Source of the DNA: Acidimicrobiaceae bacterium | GTDB taxonomy: Bacteria > Actinomycetota > Acidimicrobiia > Acidimicrobiales > RAAP-2 | Reading direction: 5' to 3' | Length of the DNA: 39,629 nucleotides | NCBI GenBank assembly: GCA_947372925.1 | Contig: CANBVQ010000009.1 | Span: forward strand, 1 to 39,629 | In this document: positions 1 through 39,629 of the stretch, in pieces | Layout of the letters: each line of letters opens with the position of its first letter | Position numbering within the stretch: the first letter of the stretch is position 1 | The notes under the pieces: model-generated | The model's database searches: none | Seen by the model: only the letters and a program-made list of their open reading frames with translations | Told to the model about the DNA's origin: nothing | Translations under genes and position numbers: made by a program

Positions 1-96
1 ACGTTTGTGGCAGTTGCTGGTGGGGCGACGAATAGGTGGGATAAGCGCAGCGCCGCAGCAAATCGTCGCGTCGTATTTGGCCTCCTCGTTAGTTAG
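1..96 (+). CDS. Possible 3' end of an upstream gene
   Basis: Frame 1 is open from the window edge to a TAG at 94-96 and gives about 31 residues containing VAVAGGATNRW and ending FGLLVS. It is followed 13 nt later by a hairpin terminator, which is where a plus-strand gene would be expected to stop. The piece is too short to assign a family. It could also be non-coding sequence. The other long plus-strand frame here runs antisense through the TetR gene and was not accepted. Confidence 0.3.
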   Translation, partial: TFVAVAGGATNRWDKRSAAANRRVVFGLLVS

Positions 97-109
97 CGAT
101 CGCAATGGG

Positions 110-148
110 AAAGACCGGTCGAGCAACATGCTCGGCCGGTCTTTTGCT
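110..148. terminator. Bidirectional hairpin terminator
   Basis: A stem of about 16 pairs (left arm 110-125, right arm 129-144, one G-U pair) has a 3-nt loop and is followed by TTTT on the plus strand. The reverse strand also ends in a short T run (TTT after GACCGGTC). It lies between the putative upstream plus-strand gene end and the end of the minus-strand TetR gene, so it can serve both. Its core GACCGG...CCGGTC recurs in the hairpin at 2482-2510. Confidence 0.75.
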
Positions 149-159
149 ACCGAGGTGAG

Positions 160-789
160 TCAGGCGAGATTAATAGGCGCATTGAACTCGATTGCATCGA
201 GCAAGCTCAGAAATGCAAGTTTGAAGGAGTCGTTTGCAATGGCAGCCACTGAATCCGGACCTGTCGCAACTTCTCGAAATGCGTCGTACCCCATCATCCG
301 ATATCGATTATTTCTTATAGCCCAGTGATGTGGACTGCCACTTGTCTCAAAGACCGAAGTGCCGACAACTAGTCCTTCAATAGATTGGTATGCAGTAACG
401 AGTTGTCGGCCTTGATATCCAAGCTCCTTGAGTGAAGTTACGATTTGTTCGGCGGCTGCCAATGTGGCTCGTGGCGGCGTGTCGGCCTGACTCAAGATTG
501 CCGCAAGTTCTGGAAACTTCACAAAGAAGTTCCTAACGACGAAAACTTGACGTTCTATCTGACCTCTCGGTGACGTTGCCTGAGGAAGGTCTGACTCGAA
601 GTCGTTGGCGAGGCGGTCGAATATCGCAACGAGAAGTGCATCCTTATTGTGAAACTGACGATACATTGCACTCGGATCAACCCCCATGTGATCACCAAGA
701 GATTTGGCTGTGAGTGCATTGAATCCTTGATTTAAAACGATCTCCATTGCGGCATCGATGTAGTCATCTTTGGTATGCCGTTCTGCCAC
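160..789 (-). CDS. TetR/AcrR family transcriptional regulator
   Basis: A 209-residue protein with an N-terminal helix-turn-helix at about residues 9-52. The pattern AAMEIVLNQGF, then LTAKSLGDHMGVDPSAMYRQF and HNKDALL, is the canonical TetR DNA-binding domain. The C-terminal ligand/dimerisation domain is typically divergent, so the inducer cannot be named. The start is GTG at 789, chosen because TATCGT lies 6 nt upstream and the HTH begins at the right distance. It is the last of three minus-strand genes (LysR, DNA glycosylase, TetR), with a 48-nt gap before it and its own predicted promoter. Family assignment is secure; target genes are unknown. Confidence 0.9.
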   Translation of the reverse strand: MAERHTKDDYIDAAMEIVLNQGFNALTAKSLGDHMGVDPSAMYRQFHNKDALLVAIFDRLANDFESDLPQATSPRGQIERQVFVVRNFFVKFPELAAILSQADTPPRATLAAAEQIVTSLKELGYQGRQLVTAYQSIEGLVVGTSVFETSGSPHHWAIRNNRYRMMGYDAFREVATGPDSVAAIANDSFKLAFLSLLDAIEFNAPINLA

Positions 790-795
790 GACCTT

Positions 796-801
796 ACGAT
801 A
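796..801 (-). promoter_or_regulatory. Predicted -10 of leaderless TetR gene
   Basis: TATCGT on the minus strand ends 6 nt before the GTG at 789. No clear -35 is visible. The AAGGTC between them could alternatively act as a weak ribosome binding site. Confidence 0.4.
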
Positions 802-837
802 GTCCTACTCAATTGTGGTCGAAGTAGCAGGAATCAA

Positions 838-1446
838 CTATCTGAGATCAGCTGCCTGCCAGCAATACCAGGCGACACTTGATCGGTAGGGCGCAAGGTG
901 GTCAGCGGCCGTACCCATGGCTTTGGTTGTAATCATCTCGTCCATGCCGTGCAGTATGGACCAACCCTTTCGTACCCCGTAATCCAACGTGGGCCAGACG
1001 TCGTAACGACCCAAGTCGTGCATCAGATACATCTGTGCCGTCCATGGGCCGATGCCCCGGACCCGAATCAATTCCGCCACGACCTGCTCGTCGCTCATGC
1101 GTCCGTGGCGGGAGAATTGGATTAGGCCGTCGAGCGTTTTGCTAGACAGATCGCGAATGGAGTCACGTTTGGCTCGAGAAAGCCCAAAGGTGGCGCATTC
1201 GTCATCACTCAGAGCGAGCACCCGCTCGGGATCAACGTGACCATCGAGTCCGGCCACCAGTCGGCCATGAATGGCCGACGCCGCCTTCCCCGCGAGTTGT
1301 TGGTAGACGATGGCGCTCACCAGAGTGGGGTAGCGATTGGCTACGGGATTTACTTTGAGCCGTGGTGGTGGGCCAACTTGTTTGATAAGCGTCTTGAACG
1401 GTCGATACTTTGCGAGAACGGTCGCGATCTCTTCGGGAGTTGCCAT
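838..1446 (-). CDS. DNA-3-methyladenine glycosylase (HhH-GPD/AlkA-like)
   Basis: A 202-residue base-excision repair glycosylase predicted to remove alkylated purines from DNA. The helix-hairpin-helix is seen as VRGIGPWTAQMYLM (about residues 130-143). It is followed by DVWPTLDYGVRKG, in which the Asp of TLDYG fits the catalytic aspartate of the AlkA family. The N-terminal part has the usual LVSAIVYQQLAGKAA helix. The length matches short bacterial AlkA-like enzymes that lack the AlkA N-terminal domain. ATG at 1446 lies 9 nt after the LysR stop, with AGGTG as a plausible ribosome binding site, so it is probably cotranscribed with the LysR gene. Substrate range is inferred from family only. Confidence 0.88.
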   Translation of the reverse strand: MATPEEIATVLAKYRPFKTLIKQVGPPPRLKVNPVANRYPTLVSAIVYQQLAGKAASAIHGRLVAGLDGHVDPERVLALSDDECATFGLSRAKRDSIRDLSSKTLDGLIQFSRHGRMSDEQVVAELIRVRGIGPWTAQMYLMHDLGRYDVWPTLDYGVRKGWSILHGMDEMITTKAMGTAADHLAPYRSSVAWYCWQAADLR

Positions 1447-1455
1447 TCACGACAC

Positions 1456-2367
1456 CTAGATCCGGTGGAGGCCACTCGGCAGGCTGGTATCGCTGGCCAC
1501 AATCTCCTTGATGAGTTGATGCACCGCGAGCGTCGGTGTTGACGGCAGACCGTAGGGCGGGAGCGTCAGAGCCACTCGACGGGGCGGAAGGTCAGATATT
1601 CGAATCCCCCGAAAGCCCAGTTTGAGGTGCGCGGGAATCGCGGTTGCCGGCAAGACGGCGTAGCCCTCACCGTCGAAGCAGAGGGAAGCCAAGGTTCGAA
1701 TACCGTCCATCTCGATACGAGGAGTCAATGTGACGTGGGCCAGTTCACAGGCCTCATCAATCTCATTGCGAAGAGGTGTGCCCGAGAGGGGGAGTAGGAG
1801 GTCGAGTGACGTGAGGTCACGCAGTCTCACCTGGTCTCCTTCGATGGCCCGCTTACCTTTGGTCGGGGTGACGAGGACTAGGTCTTCATCGAAGAGCTCG
1901 GCGTAGCGAAAGGAGTCGGAGAGAAGAGGCATCGAAAGAATGGCTACGTTCAGTTCGCCGGCGGCCAGCCGCGGCTCGAGAGCCGAGTTAGTCCCCTCAA
2001 CGATCCGCAGGTAAATGTTGGGGTAGTGCTCCCGCTGCGCCTGAAGAAGATGGGGGATAAGCCACCGGCCCGTCGTACCGATCATGCCAATCGAAACGTC
2101 ACCCTGAACGGTTTCGGACATGGACTTAACATCGGTGCCAATTGACTCTTCTTCCACCAGAATTCGACGAGCCCGCTCGAGGACTGAACGTCCTTCGGGG
2201 GTCGGCTCCATGGTTTCTCGATCGATAAGGGAGACGCCGAGTTCGGCCTCCAGATTCTTTACGCGAGTCGAGATATTGCTTTGGGCGGTAGCGAGCGCCT
2301 TGCCAGCTTTGGAAAATGAGCCGGCGTCCACCACTGCCACGAGTGCTTCTAATTGTCTAAAGTCCAT
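1456..2367 (-). CDS. LysR family transcriptional regulator
   Basis: A 303-residue LysR-type regulator. Residues 1-60 form the winged HTH (MDFRQLEALVAVVDAGSFSK, then AQSNISTRVKNLEAELG). The rest is a periplasmic-binding-like effector domain, with VSIGMIGTTGRWLIPHLL at about 90-110. The ATG at 2367 is preferred to an upstream TTG because it starts the conserved MDFRQLE and has a -10-like TAGATT 7 nt upstream. It is divergent from the 6C RNA and murT, and LysR regulators often act on a divergent neighbour, but no operator was established. Effector unknown. Confidence 0.92.
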   Translation of the reverse strand: MDFRQLEALVAVVDAGSFSKAGKALATAQSNISTRVKNLEAELGVSLIDRETMEPTPEGRSVLERARRILVEEESIGTDVKSMSETVQGDVSIGMIGTTGRWLIPHLLQAQREHYPNIYLRIVEGTNSALEPRLAAGELNVAILSMPLLSDSFRYAELFDEDLVLVTPTKGKRAIEGDQVRLRDLTSLDLLLPLSGTPLRNEIDEACELAHVTLTPRIEMDGIRTLASLCFDGEGYAVLPATAIPAHLKLGFRGIRISDLPPRRVALTLPPYGLPSTPTLAVHQLIKEIVASDTSLPSGLHRI

Positions 2368-2374
2368 TATCAAT

Positions 2375-2380
2375 AATCTA
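2375..2380 (-). promoter_or_regulatory. Predicted -10 of leaderless LysR gene
   Basis: TAGATT on the minus strand, 7 nt before ATG at 2367. The same hexamer precedes the genes starting at 7847 (minus) and 8454 (plus). An imperfectly documented dyad TATC-N4-GATA lies just upstream at 2390-2401 and could be an autoregulatory site, but it does not fit the usual T-N11-A box. Confidence 0.45.
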
Positions 2381-2440
2381 TATGGAAACTATCAAGCGAT
2401 ACGGCTTGCTGATAAGGCTGAAAATGGGCAAACTGTACCC

Positions 2441-2516
2441 AGTACTTCGGGAGAACCCCCCTCTTCCGAAATCTCAGCAATGGGACCGGTCTACCCCCCA
2501 GACCGGTCCCTTTGCT
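2441..2516 (+). ncRNA. 6C RNA (two hairpins with C-rich loops)
   Basis: Two consecutive hairpins carry identical seven-base loops ACCCCCC. Hairpin 1 has arms 2446-2454 and 2462-2470 (nine pairs, one G-U), loop 2455-2461. Hairpin 2 has arms 2482-2492 and 2500-2510 (eleven perfect pairs), loop 2493-2499. Its stem extends to 2476/2516 across one T-T mismatch. Two stem-loops each exposing at least six cytosines define the actinobacterial 6C RNA family, and the second hairpin usually doubles as terminator. A possible promoter is TTGCTG (2406-2411), 17 nt, CAAACT (2429-2434), which would start the RNA near 2441. The 5' end is therefore an estimate. Family members are small regulatory RNAs thought to pair with G-rich sites such as Shine-Dalgarno regions; targets here are unknown. 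Confidence 0.85.
2476..2516 (+). terminator. 3' hairpin/terminator of the 6C RNA
   Basis: A strong GC-rich stem (11 perfect pairs, extendable to 17 positions with one mismatch) is followed by a weak T run (TTTGCT). It lies in a divergent LysR/murT interval where no protein gene ends, which supports its role in ending the small RNA. Confidence 0.65.
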
Positions 2517-2531
2517 AATTCCTGGGCTTGT

Positions 2532-2537
2532 TAGCGT
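2532..2537 (+). promoter_or_regulatory. Predicted -10 of murT (leaderless)
   Basis: TAGCGT ends 7 nt before the ATG at 2545, 16 nt downstream of the 6C RNA hairpin. No convincing Shine-Dalgarno precedes the ATG. This suggests murT has its own promoter independent of the small RNA. Confidence 0.4.
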
Positions 2538-2544
2538 GATACCA

Positions 2545-3756
2545 ATGGCAACCCGTCTCCCACTACGAAGTTCTCTGGCTCTCGCCGGACTGCGAATCGT
2601 CAATCGCACCAGCCGTGCATTGGGAGTGGGGCAAGGAACAGTGGCCGGTGGTCGTGTGGCTCTTCGGATTGATCCCCAGCTCGTGCGACGCATGAGCGCC
2701 CGACGGCGCATCGTGTTGGTCACCGGAACCAACGGTAAGACCACCACAACAGCCCTAGTCGTAGCGGCACTTGGCGGTGCCACCACGAACGCCACTGGGA
2801 GCAATATGTCGGCCGGTATCGTTGCCGCACTGGCGACCGACCAAAGCCCGTTGACAGTGCTGGAAGTTGATGAGGCGTACTTGGCGACAGTCGCCGAAGC
2901 AACTCAGCCAGAAGTAGTGGTGCTACTTAATCTCAGTCGCGATCAGCTCGACCGCGCTGCTGAGGTCCGAGTGCTGGCTGAGAAGTGGCGCACCACGTTG
3001 CATAACTCATCAGCCACCATCGTGGCGAACTGTGCCGACCCGCTCGTCGTCTACGCCGCGGTCGCGCAGATGAACTCGAAGGTTGTTTGGTGCGACGTGG
3101 GGTCGAGTTGGACCCTGGATGCCCGCTCTTGCCCGCAGTGCACTGAGCCGTTACATCCCGAGGGGGCATGGCGGTGCGAGTGTGGCTTTGCAAAACCAAT
3201 TCCTGATTTTGTGCTGGGCGAAACATTGAGCGGTGCAGGCAGTTCGGTGGAATTGGATATCTCTCTACCGGGGGCGTTCAATCGCTCAAATGCCGCATTG
3301 GCTGTCGTTGCCGCATCCCTCCTCGGGACTCCACTCCAACTTGCCGCTGAGCGAGTTGGCACTATTCGCGAGGTGGCCGGTCGCTTCACGGTGCGCCAAC
3401 GCGACGGTCAGACGTTTCGCCTCATGCTGGCTAAAAACCCCGCTGGCGTCTCGGCCCTGATTGGTTTAGTGGCCGGAGGAAGCGATGTCGTCGTCTCGAT
3501 TAATGACTTGATTGCTGACGGGACTGATCCCTCGTGGCTCTACGATGCACCCTTCGACCAACTACGTGGGAGCACGGTCTGGTGTACCGGTGAGCGAGCG
3601 CTCGACTTGGCGACCCGCCTCGAGTACGACGATGTCACGGCCCGGGTGGTAACAGTGGACGAAGTCGCGGGACAAATTGCGACATCGAAGCCGGTTGATG
3701 TCATTGCCAACTACACCGCCTTTGCGGCATGGCTGGAAACGACGTCACCATGCTGA
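2545..3756 (+). CDS. murT: MurT, lipid II isoglutaminyl synthase ligase subunit
   Basis: A 403-residue Mur-ligase-like protein. With GatD it amidates the D-glutamate of the lipid II stem peptide at the cytoplasmic membrane, using ammonia from glutamine. The P-loop VTGTNGKTTTTALV lies at about residues 58-71. A Mur central domain follows, with LNLSRDQLDR. The MurT-specific Cys ribbon is CPQC...CEC within SCPQCTEPLHPEGAWRCECG (about 194-213). The DUF1727-type C-terminal domain contains INDLIADGTDPSWLYD. ATG 2545 is chosen because an upstream in-frame TTG (2512) lies inside the 6C RNA terminator stem. The gene overlaps gatD by 7 nt, the normal pairing. Confidence 0.95.
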   Translation: MATRLPLRSSLALAGLRIVNRTSRALGVGQGTVAGGRVALRIDPQLVRRMSARRRIVLVTGTNGKTTTTALVVAALGGATTNATGSNMSAGIVAALATDQSPLTVLEVDEAYLATVAEATQPEVVVLLNLSRDQLDRAAEVRVLAEKWRTTLHNSSATIVANCADPLVVYAAVAQMNSKVVWCDVGSSWTLDARSCPQCTEPLHPEGAWRCECGFAKPIPDFVLGETLSGAGSSVELDISLPGAFNRSNAALAVVAASLLGTPLQLAAERVGTIREVAGRFTVRQRDGQTFRLMLAKNPAGVSALIGLVAGGSDVVVSINDLIADGTDPSWLYDAPFDQLRGSTVWCTGERALDLATRLEYDDVTARVVTVDEVAGQIATSKPVDVIANYTAFAAWLETTSPC

Positions 3757-4472
3757 AGATTGCCGTTCTCTACCCCGAACTCCTTGGAACGTACGGCGAT
3801 GGTGGCAACGCCCTGGTTCTCGCATCGCGAGCGCGGCGTCGCGGCGTCGAGGTTGAAGTCGTGCAAGTCGCGCTTGACGAGGAAATTCCCGATGCCCAAA
3901 TCTTGTTGCTAGGCGGGGGAGAAGATGGCCCCCAGCGTCAAGCCACCTACGGCCTCGCTAAGGATGACACTCTGGCGAAGAGGGTTAACGATGGTGCGGT
4001 GCTGCTCGCGGTCTGCGCCGGTTTCCAACTAATCGGCACCTCGTATGAAGTTGAAGGTGGCCTTCACGTAGAGGGACTCGGACTCGTGGAGTCGGTGACC
4101 ACTCGAGGCGCCAAGCGTCGAGTGGGTGACCTCTTGACGCGCGTTGGCAACCGTTGGATGGTGGGCTTTGAGAACCACGGTGGAGAGACAGAGCTTGGTT
4201 CGAACGAAGTTCCCTTGGGAGTAGTCGAGGCCGGTGCCGGCAATGGTCGGTTTGCCGGCGGTGCTCGTTACGTCGACGGCGTGCGACGTGGCAACATCTT
4301 CGGAACCTACGCCCACGGCCCCGTTCTGGCGCAGAACCCCTGGTTCGCTGATGAACTGTTGACTCATGCCCTCGGACGGGAGTTAGAGCCACTCTCCTCT
4401 GTTGCCGACGATCTCCATCGCTCCCGCGTAAGGGAAATCGGGGACTTCCACGACGACGTCGTCGACTACTAG
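3750..4472 (+). CDS. gatD: GatD, lipid II isoglutaminyl synthase glutaminase subunit
   Basis: A 240-residue class I glutamine amidotransferase that supplies ammonia to MurT. The nucleophile Cys is in LLAVCAGFQLIG (about residue 87), and the catalytic His is in FGTYAHGPVLAQNPWFADEL. LLGGGEDGPQR is the family oxyanion-region motif. The ATG at 3750 overlaps the murT stop and has GGAAA about 10 nt upstream. An ATG 21 nt earlier is in frame but would add an unconserved stretch before MLKIAVLYPE. Translational coupling to murT is likely. The stop shares bases with the convergent acyltransferase stop (CTAG at 4469-4472). Confidence 0.95.
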   Translation: MLKIAVLYPELLGTYGDGGNALVLASRARRRGVEVEVVQVALDEEIPDAQILLLGGGEDGPQRQATYGLAKDDTLAKRVNDGAVLLAVCAGFQLIGTSYEVEGGLHVEGLGLVESVTTRGAKRRVGDLLTRVGNRWMVGFENHGGETELGSNEVPLGVVEAGAGNGRFAGGARYVDGVRRGNIFGTYAHGPVLAQNPWFADELLTHALGRELEPLSSVADDLHRSRVREIGDFHDDVVDY

Positions 4473-5200
4473 GAGCGCAAGTGGTCGCCCCAGGTGGGGT
4501 CGCCCGTCGTTTCTCGGGCAAGATCAATAACGGCGTCTTGAATCCGCTGACCGAAGCGCCGGATGTTTTCACCCTCTTCAATTGAGAGGGGTGGTCCGAA
4601 GGCGACAGTGACTGGCGACCGCCACTTTTTGGGCATTTCGAGATACATCGGAGCCTTGGCGTAACTCGAGATCCACTCTCCGGCACCCACCATGAAAGTG
4701 GGCACTACCACGGCGTCGCTGCGCTCCGCCAGGTAGGCCGCCCCGCCCTTGAACTCCAACATCGGTCCGGTGGGGGTTCGCCCGCCTTCGGGGTAGATCA
4801 AAAGGTCCCAGCCCTTCTTCAAAATCTCAATTGCCTGCGCGGCACTCTGTCGGTTGACTTTGTGGCGTTCGATTGGAATCGCGTTTACGAGGAGCACAGT
4901 GATTCGTGCAGTGGAGAGTTTTGTGAAGAATGTGTCGGAAGCTGCTGCCACTACCGTCCGCCGCCTTCGGGCGCGGTTGAGGGCCGCCAAGGCGATAATG
5001 GTGTCGAGATGGCTGGTGTGGTTGGCCGTGTAGATCGTTGTTGTGCCGAGGGGTGGGAGATTCTCTCGGCCACGTATGTCCATGGTGGTGAGGCGACGTG
5101 TGAGCGGCGTGGCCAAGGCGGTCAGTACTAGGTCTCTAAGAGCGGTGGCGGGAAAACGGCGTGACCACGCGGTGGGAAAATTAAGTCCCAGTTCGGTCAC
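4469..5200 (-). CDS. 1-acyl-sn-glycerol-3-phosphate acyltransferase (PlsC-like)
   Basis: A 243-residue membrane-associated acyltransferase. The HX4D motif is seen in TANHTSHLDTI (about residues 62-72), and the second block is YPEGGRTPTG, which binds the phosphate of lysophosphatidate-like acceptors. It probably makes phosphatidic acid for phospholipid synthesis, although the family also includes acyltransferases for other lipids. The start GTG at 5200 lies 1 nt after the stop of the upstream membrane-protein gene. A longer reading frame begins inside that gene and is rejected as the extra residues have no family character. Likely cotranscribed with the upstream gene. Confidence 0.88.
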   Translation of the reverse strand: MTELGLNFPTAWSRRFPATALRDLVLTALATPLTRRLTTMDIRGRENLPPLGTTTIYTANHTSHLDTIIALAALNRARRRRTVVAAASDTFFTKLSTARITVLLVNAIPIERHKVNRQSAAQAIEILKKGWDLLIYPEGGRTPTGPMLEFKGGAAYLAERSDAVVVPTFMVGAGEWISSYAKAPMYLEMPKKWRSPVTVAFGPPLSIEEGENIRRFGQRIQDAVIDLARETTGDPTWGDHLRS

Positions 5201-5201
5201 G

Positions 5202-5837
5202 TTAGCGACGCCGTCCTGACTGCTTTGGGGTGTAACGCTTGGAGGGCGCTGGCTTCGGTCTGGCCGCTGTGGCTGAAGTATCGCCGTCACTCTTCTTACC
5301 GCGGGAGTAGCCGATGCCCTTCTTCCTGTTCGCGGCCCGTTCTTGGGCGCGCAGACGGGACTGCTGATTCGAGCCAATGAAGGTTGGGTCGCCGTACTTT
5401 TGAAGACGGAAAGCACGAATACCGAGCCAGACACCGAGCAAGAGGAAGGGTAGGCCGACATTGCTGAGGGCGAGACCCATCATGAAGGCGGCCACGATGA
5501 TGCCGACTCGCTTTTTACGCCAGGCGAAGAAAATGATGATGAGCGCACCGGCGAGAACCATGAAGAACTGGCCCATGTAGTCCTGGAACACCAGTGGGTA
5601 CTTGTGCTGGCACACCTTCTTTACGAGGTCGTAACCGGCAGGACAGACGCCGTTTTGCGGATCGGTCTTGGTGTATCCGTACTGCTGTACAAAGAGGAAA
5701 ATCGCCGTCAACATCAAGCCAATTCCACCGATGCCAAAGGACCAACGACGCTCGAGGGGGTCAATTCCGAAGATCACCTCGCGTGAGGCCCCCTCGGTCA
5801 TTACTACGGGTTTCTTATTGTCTTTGTTGTCCGCCAC
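5202..5837 (-). CDS. Conserved membrane protein of unknown function
   Basis: A 211-residue protein not assigned to a family. Residues 1-33 are polar. Three hydrophobic segments follow: about 34-50 (GIGGIGLMLTAIFLFV), 89-104 (FFMVLAGALIIIFFA) and 110-141 (possibly one long or two short helices). Two cysteines lie between the first two segments (VCPAGYDLVKKVCQHKYP), probably outside and able to form a disulfide. The C-terminal 60 residues are very basic (RAQERAANRKKGIG, SKRYTPKQSGRRR), so a cytoplasmic tail that binds nucleic acid or phospholipid is possible. It leads a two-gene unit with the PlsC-like enzyme. Start GTG 5837. Confidence 0.75.
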   Translation of the reverse strand: MADNKDNKKPVVMTEGASREVIFGIDPLERRWSFGIGGIGLMLTAIFLFVQQYGYTKTDPQNGVCPAGYDLVKKVCQHKYPLVFQDYMGQFFMVLAGALIIIFFAWRKKRVGIIVAAFMMGLALSNVGLPFLLLGVWLGIRAFRLQKYGDPTFIGSNQQSRLRAQERAANRKKGIGYSRGKKSDGDTSATAARPKPAPSKRYTPKQSGRRR

Positions 5838-5843
5838 GCCGTC

Positions 5844-5849
5844 AGGCTA
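5844..5849 (-). promoter_or_regulatory. Predicted -10 of leaderless membrane-protein gene
   Basis: TAGCCT on the minus strand, 6 nt before GTG 5837. The same hexamer and spacing precede the gene at 37390. Confidence 0.45.
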
Positions 5850-5888
5850 GCCCTTAGGTCTGGCGCCACGATGATTCGCACTGGAGAA

Positions 5889-5915
5889 TTCACAGGGCAG
5901 GAGTGGGGGTAGGCT
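5889..5915 (+). promoter_or_regulatory. Probable tRNA-Val promoter
   Basis: TTCACA (5889-5894) and TAGGCT (5910-5915) resemble actinobacterial -35 and -10 elements, though the 15-nt spacer is short. The -10 ends 10 nt before the mature tRNA 5' end, fitting a short 5' leader. Confidence 0.4.
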
Positions 5916-5925
5916 TTCACTCTCA

Positions 5926-5999
5926 GGGCGCTTAGCTCAGCTGGTTAGAGCGCAGCCTTCACACGGCTGAGGCCGAGGGTTCGAGTCCCCCAGCGCCCA
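5926..5999 (+). tRNA. tRNA-Val (anticodon CAC)
   Basis: A full cloverleaf: acceptor GGGCGCT (5926-5932) pairs with AGCGCCC (5992-5998), and the discriminator is A5999. The anticodon stem is CAGCC/GGCTG with loop TTCACAC, giving anticodon CAC at 5960-5962, which reads GUG. The T loop carries GGTTCGAGTCC. CCA is not encoded and must be added after transcription. Confidence 0.97.
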
Positions 6000-6029
6000 C
6001 TAGTAGTAACCGCAGTCGTTTCTGATACT

Positions 6030-6033
6030 GGAG
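6030..6033 (+). promoter_or_regulatory. Ribosome binding site deciding a TTG start
   Basis: GGAG, 6 nt before TTG 6040, supports this rare start codon. It contrasts with the many genes here that appear leaderless and shows that both modes of initiation are used. Confidence 0.55.
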
Positions 6034-6039
6034 ACTCTC

Positions 6040-6729
6040 TTGAAACTTCTTCTCACCTCGGGCGGCGTCAAGAACGCCACGATGCTCAACGCGCTCGTTG
6101 CCATGTTGCCGAAGCCCATTTCGGAGTGCAAGGCACTGGCCATCACCACGGCCAGTTACGTCAATGCCAATGGGGCGGATCGAGCCTTTCGCTTCTTCGA
6201 CGGAACTGCGACGACGCCGATGGTCGAATTGGGCTGGGCCTCAGTTGGAGTCTTGGAGCTCACGGCGCTCCCGAGTATTGGACCTGATCGCTGGTTGCCT
6301 TGGGTCGAAGATGCCGATGTGATTCTGGTCAACGGCGGCGATCCTCTGTTCTTGAGCTACTGGATGCGAGAGTCAGGTTTCGCGGCCCTCCTTCCCAAAT
6401 TCGATGAAAAGGTGTACGTCGGGTTGAGTGCCGGCAGCATGGTGATGGCACCCAACATTGGCGAGGATTTCGTTGGATGGCGACCGCCATCTGGTACCGA
6501 CGACACGCTTTCAATCGTTGATTTTGCGATTTTCCCGCACCTGAATCATCCGGAGCTAACGGAGAACACTATGGCGGGGGCCGAGCAGTGGGCCGCCTCG
6601 ATGTCGATTCCCTGTTACGCCCTCTGTGATGAAAGTGCGATATCGGTGATTGCCGGCCAGATCAAAGTTATCTCCGAAGGGGAGTGGCGACACTTCCCTG
6701 GACCCGAGTCTTCGAATTCCAGAAAATGA
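6040..6729 (+). CDS. Peptidase E-like protein (S51 / type 1 glutamine amidotransferase-like)
   Basis: A 229-residue protein of the S51 family, whose classical members cleave Asp-X dipeptides. Seen here: MKLLLTSGG at the N-terminus, VILVNGGDPLFLSYWMR (about residues 94-110), and the nucleophile elbow VGLSAGSMVMAPN, where Ser is the expected nucleophile. Also present is DFAIFPHLNHPE, which fits the catalytic His region. Several S51-fold proteins have other or unknown substrates, so dipeptidase activity is inferred only. The TTG start is supported by GGAG. It lies 40 nt after the tRNA, so could be reached by readthrough. Confidence 0.85.
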   Translation: MKLLLTSGGVKNATMLNALVAMLPKPISECKALAITTASYVNANGADRAFRFFDGTATTPMVELGWASVGVLELTALPSIGPDRWLPWVEDADVILVNGGDPLFLSYWMRESGFAALLPKFDEKVYVGLSAGSMVMAPNIGEDFVGWRPPSGTDDTLSIVDFAIFPHLNHPELTENTMAGAEQWAASMSIPCYALCDESAISVIAGQIKVISEGEWRHFPGPESSNSRK

Positions 6730-6736
6730 GTATCTA

Positions 6737-6967
6737 ATGCCAGAAATGTCACCACCGTGGTCGAAGCAGGGCCCGTCTTCCTACTTCCCTTCAATTGAAA
6801 AAAAATATGGCAAGAGCATTGCGGAGTGGCAGTCGATTATTGCGACGGTGGGCGACCTGAAGCACATGCAAATTGTGGCATTTTTGAAGGCGGAGCACGC
6901 CATGGGCCACGGTCACGCCAACGCCCTCGTGGGTTGGACTCTCGCCGGCAACGTCGCTAAGCCGTAA
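6737..6967 (+). CDS. DUF4287 domain protein
   Basis: A 76-residue protein with the DUF4287 pattern: SIEKKYGKSIAEWQSII, then HMQIVAFLKAEHAMGHGHANALV. The domain is widespread in bacteria, about this size when alone, and has no established biochemical role known to me. It starts 7 nt after the peptidase E-like gene and is probably cotranscribed with it. ATG 6746 is an alternative start. It is convergent with the next gene, with only 10 nt between stops. Confidence 0.8.
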   Translation: MPEMSPPWSKQGPSSYFPSIEKKYGKSIAEWQSIIATVGDLKHMQIVAFLKAEHAMGHGHANALVGWTLAGNVAKP

Positions 6968-6977
6968 GCGGTTCGCG

Positions 6978-7847
6978 CTACTTGCGAATTCGCGAGGCCG
7001 GCTGGTATCGCTCGCCGGCTGTGATGTCGACTCGGCGCAGTAGTAGTTCACATGACGGTTCCAGAAGTTCGGCCAGGTTGACGGACTGCTGGTAGCCGAA
7101 GAGCTGCCAGGGCAGAACGCAACGACGATCGGTCTCATCTTCGATTTGCTGTCGTAGGGCGAGGCCGCGATCATTGACAGCTCCGTCAGTTGCCAGGCCT
7201 CTGCGTTCTAGTGAAACGAAAGCCCGCTCGATTGCCTCATCGCTTATGCCCCGTGACCTCGAGAGCCACTCGTTGTCGTACTGGAGCCACGCATTGTGGA
7301 GAGTGGAAGCCTCGGCACCGTTCAGATTGTGTTCAGCAATCAGTCCCCAATGGGTGTCGCCACGCCACTCGCGAATGATGTTGATGGCATGCCACCCTCG
7401 CATCACTGGATCGTCGCCAGATGGGATATCGAGGTGGCTGGCCGAGAATGGCCGTCCCGCAAAGGGGAGTTGGGCAACGACATCCTCGAGGGCCGGTCCG
7501 TGCTGCGCCAGTGTTTTGAGGATCTGAGGGGCGTGGGCTTCTAGGCCCTCGCGGATCGCCTCGTTGCGTGCATCCCAGTACTTCATGAAATCCTGTGGTG
7601 GCATGAAGTCGACCACGAATCGAATACCCATCGGGCTGATGGAGCCCAACGCGGCTACGAGTGCGGCGTAGCCGGCGCCAGCGAACGGCGCGGAACGAGA
7701 GGCGATATAGCCCAGTGGTCCGGGGAGCCCTAGGGCTTCGAAACGGGCGACCGCACCGGGGTCCCAAAAAATCCATCCCACGGTCGTCTGGACGCTGCGG
7801 GCGATGCGCTGGGAGAGTTCAAACCACTCTTGATCGCTGTGAGTCAC
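6978..7847 (-). CDS. SCO6745-family (SalK-like) protein
   Basis: A 289-residue protein matching the actinobacterial SCO6745/SalK-type family. It opens with RIARSVQTTVGWIFWDPGA and has YIASRSAPFAGAGYAALVAAL, a middle GWHAINIIREWRGDTHWGLI (the HW/D region typical of the family) and a C-terminal winged-helix-like part (AIERAFVSLERRGLATDG). Members occur next to regulators and biosynthetic genes, but their activity is not firmly established. The GTG start at 7847 has TAGATT 6 nt upstream. Divergent from the next gene with 48 nt between start codons. Confidence 0.8.
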   Translation of the reverse strand: MTHSDQEWFELSQRIARSVQTTVGWIFWDPGAVARFEALGLPGPLGYIASRSAPFAGAGYAALVAALGSISPMGIRFVVDFMPPQDFMKYWDARNEAIREGLEAHAPQILKTLAQHGPALEDVVAQLPFAGRPFSASHLDIPSGDDPVMRGWHAINIIREWRGDTHWGLIAEHNLNGAEASTLHNAWLQYDNEWLSRSRGISDEAIERAFVSLERRGLATDGAVNDRGLALRQQIEDETDRRCVLPWQLFGYQQSVNLAELLEPSCELLLRRVDITAGERYQPASRIRK

Positions 7848-7853
7848 AGCGTC

Positions 7854-7859
7854 AATCTA
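7854..7859 (-). promoter_or_regulatory. Predicted -10 of leaderless SCO6745-family gene
   Basis: TAGATT on the minus strand, 6 nt before GTG 7847. Confidence 0.5.
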
Positions 7860-7895
7860 GAAGGTTGTGTCATAGGTCGCCTACACACTGCCCTC

Positions 7896-8444
7896 ATGGC
7901 ACTACACCTCACCGGATCAGACAACCCCATCGAGACGTCTCTCACGTCGTTACTGGCAAACCTCCCTGAACTTCTCGGCGCGATGATGCGCGAAGGTGAC
8001 CGAGTCCTCGCAGTAGTTGACTTCCCGGACTATCGATACGTCCAGTTTTGGGCAGAGAATGGCCTCCTCATCGGTGAAGTGATTTCGAATGAGAACCTCG
8101 CCGTGCAGGCCATTACCGCCGAACAGGAGAGTCAACTGACGGCCGCTGGTTGGCACCAGCCTGATTCTTTCAGTCCGAACTACTACTTCACGATCTCTTC
8201 TTTGGCGGAACTTCCGGTCTTGATGAAGATGATGACCCACGCCATTTTGACAATCTTGGAGCAAGGTTCAACTCCTGAGTTGCAGACGGCCACGGTTAAG
8301 ACCTTCAGCAATGCCGGGGAGGGTGTGGCCGACATGGTGACCGCCCGCGAGGCATCACGAGTGCGAATTGTCGAGAACTGGGATGGCGACGGCGATGGTG
8401 GCGATCTCCACCCAATCTCCGATGACGACAGGCCAGAGAACTAG
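7896..8444 (+). CDS. Probable TY-Chap (YbjN/CesT-like chaperone fold) protein
   Basis: A 182-residue protein. The block YVQFWAENGLLIGEVISNE, then LTAAGWHQPD and NYYFTISSLAELPVLMKMM, resembles the N-terminal TY-Chap domain, a YbjN/type III secretion chaperone-like fold common in actinobacteria. It has no signal peptide or membrane segment and ends in a very acidic tail (NWDGDGDGGDLHPISDDD). ATG 7896 is chosen over an upstream TTG, which would overlap the divergent gene. CACACT at 7884-7889 is a weak -10 candidate 6 nt upstream. Role unknown; peptide binding is family inference. Confidence 0.65.
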   Translation: MALHLTGSDNPIETSLTSLLANLPELLGAMMREGDRVLAVVDFPDYRYVQFWAENGLLIGEVISNENLAVQAITAEQESQLTAAGWHQPDSFSPNYYFTISSLAELPVLMKMMTHAILTILEQGSTPELQTATVKTFSNAGEGVADMVTAREASRVRIVENWDGDGDGGDLHPISDDDRPEN

Positions 8445-8447
8445 ATT
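8442..8447 (+). promoter_or_regulatory. Predicted -10 at the head of the polysaccharide locus
   Basis: TAGATT, 6 nt before ATG 8454. Its first three bases are the TAG stop of the preceding gene, so the promoter is embedded in the end of that gene. Confidence 0.45.
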
Positions 8448-8453
8448 GGCAGC

Positions 8454-9173
8454 ATGCCACCAACCTTCGAAGACGCTTGGAGTATCGCCAACGAGGTTGA
8501 TGGATGGCTCCTCGAACGACAAGGGCGAGCGCTCTTTGAGGCGGCCGGCCGAGTCGCTTCCGGTTCGGTAGCTGTCGAGATTGGCAGCCACCGCGGTAAG
8601 TCGGCCGTATTGATCGCTATGGGACTACCTGAGAGCAATCGCCTCACGGCGGTCGACCCTTTTGACGATCCCCGCTGGGGTGGTGGTCCGGAGTCGCTGA
8701 CGCTCTTTCAGGAGAATCTCGCCCAGGCCGGCGTGAGCGCCAAAGTCGATCTCTTTAAGGGTCTCTCCGAAGAGGCCTCCGCGCAGTGGGCTGGTCAGCC
8801 TGTTGGATTTCTTTGGGTCGATGGCGCTCACGACCTCGAGAGTACGTTGAAGGACTTCGACGGATGGTTGCCTCACCTCACGCGCGGTGCGGAACTGTAC
8901 GTGCACGATGCCTTTTCGGCAGTGGGAACGACGAGGGCAATTCTGCGACGTTTCCTCTTTTCGTCCAATGTTCGCTATATCGGTTCTGAGCGAACGCTTG
9001 CTAAGTTCAAAGTGGAACCACTGAATATGTTGCAGCGCATCAGTTCAGCGCTCGGCATTGCGTCGCAACTTCCGTTCTTCACACGCATGATTGCGATCAA
9101 ATTGGCACGTCGCCGTGGCCTGCATGGTCTCGAGCGTCGCTTTATGCGAGAAGACAACGAACCGTTGATCTAG
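8454..9173 (+). CDS. Class I SAM-dependent methyltransferase
   Basis: A 239-residue methyltransferase of the Methyltransf_24 type often found in glycan loci. Motif I is seen as VAVEIGSHRGKSAVLIA (about residues 42-58), the acidic end of the second strand as LTAVDPFDD, and the motif before the active site as FLWVDGAHDLESTLKDFDGW. ELYVHDAF follows. Such proteins are suggested to methylate sugars of surface polysaccharides. It is first in a plus-strand run, 3 nt before the next glycosyltransferase. The acceptor is not determinable. Confidence 0.85.
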   Translation: MPPTFEDAWSIANEVDGWLLERQGRALFEAAGRVASGSVAVEIGSHRGKSAVLIAMGLPESNRLTAVDPFDDPRWGGGPESLTLFQENLAQAGVSAKVDLFKGLSEEASAQWAGQPVGFLWVDGAHDLESTLKDFDGWLPHLTRGAELYVHDAFSAVGTTRAILRRFLFSSNVRYIGSERTLAKFKVEPLNMLQRISSALGIASQLPFFTRMIAIKLARRRGLHGLERRFMREDNEPLI

Positions 9174-9176
9174 GTC

Positions 9177-10298
9177 ATGACGTCCCCGCTCAAAATTGCC
9201 CTGATTGTCCATCATCAGCTCGAACTAGGTACGGGGGCGGCCGGTTCGACCCTCACGCTGGCAGCGGCTCTTCGCCATCGAGGCCACTTGGTCGACGTCA
9301 TTGGCATGGAGATTGTTGGCGATAGCAATTCAACTTTGAGTCAAATCCGATTTCCTTGGAAGGTGGCCAAGTTTCTGCGTCGCGCCCTCAAAGACGGCGC
9401 GTACGACATCATTGATGCCTCAACCGGGGACTACTGGTTGCTCACGTTGAAAGAGGTGGCAGCTACGCCGACCGTCTTAGTTACTCGCAGTCACGGACTC
9501 GAACCACTGGCGGTAGCGGCACGTCGAAAGGCGGCTCGAAGTGGTGAGCTTCGATTGCGGTGGCGATACCGGCTGTATCACGGTGGCTGGCGATTGACGG
9601 AAGTACGCCGAAGTATCGGCGTGGCCGACCTCAAGCTCGTTCTCAATCTGACCGAAAAGGCCTATTTGACCGAGATCCTCGGAGCCCGGGCGGCGAGCGT
9701 CGCCATAACGGCCCCAGTAGCCGGTCAGGCCTTCAGCGAAGTCGCCCCAACCACACCGTTGCCATACCGTCTATTGGTTGTGGGCGGTCAGCAGTGGCGC
9801 AAGGGGGCGCTCGACCATGCCGTTGTTGTGGAGACGCTTCTGCGGAGCAATCCCGACCTTGAGGTGACTTGGCTGGGCGTGGCTAAAGCCCCCGTGTCGA
9901 GTGATGTCGCCCATCGAATACGTGTTATCGAACGGTATGAACCCGAAGAGTTCGGTGCCATATTGGACTCCCACGGAGTAATGCTTTCTCTAACGCGCTT
10001 CGAAGGTCTGCCGGTAGTCATGCTGGAGGCCATGAGCCACGGCGTAAGCATCGTGGCGAATGCCGTGCCTGGTCCCGTCGACCTTTTGATTGGTGGAGCG
10101 GGAATTCTGGTTACTCCAGGCGACCTTAATCAGGCGGTGCGGGCCGTGCAGTCGCTCAGTAACGATGGTGTGCGGGCCGAGATGGGCACTACCGCCCACT
10201 CTGCAGTTCAGAAGTTCCGACCCGACCGCGTCGTGGACCTCCTGATAGAGAACTACCGCGAGGCACGGAACGCCAAGCTCGCATCCCTACACTCATAG
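9177..10298 (+). CDS. Family 4 glycosyltransferase
   Basis: A 373-residue GT-B enzyme. The N-terminal acceptor half begins IALIVHHQLELGTGAAGSTL. The C-terminal donor half has the retaining GT4 EX7E motif in FEGLPVVMLEAMSHG (about residues 278-292). It is cytoplasmic and transfers a sugar from a nucleotide donor to the growing lipid-linked oligosaccharide. Donor and acceptor cannot be read from sequence. It is coupled to the upstream methyltransferase gene by a 3-nt gap. Confidence 0.9.
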   Translation: MTSPLKIALIVHHQLELGTGAAGSTLTLAAALRHRGHLVDVIGMEIVGDSNSTLSQIRFPWKVAKFLRRALKDGAYDIIDASTGDYWLLTLKEVAATPTVLVTRSHGLEPLAVAARRKAARSGELRLRWRYRLYHGGWRLTEVRRSIGVADLKLVLNLTEKAYLTEILGARAASVAITAPVAGQAFSEVAPTTPLPYRLLVVGGQQWRKGALDHAVVVETLLRSNPDLEVTWLGVAKAPVSSDVAHRIRVIERYEPEEFGAILDSHGVMLSLTRFEGLPVVMLEAMSHGVSIVANAVPGPVDLLIGGAGILVTPGDLNQAVRAVQSLSNDGVRAEMGTTAHSAVQKFRPDRVVDLLIENYREARNAKLASLHS

Positions 10299-10305
10299 TC
10301 CAATA

Positions 10306-10311
10306 GGGGAG
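10306..10311 (+). promoter_or_regulatory. Ribosome binding site of the ABC exporter
   Basis: GGGGAG, 7 nt before GTG 10319, fixes that start. Confidence 0.55.
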
Positions 10312-10318
10312 TTCGATT

Positions 10319-12187
10319 GTGAGTATGGGACACTGGGCCAACATGCGCTCGATGCAACGCAGTCGAGACGTGCTTTCGCACAAAGTCAAGAAGGGTACGC
10401 TCCCACGAATCCTCGAATTCGCCCGCCCGTACCGAAGTCTGATCACGATTTTCATCGGCGCCGTGTTGCTCGATGCCGCCATTTCCTCAGTGTCACCGTT
10501 ACTCCTTCGGGGGATTCTGGATCACGGAATCGATAACAACAACCGCGGGTTGATTATTTTCCTGGCCGTTATGACGGGGTTGCTGGCAATCTTTGAAGCA
10601 ATCGTTTCGCTTGCGGAACGGCGAATTTCGGCTTGGCTGGGTGAAGGTCTCATCTTTGACCTCCGATTACGGGTCTATCGCCATATTCAGTCGATGCCTA
10701 TCGCATTCTTCTCACGAACCCAGACCGGGGCGTTGATTACTCGTCTCAATAATGACGTGATTGGCGCCCAGCAGGCCTTCACCGAGCTGTTCTCGAACGC
10801 CATTGGCAACGTGGTGATGGTGCTGCTCATCCTTTCCGCCATGTTCTTCTTGAGCTGGCAGATCACCATCGTGGCGCTCGTCCTGCTGCCCCTCTTCCTC
10901 ATCCCAGCCCGACTCGTCGGCCGACGGCTCGGAGGATTGTTTCGCCGTTCGATGGAACTCAACGCCCAGATGAACAATGTGATGACCGAGCGCTTCAACG
11001 TGGCCGGCGCCATGATTGTCAAGTTGTTTGGTAGTCCGGCCAAAGAAGTGGCGTACTTTGAGCAGAGGGCTGCGCAGGTTCGAGACATTGGCGTTGAGCA
11101 GGCCACGTACTCACGAATATTCTTTGTCACTCTTTCGTTAACCGCATCGTTAGCCACGGCCTTCGCGTACGGCTTTGGAGGTCTCGCGGTGACGTGGGGG
11201 ACTATCAGCAAGGGCACCATTGTGGCCCTCACGTTGTACCTAACGCGCCTGTACGGACCATTGACCCAGCTCTCAAGTCTGCATTTGGACTTCATGACGG
11301 CCCTGGTGACGTTCGAGCGCCTCTTTGAAGTGCTCGATCTGGAGCCCACTATTAAAGAGGCGCCTAATGCCGTGGAGATTCCAGAAGGTCCCGTGGCCGT
11401 TGTCTTTGATCACGTGGACTTCGCCTACCCGGCAGCGGCTGAAGTGTCACTGGCGTCACTCGAGGCCGTCGCCGTTCTGGACGATACGCCTCGAACTGAA
11501 GTTCTGCATGATGTGAGTTTCACGGTGCCCGCCGGGACCGTGACCGCCCTCGTTGGTCCTTCGGGCGCCGGCAAGACGACTATGTCAATGCTGGTCTCGC
11601 GTCTCTACGACGTGGATCGCGGCTCCGTAGTCATCGGAGACGTCGATGTACGGCATGCAACCCAGGTCTCCCTCTCTGACACCGTGGGTGTCGTGGCACA
11701 AGATCCCCACCTATTTCACGACACTTTGCGGGCCAATCTGCTCTACGCACGACCCGAGGCCACGGTGGCCGAAATGGAAGATGCTTTGCGGTCGGCCCAG
11801 ATTTTTGACATGGTCTCCTCTCTGCCGCTCGGCCTAGACACAGTCGTTGGGGAACGGGGCTACCGCCTCTCCGGTGGCGAGAAGCAACGAGTGGCCTTGG
11901 CGCGTCTCTTGCTGAAGTCCCCGCGTGTCGTCGTGCTCGACGAGGCGACCGCTCATCTTGACGCTGAGAGCGAGGCTGCCGTGCAACGGGCACTCGACGA
12001 AACCATGGCTAAGCGGACATCGATTGTTATCGCCCACCGTCTTTCGACAATTCGTAACGCCACTCAGATTCTCGTGATTGATGCCGGTCGCATCGTGCAG
12101 CGGGGAACGCACGACGAACTTATTGCCATGGGTGGTCTCTACAACGATCTGTATCAGACTCAGTTCGCTGGTCAAGAGGGGCGTTAG
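10319..12187 (+). CDS. ABC exporter, fused permease and ATPase (MsbA-like)
   Basis: A 622-residue half-transporter expected to work as a dimer in the cytoplasmic membrane. About six transmembrane helices occupy residues 35-320, including LITIFIGAVLLDAAI and LIIFLAVMTGLLAIF. The ATPase has the P-loop VGPSGAGKTTMSM (about residues 413-425), a Q-loop VVAQDPHLF, the signature LSGGEKQRVALARLLL, Walker B VVVLDEATAHLD and the switch His in IVIAHRLSTI. An insert (AAEVSLASLEAVAVLDD) sits early in the ATPase domain. Position inside the glycan locus suggests export of a lipid or lipid-linked sugar, but general MsbA-like transporters have broad substrates. Confidence 0.92.
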   Translation: MSMGHWANMRSMQRSRDVLSHKVKKGTLPRILEFARPYRSLITIFIGAVLLDAAISSVSPLLLRGILDHGIDNNNRGLIIFLAVMTGLLAIFEAIVSLAERRISAWLGEGLIFDLRLRVYRHIQSMPIAFFSRTQTGALITRLNNDVIGAQQAFTELFSNAIGNVVMVLLILSAMFFLSWQITIVALVLLPLFLIPARLVGRRLGGLFRRSMELNAQMNNVMTERFNVAGAMIVKLFGSPAKEVAYFEQRAAQVRDIGVEQATYSRIFFVTLSLTASLATAFAYGFGGLAVTWGTISKGTIVALTLYLTRLYGPLTQLSSLHLDFMTALVTFERLFEVLDLEPTIKEAPNAVEIPEGPVAVVFDHVDFAYPAAAEVSLASLEAVAVLDDTPRTEVLHDVSFTVPAGTVTALVGPSGAGKTTMSMLVSRLYDVDRGSVVIGDVDVRHATQVSLSDTVGVVAQDPHLFHDTLRANLLYARPEATVAEMEDALRSAQIFDMVSSLPLGLDTVVGERGYRLSGGEKQRVALARLLLKSPRVVVLDEATAHLDAESEAAVQRALDETMAKRTSIVIAHRLSTIRNATQILVIDAGRIVQRGTHDELIAMGGLYNDLYQTQFAGQEGR

Positions 12188-12189
12188 TC

Positions 12190-12741
12190 GTGCGCGTCGG
12201 AATTATCTGCTTCGCCAACACGTGCCGTAGCCCCGTAGCGGAATCTCTCCTGGTCCGTTTGCTCGCGGGGGAAGATGGTGTCGAGGTGTTCTCACGGGGC
12301 GTAGCCGGCGGACCAGGGAGCACTCCGGAGCCTATGACCAAGGCGTTAGAGCAACACGGGCTCTCTCTCGTCAGTGTGAGCGGCGAGCAGCTCGCCAGCA
12401 ATGATCTGGACGCCGATCTCTACCTGTTTATGGAACGCGCCATTCTTCGAGATGCCGTTGTTCGTAATCCCGCGCTATGGCCGAGAAGTTTTACTATGCG
12501 GGAGTTCGCACGGCGAGCTCAACTGAATCCCCCAGACCGTGACGCCGAGTCGTTTGCTGAATGGCTTGCGGTCGTCCATGGAACGCGCCGACGGGAAGAA
12601 CTACTCGGCGTCGATAGTGCTGATGACGTGCGAGATCCGGGCCTTGGCGGAGATCTTCAGGCCTTCAGCGACATGATTAACGAATTGGAACTTCTCAGCC
12701 ACAAGGTGGCCCAGTTTCTTATCGGTTGGCCGACCAGGTAA
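12190..12741 (+). CDS. Low molecular weight protein tyrosine phosphatase
   Basis: A 183-residue phosphatase. The P-loop C(X)5R is seen as CFANTCRSPVAES with Cys7 and Arg13 near the N-terminus. The general-acid Asp is in VRDPGLGG at about residue 150. It most probably dephosphorylates the tyrosine-rich tail of the polysaccharide kinase encoded at 14707-16341, as Wzb does for Wzc. It starts 2 nt after the ABC exporter stop. Its last 23 nt overlap the 3' end of the convergent DUF4012 gene. Arsenate reductase of the same fold is less likely given the context. Confidence 0.92.
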   Translation: MRVGIICFANTCRSPVAESLLVRLLAGEDGVEVFSRGVAGGPGSTPEPMTKALEQHGLSLVSVSGEQLASNDLDADLYLFMERAILRDAVVRNPALWPRSFTMREFARRAQLNPPDRDAESFAEWLAVVHGTRRREELLGVDSADDVRDPGLGGDLQAFSDMINELELLSHKVAQFLIGWPTR

Positions 12742-14689
12742 CCGTCTTGGTGTTAGCACCAGACCAGGTGATAGTTCCGGGGCCATTGAGCGAAACATCA
12801 CTATGTAATGTGACGGTCACCGGAATCGACCTGATGGTTCCCTGGGGGATGAAGGTGAAGGAAAGGGCTCCGTCTTTGACGGCATTTTTTATCACTGCCT
12901 GCAACACCGCCACATTGGCTTGGTGGGCCGGCACGTGAACGACAGTGCGCGTCAGAGTGAGACCCTCTTCCTTCACTGCAGCAGGTGATTCGGCGTTGGC
13001 GGGCAGCCACTGATAGATACGTGCGATGTACTCACCGGCGATGTGCGTATTGGTGTTATCGGGACCAAATGCGTATGAGGGCTTGGGGTGAGGCGGGGCC
13101 GTGTTATTGAGGGTGATCGTCGTCGTGATGAAGGCCGTTCCCTCACTATTGACACGAATGTCGTACTTCAACGTTTCGTGCATAAACCAATCGAGCTTGG
13201 CGGCAACACCGGACTGGATTGAGGTGTGAATCACATTGCCGCTGTGACTCGTGAGGGCACCTGACGCCCCAAACTTGATGATGTTGGCTTCATTGGTGCT
13301 GTTGGCGTCGTAGAACAGGAGGTGGCGGCCCCCAGTGGACTTCGCAAGGGCCTTAATCAAGACGGCCGAGTCGAAGCCACCCCGCTTCATCTTGGTAACG
13401 GCCGCTTGGGCGATAGCTGAGATTTCATCACGACGGCCCTGCTGCTGGGCGCCGGCGGGATACTTCACGTATAGATCGTGAAGTATCAGACTGGCAACAT
13501 TGGCCGAGTTAATGGCCGGCTTGGTATTCGGGATGCGAACCGGGCCAGTCACGCGCAAAATGTTTTGGAGCGTGACGACATCAATACCGAGGACGCCATC
13601 AACGTGCTCGCCTCGGGCAGCGGCGTACATGGCCATCATCCACTTCGACGATGTGCGGAAGTCACCAACGGCGTTTACTGATTGCCAGATTCGAGTTGGC
13701 TCCAGTGGCCCAAAAACTGTCTTCGTGCCCTTATCGGTGAGGACGACGGCCGGCTTACGAAGGGAGATGGTTCCCACCGTGGAGGAGTGGCTCATCTCGA
13801 AGTGGCCTCCATTGACTTTAAGGATGGCCCAACTCAGAACCATTCCCTGATCGCGCATTTCCGAGTTGTTCAAACCAGCGACGAAGTATGTTCGCGGTCC
13901 AGTACTGCCGAGGAAGGGCTGTGCGAAAGTCAGTGCGCTGTCAGCATTCTTCAGGAGTCCATTGAGAACCCGCAATTGGTGATTGATGGAAATTCGAGCG
14001 GACTTGATGGGCCCAACCAGTCCGCTCGCGGAACGAACCCGACCATGCAGTGCGAGGCGAGAAGCGTGAACCTGTTCATTCAGGCTCTTCAGTGTTGGCA
14101 GGTCAACGTAGGTGCCGTGACTGGCATCAGCAGCCGCGGTTGCCGATGCGAGGAGGCGCTGACCCTGAGCCGCTGTTTCGTCAACATCACTGACGGCATC
14201 GCGTAGCCCGTTCACTTGGCGATTCACGAACGGTATCCAACTCAGCACGGTGAGTGGGGCTGAGCCTTTGAGTCGAAGGTCGGCGCTGTAGGCGGCAGAG
14301 TGCATTGAGTGCAGCTGTACTGCTGCGCTGGCGCGTCCCTGGCTGGTTAACAGCGAGTCGCGACCATCAATGATCTTGGTCGCCGCATTCTTGGCGGCCG
14401 TGATATCAGACTTGGCTCGCAAAATATCCCAGACTCCAAAACCGAGAGCCCAGACCACCAGCAAGATGACAGCCACGAGTAGGCCACGGAGAAATTGCCA
14501 GCGAAGTTCGCGAAGAAGTACTGCTCGAGGAACGCCACGGAATGCGCTGCGCCGGCTTGGTTCTGACGCGCGATCACGTCGCCGCGAATGGGTGTGGCGT
14601 ATGCCCTCACGGTGTTGATTGAAGTGGAATCGGCCGTAGCGAAAACTATGCAGCGGTCGTGACTTGCGGTGGCGGTAACGAGGGCTCAC
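12719..14689 (-). CDS. DUF4012 membrane-anchored extracellular protein
   Basis: A 656-residue protein. Residues 1-60 are Arg/His-rich and cytoplasmic, one helix spans about 67-90 (FLRGLLVAVILLVVWALGFG), and the rest is outside. The large extracellular part matches DUF4012: LTVLSWIPFVNRQVNGLRDAV, then the core FVAGLNNSEMRDQGM and VLGIDVVTLQNILRVTGPV. The family is common in exopolysaccharide loci of actinobacteria and has no assigned reaction known to me; LytR-like attachment roles are speculative. It lies 17 nt downstream of the kinase gene and is likely cotranscribed. Start GTG 14689. Confidence 0.85.
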   Translation of the reverse strand: MSPRYRHRKSRPLHSFRYGRFHFNQHREGIRHTHSRRRDRASEPSRRSAFRGVPRAVLLRELRWQFLRGLLVAVILLVVWALGFGVWDILRAKSDITAAKNAATKIIDGRDSLLTSQGRASAAVQLHSMHSAAYSADLRLKGSAPLTVLSWIPFVNRQVNGLRDAVSDVDETAAQGQRLLASATAAADASHGTYVDLPTLKSLNEQVHASRLALHGRVRSASGLVGPIKSARISINHQLRVLNGLLKNADSALTFAQPFLGSTGPRTYFVAGLNNSEMRDQGMVLSWAILKVNGGHFEMSHSSTVGTISLRKPAVVLTDKGTKTVFGPLEPTRIWQSVNAVGDFRTSSKWMMAMYAAARGEHVDGVLGIDVVTLQNILRVTGPVRIPNTKPAINSANVASLILHDLYVKYPAGAQQQGRRDEISAIAQAAVTKMKRGGFDSAVLIKALAKSTGGRHLLFYDANSTNEANIIKFGASGALTSHSGNVIHTSIQSGVAAKLDWFMHETLKYDIRVNSEGTAFITTTITLNNTAPPHPKPSYAFGPDNTNTHIAGEYIARIYQWLPANAESPAAVKEEGLTLTRTVVHVPAHQANVAVLQAVIKNAVKDGALSFTFIPQGTIRSIPVTVTLHSDVSLNGPGTITWSGANTKTVTWSANR

Positions 14690-14694
14690 GGTGG

Positions 14695-14712
14695 ACCTAG
14701 GTCTACCTAGGG
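14695..14712. repeat. Repeated ACCTAGG palindrome between kinase and DUF4012 genes
   Basis: ACCTAGG occurs twice with a 10-bp period (14695-14701, 14705-14711). The second copy includes the kinase stop codon. It can fold into a short hairpin. Possible intercistronic processing site or chance. Confidence 0.35.
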
Positions 14713-16341
14713 CTTAATTGTCGTTGGCTCGGGCATGGCCAGATTCTCAGGAACCGGTGTCGAAGCTCCGCCGTATGCACTGCTTCCGCCGTAGCCATAT
14801 CCATAGCCGTAGCCATAGCCATATCCGTATCCATAGCCGTATCGGTAGTAGGAGTAGCCATCGCTCGAAGGTGCGCGGTTCAGCACCACGCCGATTAGTG
14901 CGGCGTCAACCTGCATGAGAAGTTCGACTGATCGGGCTACATCTCGCTTCGCGGAGATTCCAGCAGCCGCTACGAGGATTACCGCATCGGCCTTGGCCGA
15001 AAGCACCTGGGCGTCCGAAACAGGCAGCATCGGCGGTGAGTCAATGATGACCACGTCACAACGCTCTTTGAGCTGCTCCATCACCAACTGAGCCCGACGC
15101 CCGGACAAGAGCTCTGCGGGGTTCGGCGGAATAGGGCCAGCGGGAAGAATGCGGAGATAGGCCGAACCGGGCACCTCAACAATGGCGTCATCAAGGTCGG
15201 CTTCGCCCAGGAGTACTGAGGTGAAGCCAATTTCGTTTTTCACTCCAAAGAATTCGTGAATGCGAGGCTTGCGGAGGTCGCAACCAACGATTATGACTTC
15301 TTGACCGGCCGAGGCGATGGTGTATGCGAGGTTGGAAGTAATGGTCGTTTTGCCATCGGCCGCCGCTGGTGACGTGATGAGAAGTGTTTTGATCGGGTCG
15401 TCGAGCGACATGAATTGGAGCGAAGTACGCAAGGAGCGGAATGCCTCCGAAGGTGGGCTCTTGGGCTGCTCGGCGCTAATGAGGAGTGGAGTCTTGCGGT
15501 CCTCCCACTCACGAATACTGGGAATCAAACCAATCGCGGGGCGTCCAAGGCTGATCTGCTCCAACTCCGCCCGCGTCCGAAGTTTGTCATCCATGGTTTC
15601 ACGCACTACCGCGATACCGACGCCGAGGGCGAGGCCCGCAATGAACGCCAAGATGGCGTCAGAGGTCGGCTTGGGGGAGAGAGGTGTCCGGTTGGGGGAG
15701 GCCATCTGCAGGACGGAAATGGCGTTGCGTGGATTCAGTGAGGCCAGCTCTACGGCATTGAGTTGCGACTGGAGTCCCTGCAGCTTTCCGTATGCCTCCG
15801 TGAGTTGCTTGGCATAAAGCTTGCCAAGGATTGAGTTTTTATTAACCGAAGCGGCCGCGGCGGTCAAAGTTGCAATCGATGAATTCTGGGCGTCAATGGT
15901 GCTGCGGATGTATTGCGCGGCGCTCAGCGCACGTTGCACGCTCTGCGATCGCATGACCTGGTTGTAGCCGTCGGCATACGCGTTGGCGGCCCGAGCGGCC
16001 AACGATGGATCGTTCGCGTTACAGGTGATGTCAGCAATAGCTGTTGTTCCCTCTTGCTTGATGGAGCAGCCTGGTAGTCCAACGCCTAGGAGTCCCCGGG
16101 CGGCCAAGCGGACCGGTGCTGACTGTAGGCGGATGAGGTTGGTGCCCATGGCGGTCACCGTCAGCGTTCGGGTGCCGAAGGAGACCTTGGCTGTCGAGGC
16201 GTACTTCGATGGCCGAACCGTGTCGACTGCAATCATCAGGCCAAGTGCGGTGAGGGTGCAGACCAACACAGTGACGCGACGCCGCCACACGGTCTGGAGG
16301 TAATCCATTGGTGTCCGACGGACCTCGGCGTTTGTCTCCAC
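14707..16341 (-). CDS. Wzc-like chain-length determinant fused to tyrosine kinase
   Basis: A 544-residue bacterial tyrosine kinase (BY-kinase). The Wzz domain has helices at about 24-40 and 229-246 flanking an extracellular coiled region. A linker with EAFRSLRTSLQF leads to the kinase, which has Walker A AAADGKTT (326-333), Walker A' VGCDLRKP (352-359) and Walker B VVIIDSPP (430-437). The tail 496-523 carries thirteen tyrosines, including nine consecutive Tyr-Gly units (501-518). By analogy with Wzc, tail phosphorylation cycles control polymer length and export. The start is GTG 16341, 6 nt after a -10-like TAGAAT. It is divergent from the polymerase gene and upstream of the DUF4012 gene. Confidence 0.93.
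   Translation of the reverse strand: METNAEVRRTPMDYLQTVWRRRVTVLVCTLTALGLMIAVDTVRPSKYASTAKVSFGTRTLTVTAMGTNLIRLQSAPVRLAARGLLGVGLPGCSIKQEGTTAIADITCNANDPSLAARAANAYADGYNQVMRSQSVQRALSAAQYIRSTIDAQNSSIATLTAAAASVNKNSILGKLYAKQLTEAYGKLQGLQSQLNAVELASLNPRNAISVLQMASPNRTPLSPKPTSDAILAFIAGLALGVGIAVVRETMDDKLRTRAELEQISLGRPAIGLIPSIREWEDRKTPLLISAEQPKSPPSEAFRSLRTSLQFMSLDDPIKTLLITSPAAADGKTTITSNLAYTIASAGQEVIIVGCDLRKPRIHEFFGVKNEIGFTSVLLGEADLDDAIVEVPGSAYLRILPAGPIPPNPAELLSGRRAQLVMEQLKERCDVVIIDSPPMLPVSDAQVLSAKADAVILVAAAGISAKRDVARSVELLMQVDAALIGVVLNRAPSSDGYSYYRYGYGYGYGYGYGYGYGYGGSSAYGGASTPVPENLAMPEPTTIKP
14788..14841 (-). repeat. In-frame hexanucleotide repeat encoding (Tyr-Gly)9
   Basis: Nine tandem six-base units of the form TAY-GGN on the minus strand, in the 3' end of the kinase gene. 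Units are not identical (TAC or TAT; GGC or GGA). Gain or loss of whole units would change the number of phosphorylatable tyrosines without a frameshift. Confidence 0.85.
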
Positions 16342-16347
16342 TTGCGA

Positions 16348-16353
16348 ATTCTA
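16348..16353 (-). promoter_or_regulatory. Predicted -10 of leaderless kinase gene
   Basis: TAGAAT on the minus strand, 6 nt before GTG 16341. No clear -35. Confidence 0.5.
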
Positions 16354-16386
16354 CCCCTTGAAAAGTATCGCCATGGAGGCGTGAGG

Positions 16387-16415
16387 CTGAAAAATAAGGG
16401 ACCTTGTGCCAAAAT
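16387..16415 (+). promoter_or_regulatory. Possible promoter of the polymerase/glycosyltransferase run
   Basis: CTGAAA (16387-16392), a 17-nt spacer and CAAAAT (16410-16415), which ends 6 nt before GTG 16422. Each element matches four of six consensus bases. Confidence 0.35.
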
Positions 16416-16421
16416 GAACCT

Positions 16422-17969
16422 GTGACGGTCTCGATGAGTACTTCTGTGGCCCCTCAGGGCCAGTCGAGTAGCTCGCGCGGTGGTCGGTCTTGGCTCATTG
16501 TGCTGGTCGCTACGGTTGGCTCGCTGCTCATTTCGCTGGTGGCGGGGACTCACGTAATTTTTGCCGTAATCACCATTCCGCTGGTGATCTCAATCGCATG
16601 GTCCAGTCCCGAGCTACTCATCACCATCATGCCGGTTTGGATGGTCTTCCTGGGTTTCGTTCGGCGGTTTACGCCCGGTGGTGGCAACGTCACCTTCTCT
16701 GGTGACCCAGTTTTGATTATTGGGCCCGTGGCCCTGATTGTCCTAATGCTGGTGACCGTGAACACCAGGGGTGCTCCACCTCTCTCCAAGCTGGCGAGAG
16801 TCGTCCTCGGGTTCAACATTGTGGCCATCCTTGAAGTTGCCAATCCCAAACAGGGTGGCCTCATGGCCGGTGTCGGAGGACTGCTCTTTGTCTTTGTGCC
16901 GACTTTGGCGTTTTGGATCGGCCGACGTTTTGGTTCGGTTGACGTCCTCTGGCGCGTGGCGTGGAACGTGGCGATCCTTTCTTTGGTGGCCGCCCTCTAC
17001 GGTCTGTACCAACAGTTCGTGCAATTTCCTTCCTGGGATCTCACCTGGATTGAGTCCAAGGGGTACACGGCTTTGAACTTGGGGTCCGGCATTGTCCGAG
17101 CCTTCAGTACCTTCTCTTCGGCACAGGAGTACGCCGTATTTTTGAGTGTGGGCCTCATCGTGTGGTCCGTGCTGGCCGCCAAGTCGGTCCGGATGCCACT
17201 GCCGCTTCATCTTGCCGCTATGACCGTTGTCGCGCTCGCATTGTTTTACGAGTCGCAGCGAACCTCAATCTTTCTTTCGGCACTTGCCCTTGGTGTCGTC
17301 ATGGCAGCTCGATTACGAATGCGACCAATCACCGTCGCTATCTTCGGAGTATCGGCCGTAGTCGTTCTGGTCGTCTTTGCTGGAGCGATTGGTGGTGGAG
17401 GCGGCTCGGCGGCGTTGCAGGGTCCCGATTCCACCGCGGCAGTTCTAGCGAATCACCAACTCAGCGGAATTACCGACCCAACGGGTTCGGGCTCGTCACT
17501 GCCTGGTCACATCAAAGCAACTCGAGTGGGAATGTTTTCGGCATTCAAGAACCCGTTCGGACACGGTTCCGGATCAACGAACTTGGCCGCAAGTCGATAC
17601 AGCACTACCAGCAAGACGGCCGGTACTGAGTTCGACCCCGGCAACATGGGTATTGCCTTCGGAATCTTTGGCTTGATTATCTACTTCTTGATGTTGTGGC
17701 GGATGACCGCCATGGGCTATCGCCTCGCCATTGTTCGGCGAGACCCCCTTGGGCTCCTAGTGCTGGGCGTCATTATGGCCACCCTTCTGCAGTGGACGAA
17801 TGGCAACCTCTATTCGGTCTGCTGGCTGCTCTGGTTTGTTGTGGGTGCCGGAGACGGACTCTTGAGTCGGCAGGACGCCGAAGTGGACCTAACGTTGCCT
17901 TCAGTGGAGACGGCACCCGCCTTCACCTGGCGTAAGCCAGGCGAACCACGGAGGGTGGCGCGTATCTGA
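16422..17969 (+). CDS. O-antigen polymerase/ligase-like membrane protein (Wzy-like)
   Basis: A 515-residue polytopic protein with about ten to twelve hydrophobic helices, for example VLVATVGSLLISLVAGTHVI and LLVLGVIMATLLQWTNG. A long loop at about 320-400 contains GPDSTAAVLANHQ and GMFSAFKNPFGHGSG. A large polar loop near the C-terminal side followed by NPFGHGSG resembles the Wzy_C/O-antigen ligase family. It is predicted to polymerise or ligate lipid-linked repeat units on the outer face of the membrane. ATG 16434 is an alternative start. It heads a tightly packed run of three glycosyltransferase genes. Confidence 0.82.
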   Translation: MTVSMSTSVAPQGQSSSSRGGRSWLIVLVATVGSLLISLVAGTHVIFAVITIPLVISIAWSSPELLITIMPVWMVFLGFVRRFTPGGGNVTFSGDPVLIIGPVALIVLMLVTVNTRGAPPLSKLARVVLGFNIVAILEVANPKQGGLMAGVGGLLFVFVPTLAFWIGRRFGSVDVLWRVAWNVAILSLVAALYGLYQQFVQFPSWDLTWIESKGYTALNLGSGIVRAFSTFSSAQEYAVFLSVGLIVWSVLAAKSVRMPLPLHLAAMTVVALALFYESQRTSIFLSALALGVVMAARLRMRPITVAIFGVSAVVVLVVFAGAIGGGGGSAALQGPDSTAAVLANHQLSGITDPTGSGSSLPGHIKATRVGMFSAFKNPFGHGSGSTNLAASRYSTTSKTAGTEFDPGNMGIAFGIFGLIIYFLMLWRMTAMGYRLAIVRRDPLGLLVLGVIMATLLQWTNGNLYSVCWLLWFVVGAGDGLLSRQDAEVDLTLPSVETAPAFTWRKPGEPRRVARI

Positions 17970-19075
17970 TGGATCAAGAGCAGATTGATGTCTGGTTCAT
18001 TGCGCATTCGGTAAGTGCCCAGGGTGGCGGGATGGAGCGAATGAACTTCGCCCTCCTCAATGGCCTCAATGAACAGTTTGCAACGCACATCGTTGCTGGT
18101 GAGGGGTTGCCAGAGCTGCACCACGCCCTGGAGAGGATTCCGGTTCAGATCGCCAAGAAGCCAGCTTTTGCCCGTATCGCCGGTTTCTATTTTCGCTCAC
18201 CCACTAAGAGCGATCTAATGATCAAGGGTGGAATATCACACACGTGTGGCGCGATAAATAATGGTGGCTCCGACATTGCCACGGTCCATCTTTGCCAGGC
18301 TGCCGCCAAGGTGGTCAAGGGGGAGAACCGGCTGTGGCGTTACCTCAACGCCTGGATTGCTCGCACCATCGGTCGCATGCTGGAACGCCGGAATTTCACG
18401 CCAGAAAATACGGGTCTACTCGTCGCTGTTTCAGACTCGGTGGCCGATCAGCTTCGTGAGCACTATCCCGACATGCCCGTCCGGGTGATTCCCAACGGCG
18501 TGGACGAAAATAGTTTTCCATTCGTCCAACGCTCCGGCGAAGAGTCTTTGCGCGTCCTAATGGTGACTGGAGATTTCGCCCTCAAGGGTGTCGGTGGTGC
18601 CATTCGGGCCCTGGCGATGGCGCGCGACAACGCAATGACACTCACCGTGGTGGGCAAGGGAGATGCTGCCCCGTACCTGAAGCTCGCTCACTCGCTAGGT
18701 CTTGCAGATCGAGTCTCCTTTACTGGCCCGCTTGACGACGTCGTCCCGGAGTATGCCAAGCACGACATCATTTTGTGCAACTCAACCTATGAGTCGTTCG
18801 GGCTATTTCTTGTCGAGGCCGCCCTGACTGGCTGTGCGGTGTTGTCAACAGATGTCGGTGTGGCCCGCCGTCTTGTTGGCGAGGACGAAGGCGGCACCAT
18901 TTTCGATGGAAGTGCGTCGCAACTGGCGGGATTCTTGGACGTCTGGTCTGCCGATCGGCTCAACGTTTTATCGATGGGCAAGCTCGCGTCGCGAAGAGCA
19001 CGGGAGTTTTCACTCTCTCGGATGATTGCAAACTACGAAGAGCTCTACCGAGAAGTTGCGGCGGGTCACGCATGA
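17969..19075 (+). CDS. Family 4 glycosyltransferase
   Basis: A 368-residue GT-B enzyme. The N-terminus is VWFIAHSVSAQGGGMERMNF, with the glycine-rich acceptor loop. VIPNGVDENSF marks the domain junction at about 172-182. The EX7E motif is in YESFGLFLVEAALTG (about 271-285). ATG overlaps the polymerase stop (TGATG) and its own end overlaps the next start (ATGA), so three genes are translationally coupled. Sugar specificity unknown. Confidence 0.9.
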   Translation: MDQEQIDVWFIAHSVSAQGGGMERMNFALLNGLNEQFATHIVAGEGLPELHHALERIPVQIAKKPAFARIAGFYFRSPTKSDLMIKGGISHTCGAINNGGSDIATVHLCQAAAKVVKGENRLWRYLNAWIARTIGRMLERRNFTPENTGLLVAVSDSVADQLREHYPDMPVRVIPNGVDENSFPFVQRSGEESLRVLMVTGDFALKGVGGAIRALAMARDNAMTLTVVGKGDAAPYLKLAHSLGLADRVSFTGPLDDVVPEYAKHDIILCNSTYESFGLFLVEAALTGCAVLSTDVGVARRLVGEDEGGTIFDGSASQLAGFLDVWSADRLNVLSMGKLASRRAREFSLSRMIANYEELYREVAAGHA

Positions 19076-21282
19076 CCTTGTCGGTACTCCACGTTGGACT
19101 GGAGTCCATGGTGGTGCGAGTTGGTGGGCTGAATACCTACTGCACGAATCTTGTCGAAGCGCTTCGTACTGAAGGCGTGGATGCCGTTGCCACATGGGTT
19201 GGTGGGGATGAGGCATACGGCCATCCACTGAGGCAAGGTCCACTCTGGCGACGAAATCTTGAGGTGGCACGCGTTGTTCGTGGATCTGACGCCGATCTCC
19301 TCGATGTCCACTTTGCGGCCCACGCCGTTTGGGCGGTGGCTACCGGCGCGCTTCGCCATCGTCCGATGGTCGTCCATTTTCAAGGTCCCTGGGCTGATGA
19401 AAGTCGCTGGACGGGCGGATCGATGATGGCTTCAATCGTCAAGCGGCGCCTAGAACGATTTGTCCTGCGCCGCGCTGAATCGGTGGTGGTGCTGTCGCAC
19501 GCATTCGCCCAAGTGGCCATCACGAAGTATGGAGTTCGTCCGGAAAGGGTCAGCGTCGTACCGCCCGGCGTCCACTTTCAAAGTTCGACGACACGAGCAG
19601 ACGCTCGTCGGCAACTCGGTGTCAACGCCGACAGTCACCTCATCGTGGCGGTACGGCGATTGGTTGCTCGAATGGGGCTAGACACACTGATTCACGCCAT
19701 GGTGCAATTGCCTGGGGTCGAGCTCGTCATAGTTGGTGAAGGACCCGAACGAGCCGCGCTCGAATCACTCGTCAAGACTCTGGAACTTTCTGAAAGAGTT
19801 CGACTGGTGGGAATCGTCAGCGAGACGGAACGAAACAGCTGGATGGGTGCGGCGTCATTGACGGTGGTTCCGACGGTGGCCCATGAGGGATTCGGGTTAG
19901 TCGTGCTGGAGTCTCTGGCTACAGGCACCCCCGTTGTAGTCAGTGACGTGGATGGTCTCATTGAAGTGGCCGAAATGTCGCCCTTTGTCAGCTCATTCAG
20001 TGCTGGTGACGTCGGTGAATTGGCATCACGGATTGTCAGCGTGCTGGGTCAGCAGGATTGCGATCCTGCTGTAGTCCGCCAGAGCATCGCCGGTCTGTCA
20101 TGGTCGGCCGTTGCTCAATTTTTTGCGCAGCACTACGAGTTGTTACTTACACGAGTAGAGGAACCCGAAGGGGTGATTGTTCTAGACCACACGGCGCGAT
20201 TGAGTGGTGGTGAGCTCGCGATAGGCCGCACGGCCGAAGCGCTCGCTACTAGAGGTCGCTTTATTCCTCATGTGGTGCTCTTTGAGAATGGTCCATTCGA
20301 GAGCGAGCTTCGACGACGGCGAATCACCTACGAGATTTTCCCGATGAATCAAAGAACTCAGTCGCGTCGTCGTGAAAATATTTGGGGCGGCCTCGCAGTG
20401 TCGCTCTGGGACTCAATGATTTTTTCGGTGCGTCTCGGGCAACTACTACGACGGCGTGGCGCCCTGCTGGTTCATACGAATTCGCTAAAAGCCTTTGTGC
20501 TGGGCACGGTGGCTTCGATTGGTCGTCCCTGGCGACTAGTGGCCCACGTGCGTGACCTCTGGTCGGCCCCCTACCTGTCAGAGCCCACCGCTCGTGTGCT
20601 CAGATTGCTATTAGCAATGCGCTCTGATGCAGTTATTGCTAATTCTCACACCACGGCTCAGGCAACCAATAGCGATGCGCACGTCATTCACAGCCCGGTT
20701 GATGGAGCATTTTTTGATATTCCCGAGCCTGAAGTGCAGCAAGAGTTGCGCATCGGAGTTATTGGACGAATCGCGGCGTGGAAGGGCCAGGACCTCATGC
20801 TGGATGCTCTGGCCCTGCTGGGCGATTTACCCGTCACGGTGTCGTTTGTGGGCGGTGCGCTCTTCGATGAAATTTCCTTTGAGGAACGTTTGCGCGAACA
20901 GGCTCAACCTTTCGGTGACAAAGTACGTTTTCTCGGTGCGGTTGACGATGTTCCTTCAATAGTGAAGAACTTTGACGTGACCGTTCTTACCTCACGATCA
21001 CCGGAGCCGTTCGGCAATGTAGTGACCGAGTCGATGGCTGCAGGTCGTGTCGTTGTGGTGCCACGGCAGGGAGGCGTGCTGGACTTCGTCGTCGATGGCG
21101 TGAATGGTCTCTTCTACGAGCCGAATGACGCTATTTCGTTGGCTGAGACACTTCGGAGAGTAAGTGCAGGCACCATTGATCGCAGACTCCTGGGGAATCA
21201 GGCCCGCATGACGGCGGCACGGTACGGGGCTCCCCGAATGGGGGCGTTGGTCGAGTCGGTCTACGAATCCGTGCTGGAATAG
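19072..21282 (+). CDS. Double glycosyltransferase, GT4-GT4 fusion
   Basis: A 736-residue protein with two complete GT-B units. Unit 1 (about 1-365) has HVGLESMVVRVGGLNTYC, VVPPGVHFQ, VGEGPERAAL and the EX7E motif HEGFGLVVLESLATG. Unit 2 (about 370-736) opens VIVLDHTARLSGGELAIGR and has VIGRIAAWKGQDLMLDAL and EX7E EPFGNVVTESMAAG. Both active-site motifs look intact, so two consecutive sugars could be added by one polypeptide. No stop or frameshift separates the halves. It starts in the previous stop (ATGA). Confidence 0.9.
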   Translation: MTLSVLHVGLESMVVRVGGLNTYCTNLVEALRTEGVDAVATWVGGDEAYGHPLRQGPLWRRNLEVARVVRGSDADLLDVHFAAHAVWAVATGALRHRPMVVHFQGPWADESRWTGGSMMASIVKRRLERFVLRRAESVVVLSHAFAQVAITKYGVRPERVSVVPPGVHFQSSTTRADARRQLGVNADSHLIVAVRRLVARMGLDTLIHAMVQLPGVELVIVGEGPERAALESLVKTLELSERVRLVGIVSETERNSWMGAASLTVVPTVAHEGFGLVVLESLATGTPVVVSDVDGLIEVAEMSPFVSSFSAGDVGELASRIVSVLGQQDCDPAVVRQSIAGLSWSAVAQFFAQHYELLLTRVEEPEGVIVLDHTARLSGGELAIGRTAEALATRGRFIPHVVLFENGPFESELRRRRITYEIFPMNQRTQSRRRENIWGGLAVSLWDSMIFSVRLGQLLRRRGALLVHTNSLKAFVLGTVASIGRPWRLVAHVRDLWSAPYLSEPTARVLRLLLAMRSDAVIANSHTTAQATNSDAHVIHSPVDGAFFDIPEPEVQQELRIGVIGRIAAWKGQDLMLDALALLGDLPVTVSFVGGALFDEISFEERLREQAQPFGDKVRFLGAVDDVPSIVKNFDVTVLTSRSPEPFGNVVTESMAAGRVVVVPRQGGVLDFVVDGVNGLFYEPNDAISLAETLRRVSAGTIDRRLLGNQARMTAARYGAPRMGALVESVYESVLE

Positions 21283-21286
21283 AGCC

Positions 21287-23395
21287 GTGGAGATTTCCGT
21301 CGTCATAGCTTCGAAGGACCGACCGGAACTCCTCGGCGCCTTGCTCTCGACGCTCCGACCTCAGGTTGAAGAGCTGGAGGGTCGTGGGGAGATTGTTGTC
21401 GTCGACGATGGCTCTTCGCCCCCCTACGACGCAGCCACGTTTCCCGGGGTTACCTTTCTGCGCACTTCAGGAATCGGGCCGGCGCGGGCACGCAACTACG
21501 GCGTTCAGCAGTCCACCGGTGCAGTCATCCTCTTCACTGATGATGATGTCACAGTTCATGAGGGTTGGGTTTCGGCAGCCCGTGGATTTCTCGACGCCAA
21601 TCCCTCGTTTGCCGGCGTGACCGGGGACACGACGTCACCACCGTTTTCTGCCATCTACGAACACTCCGTCGAAGACCATGACGGCGGGAGTTTTCTTACG
21701 TGCAACGTTGCCTATCGCCGCGAGGCCTTTGTAGCGGTTGGTGGGTTTGATCGCCTCTTTCCTCATGCGGCACACGAAGATCGCGATGTGGCGTGGCGTA
21801 TTCAAAAGGAAGTCGGGCCCGTGGGCTTTGAGCCAGCGATGCGGGTGACGCATCCAGGTCGCCCTTTCTCGGCGAAACAGTGGCGCCGTCGAGGGGTCAT
21901 TGCGATTGACGACTGGTTGGTTCTCGCTCGACACCCCGAGCGCAAGGCTTCACGGCGCCCTCTGCGCTGGGCGCCCCTGACGGGCGCCGCACATCGCTGG
22001 CGATCAATTGGACGAGATACTGGCGCGTTTCGTTCCCCGAGAAAGTTCCGTCGTTGGGCGTGGGTGGCCGGTGGTCAGCTGGCGGTTAATGCTTGGACCG
22101 TCTGGTCGAAGTGGCGTTTTTTGAATGATCGTGATTCGCGGGCGGTGCCAGGTCTACGGTTCCCCGGATGGCGTATCGCCTACGTGGGGCCGTCGCCTCA
22201 CCCCCAGGCCGGTGGCGCACCCGGCGTCGCGGGGCTTTTGCTGGAACAGATGTTGCAGCGCGGTCACAGTATCGATGTGTTCGTTGTCGCCTCCAAGGAA
22301 GATGACGACCCCTACGGTCTTGGCGAAAGAGAGGGCCTGAACTACATCGTTGAGCGCTCCAACTTTGCGTTCGAGAAGTGGTATTCACGTAATCCAGTTA
22401 CCAAGATGATGACGAGCCAGCTGTACGCCGCCCGTGGGCGGCAACGGTTAGCGAAGCGGCTTCGTGCGCTACATCGGGCCACTCCGTATGACTTCATCTA
22501 CCAGTTCTCCGCAATGGAGAGCGTGGGAGTACCTCGCAACATAGACATTCCAGTCATCATGCACCCCTCGGTTCACGCTCAAGGGGAGCGCACCTGGTTT
22601 GATCGCGAGTACGCAGCCGGAGTGAGCTCGCAGTCGGCTTTGAAGCATCTGATTGTTTCGAGATGGCTACAGCTCCGCAGCGTACGCCAGGCTCGTGACG
22701 CACGGCGAGCTACCGGCATTTTGGCGATCAGTCGTAACTTCAGTGACGCCATTGTTAGGGACTACGGCGTCAGTGCGGAACGTGTTCGCGTCGTGCCTAA
22801 CTGCATCAACGTCGATGAAGTCACAGTGGGGCCAGGCGGTAGTGACGTCTTGGTGGTGGGGCGACTGGCGGTGCGAAAAGGGCTCGAAGTTGTTGCGGAC
22901 GTTACGCACCGCTGGAAGAGCGAAAGAATCGAGAGCGAAGAGGCGATTCGGTTCCAAGTAATTGGAAACCACTCACTCTGGAGCGACTATCGCGACACTG
23001 TCGCACGGTGCGATGCGGCGGTTACCAATGTCGTTGGGCATAAGAGCCGCTCCGAGGTATTCGACGCACTCCAGAACGGTCTGGCTCTACTGCAACTATC
23101 TCGTTATGAGCCCTTCGGGCTGACCGTGGCGGAATCACTGGCTGCCGGTGTCCCGGTGATTGTCACCCCTTTTGTTGGGGCGAGCGAGGAAGTCTCACCG
23201 GCTGTCTCGTATGTGGTGCCAGTCGGTGATGGCGAGTCGAAGGTAGTTGTGGCGCATATCCGGCGCTTGGCTTCGCTCAGCGCTGCAGATCGTTCTGCAT
23301 TGGCGACTCAGTGCCGGTCGGAGGCGGAGCGACTCTTCCGCCCTGCCGTGGTCGCCGATCAACTTGAAACGGCGCTCCGCGAACTTCTCAATTAG
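21287..23395 (+). CDS. Double glycosyltransferase, GT2-GT4 fusion
   Basis: A 702-residue protein. The N-terminal GT-A domain (about 1-250) has SVVIASKDRPELL, VVDDGSS and the metal-binding FTDDDVTVHEGW, then GGFDRLFPHAAHEDRDVAWR, an inverting GT2 pattern. The C-terminal GT-B domain (about 300-702) has YVGPSPHPQAGGAPGVAG, VVPNCINVDEV, VVGRLAVRKGLEV and EX7E YEPFGLTVAESLAAG. It combines inverting and retaining chemistry. GTG 21287 lies 4 nt after the previous stop. The stop overlaps that of the convergent gene (TTAG, 23392-23395). Confidence 0.9.
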   Translation: MEISVVIASKDRPELLGALLSTLRPQVEELEGRGEIVVVDDGSSPPYDAATFPGVTFLRTSGIGPARARNYGVQQSTGAVILFTDDDVTVHEGWVSAARGFLDANPSFAGVTGDTTSPPFSAIYEHSVEDHDGGSFLTCNVAYRREAFVAVGGFDRLFPHAAHEDRDVAWRIQKEVGPVGFEPAMRVTHPGRPFSAKQWRRRGVIAIDDWLVLARHPERKASRRPLRWAPLTGAAHRWRSIGRDTGAFRSPRKFRRWAWVAGGQLAVNAWTVWSKWRFLNDRDSRAVPGLRFPGWRIAYVGPSPHPQAGGAPGVAGLLLEQMLQRGHSIDVFVVASKEDDDPYGLGEREGLNYIVERSNFAFEKWYSRNPVTKMMTSQLYAARGRQRLAKRLRALHRATPYDFIYQFSAMESVGVPRNIDIPVIMHPSVHAQGERTWFDREYAAGVSSQSALKHLIVSRWLQLRSVRQARDARRATGILAISRNFSDAIVRDYGVSAERVRVVPNCINVDEVTVGPGGSDVLVVGRLAVRKGLEVVADVTHRWKSERIESEEAIRFQVIGNHSLWSDYRDTVARCDAAVTNVVGHKSRSEVFDALQNGLALLQLSRYEPFGLTVAESLAAGVPVIVTPFVGASEEVSPAVSYVVPVGDGESKVVVAHIRRLASLSAADRSALATQCRSEAERLFRPAVVADQLETALRELLN

Positions 23396-24306
23396 GCGCT
23401 ACAGCGTTCGAAGCTCAGAGGTTCCGATCGTTCGGCCCACGCCATGATGGTTCCGTGCCAACTAGGGCGTCGCCGGACCAATACGGACCGTTCGCCCCGC
23501 AGGCGGGCTACGAGCAATCGGGCAACACCCGGACAGTTGGTGTCACCCACCAAGAGGACGTAGAGGAGTCTCCGCGTGGCGAAGTGTCGCGGGAGCGACC
23601 GGGTGAGGTTGTAGGCCGAATCCAAGATTGCTGAATTGGAGGGGGAAGTGCGCTGGTCGTCACCAAGGCGGGTAGCCGGGTGGTGGGCGACTGTCAGTGA
23701 TGGGTCGTAGAGCAGAACGCCGTGATGGCGAGCAATCCATTCGCCCAGTGCGACTTCGAAGTGAGGCTGAGCCCCTTGACCGCGAAGGCCATTCGGAAAT
23801 GCCAGAGCGGAACGGCGGTAGGCCGCGTTTACGCCCTTCAGCATGAAAACCTGCCTAATGGCGCCTTCACCTCGATGGTGATTACCAACAACACGTCCGA
23901 ACCATCGCACTCGGCCGACATTGCTCGTCAGGGACGTGAGCCGTTGGACGTCACCGTCGTACAGCACGTCGCGACCACCAACTCCGCTGAGAGCGGGATC
24001 GGAGAAGTAGTGGCGCAGACGCATGGCGTGATTGGCGGGGAGGCGAGCGTCGTCGTCGGTGAAAGCCACCACTTCGCTCGTGGCCACCTTGGCGCCCGCC
24101 AACATCGCCGCTAGTACGCCGGGCTCGCTAACAACGGCGATGGAGACGCCTCGCGACTGGGCGACTGAGGTGGTTGCGGGGTCGTCGGCTCGTGCCACGA
24201 CAATTACTTCCTCAAACGGTTGATCTTGCAGTAGGGCCGAATCGAGTGCCACTCCGAGATCGCGCGCCCGACCGTAGGAGGGAATGATGAGAGAGATTGT
24301 CGTCAC
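23392..24306 (-). CDS. Family 2 glycosyltransferase
   Basis: A 304-residue GT-A enzyme. It begins TTISLIIPSYGRARDLGVAL, has the metal-binding FTDDDARLPANHAM at about 92-105 and a GVNAAYRRSAL acceptor-side motif. The GTG at 24306 overlaps the flippase stop (GTGA), giving a four-base translational coupling. A longer frame runs back into the flippase gene and is rejected. Cytoplasmic, membrane-associated; sugar unknown. Confidence 0.9.
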   Translation of the reverse strand: MTTISLIIPSYGRARDLGVALDSALLQDQPFEEVIVVARADDPATTSVAQSRGVSIAVVSEPGVLAAMLAGAKVATSEVVAFTDDDARLPANHAMRLRHYFSDPALSGVGGRDVLYDGDVQRLTSLTSNVGRVRWFGRVVGNHHRGEGAIRQVFMLKGVNAAYRRSALAFPNGLRGQGAQPHFEVALGEWIARHHGVLLYDPSLTVAHHPATRLGDDQRTSPSNSAILDSAYNLTRSLPRHFATRRLLYVLLVGDTNCPGVARLLVARLRGERSVLVRRRPSWHGTIMAWAERSEPLSFERCSA

Positions 24307-25922
24307 GAGCCACTCAACATTCGAATAGCCCGATCGGTGAAGCATCGGCGAATGGGCCGAGGCATGGCTCCGCGGAGCCACAGCAAATCTTCCCGAGAGA
24401 AATAGTTCGTGAGACGTATGACTACCAGTGCAATGAGAGTAAAGAGGAGGCTCAGCGCCACGGTGGCGTCCAGGGCGTGCCACCGTGTTTCAAGGGCCCA
24501 CTCCCAGCGATCCATGAGGAGGCGCGTCGTGACGGTGGCGGTGGCTCCGATCAGCGTCACCCGTGCAATCCAGGGGAGGATTAAGACGCGTGCAGAGCTT
24601 TCGACCATTCGCGAAAAGCGCACGAGGAGATATGACGTGGCGCAGACCTTCGCGCAGAGAGTTCCCACGAGTACGCCATTTAGCCCAAAGGGCTTAACTA
24701 GGGCGAGGGTGAGAACGACATTCACCAAAAAGGCCACCAACTGTGCACGGGTGCCGAGGCCCACTTTGCCAATCGCGAAGATAGCTGCGGCCGTAGCGGG
24801 GCGGGGTGTGCCCGCGACCATGCCAAGGGCGATGAGAATCGTGGCCGTTGAGGCGCTAAGGAATGGTCGGTTGAGCCACGCGGTGAGCAGGACCGGCCCG
24901 AGGGCCATCACTATGCCGGCCATGCCGACTCCGATGAGCACAATGATCCGGTTGGCTCGTACGTAGATTCGTCGGAGGCCGTCTAAGCCTTCATCGGCGG
25001 CGACAGCGGCGGAAATGGTTGGGAGGAGATTGCCGTTGGGGATGTAGCCGAAGTAGGTGATTTGTCGGGCTAATCGCTGAGCAATCGACCACAGGCCTGT
25101 GGCCGTTGGTGACACCAAGGTGGAGATGACGATTGGATCTGTCTCGTAGGTCAGGGTTTCGAGAATCGAATTGAGCTGAAACCATCCACTGACCCGGCGC
25201 AGCTCCTTGCGAATCTCGGGCGATATGCCCCGCGGGCTGGCGTAAGGCGTGCCGTGTCGAAGAATGATGACAATAAGTGTCGCCAGATACGAAACGGCGT
25301 ACTGGACAGATGTGGCAATCACGATGGCTGACAGGCGCATGCCGTGAACGAGTAGCACGATGAGTAGCACCGCGTAGATCAACCGCGAGGCCACGTCGAT
25401 CACGGTGATGATCCACTGTTCACCAACGGCTACCAGCCTGGATGAGAGTGTGGCCAATATTGAGCCAAAAAAGACCAGTGCGTACGTCCAGTAGAAGAAA
25501 CGTTCAGCGGCACTCTGAACGCCGGGGCTGTAATTGAGATGATGCATCAGAGGATGCACAATCGCCACCACGATTGGCAGACCGAGGGCGCCAATGCCGA
25601 GCCAGGCCAACGTGCCCACCGTGGTAATGCGCGCCCCGATCAGGTGGTCACCCTCGATGCGACCTCGGGCACCATAGCGAACGACCATATTGCCAAATCC
25701 GGGATCGAGGGTCGAGATGTAGCCCACGGTGACCGTTACGAAGCTCCAGATACCAAACTCCACGAGCCCGAGATGTGAAAGTGAGATAGGTGTCGTTACA
25801 AGTGCGATGAGGAGGACGCAGACAACGCCGGCGGCCGTAACGAGGGAATTCGTCGCGGCCCGAGCACCGCGATATTCCTGGCCTCGCCGTCGGGGCTCGC
25901 TGGTCTCAGTGGGCTCATTCAC
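24303..25922 (-). CDS. Polysaccharide flippase (Wzx/MATE-like)
   Basis: A 539-residue membrane protein with roughly twelve to fourteen helices. The first reads VTAAGVVCVLLIALVTTPISL, and DPGFGNMVVRYGARGR follows in the first cytoplasmic part. The pattern fits the oligosaccharide flippase family that moves lipid-linked repeat units across the membrane. The start is GTG 25922; a weak -10-like CACAAT lies 7 nt upstream. It is cotranscribed with the downstream GT2 gene. Divergent from the GT4 gene at 25978 with 55 nt between starts. Confidence 0.88.
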   Translation of the reverse strand: MNEPTETSEPRRRGQEYRGARAATNSLVTAAGVVCVLLIALVTTPISLSHLGLVEFGIWSFVTVTVGYISTLDPGFGNMVVRYGARGRIEGDHLIGARITTVGTLAWLGIGALGLPIVVAIVHPLMHHLNYSPGVQSAAERFFYWTYALVFFGSILATLSSRLVAVGEQWIITVIDVASRLIYAVLLIVLLVHGMRLSAIVIATSVQYAVSYLATLIVIILRHGTPYASPRGISPEIRKELRRVSGWFQLNSILETLTYETDPIVISTLVSPTATGLWSIAQRLARQITYFGYIPNGNLLPTISAAVAADEGLDGLRRIYVRANRIIVLIGVGMAGIVMALGPVLLTAWLNRPFLSASTATILIALGMVAGTPRPATAAAIFAIGKVGLGTRAQLVAFLVNVVLTLALVKPFGLNGVLVGTLCAKVCATSYLLVRFSRMVESSARVLILPWIARVTLIGATATVTTRLLMDRWEWALETRWHALDATVALSLLFTLIALVVIRLTNYFSREDLLWLRGAMPRPIRRCFTDRAIRMLSGS

Positions 25923-25977
25923 GTCAATGATTGTGGCAGGTCGCTCGGTAGGGGTGTGTTTCTGCCACGATAGAGAG

Positions 25978-27066
25978 GTGACGAAGCGAGTTTTGGTATT
26001 TAGCCACGCCTCAGTAGTGGCGGCTAATCAGTCGGTTTACGCCGAATTGCGCAGCTTGGGACACGAACTGCTCATCGTGACCCCCGACACGTGGCGCCAT
26101 GATTTCTCTCAGCACCCCTTCCATCCCGAGGCCCACGCGGGTCTCCAGGGTTGCCTGTTACCTCTCCGGGTATCTCGAGCGGGTGCACCGCAACGCTTTC
26201 GCTACCGAGGATCGTTGCATCGAAATAGCGCGATTCGGGCCTTTGATCCCGAAGTCTGCATCATTGAAGAAGAGTCCTTCTCCCTCGCGGGGTTGCAGTG
26301 TGCACGTTTTGCTCGGAGTAAAGCATTGCCGTATGCCATTCAGGCCGCTGAGAATCTTGATCGCTCGATGCCTTGGCCCGCGAAGCGGTGGCGTCGCGTA
26401 GTTCTGCGTCATGCCAGTTTGGTCATAGCTCGCTCGCGTGCGGCGGGTGATCGGGCCATTGGCTGGGGGGCGATGCCAGACAACGTTGACGTAGTGCCCC
26501 ACGGTATCGATGGAGTTGTAGAAACAATCACGCCACGTCGCGAGGGTGTCGTCGGATACGTCGGCCGCCTGGTTGAATCCAAAGGACTTACCGACCTGCT
26601 GCAGGCAGTAGCGATGGACGAGTCGCTGTCACTCGAAGTAGTGGGCGACGGTGAACTCCGCACACTGTTTTCGCCATTGCCCGCCCGCGTGCGCTGGCAT
26701 GGTGCGCTGGCGCCGGAGCGCGTTGCCGAGTTCTACGAATCAATTTCCGTATTAGCCCTACCCAGTCGAACGACGCCCACATGGACGGAACAGTTTGGGC
26801 GTGTGATCATTGAGGCTCTCGCGGTAGGTCGGCCTGTGGTGGCGTACGACTCAGGTGAGATTCCCTGGGTCTCAGAAATGACTGGAATCACGCTCGTGCC
26901 CGAGGGCGATGTGCGCGGACTAAGCGAAGCCCTACGACGAAACGCCTATGGCGACGAGGGTGTGCGTCTAGGTGAGCTGGGTCGAGCAGCGGTGTTGCAA
27001 CACTTCACCAATGAATCAGTGGCCAAGCGTTTGGACGCCTGGGTTAACTCCACAACTGGCAACTAG
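25978..27066 (+). CDS. Family 4 glycosyltransferase
   Basis: A 362-residue GT-B enzyme. It begins VTKRVLVFSHASVVAANQSVYAEL read from GTG 25978; the codon run upstream in frame is antisense to the flippase gene and rejected. VVPHGIDGVVE marks the domain junction, VGYVGRLVESKGLTDLL the donor half, and EX7E is in TEQFGRVIIEALAVG. GAGAG and a weak -10-like CACGAT lie just upstream. The stop shares CTAG with the convergent glycosyltransferase. Sugar unknown. Confidence 0.88.
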   Translation: MTKRVLVFSHASVVAANQSVYAELRSLGHELLIVTPDTWRHDFSQHPFHPEAHAGLQGCLLPLRVSRAGAPQRFRYRGSLHRNSAIRAFDPEVCIIEEESFSLAGLQCARFARSKALPYAIQAAENLDRSMPWPAKRWRRVVLRHASLVIARSRAAGDRAIGWGAMPDNVDVVPHGIDGVVETITPRREGVVGYVGRLVESKGLTDLLQAVAMDESLSLEVVGDGELRTLFSPLPARVRWHGALAPERVAEFYESISVLALPSRTTPTWTEQFGRVIIEALAVGRPVVAYDSGEIPWVSEMTGITLVPEGDVRGLSEALRRNAYGDEGVRLGELGRAAVLQHFTNESVAKRLDAWVNSTTGN

Positions 27067-28142
27067 AGGCCTAGAACCACTGCTTGCAGTTTCGACCAAT
27101 GGGCTTCGCGCGAAAACTGATCGGCGTGCTGCCGTAGGTGGCCCCGATCCCACGCACTGCTAAAAGCAAGGTTGAGCGTCTCGACAATGGTGGGCACGCT
27201 CAGGTCGTTTTCGGCGATCAGAATTCCAGTTTGGCGAGTGATGGTGTCGAGGTAGCCGCCCGAACGTCGCGCCACCGTGGGCTTACCGGCAGCGGCGGCC
27301 TCCAGGGGAGTGATTCCGAAGTCTTCGTGGCTGAGGGCCAGATGGACTTTGGTGCTGGCGTACTCTCGCCATAACTCTTCGTCGCTAACGGCACCGAGGA
27401 GTTTGACATTGGCGGGGGCATGTTGACGGAGACTCTCACGTAGGGGTCCGTCACCGACAATGCGGAATCGAATATCCGGCATCGAGCGTGCTACCTCGAG
27501 CGCCAGATCAATGTTCTTGTACGGCAGTAGCCGTGCCACAACCAAGACGTCTCCGAGGTCTTCATCCCCGGGAATAGTTGCAGGGATGTCGACTGGCGGG
27601 GCCACAACTGGAGCGGAACGACCGTATACCTCTTCGACGAGCGACTGGGTCGCGGAAGAATTAACGATGTAGAGATCGGCGCGTCGTTGGGCTGCTTGAT
27701 CCCATCGGCGCAAGCGGTTCAACCAGAGCCGAGAAGCCTGGGCGCTGAGACCGAGGCCGTCTCTTTGAAGATAACGTTCGGTCTGATAGAGCCACCGAGC
27801 GGGGGCGTGACAGTAGACGGCGAGGTAGTCCGATGCCGTAACGCCGTGAGCCCAGCCCGACGAACTGGCCAACGTGATGTCGGCCGTGATTTCAATTGAC
27901 CGGGTAGCCGACGCCAGGAACGGCAAGGCGGCTCGGTGATGGTGACGGAAAAAGGGAATCCGGTTTAGTCGACCGGTGTGCACATCAACGGTGGCGAACT
28001 CGTCGAATGTGGTGGCCGATTCGTAGAGATTGGTGAAGAGCGGAGCTGTCGGCGCAAACTGAGTCCAGGCAGCCACAACCCGTTCGGCTCCACCGCGCTG
28101 CGTGAGGTAGTCGTGCGCGAGCGCGAGCGGTACTCGCCTCAT
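27063..28142 (-). CDS. Family 4 glycosyltransferase (WbaZ-like)
   Basis: A 359-residue GT-B enzyme. The opening LALAHDYLTQRGGAERVV is characteristic of WbaZ-like mannosyltransferase-type GT4s. YCHAPARWLYQTERYL follows, then VVARLLPYKNIDLALEVAR and EX7E SHEDFGITPLEAAAAG. ATG 28142 is 2 nt after the stop of the sugar-1-phosphate transferase gene, so the two are coupled, and it may add the second sugar to the primed lipid. Mannose specificity is inference only. Confidence 0.9.
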   Translation of the reverse strand: MRRVPLALAHDYLTQRGGAERVVAAWTQFAPTAPLFTNLYESATTFDEFATVDVHTGRLNRIPFFRHHHRAALPFLASATRSIEITADITLASSSGWAHGVTASDYLAVYCHAPARWLYQTERYLQRDGLGLSAQASRLWLNRLRRWDQAAQRRADLYIVNSSATQSLVEEVYGRSAPVVAPPVDIPATIPGDEDLGDVLVVARLLPYKNIDLALEVARSMPDIRFRIVGDGPLRESLRQHAPANVKLLGAVSDEELWREYASTKVHLALSHEDFGITPLEAAAAGKPTVARRSGGYLDTITRQTGILIAENDLSVPTIVETLNLAFSSAWDRGHLRQHADQFSREAHWSKLQAVVLGL

Positions 28143-28144
28143 GA

Positions 28145-29599
28145 TTAGTAGGCGCCGAGCCCTCGCAGCATGGCGCGAGGCGTGTCGAAGCAAATCTTGA
28201 TATCCCACCACATGGACCAAGCTGAGACGTAGAGATAGTCCAGCTGGCGGAGTTCCTCGGCGGTGAGGTTGTTACGACCCGAAACTTGCCAGAGACCGGT
28301 AATGCCTGGGCGCACGTCGTAGCGACGCGCGTAGAAGGGGTCTTGGATGTCGCTCTCGGAGACGATGAAGGGACGGGGGCCAACGATGCTCATGGAGCCC
28401 GTGAGCACGTTGATGAATTGAGGAATTTCGTCCAGTCCGATTTTTCGAATGAATCCACCAATCCAAGTCCGCCGATTGGTTTCTTGCATCTTGCCGCGCG
28501 TGACGTAGAGAGGAGCATCATCGCCAGATGGAGTAGTGCTGTCTGCGACATTGCCTGGCGCAATCTGCATGGTGCGGAACTTCAAGATGGTGAATGGTTT
28601 GCGATTCAGACCCAGCCGTTCCTGCCGATAGAAGACCGGTCCGCGTGAAGTCAGTTTGATTAACAGTGCGATCACAATGGAATGCGGGATGCTGAGTATC
28701 AACAAGACCAATGCAACCACGATGTCAAAGCCCCGCTTGAGTGCGAGGTCAAAGCGACTGACGTGGCGAGGGGCCATCTCGAGCAGGGGGAGTCCGGACA
28801 TCTCAGTGAGCCGACTTCGCCAGGAGATGACTTCAAACATGCGGGGCACCAGGGCCGTGTCTACCAATTCGGTCGTCCGTCGGTACCAGCGGGCTATTTC
28901 GGGGGTAATAGAGTTCATCGAACCGAAAATCACGCGGTCGAGGTTGAGTTCTGCGGCCAAGCGCTCGATATCGGAAATGTGACCAATGGTGTCTTCGGTG
29001 TCACTTAGATCCATAGAGATTCGGCCGTAGAGCGTGATTCCCCGCTGGAGGTGTAGGTGCGTGGCAATACGTTGATATGTAGTGCCATCGTCAATGACGG
29101 CCATGCGCACTGGCCGCTGTGACATCACGACTGCTCGAAGAACGACCCGCATGATGGCAATAACGAAAGTTGTTGTCATGACCGCGATGATGATTTGCGT
29201 CGGGACCTGAATCTCCCACTGTGTGAAGTGGTGGGCGATGTAGCTGATCGACATGGCAAGAAAACCACCAAAGCTGGTGGCCATCGCCAATTCCTTAAAG
29301 TTGGTAAAAGCGTTCTGGGTCGGACTCCGGCGAGAAACGCGATAGCCCGAAGTCAAGGCCATTGCCATGACTACTCCGATTGGAAACCAGAAGGCGTGGC
29401 GCAAGTTGTAGTCCAGGTACGACCAGCGATTAAAAGCGTTCCGTGTAACCAGATTGAGAAGTGCCAAACCAATGATTAGTCCTGCCCACGCAGAGAGGTA
29501 GTCCAAGACAACGAGGCTGGCGGTATAGCGGCGAGAAGTGAGCCCACGACGACGACGATGGGCTCCCACCGCAAACGTCCCCTCCGCTATTAACGACAC
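28145..29599 (-). CDS. Polyprenyl glycosylphosphotransferase (WcaJ/WbaP-like)
   Basis: A 484-residue initiating transferase that moves a sugar-1-phosphate from a nucleotide sugar to undecaprenyl phosphate. Four N-terminal hydrophobic helices (about 28-170) are followed by a Rossmann-like CoA-binding-type domain. The catalytic core (from about 285) has KRGFDIVVALVLLI, SRGPVFYRQERLGLNRKPF, LKFRTM, LDEIPQFINVLTGSMSIVGP and RPGITGLWQVSGR. The Asp-Glu pair of LDEIPQ is the catalytic dyad. GTG 29599 has TACAAT 6 nt upstream, so it can be transcribed separately from fabI. Confidence 0.93.
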   Translation of the reverse strand: MSLIAEGTFAVGAHRRRRGLTSRRYTASLVVLDYLSAWAGLIIGLALLNLVTRNAFNRWSYLDYNLRHAFWFPIGVVMAMALTSGYRVSRRSPTQNAFTNFKELAMATSFGGFLAMSISYIAHHFTQWEIQVPTQIIIAVMTTTFVIAIMRVVLRAVVMSQRPVRMAVIDDGTTYQRIATHLHLQRGITLYGRISMDLSDTEDTIGHISDIERLAAELNLDRVIFGSMNSITPEIARWYRRTTELVDTALVPRMFEVISWRSRLTEMSGLPLLEMAPRHVSRFDLALKRGFDIVVALVLLILSIPHSIVIALLIKLTSRGPVFYRQERLGLNRKPFTILKFRTMQIAPGNVADSTTPSGDDAPLYVTRGKMQETNRRTWIGGFIRKIGLDEIPQFINVLTGSMSIVGPRPFIVSESDIQDPFYARRYDVRPGITGLWQVSGRNNLTAEELRQLDYLYVSAWSMWWDIKICFDTPRAMLRGLGAY

Positions 29600-29605
29600 A
29601 CGCAG

Positions 29606-29633
29606 ATTGTAGAAGAGGGCGGCGGTTGGTGAA
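29606..29633 (-). promoter_or_regulatory. Predicted leaderless promoter of the sugar-1-phosphate transferase
   Basis: On the minus strand, TTCACC (29633-29628), a 16-nt spacer and TACAAT (29611-29606), which ends 6 nt before GTG 29599. This is the best-formed promoter in the window. Confidence 0.55.
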
Positions 29634-29638
29634 TTTCG

Positions 29639-30418
29639 TTAGCCCATGGCGTGTGCGCCGCCGTCGACGTACACAATGGAGGCTGTGGTTCCCCTCATGA
29701 GGGGGGAGAGCATGGCAACGGCCGTGTCGTGAACGGCCGAGGCGTCTCGTACGTCCCAGCCCAGGGGGGCTCGTTCCGACCAAGAGTCCTCGAATTGGGT
29801 AAAACCGGGGATCGACCGGGCGGCCATGGTCCGTATCGGGCCGGCTGCTAGCAGATTGACTCGAATGTGGTCTGGGCCGACCTCTTTGGCGATGTAGCGA
29901 CTCAACGACTCGAGCCCGGCCTTGGCAACCCCCATCCAGTCGTACATGGGGTAGGCCCGCGTGGCATCGAAGTCAAGGCCGACTACCGATGCACCCCCAC
30001 GAGCAGTGCTCTTCTGGAGGAGTGGCCGGTAGGCGCCCACCAGTGTGGCCAGGGAGTAAGTCGATATTTGGAACGCGGTGGCCACATCGGCGAACGGTGT
30101 TTGGAGCATGCCGTGACCTAATGCTGATTCGGGGGCGAAGCCGATGGCGTGGACCAGGCCGTCGAGCCGTCCGAACTCTGACTCGATGGTGTGAACCGAA
30201 TCGGCCACCTGATCCTCATCGGTGACGTCAAGCGCAATTACTTCTGTCGAGACTCCGAGCCGCTTGGCCATTCGCCGCGTGAGCGACATACCTCGTCCTG
30301 CACCCGAGAGAAGGACCTCGCCGCCTTCCTCGATAGCTCGCTGGGCGATGCCGTAGGCGAGCGAGTCATCGGTGAGTACGCCGGTAACGAGAATGCGGTG
30401 ACCTTCAAGAATTCCCAC
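29639..30418 (-). CDS. fabI: Enoyl-[acyl-carrier-protein] reductase (FabI/InhA type)
   Basis: A 259-residue NADH-dependent reductase completing each round of type II fatty acid elongation. It opens GILEGHRILVTGVLTDDSLAYG and has the catalytic Y-X6-K in YDWMGVAKAGLES, followed by AAGPIRTMAARSI and IVYVDGGAHAMG. The motifs resemble mycobacterial InhA closely, so a longer-chain preference is possible but unproved. GTG 30418 is chosen because it starts the conserved block and has TACGCT 7 nt upstream. It is divergent from npdG with only 40 nt between start codons. Confidence 0.93.
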   Translation of the reverse strand: MGILEGHRILVTGVLTDDSLAYGIAQRAIEEGGEVLLSGAGRGMSLTRRMAKRLGVSTEVIALDVTDEDQVADSVHTIESEFGRLDGLVHAIGFAPESALGHGMLQTPFADVATAFQISTYSLATLVGAYRPLLQKSTARGGASVVGLDFDATRAYPMYDWMGVAKAGLESLSRYIAKEVGPDHIRVNLLAAGPIRTMAARSIPGFTQFEDSWSERAPLGWDVRDASAVHDTAVAMLSPLMRGTTASIVYVDGGAHAMG

Positions 30419-30425
30419 GATGGTC

Positions 30426-30431
30426 AGCGTA
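30426..30431 (-). promoter_or_regulatory. Predicted -10 of leaderless fabI
   Basis: TACGCT on the minus strand, 7 nt before GTG 30418. Lies in the 40-bp fabI/npdG interval; the -35 side would fall near the npdG start. Confidence 0.4.
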
Positions 30432-30458
30432 CCCCTACGAATCCGGTTAACTAGTGAC

Positions 30459-31106
30459 GTGAATAAGTCAATTGGCATCATTGGTGGAAGTGGCCCAGCG
30501 GGTCGTGGGCTGGCAGTACGCCTCGCGAGTGCGGGCTACAACGTCGTCTTGGGTTCTCGCGACGCTGATCGCGCGGGACAAGTCGCAAGCGCACTCACGT
30601 GGCGTGGACAAGGCACGGTGACAGGCGGCACGAATGAGTCCGCTGCTGAATGCGACGTCGTCATTCTGGCGACACCTTGGGATTCGGCGGTGAGCACGGT
30701 CGTGTCCCTGCGAAAGCAACTCGTAGGCAAGGTGGTCATTTCAATGGTGAATGCTCTCCAGAAGCAGGGCCGGGAATTGGTGCCCATGTTTCCCGCAAGA
30801 GGCTCGATGACTGCCGAAGTAGCAGCCGCCCTGCCCGGCTCAAGAGTCACCGGAGCATTCCATCATCTCCCCGCTGCCGATATGGAGAATCTGGATAGCG
30901 GGCTAGACGCTGACGTCATGGTCATTGGTGACGATGTCGAAGCTCGCACGTTGACCGTTGAAATTACTGACGCGATGGACGGTCTGCGGGCCGTAGAAGT
31001 GGGTTCTCTCTCGCTGGCGGGAGCAGTGGAGTCCTTTACCGCTGTGTGCATCACCACGAATATTCGCCACAAGGCCCACACCTACGTGAAGTTGGCAGGT
31101 CTCTAA
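30459..31106 (+). CDS. npdG: NADPH-dependent F420 reductase
   Basis: A 215-residue Rossmann protein that passes hydride between F420H2 and NADP. Dinucleotide binding is seen in IGIIGGSGPAGRGLAVRLAS and VVLGSRDADRA, where the SR side favours NADP. CDVVILATPWDSA, ISMVNALQKQG and GAFHHLPAADM are family blocks. GTG 30459 begins the conserved strand; a longer frame runs into the fabI start region. It implies F420 is made by this organism. It lies 2 nt before mshC. Confidence 0.9.
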   Translation: MNKSIGIIGGSGPAGRGLAVRLASAGYNVVLGSRDADRAGQVASALTWRGQGTVTGGTNESAAECDVVILATPWDSAVSTVVSLRKQLVGKVVISMVNALQKQGRELVPMFPARGSMTAEVAAALPGSRVTGAFHHLPAADMENLDSGLDADVMVIGDDVEARTLTVEITDAMDGLRAVEVGSLSLAGAVESFTAVCITTNIRHKAHTYVKLAGL

Positions 31107-31108
31107 CC

Positions 31109-32230
31109 ATGCAGTTGTACGACACCGCTCGACGGGGAATATTCCCCATGGACCCCGGTCCCATCGTGACGATGTACTCGTGCGGCATTACGCCCTACGA
31201 CGCGGCGCACCTCGGCCACGCTTTCGTGTATCTGACCTTTGACGTACTGCAACGGCGACTGCGTGATCAAGGTCTCGAAACTCGCTGTGTCCGAAACGTG
31301 ACTGATGTTGATGACGACATCCTGCGAAAAGCGCGCGAAGTGGGGGTTCACTACCTCGACTTGGCAGCGCGAGAGATGACGAAATTTGATCGCGATATGG
31401 CCATCATCAATCTCTTGCCCGTGTATTCGGAGCCTCGAGCGACTGGTGCTATTCCGGAGATACTCTCCGTGATTCAATCCACTTTCGACAAGGGTTTGGC
31501 GTACGAAGTTGATGGTTACGTCTATTTCGAAGTTGCTAAGTTTCCACGATTCGGTCAGGTTTCCCACGAAACGGAGGCCGACATGATCACCTTGGCGGGG
31601 ATTCACGGTGGACGGCCGGACGATCCTCGCAAACGTAATCCCTTGGACTTTGTTCTATGGCAACCGTCGCTCGACGACGAGCCGGCCTGGGACTCGTTGT
31701 GGGGGCCAGGGCGTCCTGGTTGGCACATTGAGTGCTCGGCGCTCGCGCTTCGTGATCTCGGGGAGACATTGGACGTTCACGGCGGTGGCCGCGATTTAGC
31801 TTTCCCGCACCACGAGTGCGAGGCGGCACAGAGCGAAACGGTGACTGGTGCACCATTTGTCAAGCACTGGCTACACGTTGGTCTGGTTGGGCTCGATGGC
31901 ACCAAGATGTCGAAGTCCTTGGGCAATCTGGTGTTCGTGAGTGAACTGGCCAAGGATGCCGAGGCGGCGGCAATCCGACTCGCCTTGCTCTCGCACCACT
32001 ATCGCGGTGATTGGGAGTGGCGCAATGACGATCTCACCAAGGGCGTGTCGCGACTGCATACGTGGAGGACCTCAATCTCCGGCCATGGAGCGGATGGGAT
32101 TATCGACGATGTCCGAGCATGTCTCGACGAGGATCTCGACACACCGGGTGCTTTGCGTGTGATTGACGAAGCGGCTCAATCAGGCTTCAACGTCACCTCG
32201 GCGGCAGCTCTTCTCGGCATTACGCTGTAA
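31109..32230 (+). CDS. mshC: MshC, cysteine:GlcN-inositol ligase (mycothiol synthesis)
   Basis: A 373-residue class I synthetase-like enzyme that joins cysteine to glucosaminyl-inositol using ATP in mycothiol synthesis. The CGITPYDAAHLGHAFVYL motif carries the HIGH-equivalent HLGHA and is MshC-type; cysteinyl-tRNA synthetases usually have CGPTVYD. Zinc and Cys binding is in WHIECSALALR and FPHHECEAAQSE, and KMSKS is in TKMSKSLGN. It is somewhat shorter than the roughly 410-residue family norm at the C-terminus. ATG 31109 is 2 nt after npdG, suggesting an operon. Confidence 0.9.
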   Translation: MQLYDTARRGIFPMDPGPIVTMYSCGITPYDAAHLGHAFVYLTFDVLQRRLRDQGLETRCVRNVTDVDDDILRKAREVGVHYLDLAAREMTKFDRDMAIINLLPVYSEPRATGAIPEILSVIQSTFDKGLAYEVDGYVYFEVAKFPRFGQVSHETEADMITLAGIHGGRPDDPRKRNPLDFVLWQPSLDDEPAWDSLWGPGRPGWHIECSALALRDLGETLDVHGGGRDLAFPHHECEAAQSETVTGAPFVKHWLHVGLVGLDGTKMSKSLGNLVFVSELAKDAEAAAIRLALLSHHYRGDWEWRNDDLTKGVSRLHTWRTSISGHGADGIIDDVRACLDEDLDTPGALRVIDEAAQSGFNVTSAAALLGITL

Positions 32231-32235
32231 GGGTC

Positions 32236-34218
32236 ATGTCGACCATCCAAATCACTCTCCCTGACGGCTCTTCTCGCGAATTGGAAGCCGGCGCATCCGG
32301 TCTGGACCTGGCGTCGGCCATTGGCGCTCGTCTCGCCAAAGCTGCTCTCGCCACGATTGTGAATGGCGAGATGACCGATCTCGGGGCCGCCCTGGCAGAT
32401 GGCGCCACTGTGGCCATTGTGACGGAAGGCACTCCTGAGGGGCGCGAGGTTCTGCGACACTCCACGGCCCACGTCATGGCGCAAGCTGTTACGCGACTGT
32501 GGCCCGGTGCGCACTTTGCTATTGGGCCGGCCATCAATGACGGTTTCTATTACGACTTCGATTTACCCAACGGCACTCGATTCTCGGATACCGACATGGA
32601 GCGCGTTGAAGCAGAAATGCGAAAAATCGTTCAAGAGAATCAGCCATTTGTTCGGTCGGAGCATTCAGTTGAAGAGGGATTGGCACTTTTCGCCGACCAG
32701 CCCTACAAGGTTGAGATCATCAAGTCAGTCAGCTCTGGCGGTAGTAGCGAGGACCTCGCCGAGGTCGGTAGCTCATCGTTCGTGTCGGCCTATCGCAACT
32801 CGGATTCTTTCGTGGACCTTTGCCGCGGTCCACACGTGCCGACTACCGGTCGCCTGGGGCATTTCAAGTTGATGCGGGTCGCTGGTGCCTATTGGCGTGG
32901 CGACGAAAAGCGTCCTCAGCTTCAGCGAATCTACGGAACTGCCTGGGAGAGCAAGGCGGCTCTCGAAGAACACATCAATCGGCTTATCGAGGCCGAGAAG
33001 CGAGACCACCGCCGTCTGGGGGTCGAGCTCGACCTCTTCAGCTTTCCCGCCGAACTGGGTCCAGGTCTCTCGGTATTCCATCCCAAGGGTGGCACGATTC
33101 GCCGTTTGATTGAGGACTACTCACGCCAACGCCACGTTGAAGATGGCTACGAGTTTGTTAATACGCCCCACATCACCAAGGGTGAACTCTTCGAAACATC
33201 GGGACACCTTGAATGGTTCGCCGACGGCATGTATCCGCCGATGGAGTTGGACGAAGGTCAGAAGTACTACCTGAAGCCCATGAACTGTCCATTCCACTTG
33301 TTGATTTTTAACGCTCGGCAGCGAAGCTATCGAGAGCTACCACTGCGACTCTTCGAGTTCGGAACGGTCTATCGCTACGAGAAGTCTGGCGTCGTGCACG
33401 GTTTGACGCGTGTTCGAGGATTCACGCAGGACGATGCTCACATTCTTTGTACCAAAGAACAGATGCACGATGAATTGACGAGTCTGTTGAACTTCGTCCT
33501 TGATCTGTTGCGAGACTTTGGGCTGAACGATTTCTACCTCGAAATTTCCACCCGTCCTCCAGGTAAGGCCGCGGGCACGGATGAGGAGTGGAACGAAGCC
33601 GAAGAGACGTTGACGTCCGTCGCACGCGGTCACGGGCTCGAGCTGGTGCTTGACGAGGGTGGTGGCGCCTTTTACGGTCCCAAGATTTCCGTTCAGGCGA
33701 AGGACGCCATTGGTCGTACGCATCAGATGTCAACGATTCAGTTGGACTTCCAGCTGCCACAGCGTTTCGACTCCTCGTACATTGGTTCAGACAATCAGCG
33801 CCATCGTCCCATCATGATTCACCGAGCACTCTTTGGCTCTATTGAGCGCTTTATTGCCATTCTGATCGAGCACTATGCGGGCGCGCTGCCCACGTGGCTT
33901 GCGCCAGAGCAAGTGCGCGTGTTGAGCGTGCGAGATATTCATGACGACTACGCCTGGGAAGTGGCCAACGTCCTCAAGGCAGCCGGAGCTCGAGTAGTAG
34001 TCGATGAGGCCAATGAGCCTTTAGGTGGTCGAATTCGACGGGCCAAAGTTGAAAAGATTCCTTACATTTTGGTTGTTGGTGATGATGATGTTCGTGAACG
34101 CACGCTCGGAATCAATGCTCGAGGATCTAATGATCCAGAGCGAGGCGTGGGCCTAGAAGAGTTTGTTCGTCGCTTCACGCAAGAAGTCGCTGAACACGGT
34201 CTGCCCGAAGGGCGATAG
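32236..34218 (+). CDS. thrS: Threonyl-tRNA synthetase
   Basis: A 660-residue class II synthetase charging tRNA-Thr. It has an N-terminal TGS domain (1-60, TLPDGSSRELEAG). The editing domain has HSTAHVMAQAV and CRGPHVPTTG. In the catalytic core are MNCPFHLLIF, RYEKSGVVHGLTRVRGFTQD and HRALFGSIERFIAILIEHY, which hold the zinc ligands. The anticodon-binding domain has VRVLSVRDIHDDYAWEVANVL. Full length. It starts 5 nt after mshC and its stop overlaps the HIT gene start. Confidence 0.97.
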   Translation: MSTIQITLPDGSSRELEAGASGLDLASAIGARLAKAALATIVNGEMTDLGAALADGATVAIVTEGTPEGREVLRHSTAHVMAQAVTRLWPGAHFAIGPAINDGFYYDFDLPNGTRFSDTDMERVEAEMRKIVQENQPFVRSEHSVEEGLALFADQPYKVEIIKSVSSGGSSEDLAEVGSSSFVSAYRNSDSFVDLCRGPHVPTTGRLGHFKLMRVAGAYWRGDEKRPQLQRIYGTAWESKAALEEHINRLIEAEKRDHRRLGVELDLFSFPAELGPGLSVFHPKGGTIRRLIEDYSRQRHVEDGYEFVNTPHITKGELFETSGHLEWFADGMYPPMELDEGQKYYLKPMNCPFHLLIFNARQRSYRELPLRLFEFGTVYRYEKSGVVHGLTRVRGFTQDDAHILCTKEQMHDELTSLLNFVLDLLRDFGLNDFYLEISTRPPGKAAGTDEEWNEAEETLTSVARGHGLELVLDEGGGAFYGPKISVQAKDAIGRTHQMSTIQLDFQLPQRFDSSYIGSDNQRHRPIMIHRALFGSIERFIAILIEHYAGALPTWLAPEQVRVLSVRDIHDDYAWEVANVLKAAGARVVVDEANEPLGGRIRRAKVEKIPYILVVGDDDVRERTLGINARGSNDPERGVGLEEFVRRFTQEVAEHGLPEGR

Positions 34219-34748
34219 TGCCACTCGATCGATTGTCGGCGGCCTGGCGGGAACAGTATGTTCAGGACGCAACTTCGTCTGAACGGGCCGGTTCGGTAAG
34301 TGAATGCGTCTTCTGTGAGTTGCTTGCCGACGGGGTCAGCGAATCTTCAGGCATTATTGAGGTGACTCACTCCAGTTTCATGATTCTGAATGCTTTCCCG
34401 TACGGATCTGGTCACGTGTTGGTGTTGCCTCAGCGTCACGTTCAGAGCCTTGAGGAACTCACTGACGATGAGGCCATTGACTACTTCGCGCTTCTTCGGC
34501 GCAGTGTGGCAGTCCTAAAGAAGGTCTATAGCCCTGACGGTCTCAATGTGGGATTCAATCTCGGTCGGGCAGCGGGTGCGGGAATTCCTCAGCACCTCCA
34601 TGGACACATCCTCCCCAGATGGAATGGGGATACGAATTTCATGACGACCCTGGGCGAAACGCGAATTCTGCCGGAATCACTGTCTTCAACCTGGAGCAAG
34701 GTTTCCGCAGTTGTGAATGGGCCAGATTTTGACCCTGCTGCTAACTAG
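34218..34748 (+). CDS. HIT family hydrolase (Ap4A phosphorylase-like)
   Basis: A 176-residue nucleotide-binding HIT protein. The triad is in GIPQHLHGHILPRW (HxHxH, about residues 124-133). A CVFCELLADG motif near residue 31 could hold zinc. The actinobacterial protein in this thrS-pgsA position is a diadenosine tetraphosphate phosphorylase in mycobacteria, so that activity is probable here. GTG 34218 overlaps the thrS stop (TAGTG). Confidence 0.9.
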   Translation: MPLDRLSAAWREQYVQDATSSERAGSVSECVFCELLADGVSESSGIIEVTHSSFMILNAFPYGSGHVLVLPQRHVQSLEELTDDEAIDYFALLRRSVAVLKKVYSPDGLNVGFNLGRAAGAGIPQHLHGHILPRWNGDTNFMTTLGETRILPESLSSTWSKVSAVVNGPDFDPAAN

Positions 34749-34791
34749 GATTACCTCCTAGTACCGCCCTTCTCGGTACACGGGAGGCATG
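34745..34791 (+). promoter_or_regulatory. Two small hairpins and Shine-Dalgarno before pgsA
   Basis: CTAGGA (34745-34750)/TCCTAG (34756-34761) and GTACCG (34761-34766)/CGGTAC (34774-34779) form adjacent hairpins between the HIT stop and pgsA. CCTCC (34754-34758) is complementary to GGAGG (34783-34787) of the pgsA Shine-Dalgarno, so alternative pairing could hide that site. Function is inference. Confidence 0.4.
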
Positions 34792-35391
34792 ATGTTCGAC
34801 GGCAAGTTCCGAACCGCAGTTGACAAACGCACGGCACCAGTCGGGCGTTTTTTGGTCAAGTGTGGCTTTTCGGCTGACGTTCTAACGGCCTCGGGACTTC
34901 TCTTTGCCGGTGCTACGGGATGGGCGATTGCCACGGGCCACCATCACTGGGCGATAGTTCTTTTGACTTTGACCGGAGCGCACGACCTCTTCGATGGTCC
35001 AGTTGCGAAGGCCTCGCAGGCTGCTTCGGTACGAGGCAGTTTCTTTGACTCCGTGATGGATCGGTTGTCCGACGCCTTGATACTGGGCGGCGCGGCCTAC
35101 TATCTCGAAGCCACCAATCGTGGGCAGCTGATACTTCTCCCATTCGCCATCATGACCAGTACGTTCATGATCTCCTACCAGCGATCTAAGGCCGAGAGCC
35201 TCGGCCTCGCGGCCAAGGGTGGGCTCATGGAACGGGCCGAACGAATGATCCTGATGGGCGTTTCGTTGCTCGCGACTGCAATATTTATTCCCGTTCTCTG
35301 GATTCTCTTGGTTTTGACGACGATGACTGCGCTCGGTCGATTCCGACGAGTTTGGGTCGTCGCTACTGAAGCCTCCACTACTTCGGAGTAG
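34792..35391 (+). CDS. pgsA: CDP-alcohol phosphatidyltransferase (PgsA / PI-phosphate synthase)
   Basis: A 199-residue integral membrane enzyme. The family motif D-x2-D-G-x2-A-R-x8-G-x3-D-x3-D is seen in HDLFDGPVAKASQAASVRG and FFDSVMDR (about residues 64-90), with Lys in place of the usual Arg after Ala. Next to pimA it is expected to make phosphatidylinositol phosphate, the start of phosphatidylinositol mannosides. ATG 34792 is spaced 4 nt from GGGAGG; ATG 34789 is only 1 nt away and less likely. Confidence 0.9.
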   Translation: MFDGKFRTAVDKRTAPVGRFLVKCGFSADVLTASGLLFAGATGWAIATGHHHWAIVLLTLTGAHDLFDGPVAKASQAASVRGSFFDSVMDRLSDALILGGAAYYLEATNRGQLILLPFAIMTSTFMISYQRSKAESLGLAAKGGLMERAERMILMGVSLLATAIFIPVLWILLVLTTMTALGRFRRVWVVATEASTTSE

Positions 35392-35398
35392 GGAAAAC

Positions 35399-36292
35399 GT
35401 GGACGCCCGTCAGCGCACTCGCGTCACCATGTTTAAGGCCTTGGCTACCGCCATGGAATTTGCCCCCGAGCGTGTTGACCGCTGGATCGGAGAACAGGTC
35501 GCCGGAACGGTAGGCAGGCTCTCAGTGCAGCCTCGTAATCATCTCCGCAGTAACGTCCGTCGGGCTTTAGGTTCGGCCGAGAGTCAGCCATCGAACGCAC
35601 TGCTGGACCGCTACGTCGATAGGGGTTTTGAGACGTACGGCCGCTACTGGGCAGAAGGCGCCAAGCTCCCCGCAATCTCGAAATCGAATGTCAATAAGCA
35701 GTTCTGTTTCTCAGAAGGTCTCGAACACCTCCAAGCGGCAGCGGCTACTGGGCGAGGCGTTGTCATCGCGATTCCCCACATCGGCAGCTGGGAGTGGGGC
35801 GGCGCATTCATGGCCAACATTGGCCTCCCGATGCACGCAGTCGCTGAAGCGCTTGATCCACCCGAGCTTTTTGAATGGTTCGCCAAGAAGCGCCGCGCCA
35901 TCGGCATTGAAGTGGCCCCGCTCAACGAGCAGGCAGGCACCGTCTTACTTTCGACAATCAAGGCCGGAAAGATTGTTGGTCTCTTGTGCGACCGCGATAT
36001 TCAGAACAACGGCATCCCGGCCCGCCTGCTCGGCGAAGAGGTCACCATTCCTGCCGGTCCTGCCACGTTGGCCCTTCGCACGGGCGCAGTCCTGCTGGCC
36101 GGTGCTTGTTATGCCGGTCCTGGTGATGGCCATCACGCCGTGTTCACCCCGCCAATCGCCGCGGAGCGTTTGGGCAAGCTCCGAGAGGATGTTTCGCGAG
36201 TAACACAGTTGGTGGCAGACGAACTGAGTGGGCTGATTCGTCGCGCTCCCGAACAGTGGCACGTTCTGCAGCCGCGCTTCGACACGCCGTGA
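35399..36292 (+). CDS. PIM acyltransferase (PatA / LpxL-like)
   Basis: A 297-residue membrane-associated acyltransferase of the LpxL/HtrB superfamily. The catalytic HX4D/E is seen as PHIGSWEWGG (His at about residue 122; Glu rather than Asp). LLCDRDIQNNG is the second conserved block and HVLQPRF closes the domain. Its place between pgsA and pimA marks it as the PatA-type enzyme that acylates mannose of phosphatidylinositol mannosides. GTG 35399 follows AGGGAAAA. Its stop overlaps the pimA start. Confidence 0.88.
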   Translation: MDARQRTRVTMFKALATAMEFAPERVDRWIGEQVAGTVGRLSVQPRNHLRSNVRRALGSAESQPSNALLDRYVDRGFETYGRYWAEGAKLPAISKSNVNKQFCFSEGLEHLQAAAATGRGVVIAIPHIGSWEWGGAFMANIGLPMHAVAEALDPPELFEWFAKKRRAIGIEVAPLNEQAGTVLLSTIKAGKIVGLLCDRDIQNNGIPARLLGEEVTIPAGPATLALRTGAVLLAGACYAGPGDGHHAVFTPPIAAERLGKLREDVSRVTQLVADELSGLIRRAPEQWHVLQPRFDTP

Positions 36293-37380
36293 GTACACCC
36301 CGACGGGTTGCGATTATCTCGCCGTACGCCCTTGACGTTTTTGGGGGAGTGCAGGAGCAAGTGCTCGGTATGAGTCGGGAATTTATGGCACGAGGAATCG
36401 AGACGCTCGTCGTCTCGCCCGAAGGTGGAGAATTGATTTCGGAGACTCCGGCGCGCGTCTTGAGATTTGGTGGCTGCGTCGCGATCCCCGCCAACGGTTC
36501 TAAAGCCCCCATCACGTTGAGTCCGACTGCGGCGATACGAGCTCGCCAGGCCGTCGACGAGTTCAATGCGGAAATCGTTCACTTCCACGAACCGTTCGCC
36601 CCCCTAGTGGGGTACGGCGAGCTCTTTGCATCGAGTGATCGGATTCGCGTGGGAACGTTTCATCGTTCTGGCGGGGGACCGGCGTACAAGTTGACCAAAC
36701 CTCTGCTGCGACGAGTCCTCAATCGACTCGACGCCCGCGTGGCCGTCAGTGAGAGGGCGGCCGCAACACTACGGACTGCCACTGGTGCCGATGCCGAGGT
36801 CCTCTTCAATGGGTTTGAGCTGAATCGGTTCGCATCGCTGCCTCGCGACATGGTGCCCACCATTCTTTTCGTGGGTCGATTCGAAACGCGTAAGGGTGCG
36901 CACGTTGCTGTTGAGGCGGTGCGCAATTGGCGAGAAAATGGCGGACCGGAAGTGCGGCTCGTTATGGCGGGTCGCGGTCCCGATGCAGCCAAACTTCAAG
37001 CTTTGGCCGATGGCGATCCGGCAATCACGTTTGTTGGCGCGATTAGCGATGCGGAAAAGCGGCGTCTCCTTGGTACGAGTTCCGTGCTAGTGGCGGCTTC
37101 ACTTTTCGGCGAAAGCTTCGGCATGACCTTGCTCGAAGGCATGGCCAGCGGTACAGCAGTGGTTGCCTCAGATATTGATGGTTATCGAGAGGCGGCCGGA
37201 GGACACGCGACGCTGTTTACCCCCAACAGCCCTACCGATTTAAGACGGGCCATTGTGACCGCTTTACAGCAGTCGACGAGCGCGCGTGACGCCGCACTTC
37301 GCCACGCCGAGAAATGGTCAATGGAACAACTTGCGGACCGCTATCTCAGCATCTACGAGCGATGCCAGGCGCGCCGGTAG
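36289..37380 (+). CDS. pimA: PimA, phosphatidylinositol mannosyltransferase
   Basis: A 363-residue GT4 enzyme that adds the first mannose from GDP-mannose to phosphatidylinositol on the inner leaflet. It opens VAIISPYALDVFGGVQEQVLG, with the PimA-like glycine-rich acceptor loop. VHFHEPFAPLV and GTFHRSGGG are family blocks, and VGRFETRKGAHVAVEA and EX7E FGESFGMTLLEGMASG the donor side. GTG 36289 overlaps the acyltransferase stop, so the two are coupled. Assignment rests strongly on neighbourhood. Confidence 0.9.
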   Translation: MSTPRRVAIISPYALDVFGGVQEQVLGMSREFMARGIETLVVSPEGGELISETPARVLRFGGCVAIPANGSKAPITLSPTAAIRARQAVDEFNAEIVHFHEPFAPLVGYGELFASSDRIRVGTFHRSGGGPAYKLTKPLLRRVLNRLDARVAVSERAAATLRTATGADAEVLFNGFELNRFASLPRDMVPTILFVGRFETRKGAHVAVEAVRNWRENGGPEVRLVMAGRGPDAAKLQALADGDPAITFVGAISDAEKRRLLGTSSVLVAASLFGESFGMTLLEGMASGTAVVASDIDGYREAAGGHATLFTPNSPTDLRRAIVTALQQSTSARDAALRHAEKWSMEQLADRYLSIYERCQARR

Positions 37381-37383
37381 CCT
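37378..37383 (+). promoter_or_regulatory. Predicted -10 of leaderless gene, built on the pimA stop
   Basis: TAGCCT, whose TAG is the pimA stop, ends 6 nt before GTG 37390. Confidence 0.45.
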
Positions 37384-37389
37384 TGCACC

Positions 37390-38295
37390 GTGAGTGCCGC
37401 GAAACAACATCAACAACGTCGTCGTAGCAATCAACGTCACCGAGGACCTCGCCATGTCGAGCCCGTACTTGACCCCACGTGGCGAAGTGCTTACGCTCCG
37501 TCCGCAGAAGAGCGTGAGACGAACTCCAATATCACGCTCGGTCTGCAGCGAAACCTGATCGTCGGAGTGGTCGCTTCAATCTTCCTGGCCCTCGTGCTGA
37601 GCCTTGGACTTGGTGTCTCGTTCATCTTGGCGCTGCTCGTGCCAGTGCTCTACCTGGCCGCTGCGGGTGCCCTCTTTCAATCAATTCGCCGCCGAGCCAC
37701 CACGGCTGACGCCCTCGCCGGGTCGCTTGTCGCAGTTTTTCCCGTAGGTGGCACCAAGACCGATCGCGTTCGTCTTTCGACGATCGTGGAGCGTCTTTCG
37801 GCCACGTTTGGGCTGGGTGCCATTAACTGCTTCGTGGTGGAAGAGGATGTCCCGAACGCCACTCTCCTTCGGGACCAGGATAATTACACCTTGATTGTCA
37901 CCACTGGCCTAATGCACGAGGTCGAGTTGATCGAACTCGAGGGCGTTGTGGCTCACTGTATGGCTCGTCAGCGGTTGGGTTACATCGCCGTGCCTTCGTT
38001 GCTAGCGGCCGCCACTATCTCAAAATCGGCCCGCAGTCGCTACGAAGCTCGCATCCGCGGCTGGGCCTTCCGCGCGGACGAAGTGGCCGCAGCCACAATC
38101 CGTTACCCGCTGGGACTTCAGCGGGCGCTGGAGCGTACGGCCTCGACTATTCCCGCGTCTACTTCGTATTTCGCAAGCGAGGCCTACGCCAAAGCCCGGT
38201 GGATCTGGTTCGACCAGCACATCGATGGCAAGGAATTGGCGCTAGGCGACCTCGATCAAGCCAGCACTCGCGCTCAAGCCCTCGAGGAGTGGTAG
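37390..38295 (+). CDS. Degenerate M48-like membrane protein (probable pseudoprotease)
   Basis: A 301-residue protein. Residues 1-48 are basic and polar, and two helices span about 54-72 and 75-96. The remainder resembles M48 (HtpX-like) metallopeptidases: VPNATLLRDQDNYTLIVTTG at 154-173, then ELEGVVAHCMARQRLG at 182-197. The HEXXH site is H189-C190-M191-A192-R193, losing Glu and the second His. The third ligand region ExxAD reads A226-F-R-A-D230, losing its Glu. It is therefore probably not proteolytic. The frame is intact with family-conserved flanks, so it looks maintained rather than decayed. Role unknown. GTG 37390 with TAGCCT 6 nt upstream. Confidence 0.75.
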   Translation: MSAAKQHQQRRRSNQRHRGPRHVEPVLDPTWRSAYAPSAEERETNSNITLGLQRNLIVGVVASIFLALVLSLGLGVSFILALLVPVLYLAAAGALFQSIRRRATTADALAGSLVAVFPVGGTKTDRVRLSTIVERLSATFGLGAINCFVVEEDVPNATLLRDQDNYTLIVTTGLMHEVELIELEGVVAHCMARQRLGYIAVPSLLAAATISKSARSRYEARIRGWAFRADEVAAATIRYPLGLQRALERTASTIPASTSYFASEAYAKARWIWFDQHIDGKELALGDLDQASTRAQALEEW

Positions 38296-38308
38296 CGGGT
38301 CGCACCAT

Positions 38309-38314
38309 TAGGGT
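38309..38314 (+). promoter_or_regulatory. Predicted -10 of leaderless pdxS
   Basis: TAGGGT ends 6 nt before ATG 38321 and abuts ATG 38315, favouring 38321 as start. Confidence 0.45.
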
Positions 38315-38320
38315 ATGACC

Positions 38321-39217
38321 ATGACTACGCAAGAAAACTTCGGCTCAGTAGGTACGGCCCGCGTCAAGCGCGGACTGGCAGACATGCTTCGCGGAGGCGT
38401 CATTATGGACGTCGTTAACCCTGAACAGGCTCGGATTGCCGAAGATGCTGGTGCAGTTGCCGTGATGGCTCTCGAGCGGGTCCCTTCCGATATTCGCCGT
38501 GACGGTGGCGTTGCTCGTATGAGTGACCCCCAGATGATCAAAGAGATTCAAGCGACTGTCACCATTCCCGTGATGGCCAAGGCCCGTATTGGCCACTTTG
38601 CCGAAGCGCAGATTCTTCAGGCCCTTGATGTTGATTACATCGATGAATCGGAAGTTCTTACGCCGGCCGACGAAGTCAACCACATAGACAAGTGGGACTT
38701 CACGGTGCCATTCGTCTGCGGTGCTACCAACCTGGGCGAAGCACTTCGCCGCATTGGCGAGGGTGCCTGCATGATCCGCTCGAAGGGTGAAGCCGGTACC
38801 GGCAACATTGTTGAAGCCGTGCGCCACCTCCGCACCATCAACAAGGCCATTCGCATGCTGCAATTGGCCGATGAGTCTGAACTGTTCTCGATGGCCAAAG
38901 ATCTTCAGGCCCCGCTACCACTCGTTTTGGAAGTTGCGGCGACTGGCAAGCTTCCCGTACCCCTGTTTTGTGCCGGAGGGATCTCTACCCCCGCTGACGC
39001 TGCACTAGTTCTGCAACTAGGTGCTGAAGCAGTTTTTGTCGGTTCAGGAATTTTCAAGAGTGATGACCCGGAGCGTATGGCGAAAGCCATTGTCGAGGCG
39101 ACCACGCACTACCTTGATGCCTCCGTTGTTGCTCGTGTCTCGACGGGTCTCGGTGCAGCCATGAAGGGCTTTGAAACCGCGACATTGGAGCAGCGTCTCT
39201 CTGAGCGCGGTTGGTAA
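38321..39217 (+). CDS. pdxS: Pyridoxal 5'-phosphate synthase subunit PdxS
   Basis: A 298-residue (beta/alpha)8 enzyme. It makes pyridoxal phosphate from ribose 5-phosphate, glyceraldehyde 3-phosphate and ammonia delivered by Pdx[21 protein letters not shown] contains the active Asp, [13 protein letters not shown] the first catalytic Lys and [10 protein letters not shown] the second. The sequence is near-canonical in length and motifs. ATG 38315 is an alternative start 6 nt earlier. The TAATG junction couples it to pdxT. Confidence 0.97.
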
Positions 39218-39629
39218 TGCCTCGTTTGGGCATTCTCGCCCTGCAGGGTGATGTGCGTGAACATTGCGCGACCGTTCAGTCGCTTGGCATCGAGCCGACG
39301 ATGGTTCGTACGCCACAACAGCTAGACGACGTTGACGCTCTAATTCTGCCCGGGGGAGAGTCGACCGCGATTGCGCACCTCCTTGTCACGTCAGGCCTTC
39401 GCGAACCACTGGCTGCTCGGCTTGGCGACGGCATGGCGGCCTTCGGTACGTGCGCCGGACTCATTGCGCTCGCAGCAGAAGTTCTCGACGGACGAAGTGA
39501 CCAATGGTCGTTTGCGATGCTGGATGTAGCGGTTCGTCGCAATGGCTACGGTCGGCAAGTGGCGTCATTCGAAACACCTGTTGAGGTCAACGGCATCGGC
39601 TCGGTGCCGGGAGTGTTCATCCGAGCACC
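39217..39629 (+). CDS. pdxT: Pyridoxal 5'-phosphate synthase glutaminase PdxT (truncated by window)
   Basis: The first 137 residues of the glutamine amidotransferase partner of PdxS. It opens GILALQGDVREHC, has the oxyanion motif LPGGESTAI and the nucleophile Cys in AFGTCAGLIAL. ATG 39217 overlaps the pdxS stop by one base. The gene runs off the window end, so the catalytic His/Glu are not visible. Confidence 0.95.
   Translation, partial: MPRLGILALQGDVREHCATVQSLGIEPTMVRTPQQLDDVDALILPGGESTAIAHLLVTSGLREPLAARLGDGMAAFGTCAGLIALAAEVLDGRSDQWSFAMLDVAVRRNGYGRQVASFETPVEVNGIGSVPGVFIRA

Follow-up and report, generated by a model that had tools for sequence, protein, structure and literature searches.

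What is the two-hairpin element that lies between a LysR-type regulator gene and murT in an Acidimicrobiaceae bacterium, and how might it act? The window, meaning the whole 39,629-nucleotide stretch of DNA analysed here, comes from an organism of the Acidimicrobiia lineage, and the named relatives nearest to it are Acidimicrobiaceae and other actinobacterial MAGs; the host, like those of 6C RNA, belongs to the Actinomycetota. We find that the element is a genuine regulatory small RNA, a relative within Acidimicrobiia of the actinobacterial 6C RNA, and that what is new for 6C is this lineage and the regulatory setting. Our joint reading, to which we give a probability of roughly 0.9, is of an Acidimicrobiia 6C independently transcribed as an RNA of about 80 nt, which would be LysR-controlled and whose C loops would pair in trans with G-tracts. 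The features of the locus are collected in Table 1.

Table 1. Features of the LysR-murT region, in positions of the window.
Feature	Position	Strand	Evidence or remark
LysR-type transcriptional regulator	1456..2367	-	Pfam HTH_1, LysR_substrate; divergent from small RNA
Putative LysR operator region	2368..2414		Dyads in aligned intergenic regions (45 same-genus, 17 from other Acidimicrobiia)
Predicted small-RNA promoter	2406..2434	+	-35 TTGCTG 2406-2411, 17-base spacer, -10 CAAACT 2429-2434
6C-type small RNA	2441..2520	+	Rfam RF01066, R1 and R2 matches
Hairpin 1	2446..2470	+	Fold; 9 pairs, loop ACCCCCC 2455-2461
Hairpin 2	2476..2516	+	Fold; 11 pairs and 5 lower pairs, loop ACCCCCC 2493-2499
Predicted leaderless murT -10 (TAGCGT)	2532..2537	+	7 bases before murT ATG at 2545
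murT, lipid II isoglutaminyl synthase subunit	2545..3756	+	Pfam MurT_C, Mur_ligase_M
gatD	3729-4472		Pfam GATase_3; neighbour with murT, outside the RNA

The 101-nt region has an MFE of -46.8 kcal/mol (z = -7.3), and none of 200 dinucleotide shuffles folded as well. In this fold, hairpin 1 pairs 2446-2454 with 2462-2470, including one G-U, and hairpin 2 pairs 2482-2492 with 2500-2510 above a lower extension of 2476-2480 with 2512-2516. A preliminary description had reported the same C-rich loop twice, on stems of 9 and 11 pairs; sequence and fold place both loops exactly where it had put them, to the base, and the fold bears out both stems, the second continuing for five pairs below. Hairpins with a C6 loop and at least eight Watson-Crick pairs occurred at a mean of 0.0 per dinucleotide-shuffled window (60 shuffles), and the same strict scan of the window itself recovers hairpin 2 only, because of the G-U in hairpin 1. 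Two successive hairpins with at least six C per loop, a membership feature of RF01066, are present. Hairpin 2 is terminator-like and is followed in this genome by a weak U-tract, UUUGCUAAUUCC, which is stronger in most same-genus sequences and missing in several other Acidimicrobiia. The RNA is predicted to be about 80 nt long, with its 5' end taken from the promoter position and its 3' end just past hairpin 2.

Conservation was examined in related loci gathered via the murT protein, whose intergenic regions could be aligned between the starts of LysR and murT. Model R1, a covariance model of 15 same-genus intergenic regions, matches 2441-2521 in the window and detects the element in 89 of the 99 genomes of the same genus. 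An apparent absence from about half of the murT loci was rejected, as these are reverse-strand loci in which the element lies upstream of murT too. In alignment A4, which comprises 56 distinct sequences and, being fitted to the covariance model, is biased towards the structure, 92% of cells are paired, two-sided compensatory changes occur in 23 of 26 pairs, and the covariation score was reached by 0 of 500 shuffles. By helix, such changes affect every one of the 11 model pairs in helix 1 and 12 of the 15 pairs of hairpin 2, where 98.6% of cells are paired. An independently made MAFFT alignment (A2) has two-sided changes in 13 of 26 pairs. The stems are thus held by compensatory change and the loops by sequence, as expected of a 6C member. 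It had been proposed that selection acts on the loops, with their conservation in related genomes as the check: across dozens of relatives the stems vary and the C loops are kept, and in one genome (G009, locus L028) both stems have been replaced and both C loops retained, which directly supports the proposal in a genome where the covariance model finds no match.

A search with the 6C covariance model, suggested in the preliminary description, gave a significant match at 2441-2517 over all 75 model positions (E 1.7e-4 in 201 bases), scoring 41.3 bits against an Rfam gathering cut-off of 47 bits, which is a curation threshold and not a biological feature. Searched against the whole genome, RF01066 has this element as its top match (E 3e-4), the runner-up standing at E 1.6. 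Because the score lies under the cut-off, default annotation misses the element: a gathering-cut-off Rfam scan of the window gave no 6C match and reported a tRNA alone, so that Rfam too is silent on an element that a protein-only annotation had been expected to overlook. The ortholog in G056 scores 46.6, and most relatives score far lower. Almost no matches came from RF01066 over 150 family genomes, a search with strict filters and few scored candidates that does not show absence, or from an all-family Rfam search of 12 loci, where the very large search space likewise keeps the result from showing absence.

The reverse search used a model built exclusively from 63 Acidimicrobiia sequences (R2), which matches 2441-2521 with E 1.3e-9 in the whole genome, the element's own sequence being among the 63. 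The canonical 6C set consisted of the 30 loci that RF01066 identified in 296 genomes from the phylum, and R2 re-finds 29 of them at identical coordinates (E 3e-6 to 0.02), with much of its signal coming from the C loops; the thirtieth, L119, is a second copy in G382 and reaches E 0.37 only. Between them, the RF01066 match and the reciprocal R2 search support the 6C identity proposed at the outset, and we consider the family assignment firm. A conserved actinobacterial small RNA is thereby extended to a class where Rfam reports none at cut-off, and the large, divergent Acidimicrobiia alignment could improve the 6C model.

The element resembles 6C RNA (RF01066; B11 in mycobacteria, and present in Corynebacterium and Streptomyces) in more than its two hairpins with at least six C per loop: length and spacing are similar, the second hairpin is terminator-like, a sigma-70-type promoter lies upstream, an HAD-IB gene is nearby, and there is one main locus per genome. 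It differs in its diverged stems, its sub-cut-off score, a divergent LysR gene where canonical 6C has a divergent HAD-IB gene, and the downstream murT-gatD of this genus. An alternative is convergence, in which an RNA not homologous to 6C would have arrived at two C-rich loops as other sRNA families with such loops have, a reading we consider unlikely. Unrelated stems, a sub-threshold score and a different flanking regulator are in its favour, as is a weak match (22.7 bits) to the alphaproteobacterial ar14 (RF02344), which also has two hairpins with C-rich loops; ar14, however, has a gathering score of 58.8, CCUCC-type loops and a different lineage. Against convergence stand the reciprocal matches with exact coordinates and the same two-hairpin spacing, although R2 may partly reward C loops, and the HAD-IB neighbour common to both groups. 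Among the canonical 6C loci, 23 of 29 have an HAD-IB phosphatase gene in divergent orientation to 6C, in agreement with the location of B11 between Rv3660c and Rv3661 (PMC2764107), while in many Acidimicrobiales an HAD-IB gene lies directly downstream of the element, an orientation unlike that of the canonical loci. Neither HAD-IB nor this LysR turned up in a control set of 90 loci (3 kb each), which was same-genus only and gives no measure of chance in Streptomyces or Mycobacterium.

If the element is a 6C RNA, is it also free of the gene that follows it? Within the genus, murT stands directly downstream in the same direction, and the Rfam type of 6C is Cis-reg, both of which would suit an element that controls murT-gatD in cis, as a leader or an attenuator. 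Several observations point the other way. The predicted promoter of the RNA is conserved, with the consensus TTG...CATAcT in 45 same-genus sequences and TTGACA...CANAAT in 17 other Acidimicrobiia sequences, and the position of TTGCTG-N17-CAAACT predicts a transcription start near 2441. Between hairpin 2 and the murT ATG lies a conserved leaderless -10, TTAGCGT being found in 15 of 15 aligned same-genus intergenic regions. The next gene downstream also varies: it may be murT, HAD-IB/PlsC or PlsC, with an HAD-IB/PlsC fusion gene between the element and murT in many other Acidimicrobiales, and at L012 and L085 the murT start is 300 bases further from the element. Moreover, mycobacterial B11 exists as a free RNA, 93 nt long and not co-transcribed with Rv3660c in M. 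tuberculosis (PMC2764107). From its own conserved promoter, the leaderless murT promoter and the varying downstream gene, we conclude that the element is not a murT leader, and we regard that alternative as quite improbable. For murT and gatD themselves, the best NCBIfam matches are MurT and GatD, both below cut-off.

Least credible of all is that hairpin 2 is merely a transcription terminator and hairpin 1 fortuitous, since, despite the strong stem of hairpin 2, the U-tract that follows it in most same-genus sequences and its resemblance to itself read from the other strand, the LysR gene runs away and sends no upstream transcription towards it, hairpin 1 also covaries and keeps its C loop where terminators require no particular loop, a conserved promoter stands just upstream of hairpin 1, and the U-tract is missing in several relatives.

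The neighbour that stays constant is LysR. Placing the element between LysR and murT, the preliminary description was right about the lasting divergent neighbour and overstressed murT, as the downstream gene varies. In Acidimicrobiia the element almost invariably comes with a divergent LysR gene: one lies within 400 bases in 85 of 89 elements, at a median gap of 77, and is lacking in the other four (L132, L135, L140 and L143). The LysR gene product matches no NCBIfam equivalog at cut-off, the OxyR equivalog included. Its likely start is the ATG at 2367-2365, with TAGATT at 2380-2375, 7 bases before, as a leaderless -10. Between LysR and the RNA we find a conserved ATC-N9-GAT dyad, degenerate in this window (from 2369), and a second pair, TATC...GATA (2390-2393 and 2411-2414), that touches the small-RNA -35; we infer that the two form a LysR-type operator. 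With a divergent LysR gene and conserved operator-like dyads both in place, LysR control of the RNA is likely, judging from position and conserved sequence. In OxyR-OxyS and similar pairs, a small RNA gene is divergent from a LysR-type regulator with a putative operator between them; the LysR/element pair has a like arrangement, but is not homologous. The LysR protein gives 6C a candidate regulator of a kind lacking in mycobacteria, where 6C/B11 is induced by undefined factors according to one review (PMC8628891). Apart from these loci, L177 (G658) and L178 (G579) each carry two R2 matches 1.7-2.3 kb apart on one contig, without a LysR neighbour, which suggests tandem 6C copies in one family.

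On our reading of the element as a LysR-linked 6C RNA, the neighbouring regulator would act on the RNA's own sigma-70-type promoter, the C loops may pair in trans with target mRNAs that have a G-tract at the ribosome-binding site, and such pairing would lower translation of the targets, by analogy with what experiments have shown for mycobacterial 6C/B11. In M. abscessus, repression by B11 works via either of its C loops and acts on a 5' UTR with six Gs (PMC10470900), and in M. marinum its C-rich loop pairs with G-tracts beside ribosome-binding sites; the latter study also found computed B11 targets to be inaccurate (PMC12395582). A search for GGGGGG-ATG in G000 gave 61 matches vs 34 for the reversed pattern, a mildly raised number, and most matches are not gene starts.

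The same scan in this genome and two relatives drew attention to a whiB gene: both G000 and G109 carry CUGGGGGGUU at the gene start, and G662 has a similar string. Within a 72-base stretch spanning the whiB start, G6 or longer occurs in 26 of 50 same-genus genomes and G5 or longer in 42 of 50 (random-window background 2.3% and 6.7%, respectively); the 50 loci are related and not independent, and whiB was chosen after G-tracts had been seen in three, so the tract is a lead and not proof. A whiB paralog has an ordinary GGAGG-type site, with G6 or longer in 1 of 20 and G5 or longer in 4 of 20. In G000 the whiB G-tract would form 9-pair duplexes of about -20 kcal/mol with each loop. It is missing in some genomes (L244, L255), and its overlap with the ribosome-binding site means that ribosome binding by itself could account for its retention. 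From these sequence data, whiB is the best target candidate found for the RNA, and a specific one for Acidimicrobiia 6C. A relay in which LysR with its ligand switches 6C, and 6C in turn represses the WhiB regulator via its G-tract leader, might then operate in Acidimicrobiia; we put this forward tentatively and think it rather doubtful. In the literature searched, no LysR-6C-WhiB relay of this kind is reported for 6C elsewhere.

Other genes with G-tracts were also noted. A nitrogen regulatory protein P-II gene (L231, G000:C56) has CGTCCGGGGGGACTATG at its start and is another possible 6C target, and in G000 (L220) and G662 (L207) GGGGGG immediately precedes the ATG of a secreted-looking protein starting with MLGTK. 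Elsewhere in the window, a PlsC-like open reading frame on the minus strand (4469-5461) has a long N-terminal stretch whose composition is odd, and its true start probably lies further in. The tRNA gene, the sole Rfam match at gathering cut-off in the window, lies at 5926-5999 on the plus strand.

Follow-up and report, generated by a model that had tools for sequence, protein, structure and literature searches.

An open reading frame wedged between a pimA-type glycosyltransferase gene and pdxS in an Acidimicrobiaceae bacterium (GenBank GCA_947372925.1) encodes a membrane protein that resembles the M48 peptidase HtpX, with an altered active site. We asked what kind of protein this is, how its zinc site came to be lost and what it could be doing at this locus. 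Our analysis covers positions 1 to 39,629 of the forward strand of contig CANBVQ010000009.1, a stretch of 39,629 nucleotides that we call the window. Other protein families, such as the rhomboids and caspases, are well known to include pseudoproteases. Our literature search, which covered its sources in part, found no paper on an M48 pseudoprotease branch at the pimA-pdxS locus.

The gene and its neighbourhood

By codon usage, the frame scores +63.9 compared with at most +17.3 in the other five frames, which matches the neighbouring genes; together with orthology, this rules out a random open frame. As the initial annotation had stated, the gene is intact and embedded between pimA and pdxS, with Pfam-identified neighbours on both sides (Table 1). 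It starts 9 bases past the pimA stop codon and ends 19 bases ahead of pdxS. The pgsA-, patA- and pimA-like labels of the upstream neighbours are ones that we presume from gene order in actinobacterial genomes.

Table 1. Genes and protein features at the pimA-pdxS locus of the window (residue numbers refer to the M48-derived protein).
Feature	Position	Strand	Details
CDP-alcohol phosphatidyltransferase, pgsA-like position	34789..35391	+	Pfam E 1.3e-9
Acyltransferase, lipid A acyltransferase Pfam family, patA-like position	35399..36292	+	Pfam E 5.7e-40
pimA-type GT4 glycosyltransferase, upstream neighbour	36280..37380	+	Pfam
M48/HtpX-derived gene, putative pseudoprotease	37390..38295	+	301 aa, GTG start, open frame
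N-terminal motif V-x-P-V-L-D-P-x-W-x-x-x-Y-x-P-S-x-x-E-R, residues 23-42	37456..37515	+	Genus-specific, outside M48 domain; invariant L27, D28, W31, Y35, P37, E41
Two long helices, residues 39-73 and 78-116, predicted membrane hairpin	37504..37737	+	AlphaFold/DSSP; hydropathy peak at residues 48-99
NATL, residues 156-159, counterpart of M48 edge-strand NAF motif, kept	37855..37866	+	N156 55/55, A157 54/55
HCMAR, residues 189-193, in place of HEXXH	37954..37968	+	H189 55/55, C190 51/55, R193 55/55
AFRAD, residues 226-230, in place of ExxAD	38065..38079	+	Glu at 226 in 0/55; R228, D230 55/55
RYP, residues 238-240, core of M48 TRYPPGL motif, kept	38101..38109	+	RYP or RFP in 121/124 linked copies
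C-terminal helix DLDQASTRAQALEEW, residues 287-301, replaces THPPLEERI tail	38248..38292	+	Invariant last Trp, W301 55/55
pdxS (SOR/SNZ), downstream neighbour	38315..39217	+	Pfam E 3.1e-106

Linkage to both flanking genes is nearly constant. The M48-derived gene adjoins pdxS in 30/30 and pimA in 28/30 of a first set of loci, and lies beside pdxS in 53 and beside pimA in 52 of the 54 loci in a second set. In locus L069 (about 3590-4990), pimA lies approximately 1.4 kb away from the M48-derived gene, unlike in nearly all other members. Synonymous divergence between the window (36280-39214) and locus L047 is unequal across the three genes (2.05 for pimA, 0.95 for the M48-derived gene and 0.32 for pdxS), a difference that could stem from recombination or from codon usage being strongly constrained in pdxS. 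The window-family locus also turned up in public records whose titles name Saccharibacteria or Acidobacteria(ota) (L064, L070, L077, L079 and L084); these records are apparently mislabelled.

Predicted fold

Profile searches and structure prediction support the reading of the product as a two-helix membrane protein with an HtpX-type M48 fold. NCBIfam HtpX models match residues 119-193 (E 2.7e-8), far below the model cut-offs. In Pfam, the window protein has no match, M48 included, at E<=1 and does not reach the PF01435 gathering score, and M48 is absent from the families that 55 family members match at E<=0.01; the gathering score is reached by the intact sisters L102, L032 and L125. Profile-profile comparison of the family with nine ordinary HtpX proteins, a set that holds no window-family members, gave a probability of 98.6% (E 1.3e-15). 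In a profile alignment with the HtpX domain 3cqb, the NA of the family falls on INAFATG. A further comparison (A3 with A4) is not independent, with six window-family rows in A4, and the family profile (A3) found nothing among PDB sequences at E<=1.

The AlphaFold model of the window protein (pLDDT 86.7, pTM 0.82) consists of two long helices followed by an M48 domain. In VIA-align, the model matched the M48 peptidase 3c37 (Z 11.4, rmsd 3.5, 153 aligned), BepA (Z 11.3, rmsd 3.2, 150 aligned) and 3cqb (Z 7.8, rmsd 3.2, 96 aligned); the top row was ZMPSTE24 with Z 11.7, but at an rmsd of 14.7. The best Foldseek matches were ZMPSTE24 (E 1.7e-3) and 3c37 (E 2.7e-3), with none at E<=1e-3. A model of the intact sister L102 (pLDDT 91.0) gave a similar list of structural matches. 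The M56 protein BlaR1 (8exs) has a similar metalloprotease fold and a lower Z than the M48 structures (Z 9.5, rmsd 5.7, 204 aligned, compared with Z 11.4 for 3c37), and weak, sub-cut-off Pfam M56 matches occur in intact sisters only. The M48 scaffold that the initial annotation had recognised by eye is thus upheld by the NCBIfam models, the profile-profile comparison and the predicted fold; its suggested comparison of a predicted structure with HtpX returned an M48 fold, and a fold unlike M48, which it had named as refuting evidence, was not seen.

Loss of the active site and conservation within the genus

HEXXH is replaced by HCMAR and ExxAD by AFRAD, both as first reported. The catalytic Glu has become Cys, the second zinc His has become Arg and the third-ligand Glu has become Ala. 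The initial annotation had all three zinc-ligand positions disrupted, which is correct for two of them; the first zinc His, H189, is present in the window protein and in all 55 aligned sequences (the window and 54 loci), so that only the second and third ligands are gone. All 55 genus-level sequences share H-(C/L)-x-x-R, with Cys in 51 and Leu in four at position 190 and an invariant E231, and a further set of 30 loci has the same residue pattern. Another genus member, L126, has HGMAR, with Gly at the Cys position. The locus sets (55 sequences, 30 loci and L126) overlap in organisms and their counts are not additive. Position 250 is Cys in 52/55 sequences and Thr in the window itself.

HEXXH is absent from the active-site columns of every row in the 55-sequence alignment. 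A HE..H string occurs somewhere in four sequences, and the three that were located (L085, L087 and L094) lie in the N-terminal tail. The alignment of orthologues from the pimA-pdxS position that the initial annotation had proposed therefore shows the ligand loss to be shared, with no genus-level orthologue that carries an active-site HEXXH. A loss common to 55/55 sequences is more than chance, and recent decay or sequencing error is ruled out on the same ground.

Some match to the protein was found in 60 of the 61 genomes searched, and full-length genus-level copies occur in 33 of 37 genomes from this genus of uncultured bacteria, the window's own among them; none of these 33 contains a stop codon. 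The genus member G008 has only a gene fragment (C59:28024-28155), G015 has only fragments, in two separate pieces (C129:7787-8202), possibly through a frameshift or an assembly fault, and G021 and G023 have only weak, paralogue-like matches. NG86 dN/dS was 0.046-0.215 for the M48-derived gene (10 related pairs), 0.083-0.198 for pimA (nine pairs) and 0-0.089 for pdxS, with dS saturated in several of the pairs. The gene is under purifying selection in the genus. Across the 55 sequences, 35 columns are invariant, including the N-terminal motif and the last Trp, which lie outside the ancestral M48 core. On its sequence and predicted structure, the product can be classed as an M48 non-peptidase homologue, with the fold kept, the catalytic residues lost and purifying selection acting on the gene.

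Origin and recurrence of the loss

Across the order, the pimA-pdxS slot holds an intact M48 in many families and a zinc-site-less M48 in many others. We aligned 124 copies, each on the same strand as a linked pimA or pdxS, leaving out 13 unlinked copies and four loci without a match (one of them a 100-base filler). Sampling was non-random, with the window genus covered deeply and one round targeted at low-scoring families. All four active-site residues are present in 46 copies. Of the rest, 36 come from the window genus and have all lost the site, and in the remaining 42 one or more of the four residues is missing. Arg occupies the second-His position in 24 of these 42; His to Arg is a single base change, so mutation alone may explain the recurrence.

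Within the window's own family, genus g26 (L125) is intact with HELAH and ELRAD, genus g27 (L184 and L185) has HLLAH and has lost the third Glu, and g1 has a fully changed active site. Intact L125 branches just outside g27 and g1, with support of 93 on the pimA+pdxS tree and 83 on an M48 tree from which the motif columns were excluded, and further intact groups (L101-L104, f43, f45 and L032) lie next outside on the M48 tree. This placement indicates that the zinc site of the window genus was most likely lost within its own family. The intact linked copies L101-L104, f43/f45 and L125 occupy the same slot and share the shortened architecture of the window protein, and in L101-L104 and f43/f45 a D/E-L-D C-terminal tail replaces THPP, as it does in the window protein; they differ from it in having HEXXH and the third-position Glu.

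Losses were counted as irreversible and as at least two of the four active-site residues. The pimA+pdxS tree requires 17 losses, or 12 with branches under 95 collapsed (three long rows dropped); the M48 tree requires 12, or nine at support 80 and only two when nothing under 95 is trusted. From these trees, we infer that the zinc site was lost independently 9-17 times at the pimA-pdxS slot, with fewer losses if very strongly supported branches only are used. A single ancestral loss for all lost copies is rejected on the M48 gene tree (AU p = 7.4e-5; 59/116 rows).

Changed copies were also found in another class of the phylum. In a phylum sample, 17/149 genomes match A1. The 12 matches that were retrieved are all from outside the class: six are intact (families f71, f74 and f77, with pimA in each stretch) and six, from family f65, carry H-C-L-x-R, four of these on stretches that also contain pimA and pdxS. 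Loci in f65 with a pimA-linked M48 are L242, L245-L248, L253 and L254-L269. In 16 f65 genomes, the best copy has H-C-(L/I)-x-R in 11 cases and HGLVR, QTLLR and SLLVR in one each; these 14 could be read, L267 and L268 yielded no pattern, and HEXXH was found in 0/14. The same genomes gave 14 weaker M48 matches besides, of which 13 have HEXXH and one (L282) was unread. One loss common to the window genus and f65 is disfavoured (AU p = 0.024, for a group named after the motif was seen and with long branches), and the shared H-C-L-x-R is apparently a convergence.

The probable ancestral layout of the cluster is pimA-lemA-htpX-(DUF3048)-pdxS, which is seen with LemA directly upstream of M48 in L035, L040, L110, L114, L139 and others. 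In some other families, M48 and pdxS are separated by a DUF3048 gene (L106 by Pfam, others by eye). Where a relative is intact and has a THPP tail, lemA is often found immediately upstream and the protein often has a second membrane hairpin; the window gene has neither, and LemA was absent from 23 of the 25 genus genomes searched, its own included. A tie between the presence of lemA and catalytic state was not borne out, since lemA is kept beside zinc-less copies in L110 and L139 (by Pfam) and L114 (by eye), and the pimA gap is too small for lemA beside many intact copies. With the window genus excluded, the second hairpin is kept in 2/42 lost and 14/46 intact copies, which is only suggestive of a tie between hairpin loss and zinc-site loss (independent-pairs sign test, median p 0.22).

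Separately from the linked gene, the window's own genome encodes an HtpX that reads HELSH. In 30 genomes where the linked copy lacks active-site residues, an unlinked HtpX with HEXXH was found every time (29 scored by pattern, and L241, with HETGH, by reading). Only the linked gene is thus affected by the loss. Two M48 matches are found in most genomes of the order, whether the linked copy is intact or lost.

Discussion

Our favoured explanation, at a probability of about 55%, takes the product for a pseudoprotease anchored in the membrane, which descends from an HtpX-type M48 peptidase, has lost the zinc site and probably acts as a client-binding adaptor. An HtpX-type metalloprotease would long ago have resided in a pimA-lemA-htpX-pdxS cluster. 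The lineage of the window gene would have shed lemA, a second hairpin, the THPP tail and, last, the zinc site; the fold would have stayed, as would the edge strand that binds substrate. Peptide cleavage would be gone, and the old cleft could hold a client polypeptide or partner, so that the protein may serve as a membrane adaptor or chaperone-like factor, with the new invariant N- and C-terminal motifs possibly used for docking. The initial annotation had called the protein a conserved non-proteolytic relative of HtpX; a conserved, zinc-site-less membrane homologue it is, and the absence of cleavage is a presumption drawn from the missing residues.

BepA (YfgC), among the best-scoring structures for the window model together with 3c37, is like 3c37 an intact M48 peptidase; against the analogy, it is periplasmic and a distant M48, and it has a TPR domain. 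One report describes the E. coli BepA edge strand Asn105-Ala106-Phe107 as studied for client contact, and the chaperone-like activity of the protease-dead E137Q variant as weakened and still detectable (PMC8423444). These data and the retention of N156 and A157 favour a non-cutting, client-binding adaptor. The edge-strand NA is kept in 33/46 intact linked copies and 35/36 copies of the window genus, compared with only 25/42 other lost copies, and its retention is therefore no general rule for lost copies.

The presence of an unlinked, HEXXH-bearing HtpX in 30/30 genomes with a lost linked copy would suit a regulatory partner that adjusts membrane proteolysis by pairing with active HtpX or by competing for its substrates, and two sources describe inactive paralogues that regulate active counterparts (PMC10211241, PMC5201418); in most genomes, however, two M48 matches are found regardless of the state of the linked copy. 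The pairing is therefore no peculiarity of lost copies, and we regard such a role as possible but unlikely. The PI/PIM lipid branch could instead have in this protein its own scaffold or regulator, with PimA, the neighbouring acyltransferase or the phosphatidyltransferase as target; this reading, close to what the initial annotation had proposed, seems decidedly doubtful. It draws on gene order: pimA is adjacent in 28/30 loci, with no space in the gap for another gene in most members, and the cluster is kept over many families. Yet the vitamin B6 gene pdxS is equally tightly linked, intact M48 copies sit in the same slot in other families and classes, and L069 has its 1.4 kb gap. The pimA-lemA-M48-pdxS neighbourhood is old, so synteny by itself is no proof of a functional tie; that with pimA is inherited and could be without functional meaning.

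The residues at the old active site could instead have acquired a changed chemistry, in which His189 and the Cys at the catalytic position, with Cys250 in most members, would form a new metal or thiol site. Cys is frequent at both positions (51/55 and 52/55) and H-C-L-x-R also arose in f65, but the window has Thr at 250, and the Cys position holds Leu in 4/55 sequences and Gly in L126, which makes this very improbable. The wider proposal that H-C-L-x-R is a convergently evolved new centre with a shared non-zinc activity (thiol chemistry, redox sensing or ligand binding) is speculative and rather improbable; were it true, two lineages from different classes would have replaced HEXXH by an identical His-Cys-Leu-x-Arg at the same pimA-linked locus. 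We disfavour a slowly eroding relic without remaining function as extremely unlikely: losses at the slot recur across the order, and G008 and G015 have only fragments in their assemblies, but dN/dS is 0.05-0.22, the 35 invariant columns include new motifs, and the full-length genus copies are free of stops and maintained across a deep genus.

HtpX and the candidate pseudoprotease share a pair of membrane helices at the N terminus, a soluble M48 domain, the edge strand NA(F), the helix ELEGVVAH and the motif AD...RYPxGL. The candidate differs in having no HEXXH, third-ligand Glu, second transmembrane hairpin or THPP tail, and in its extra N-terminal motif. BlaR1, the M56 relative in fold, is a sensor-inducer protease with an intact zinc site. 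The iRhoms are eukaryotic and have the rhomboid fold, which is unrelated to M48. The likeness to iRhoms and other pseudoproteases lies in a membrane protease fold kept without catalysis, as set out in one source (PMC6451368).

For genome annotation, our findings are a warning that genes of this kind receive either an HtpX label that they do not deserve or none. A single slot in which a membrane protease has become zinc-less many times, with intact sisters extant, offers a natural experiment on the non-cutting roles of HtpX.
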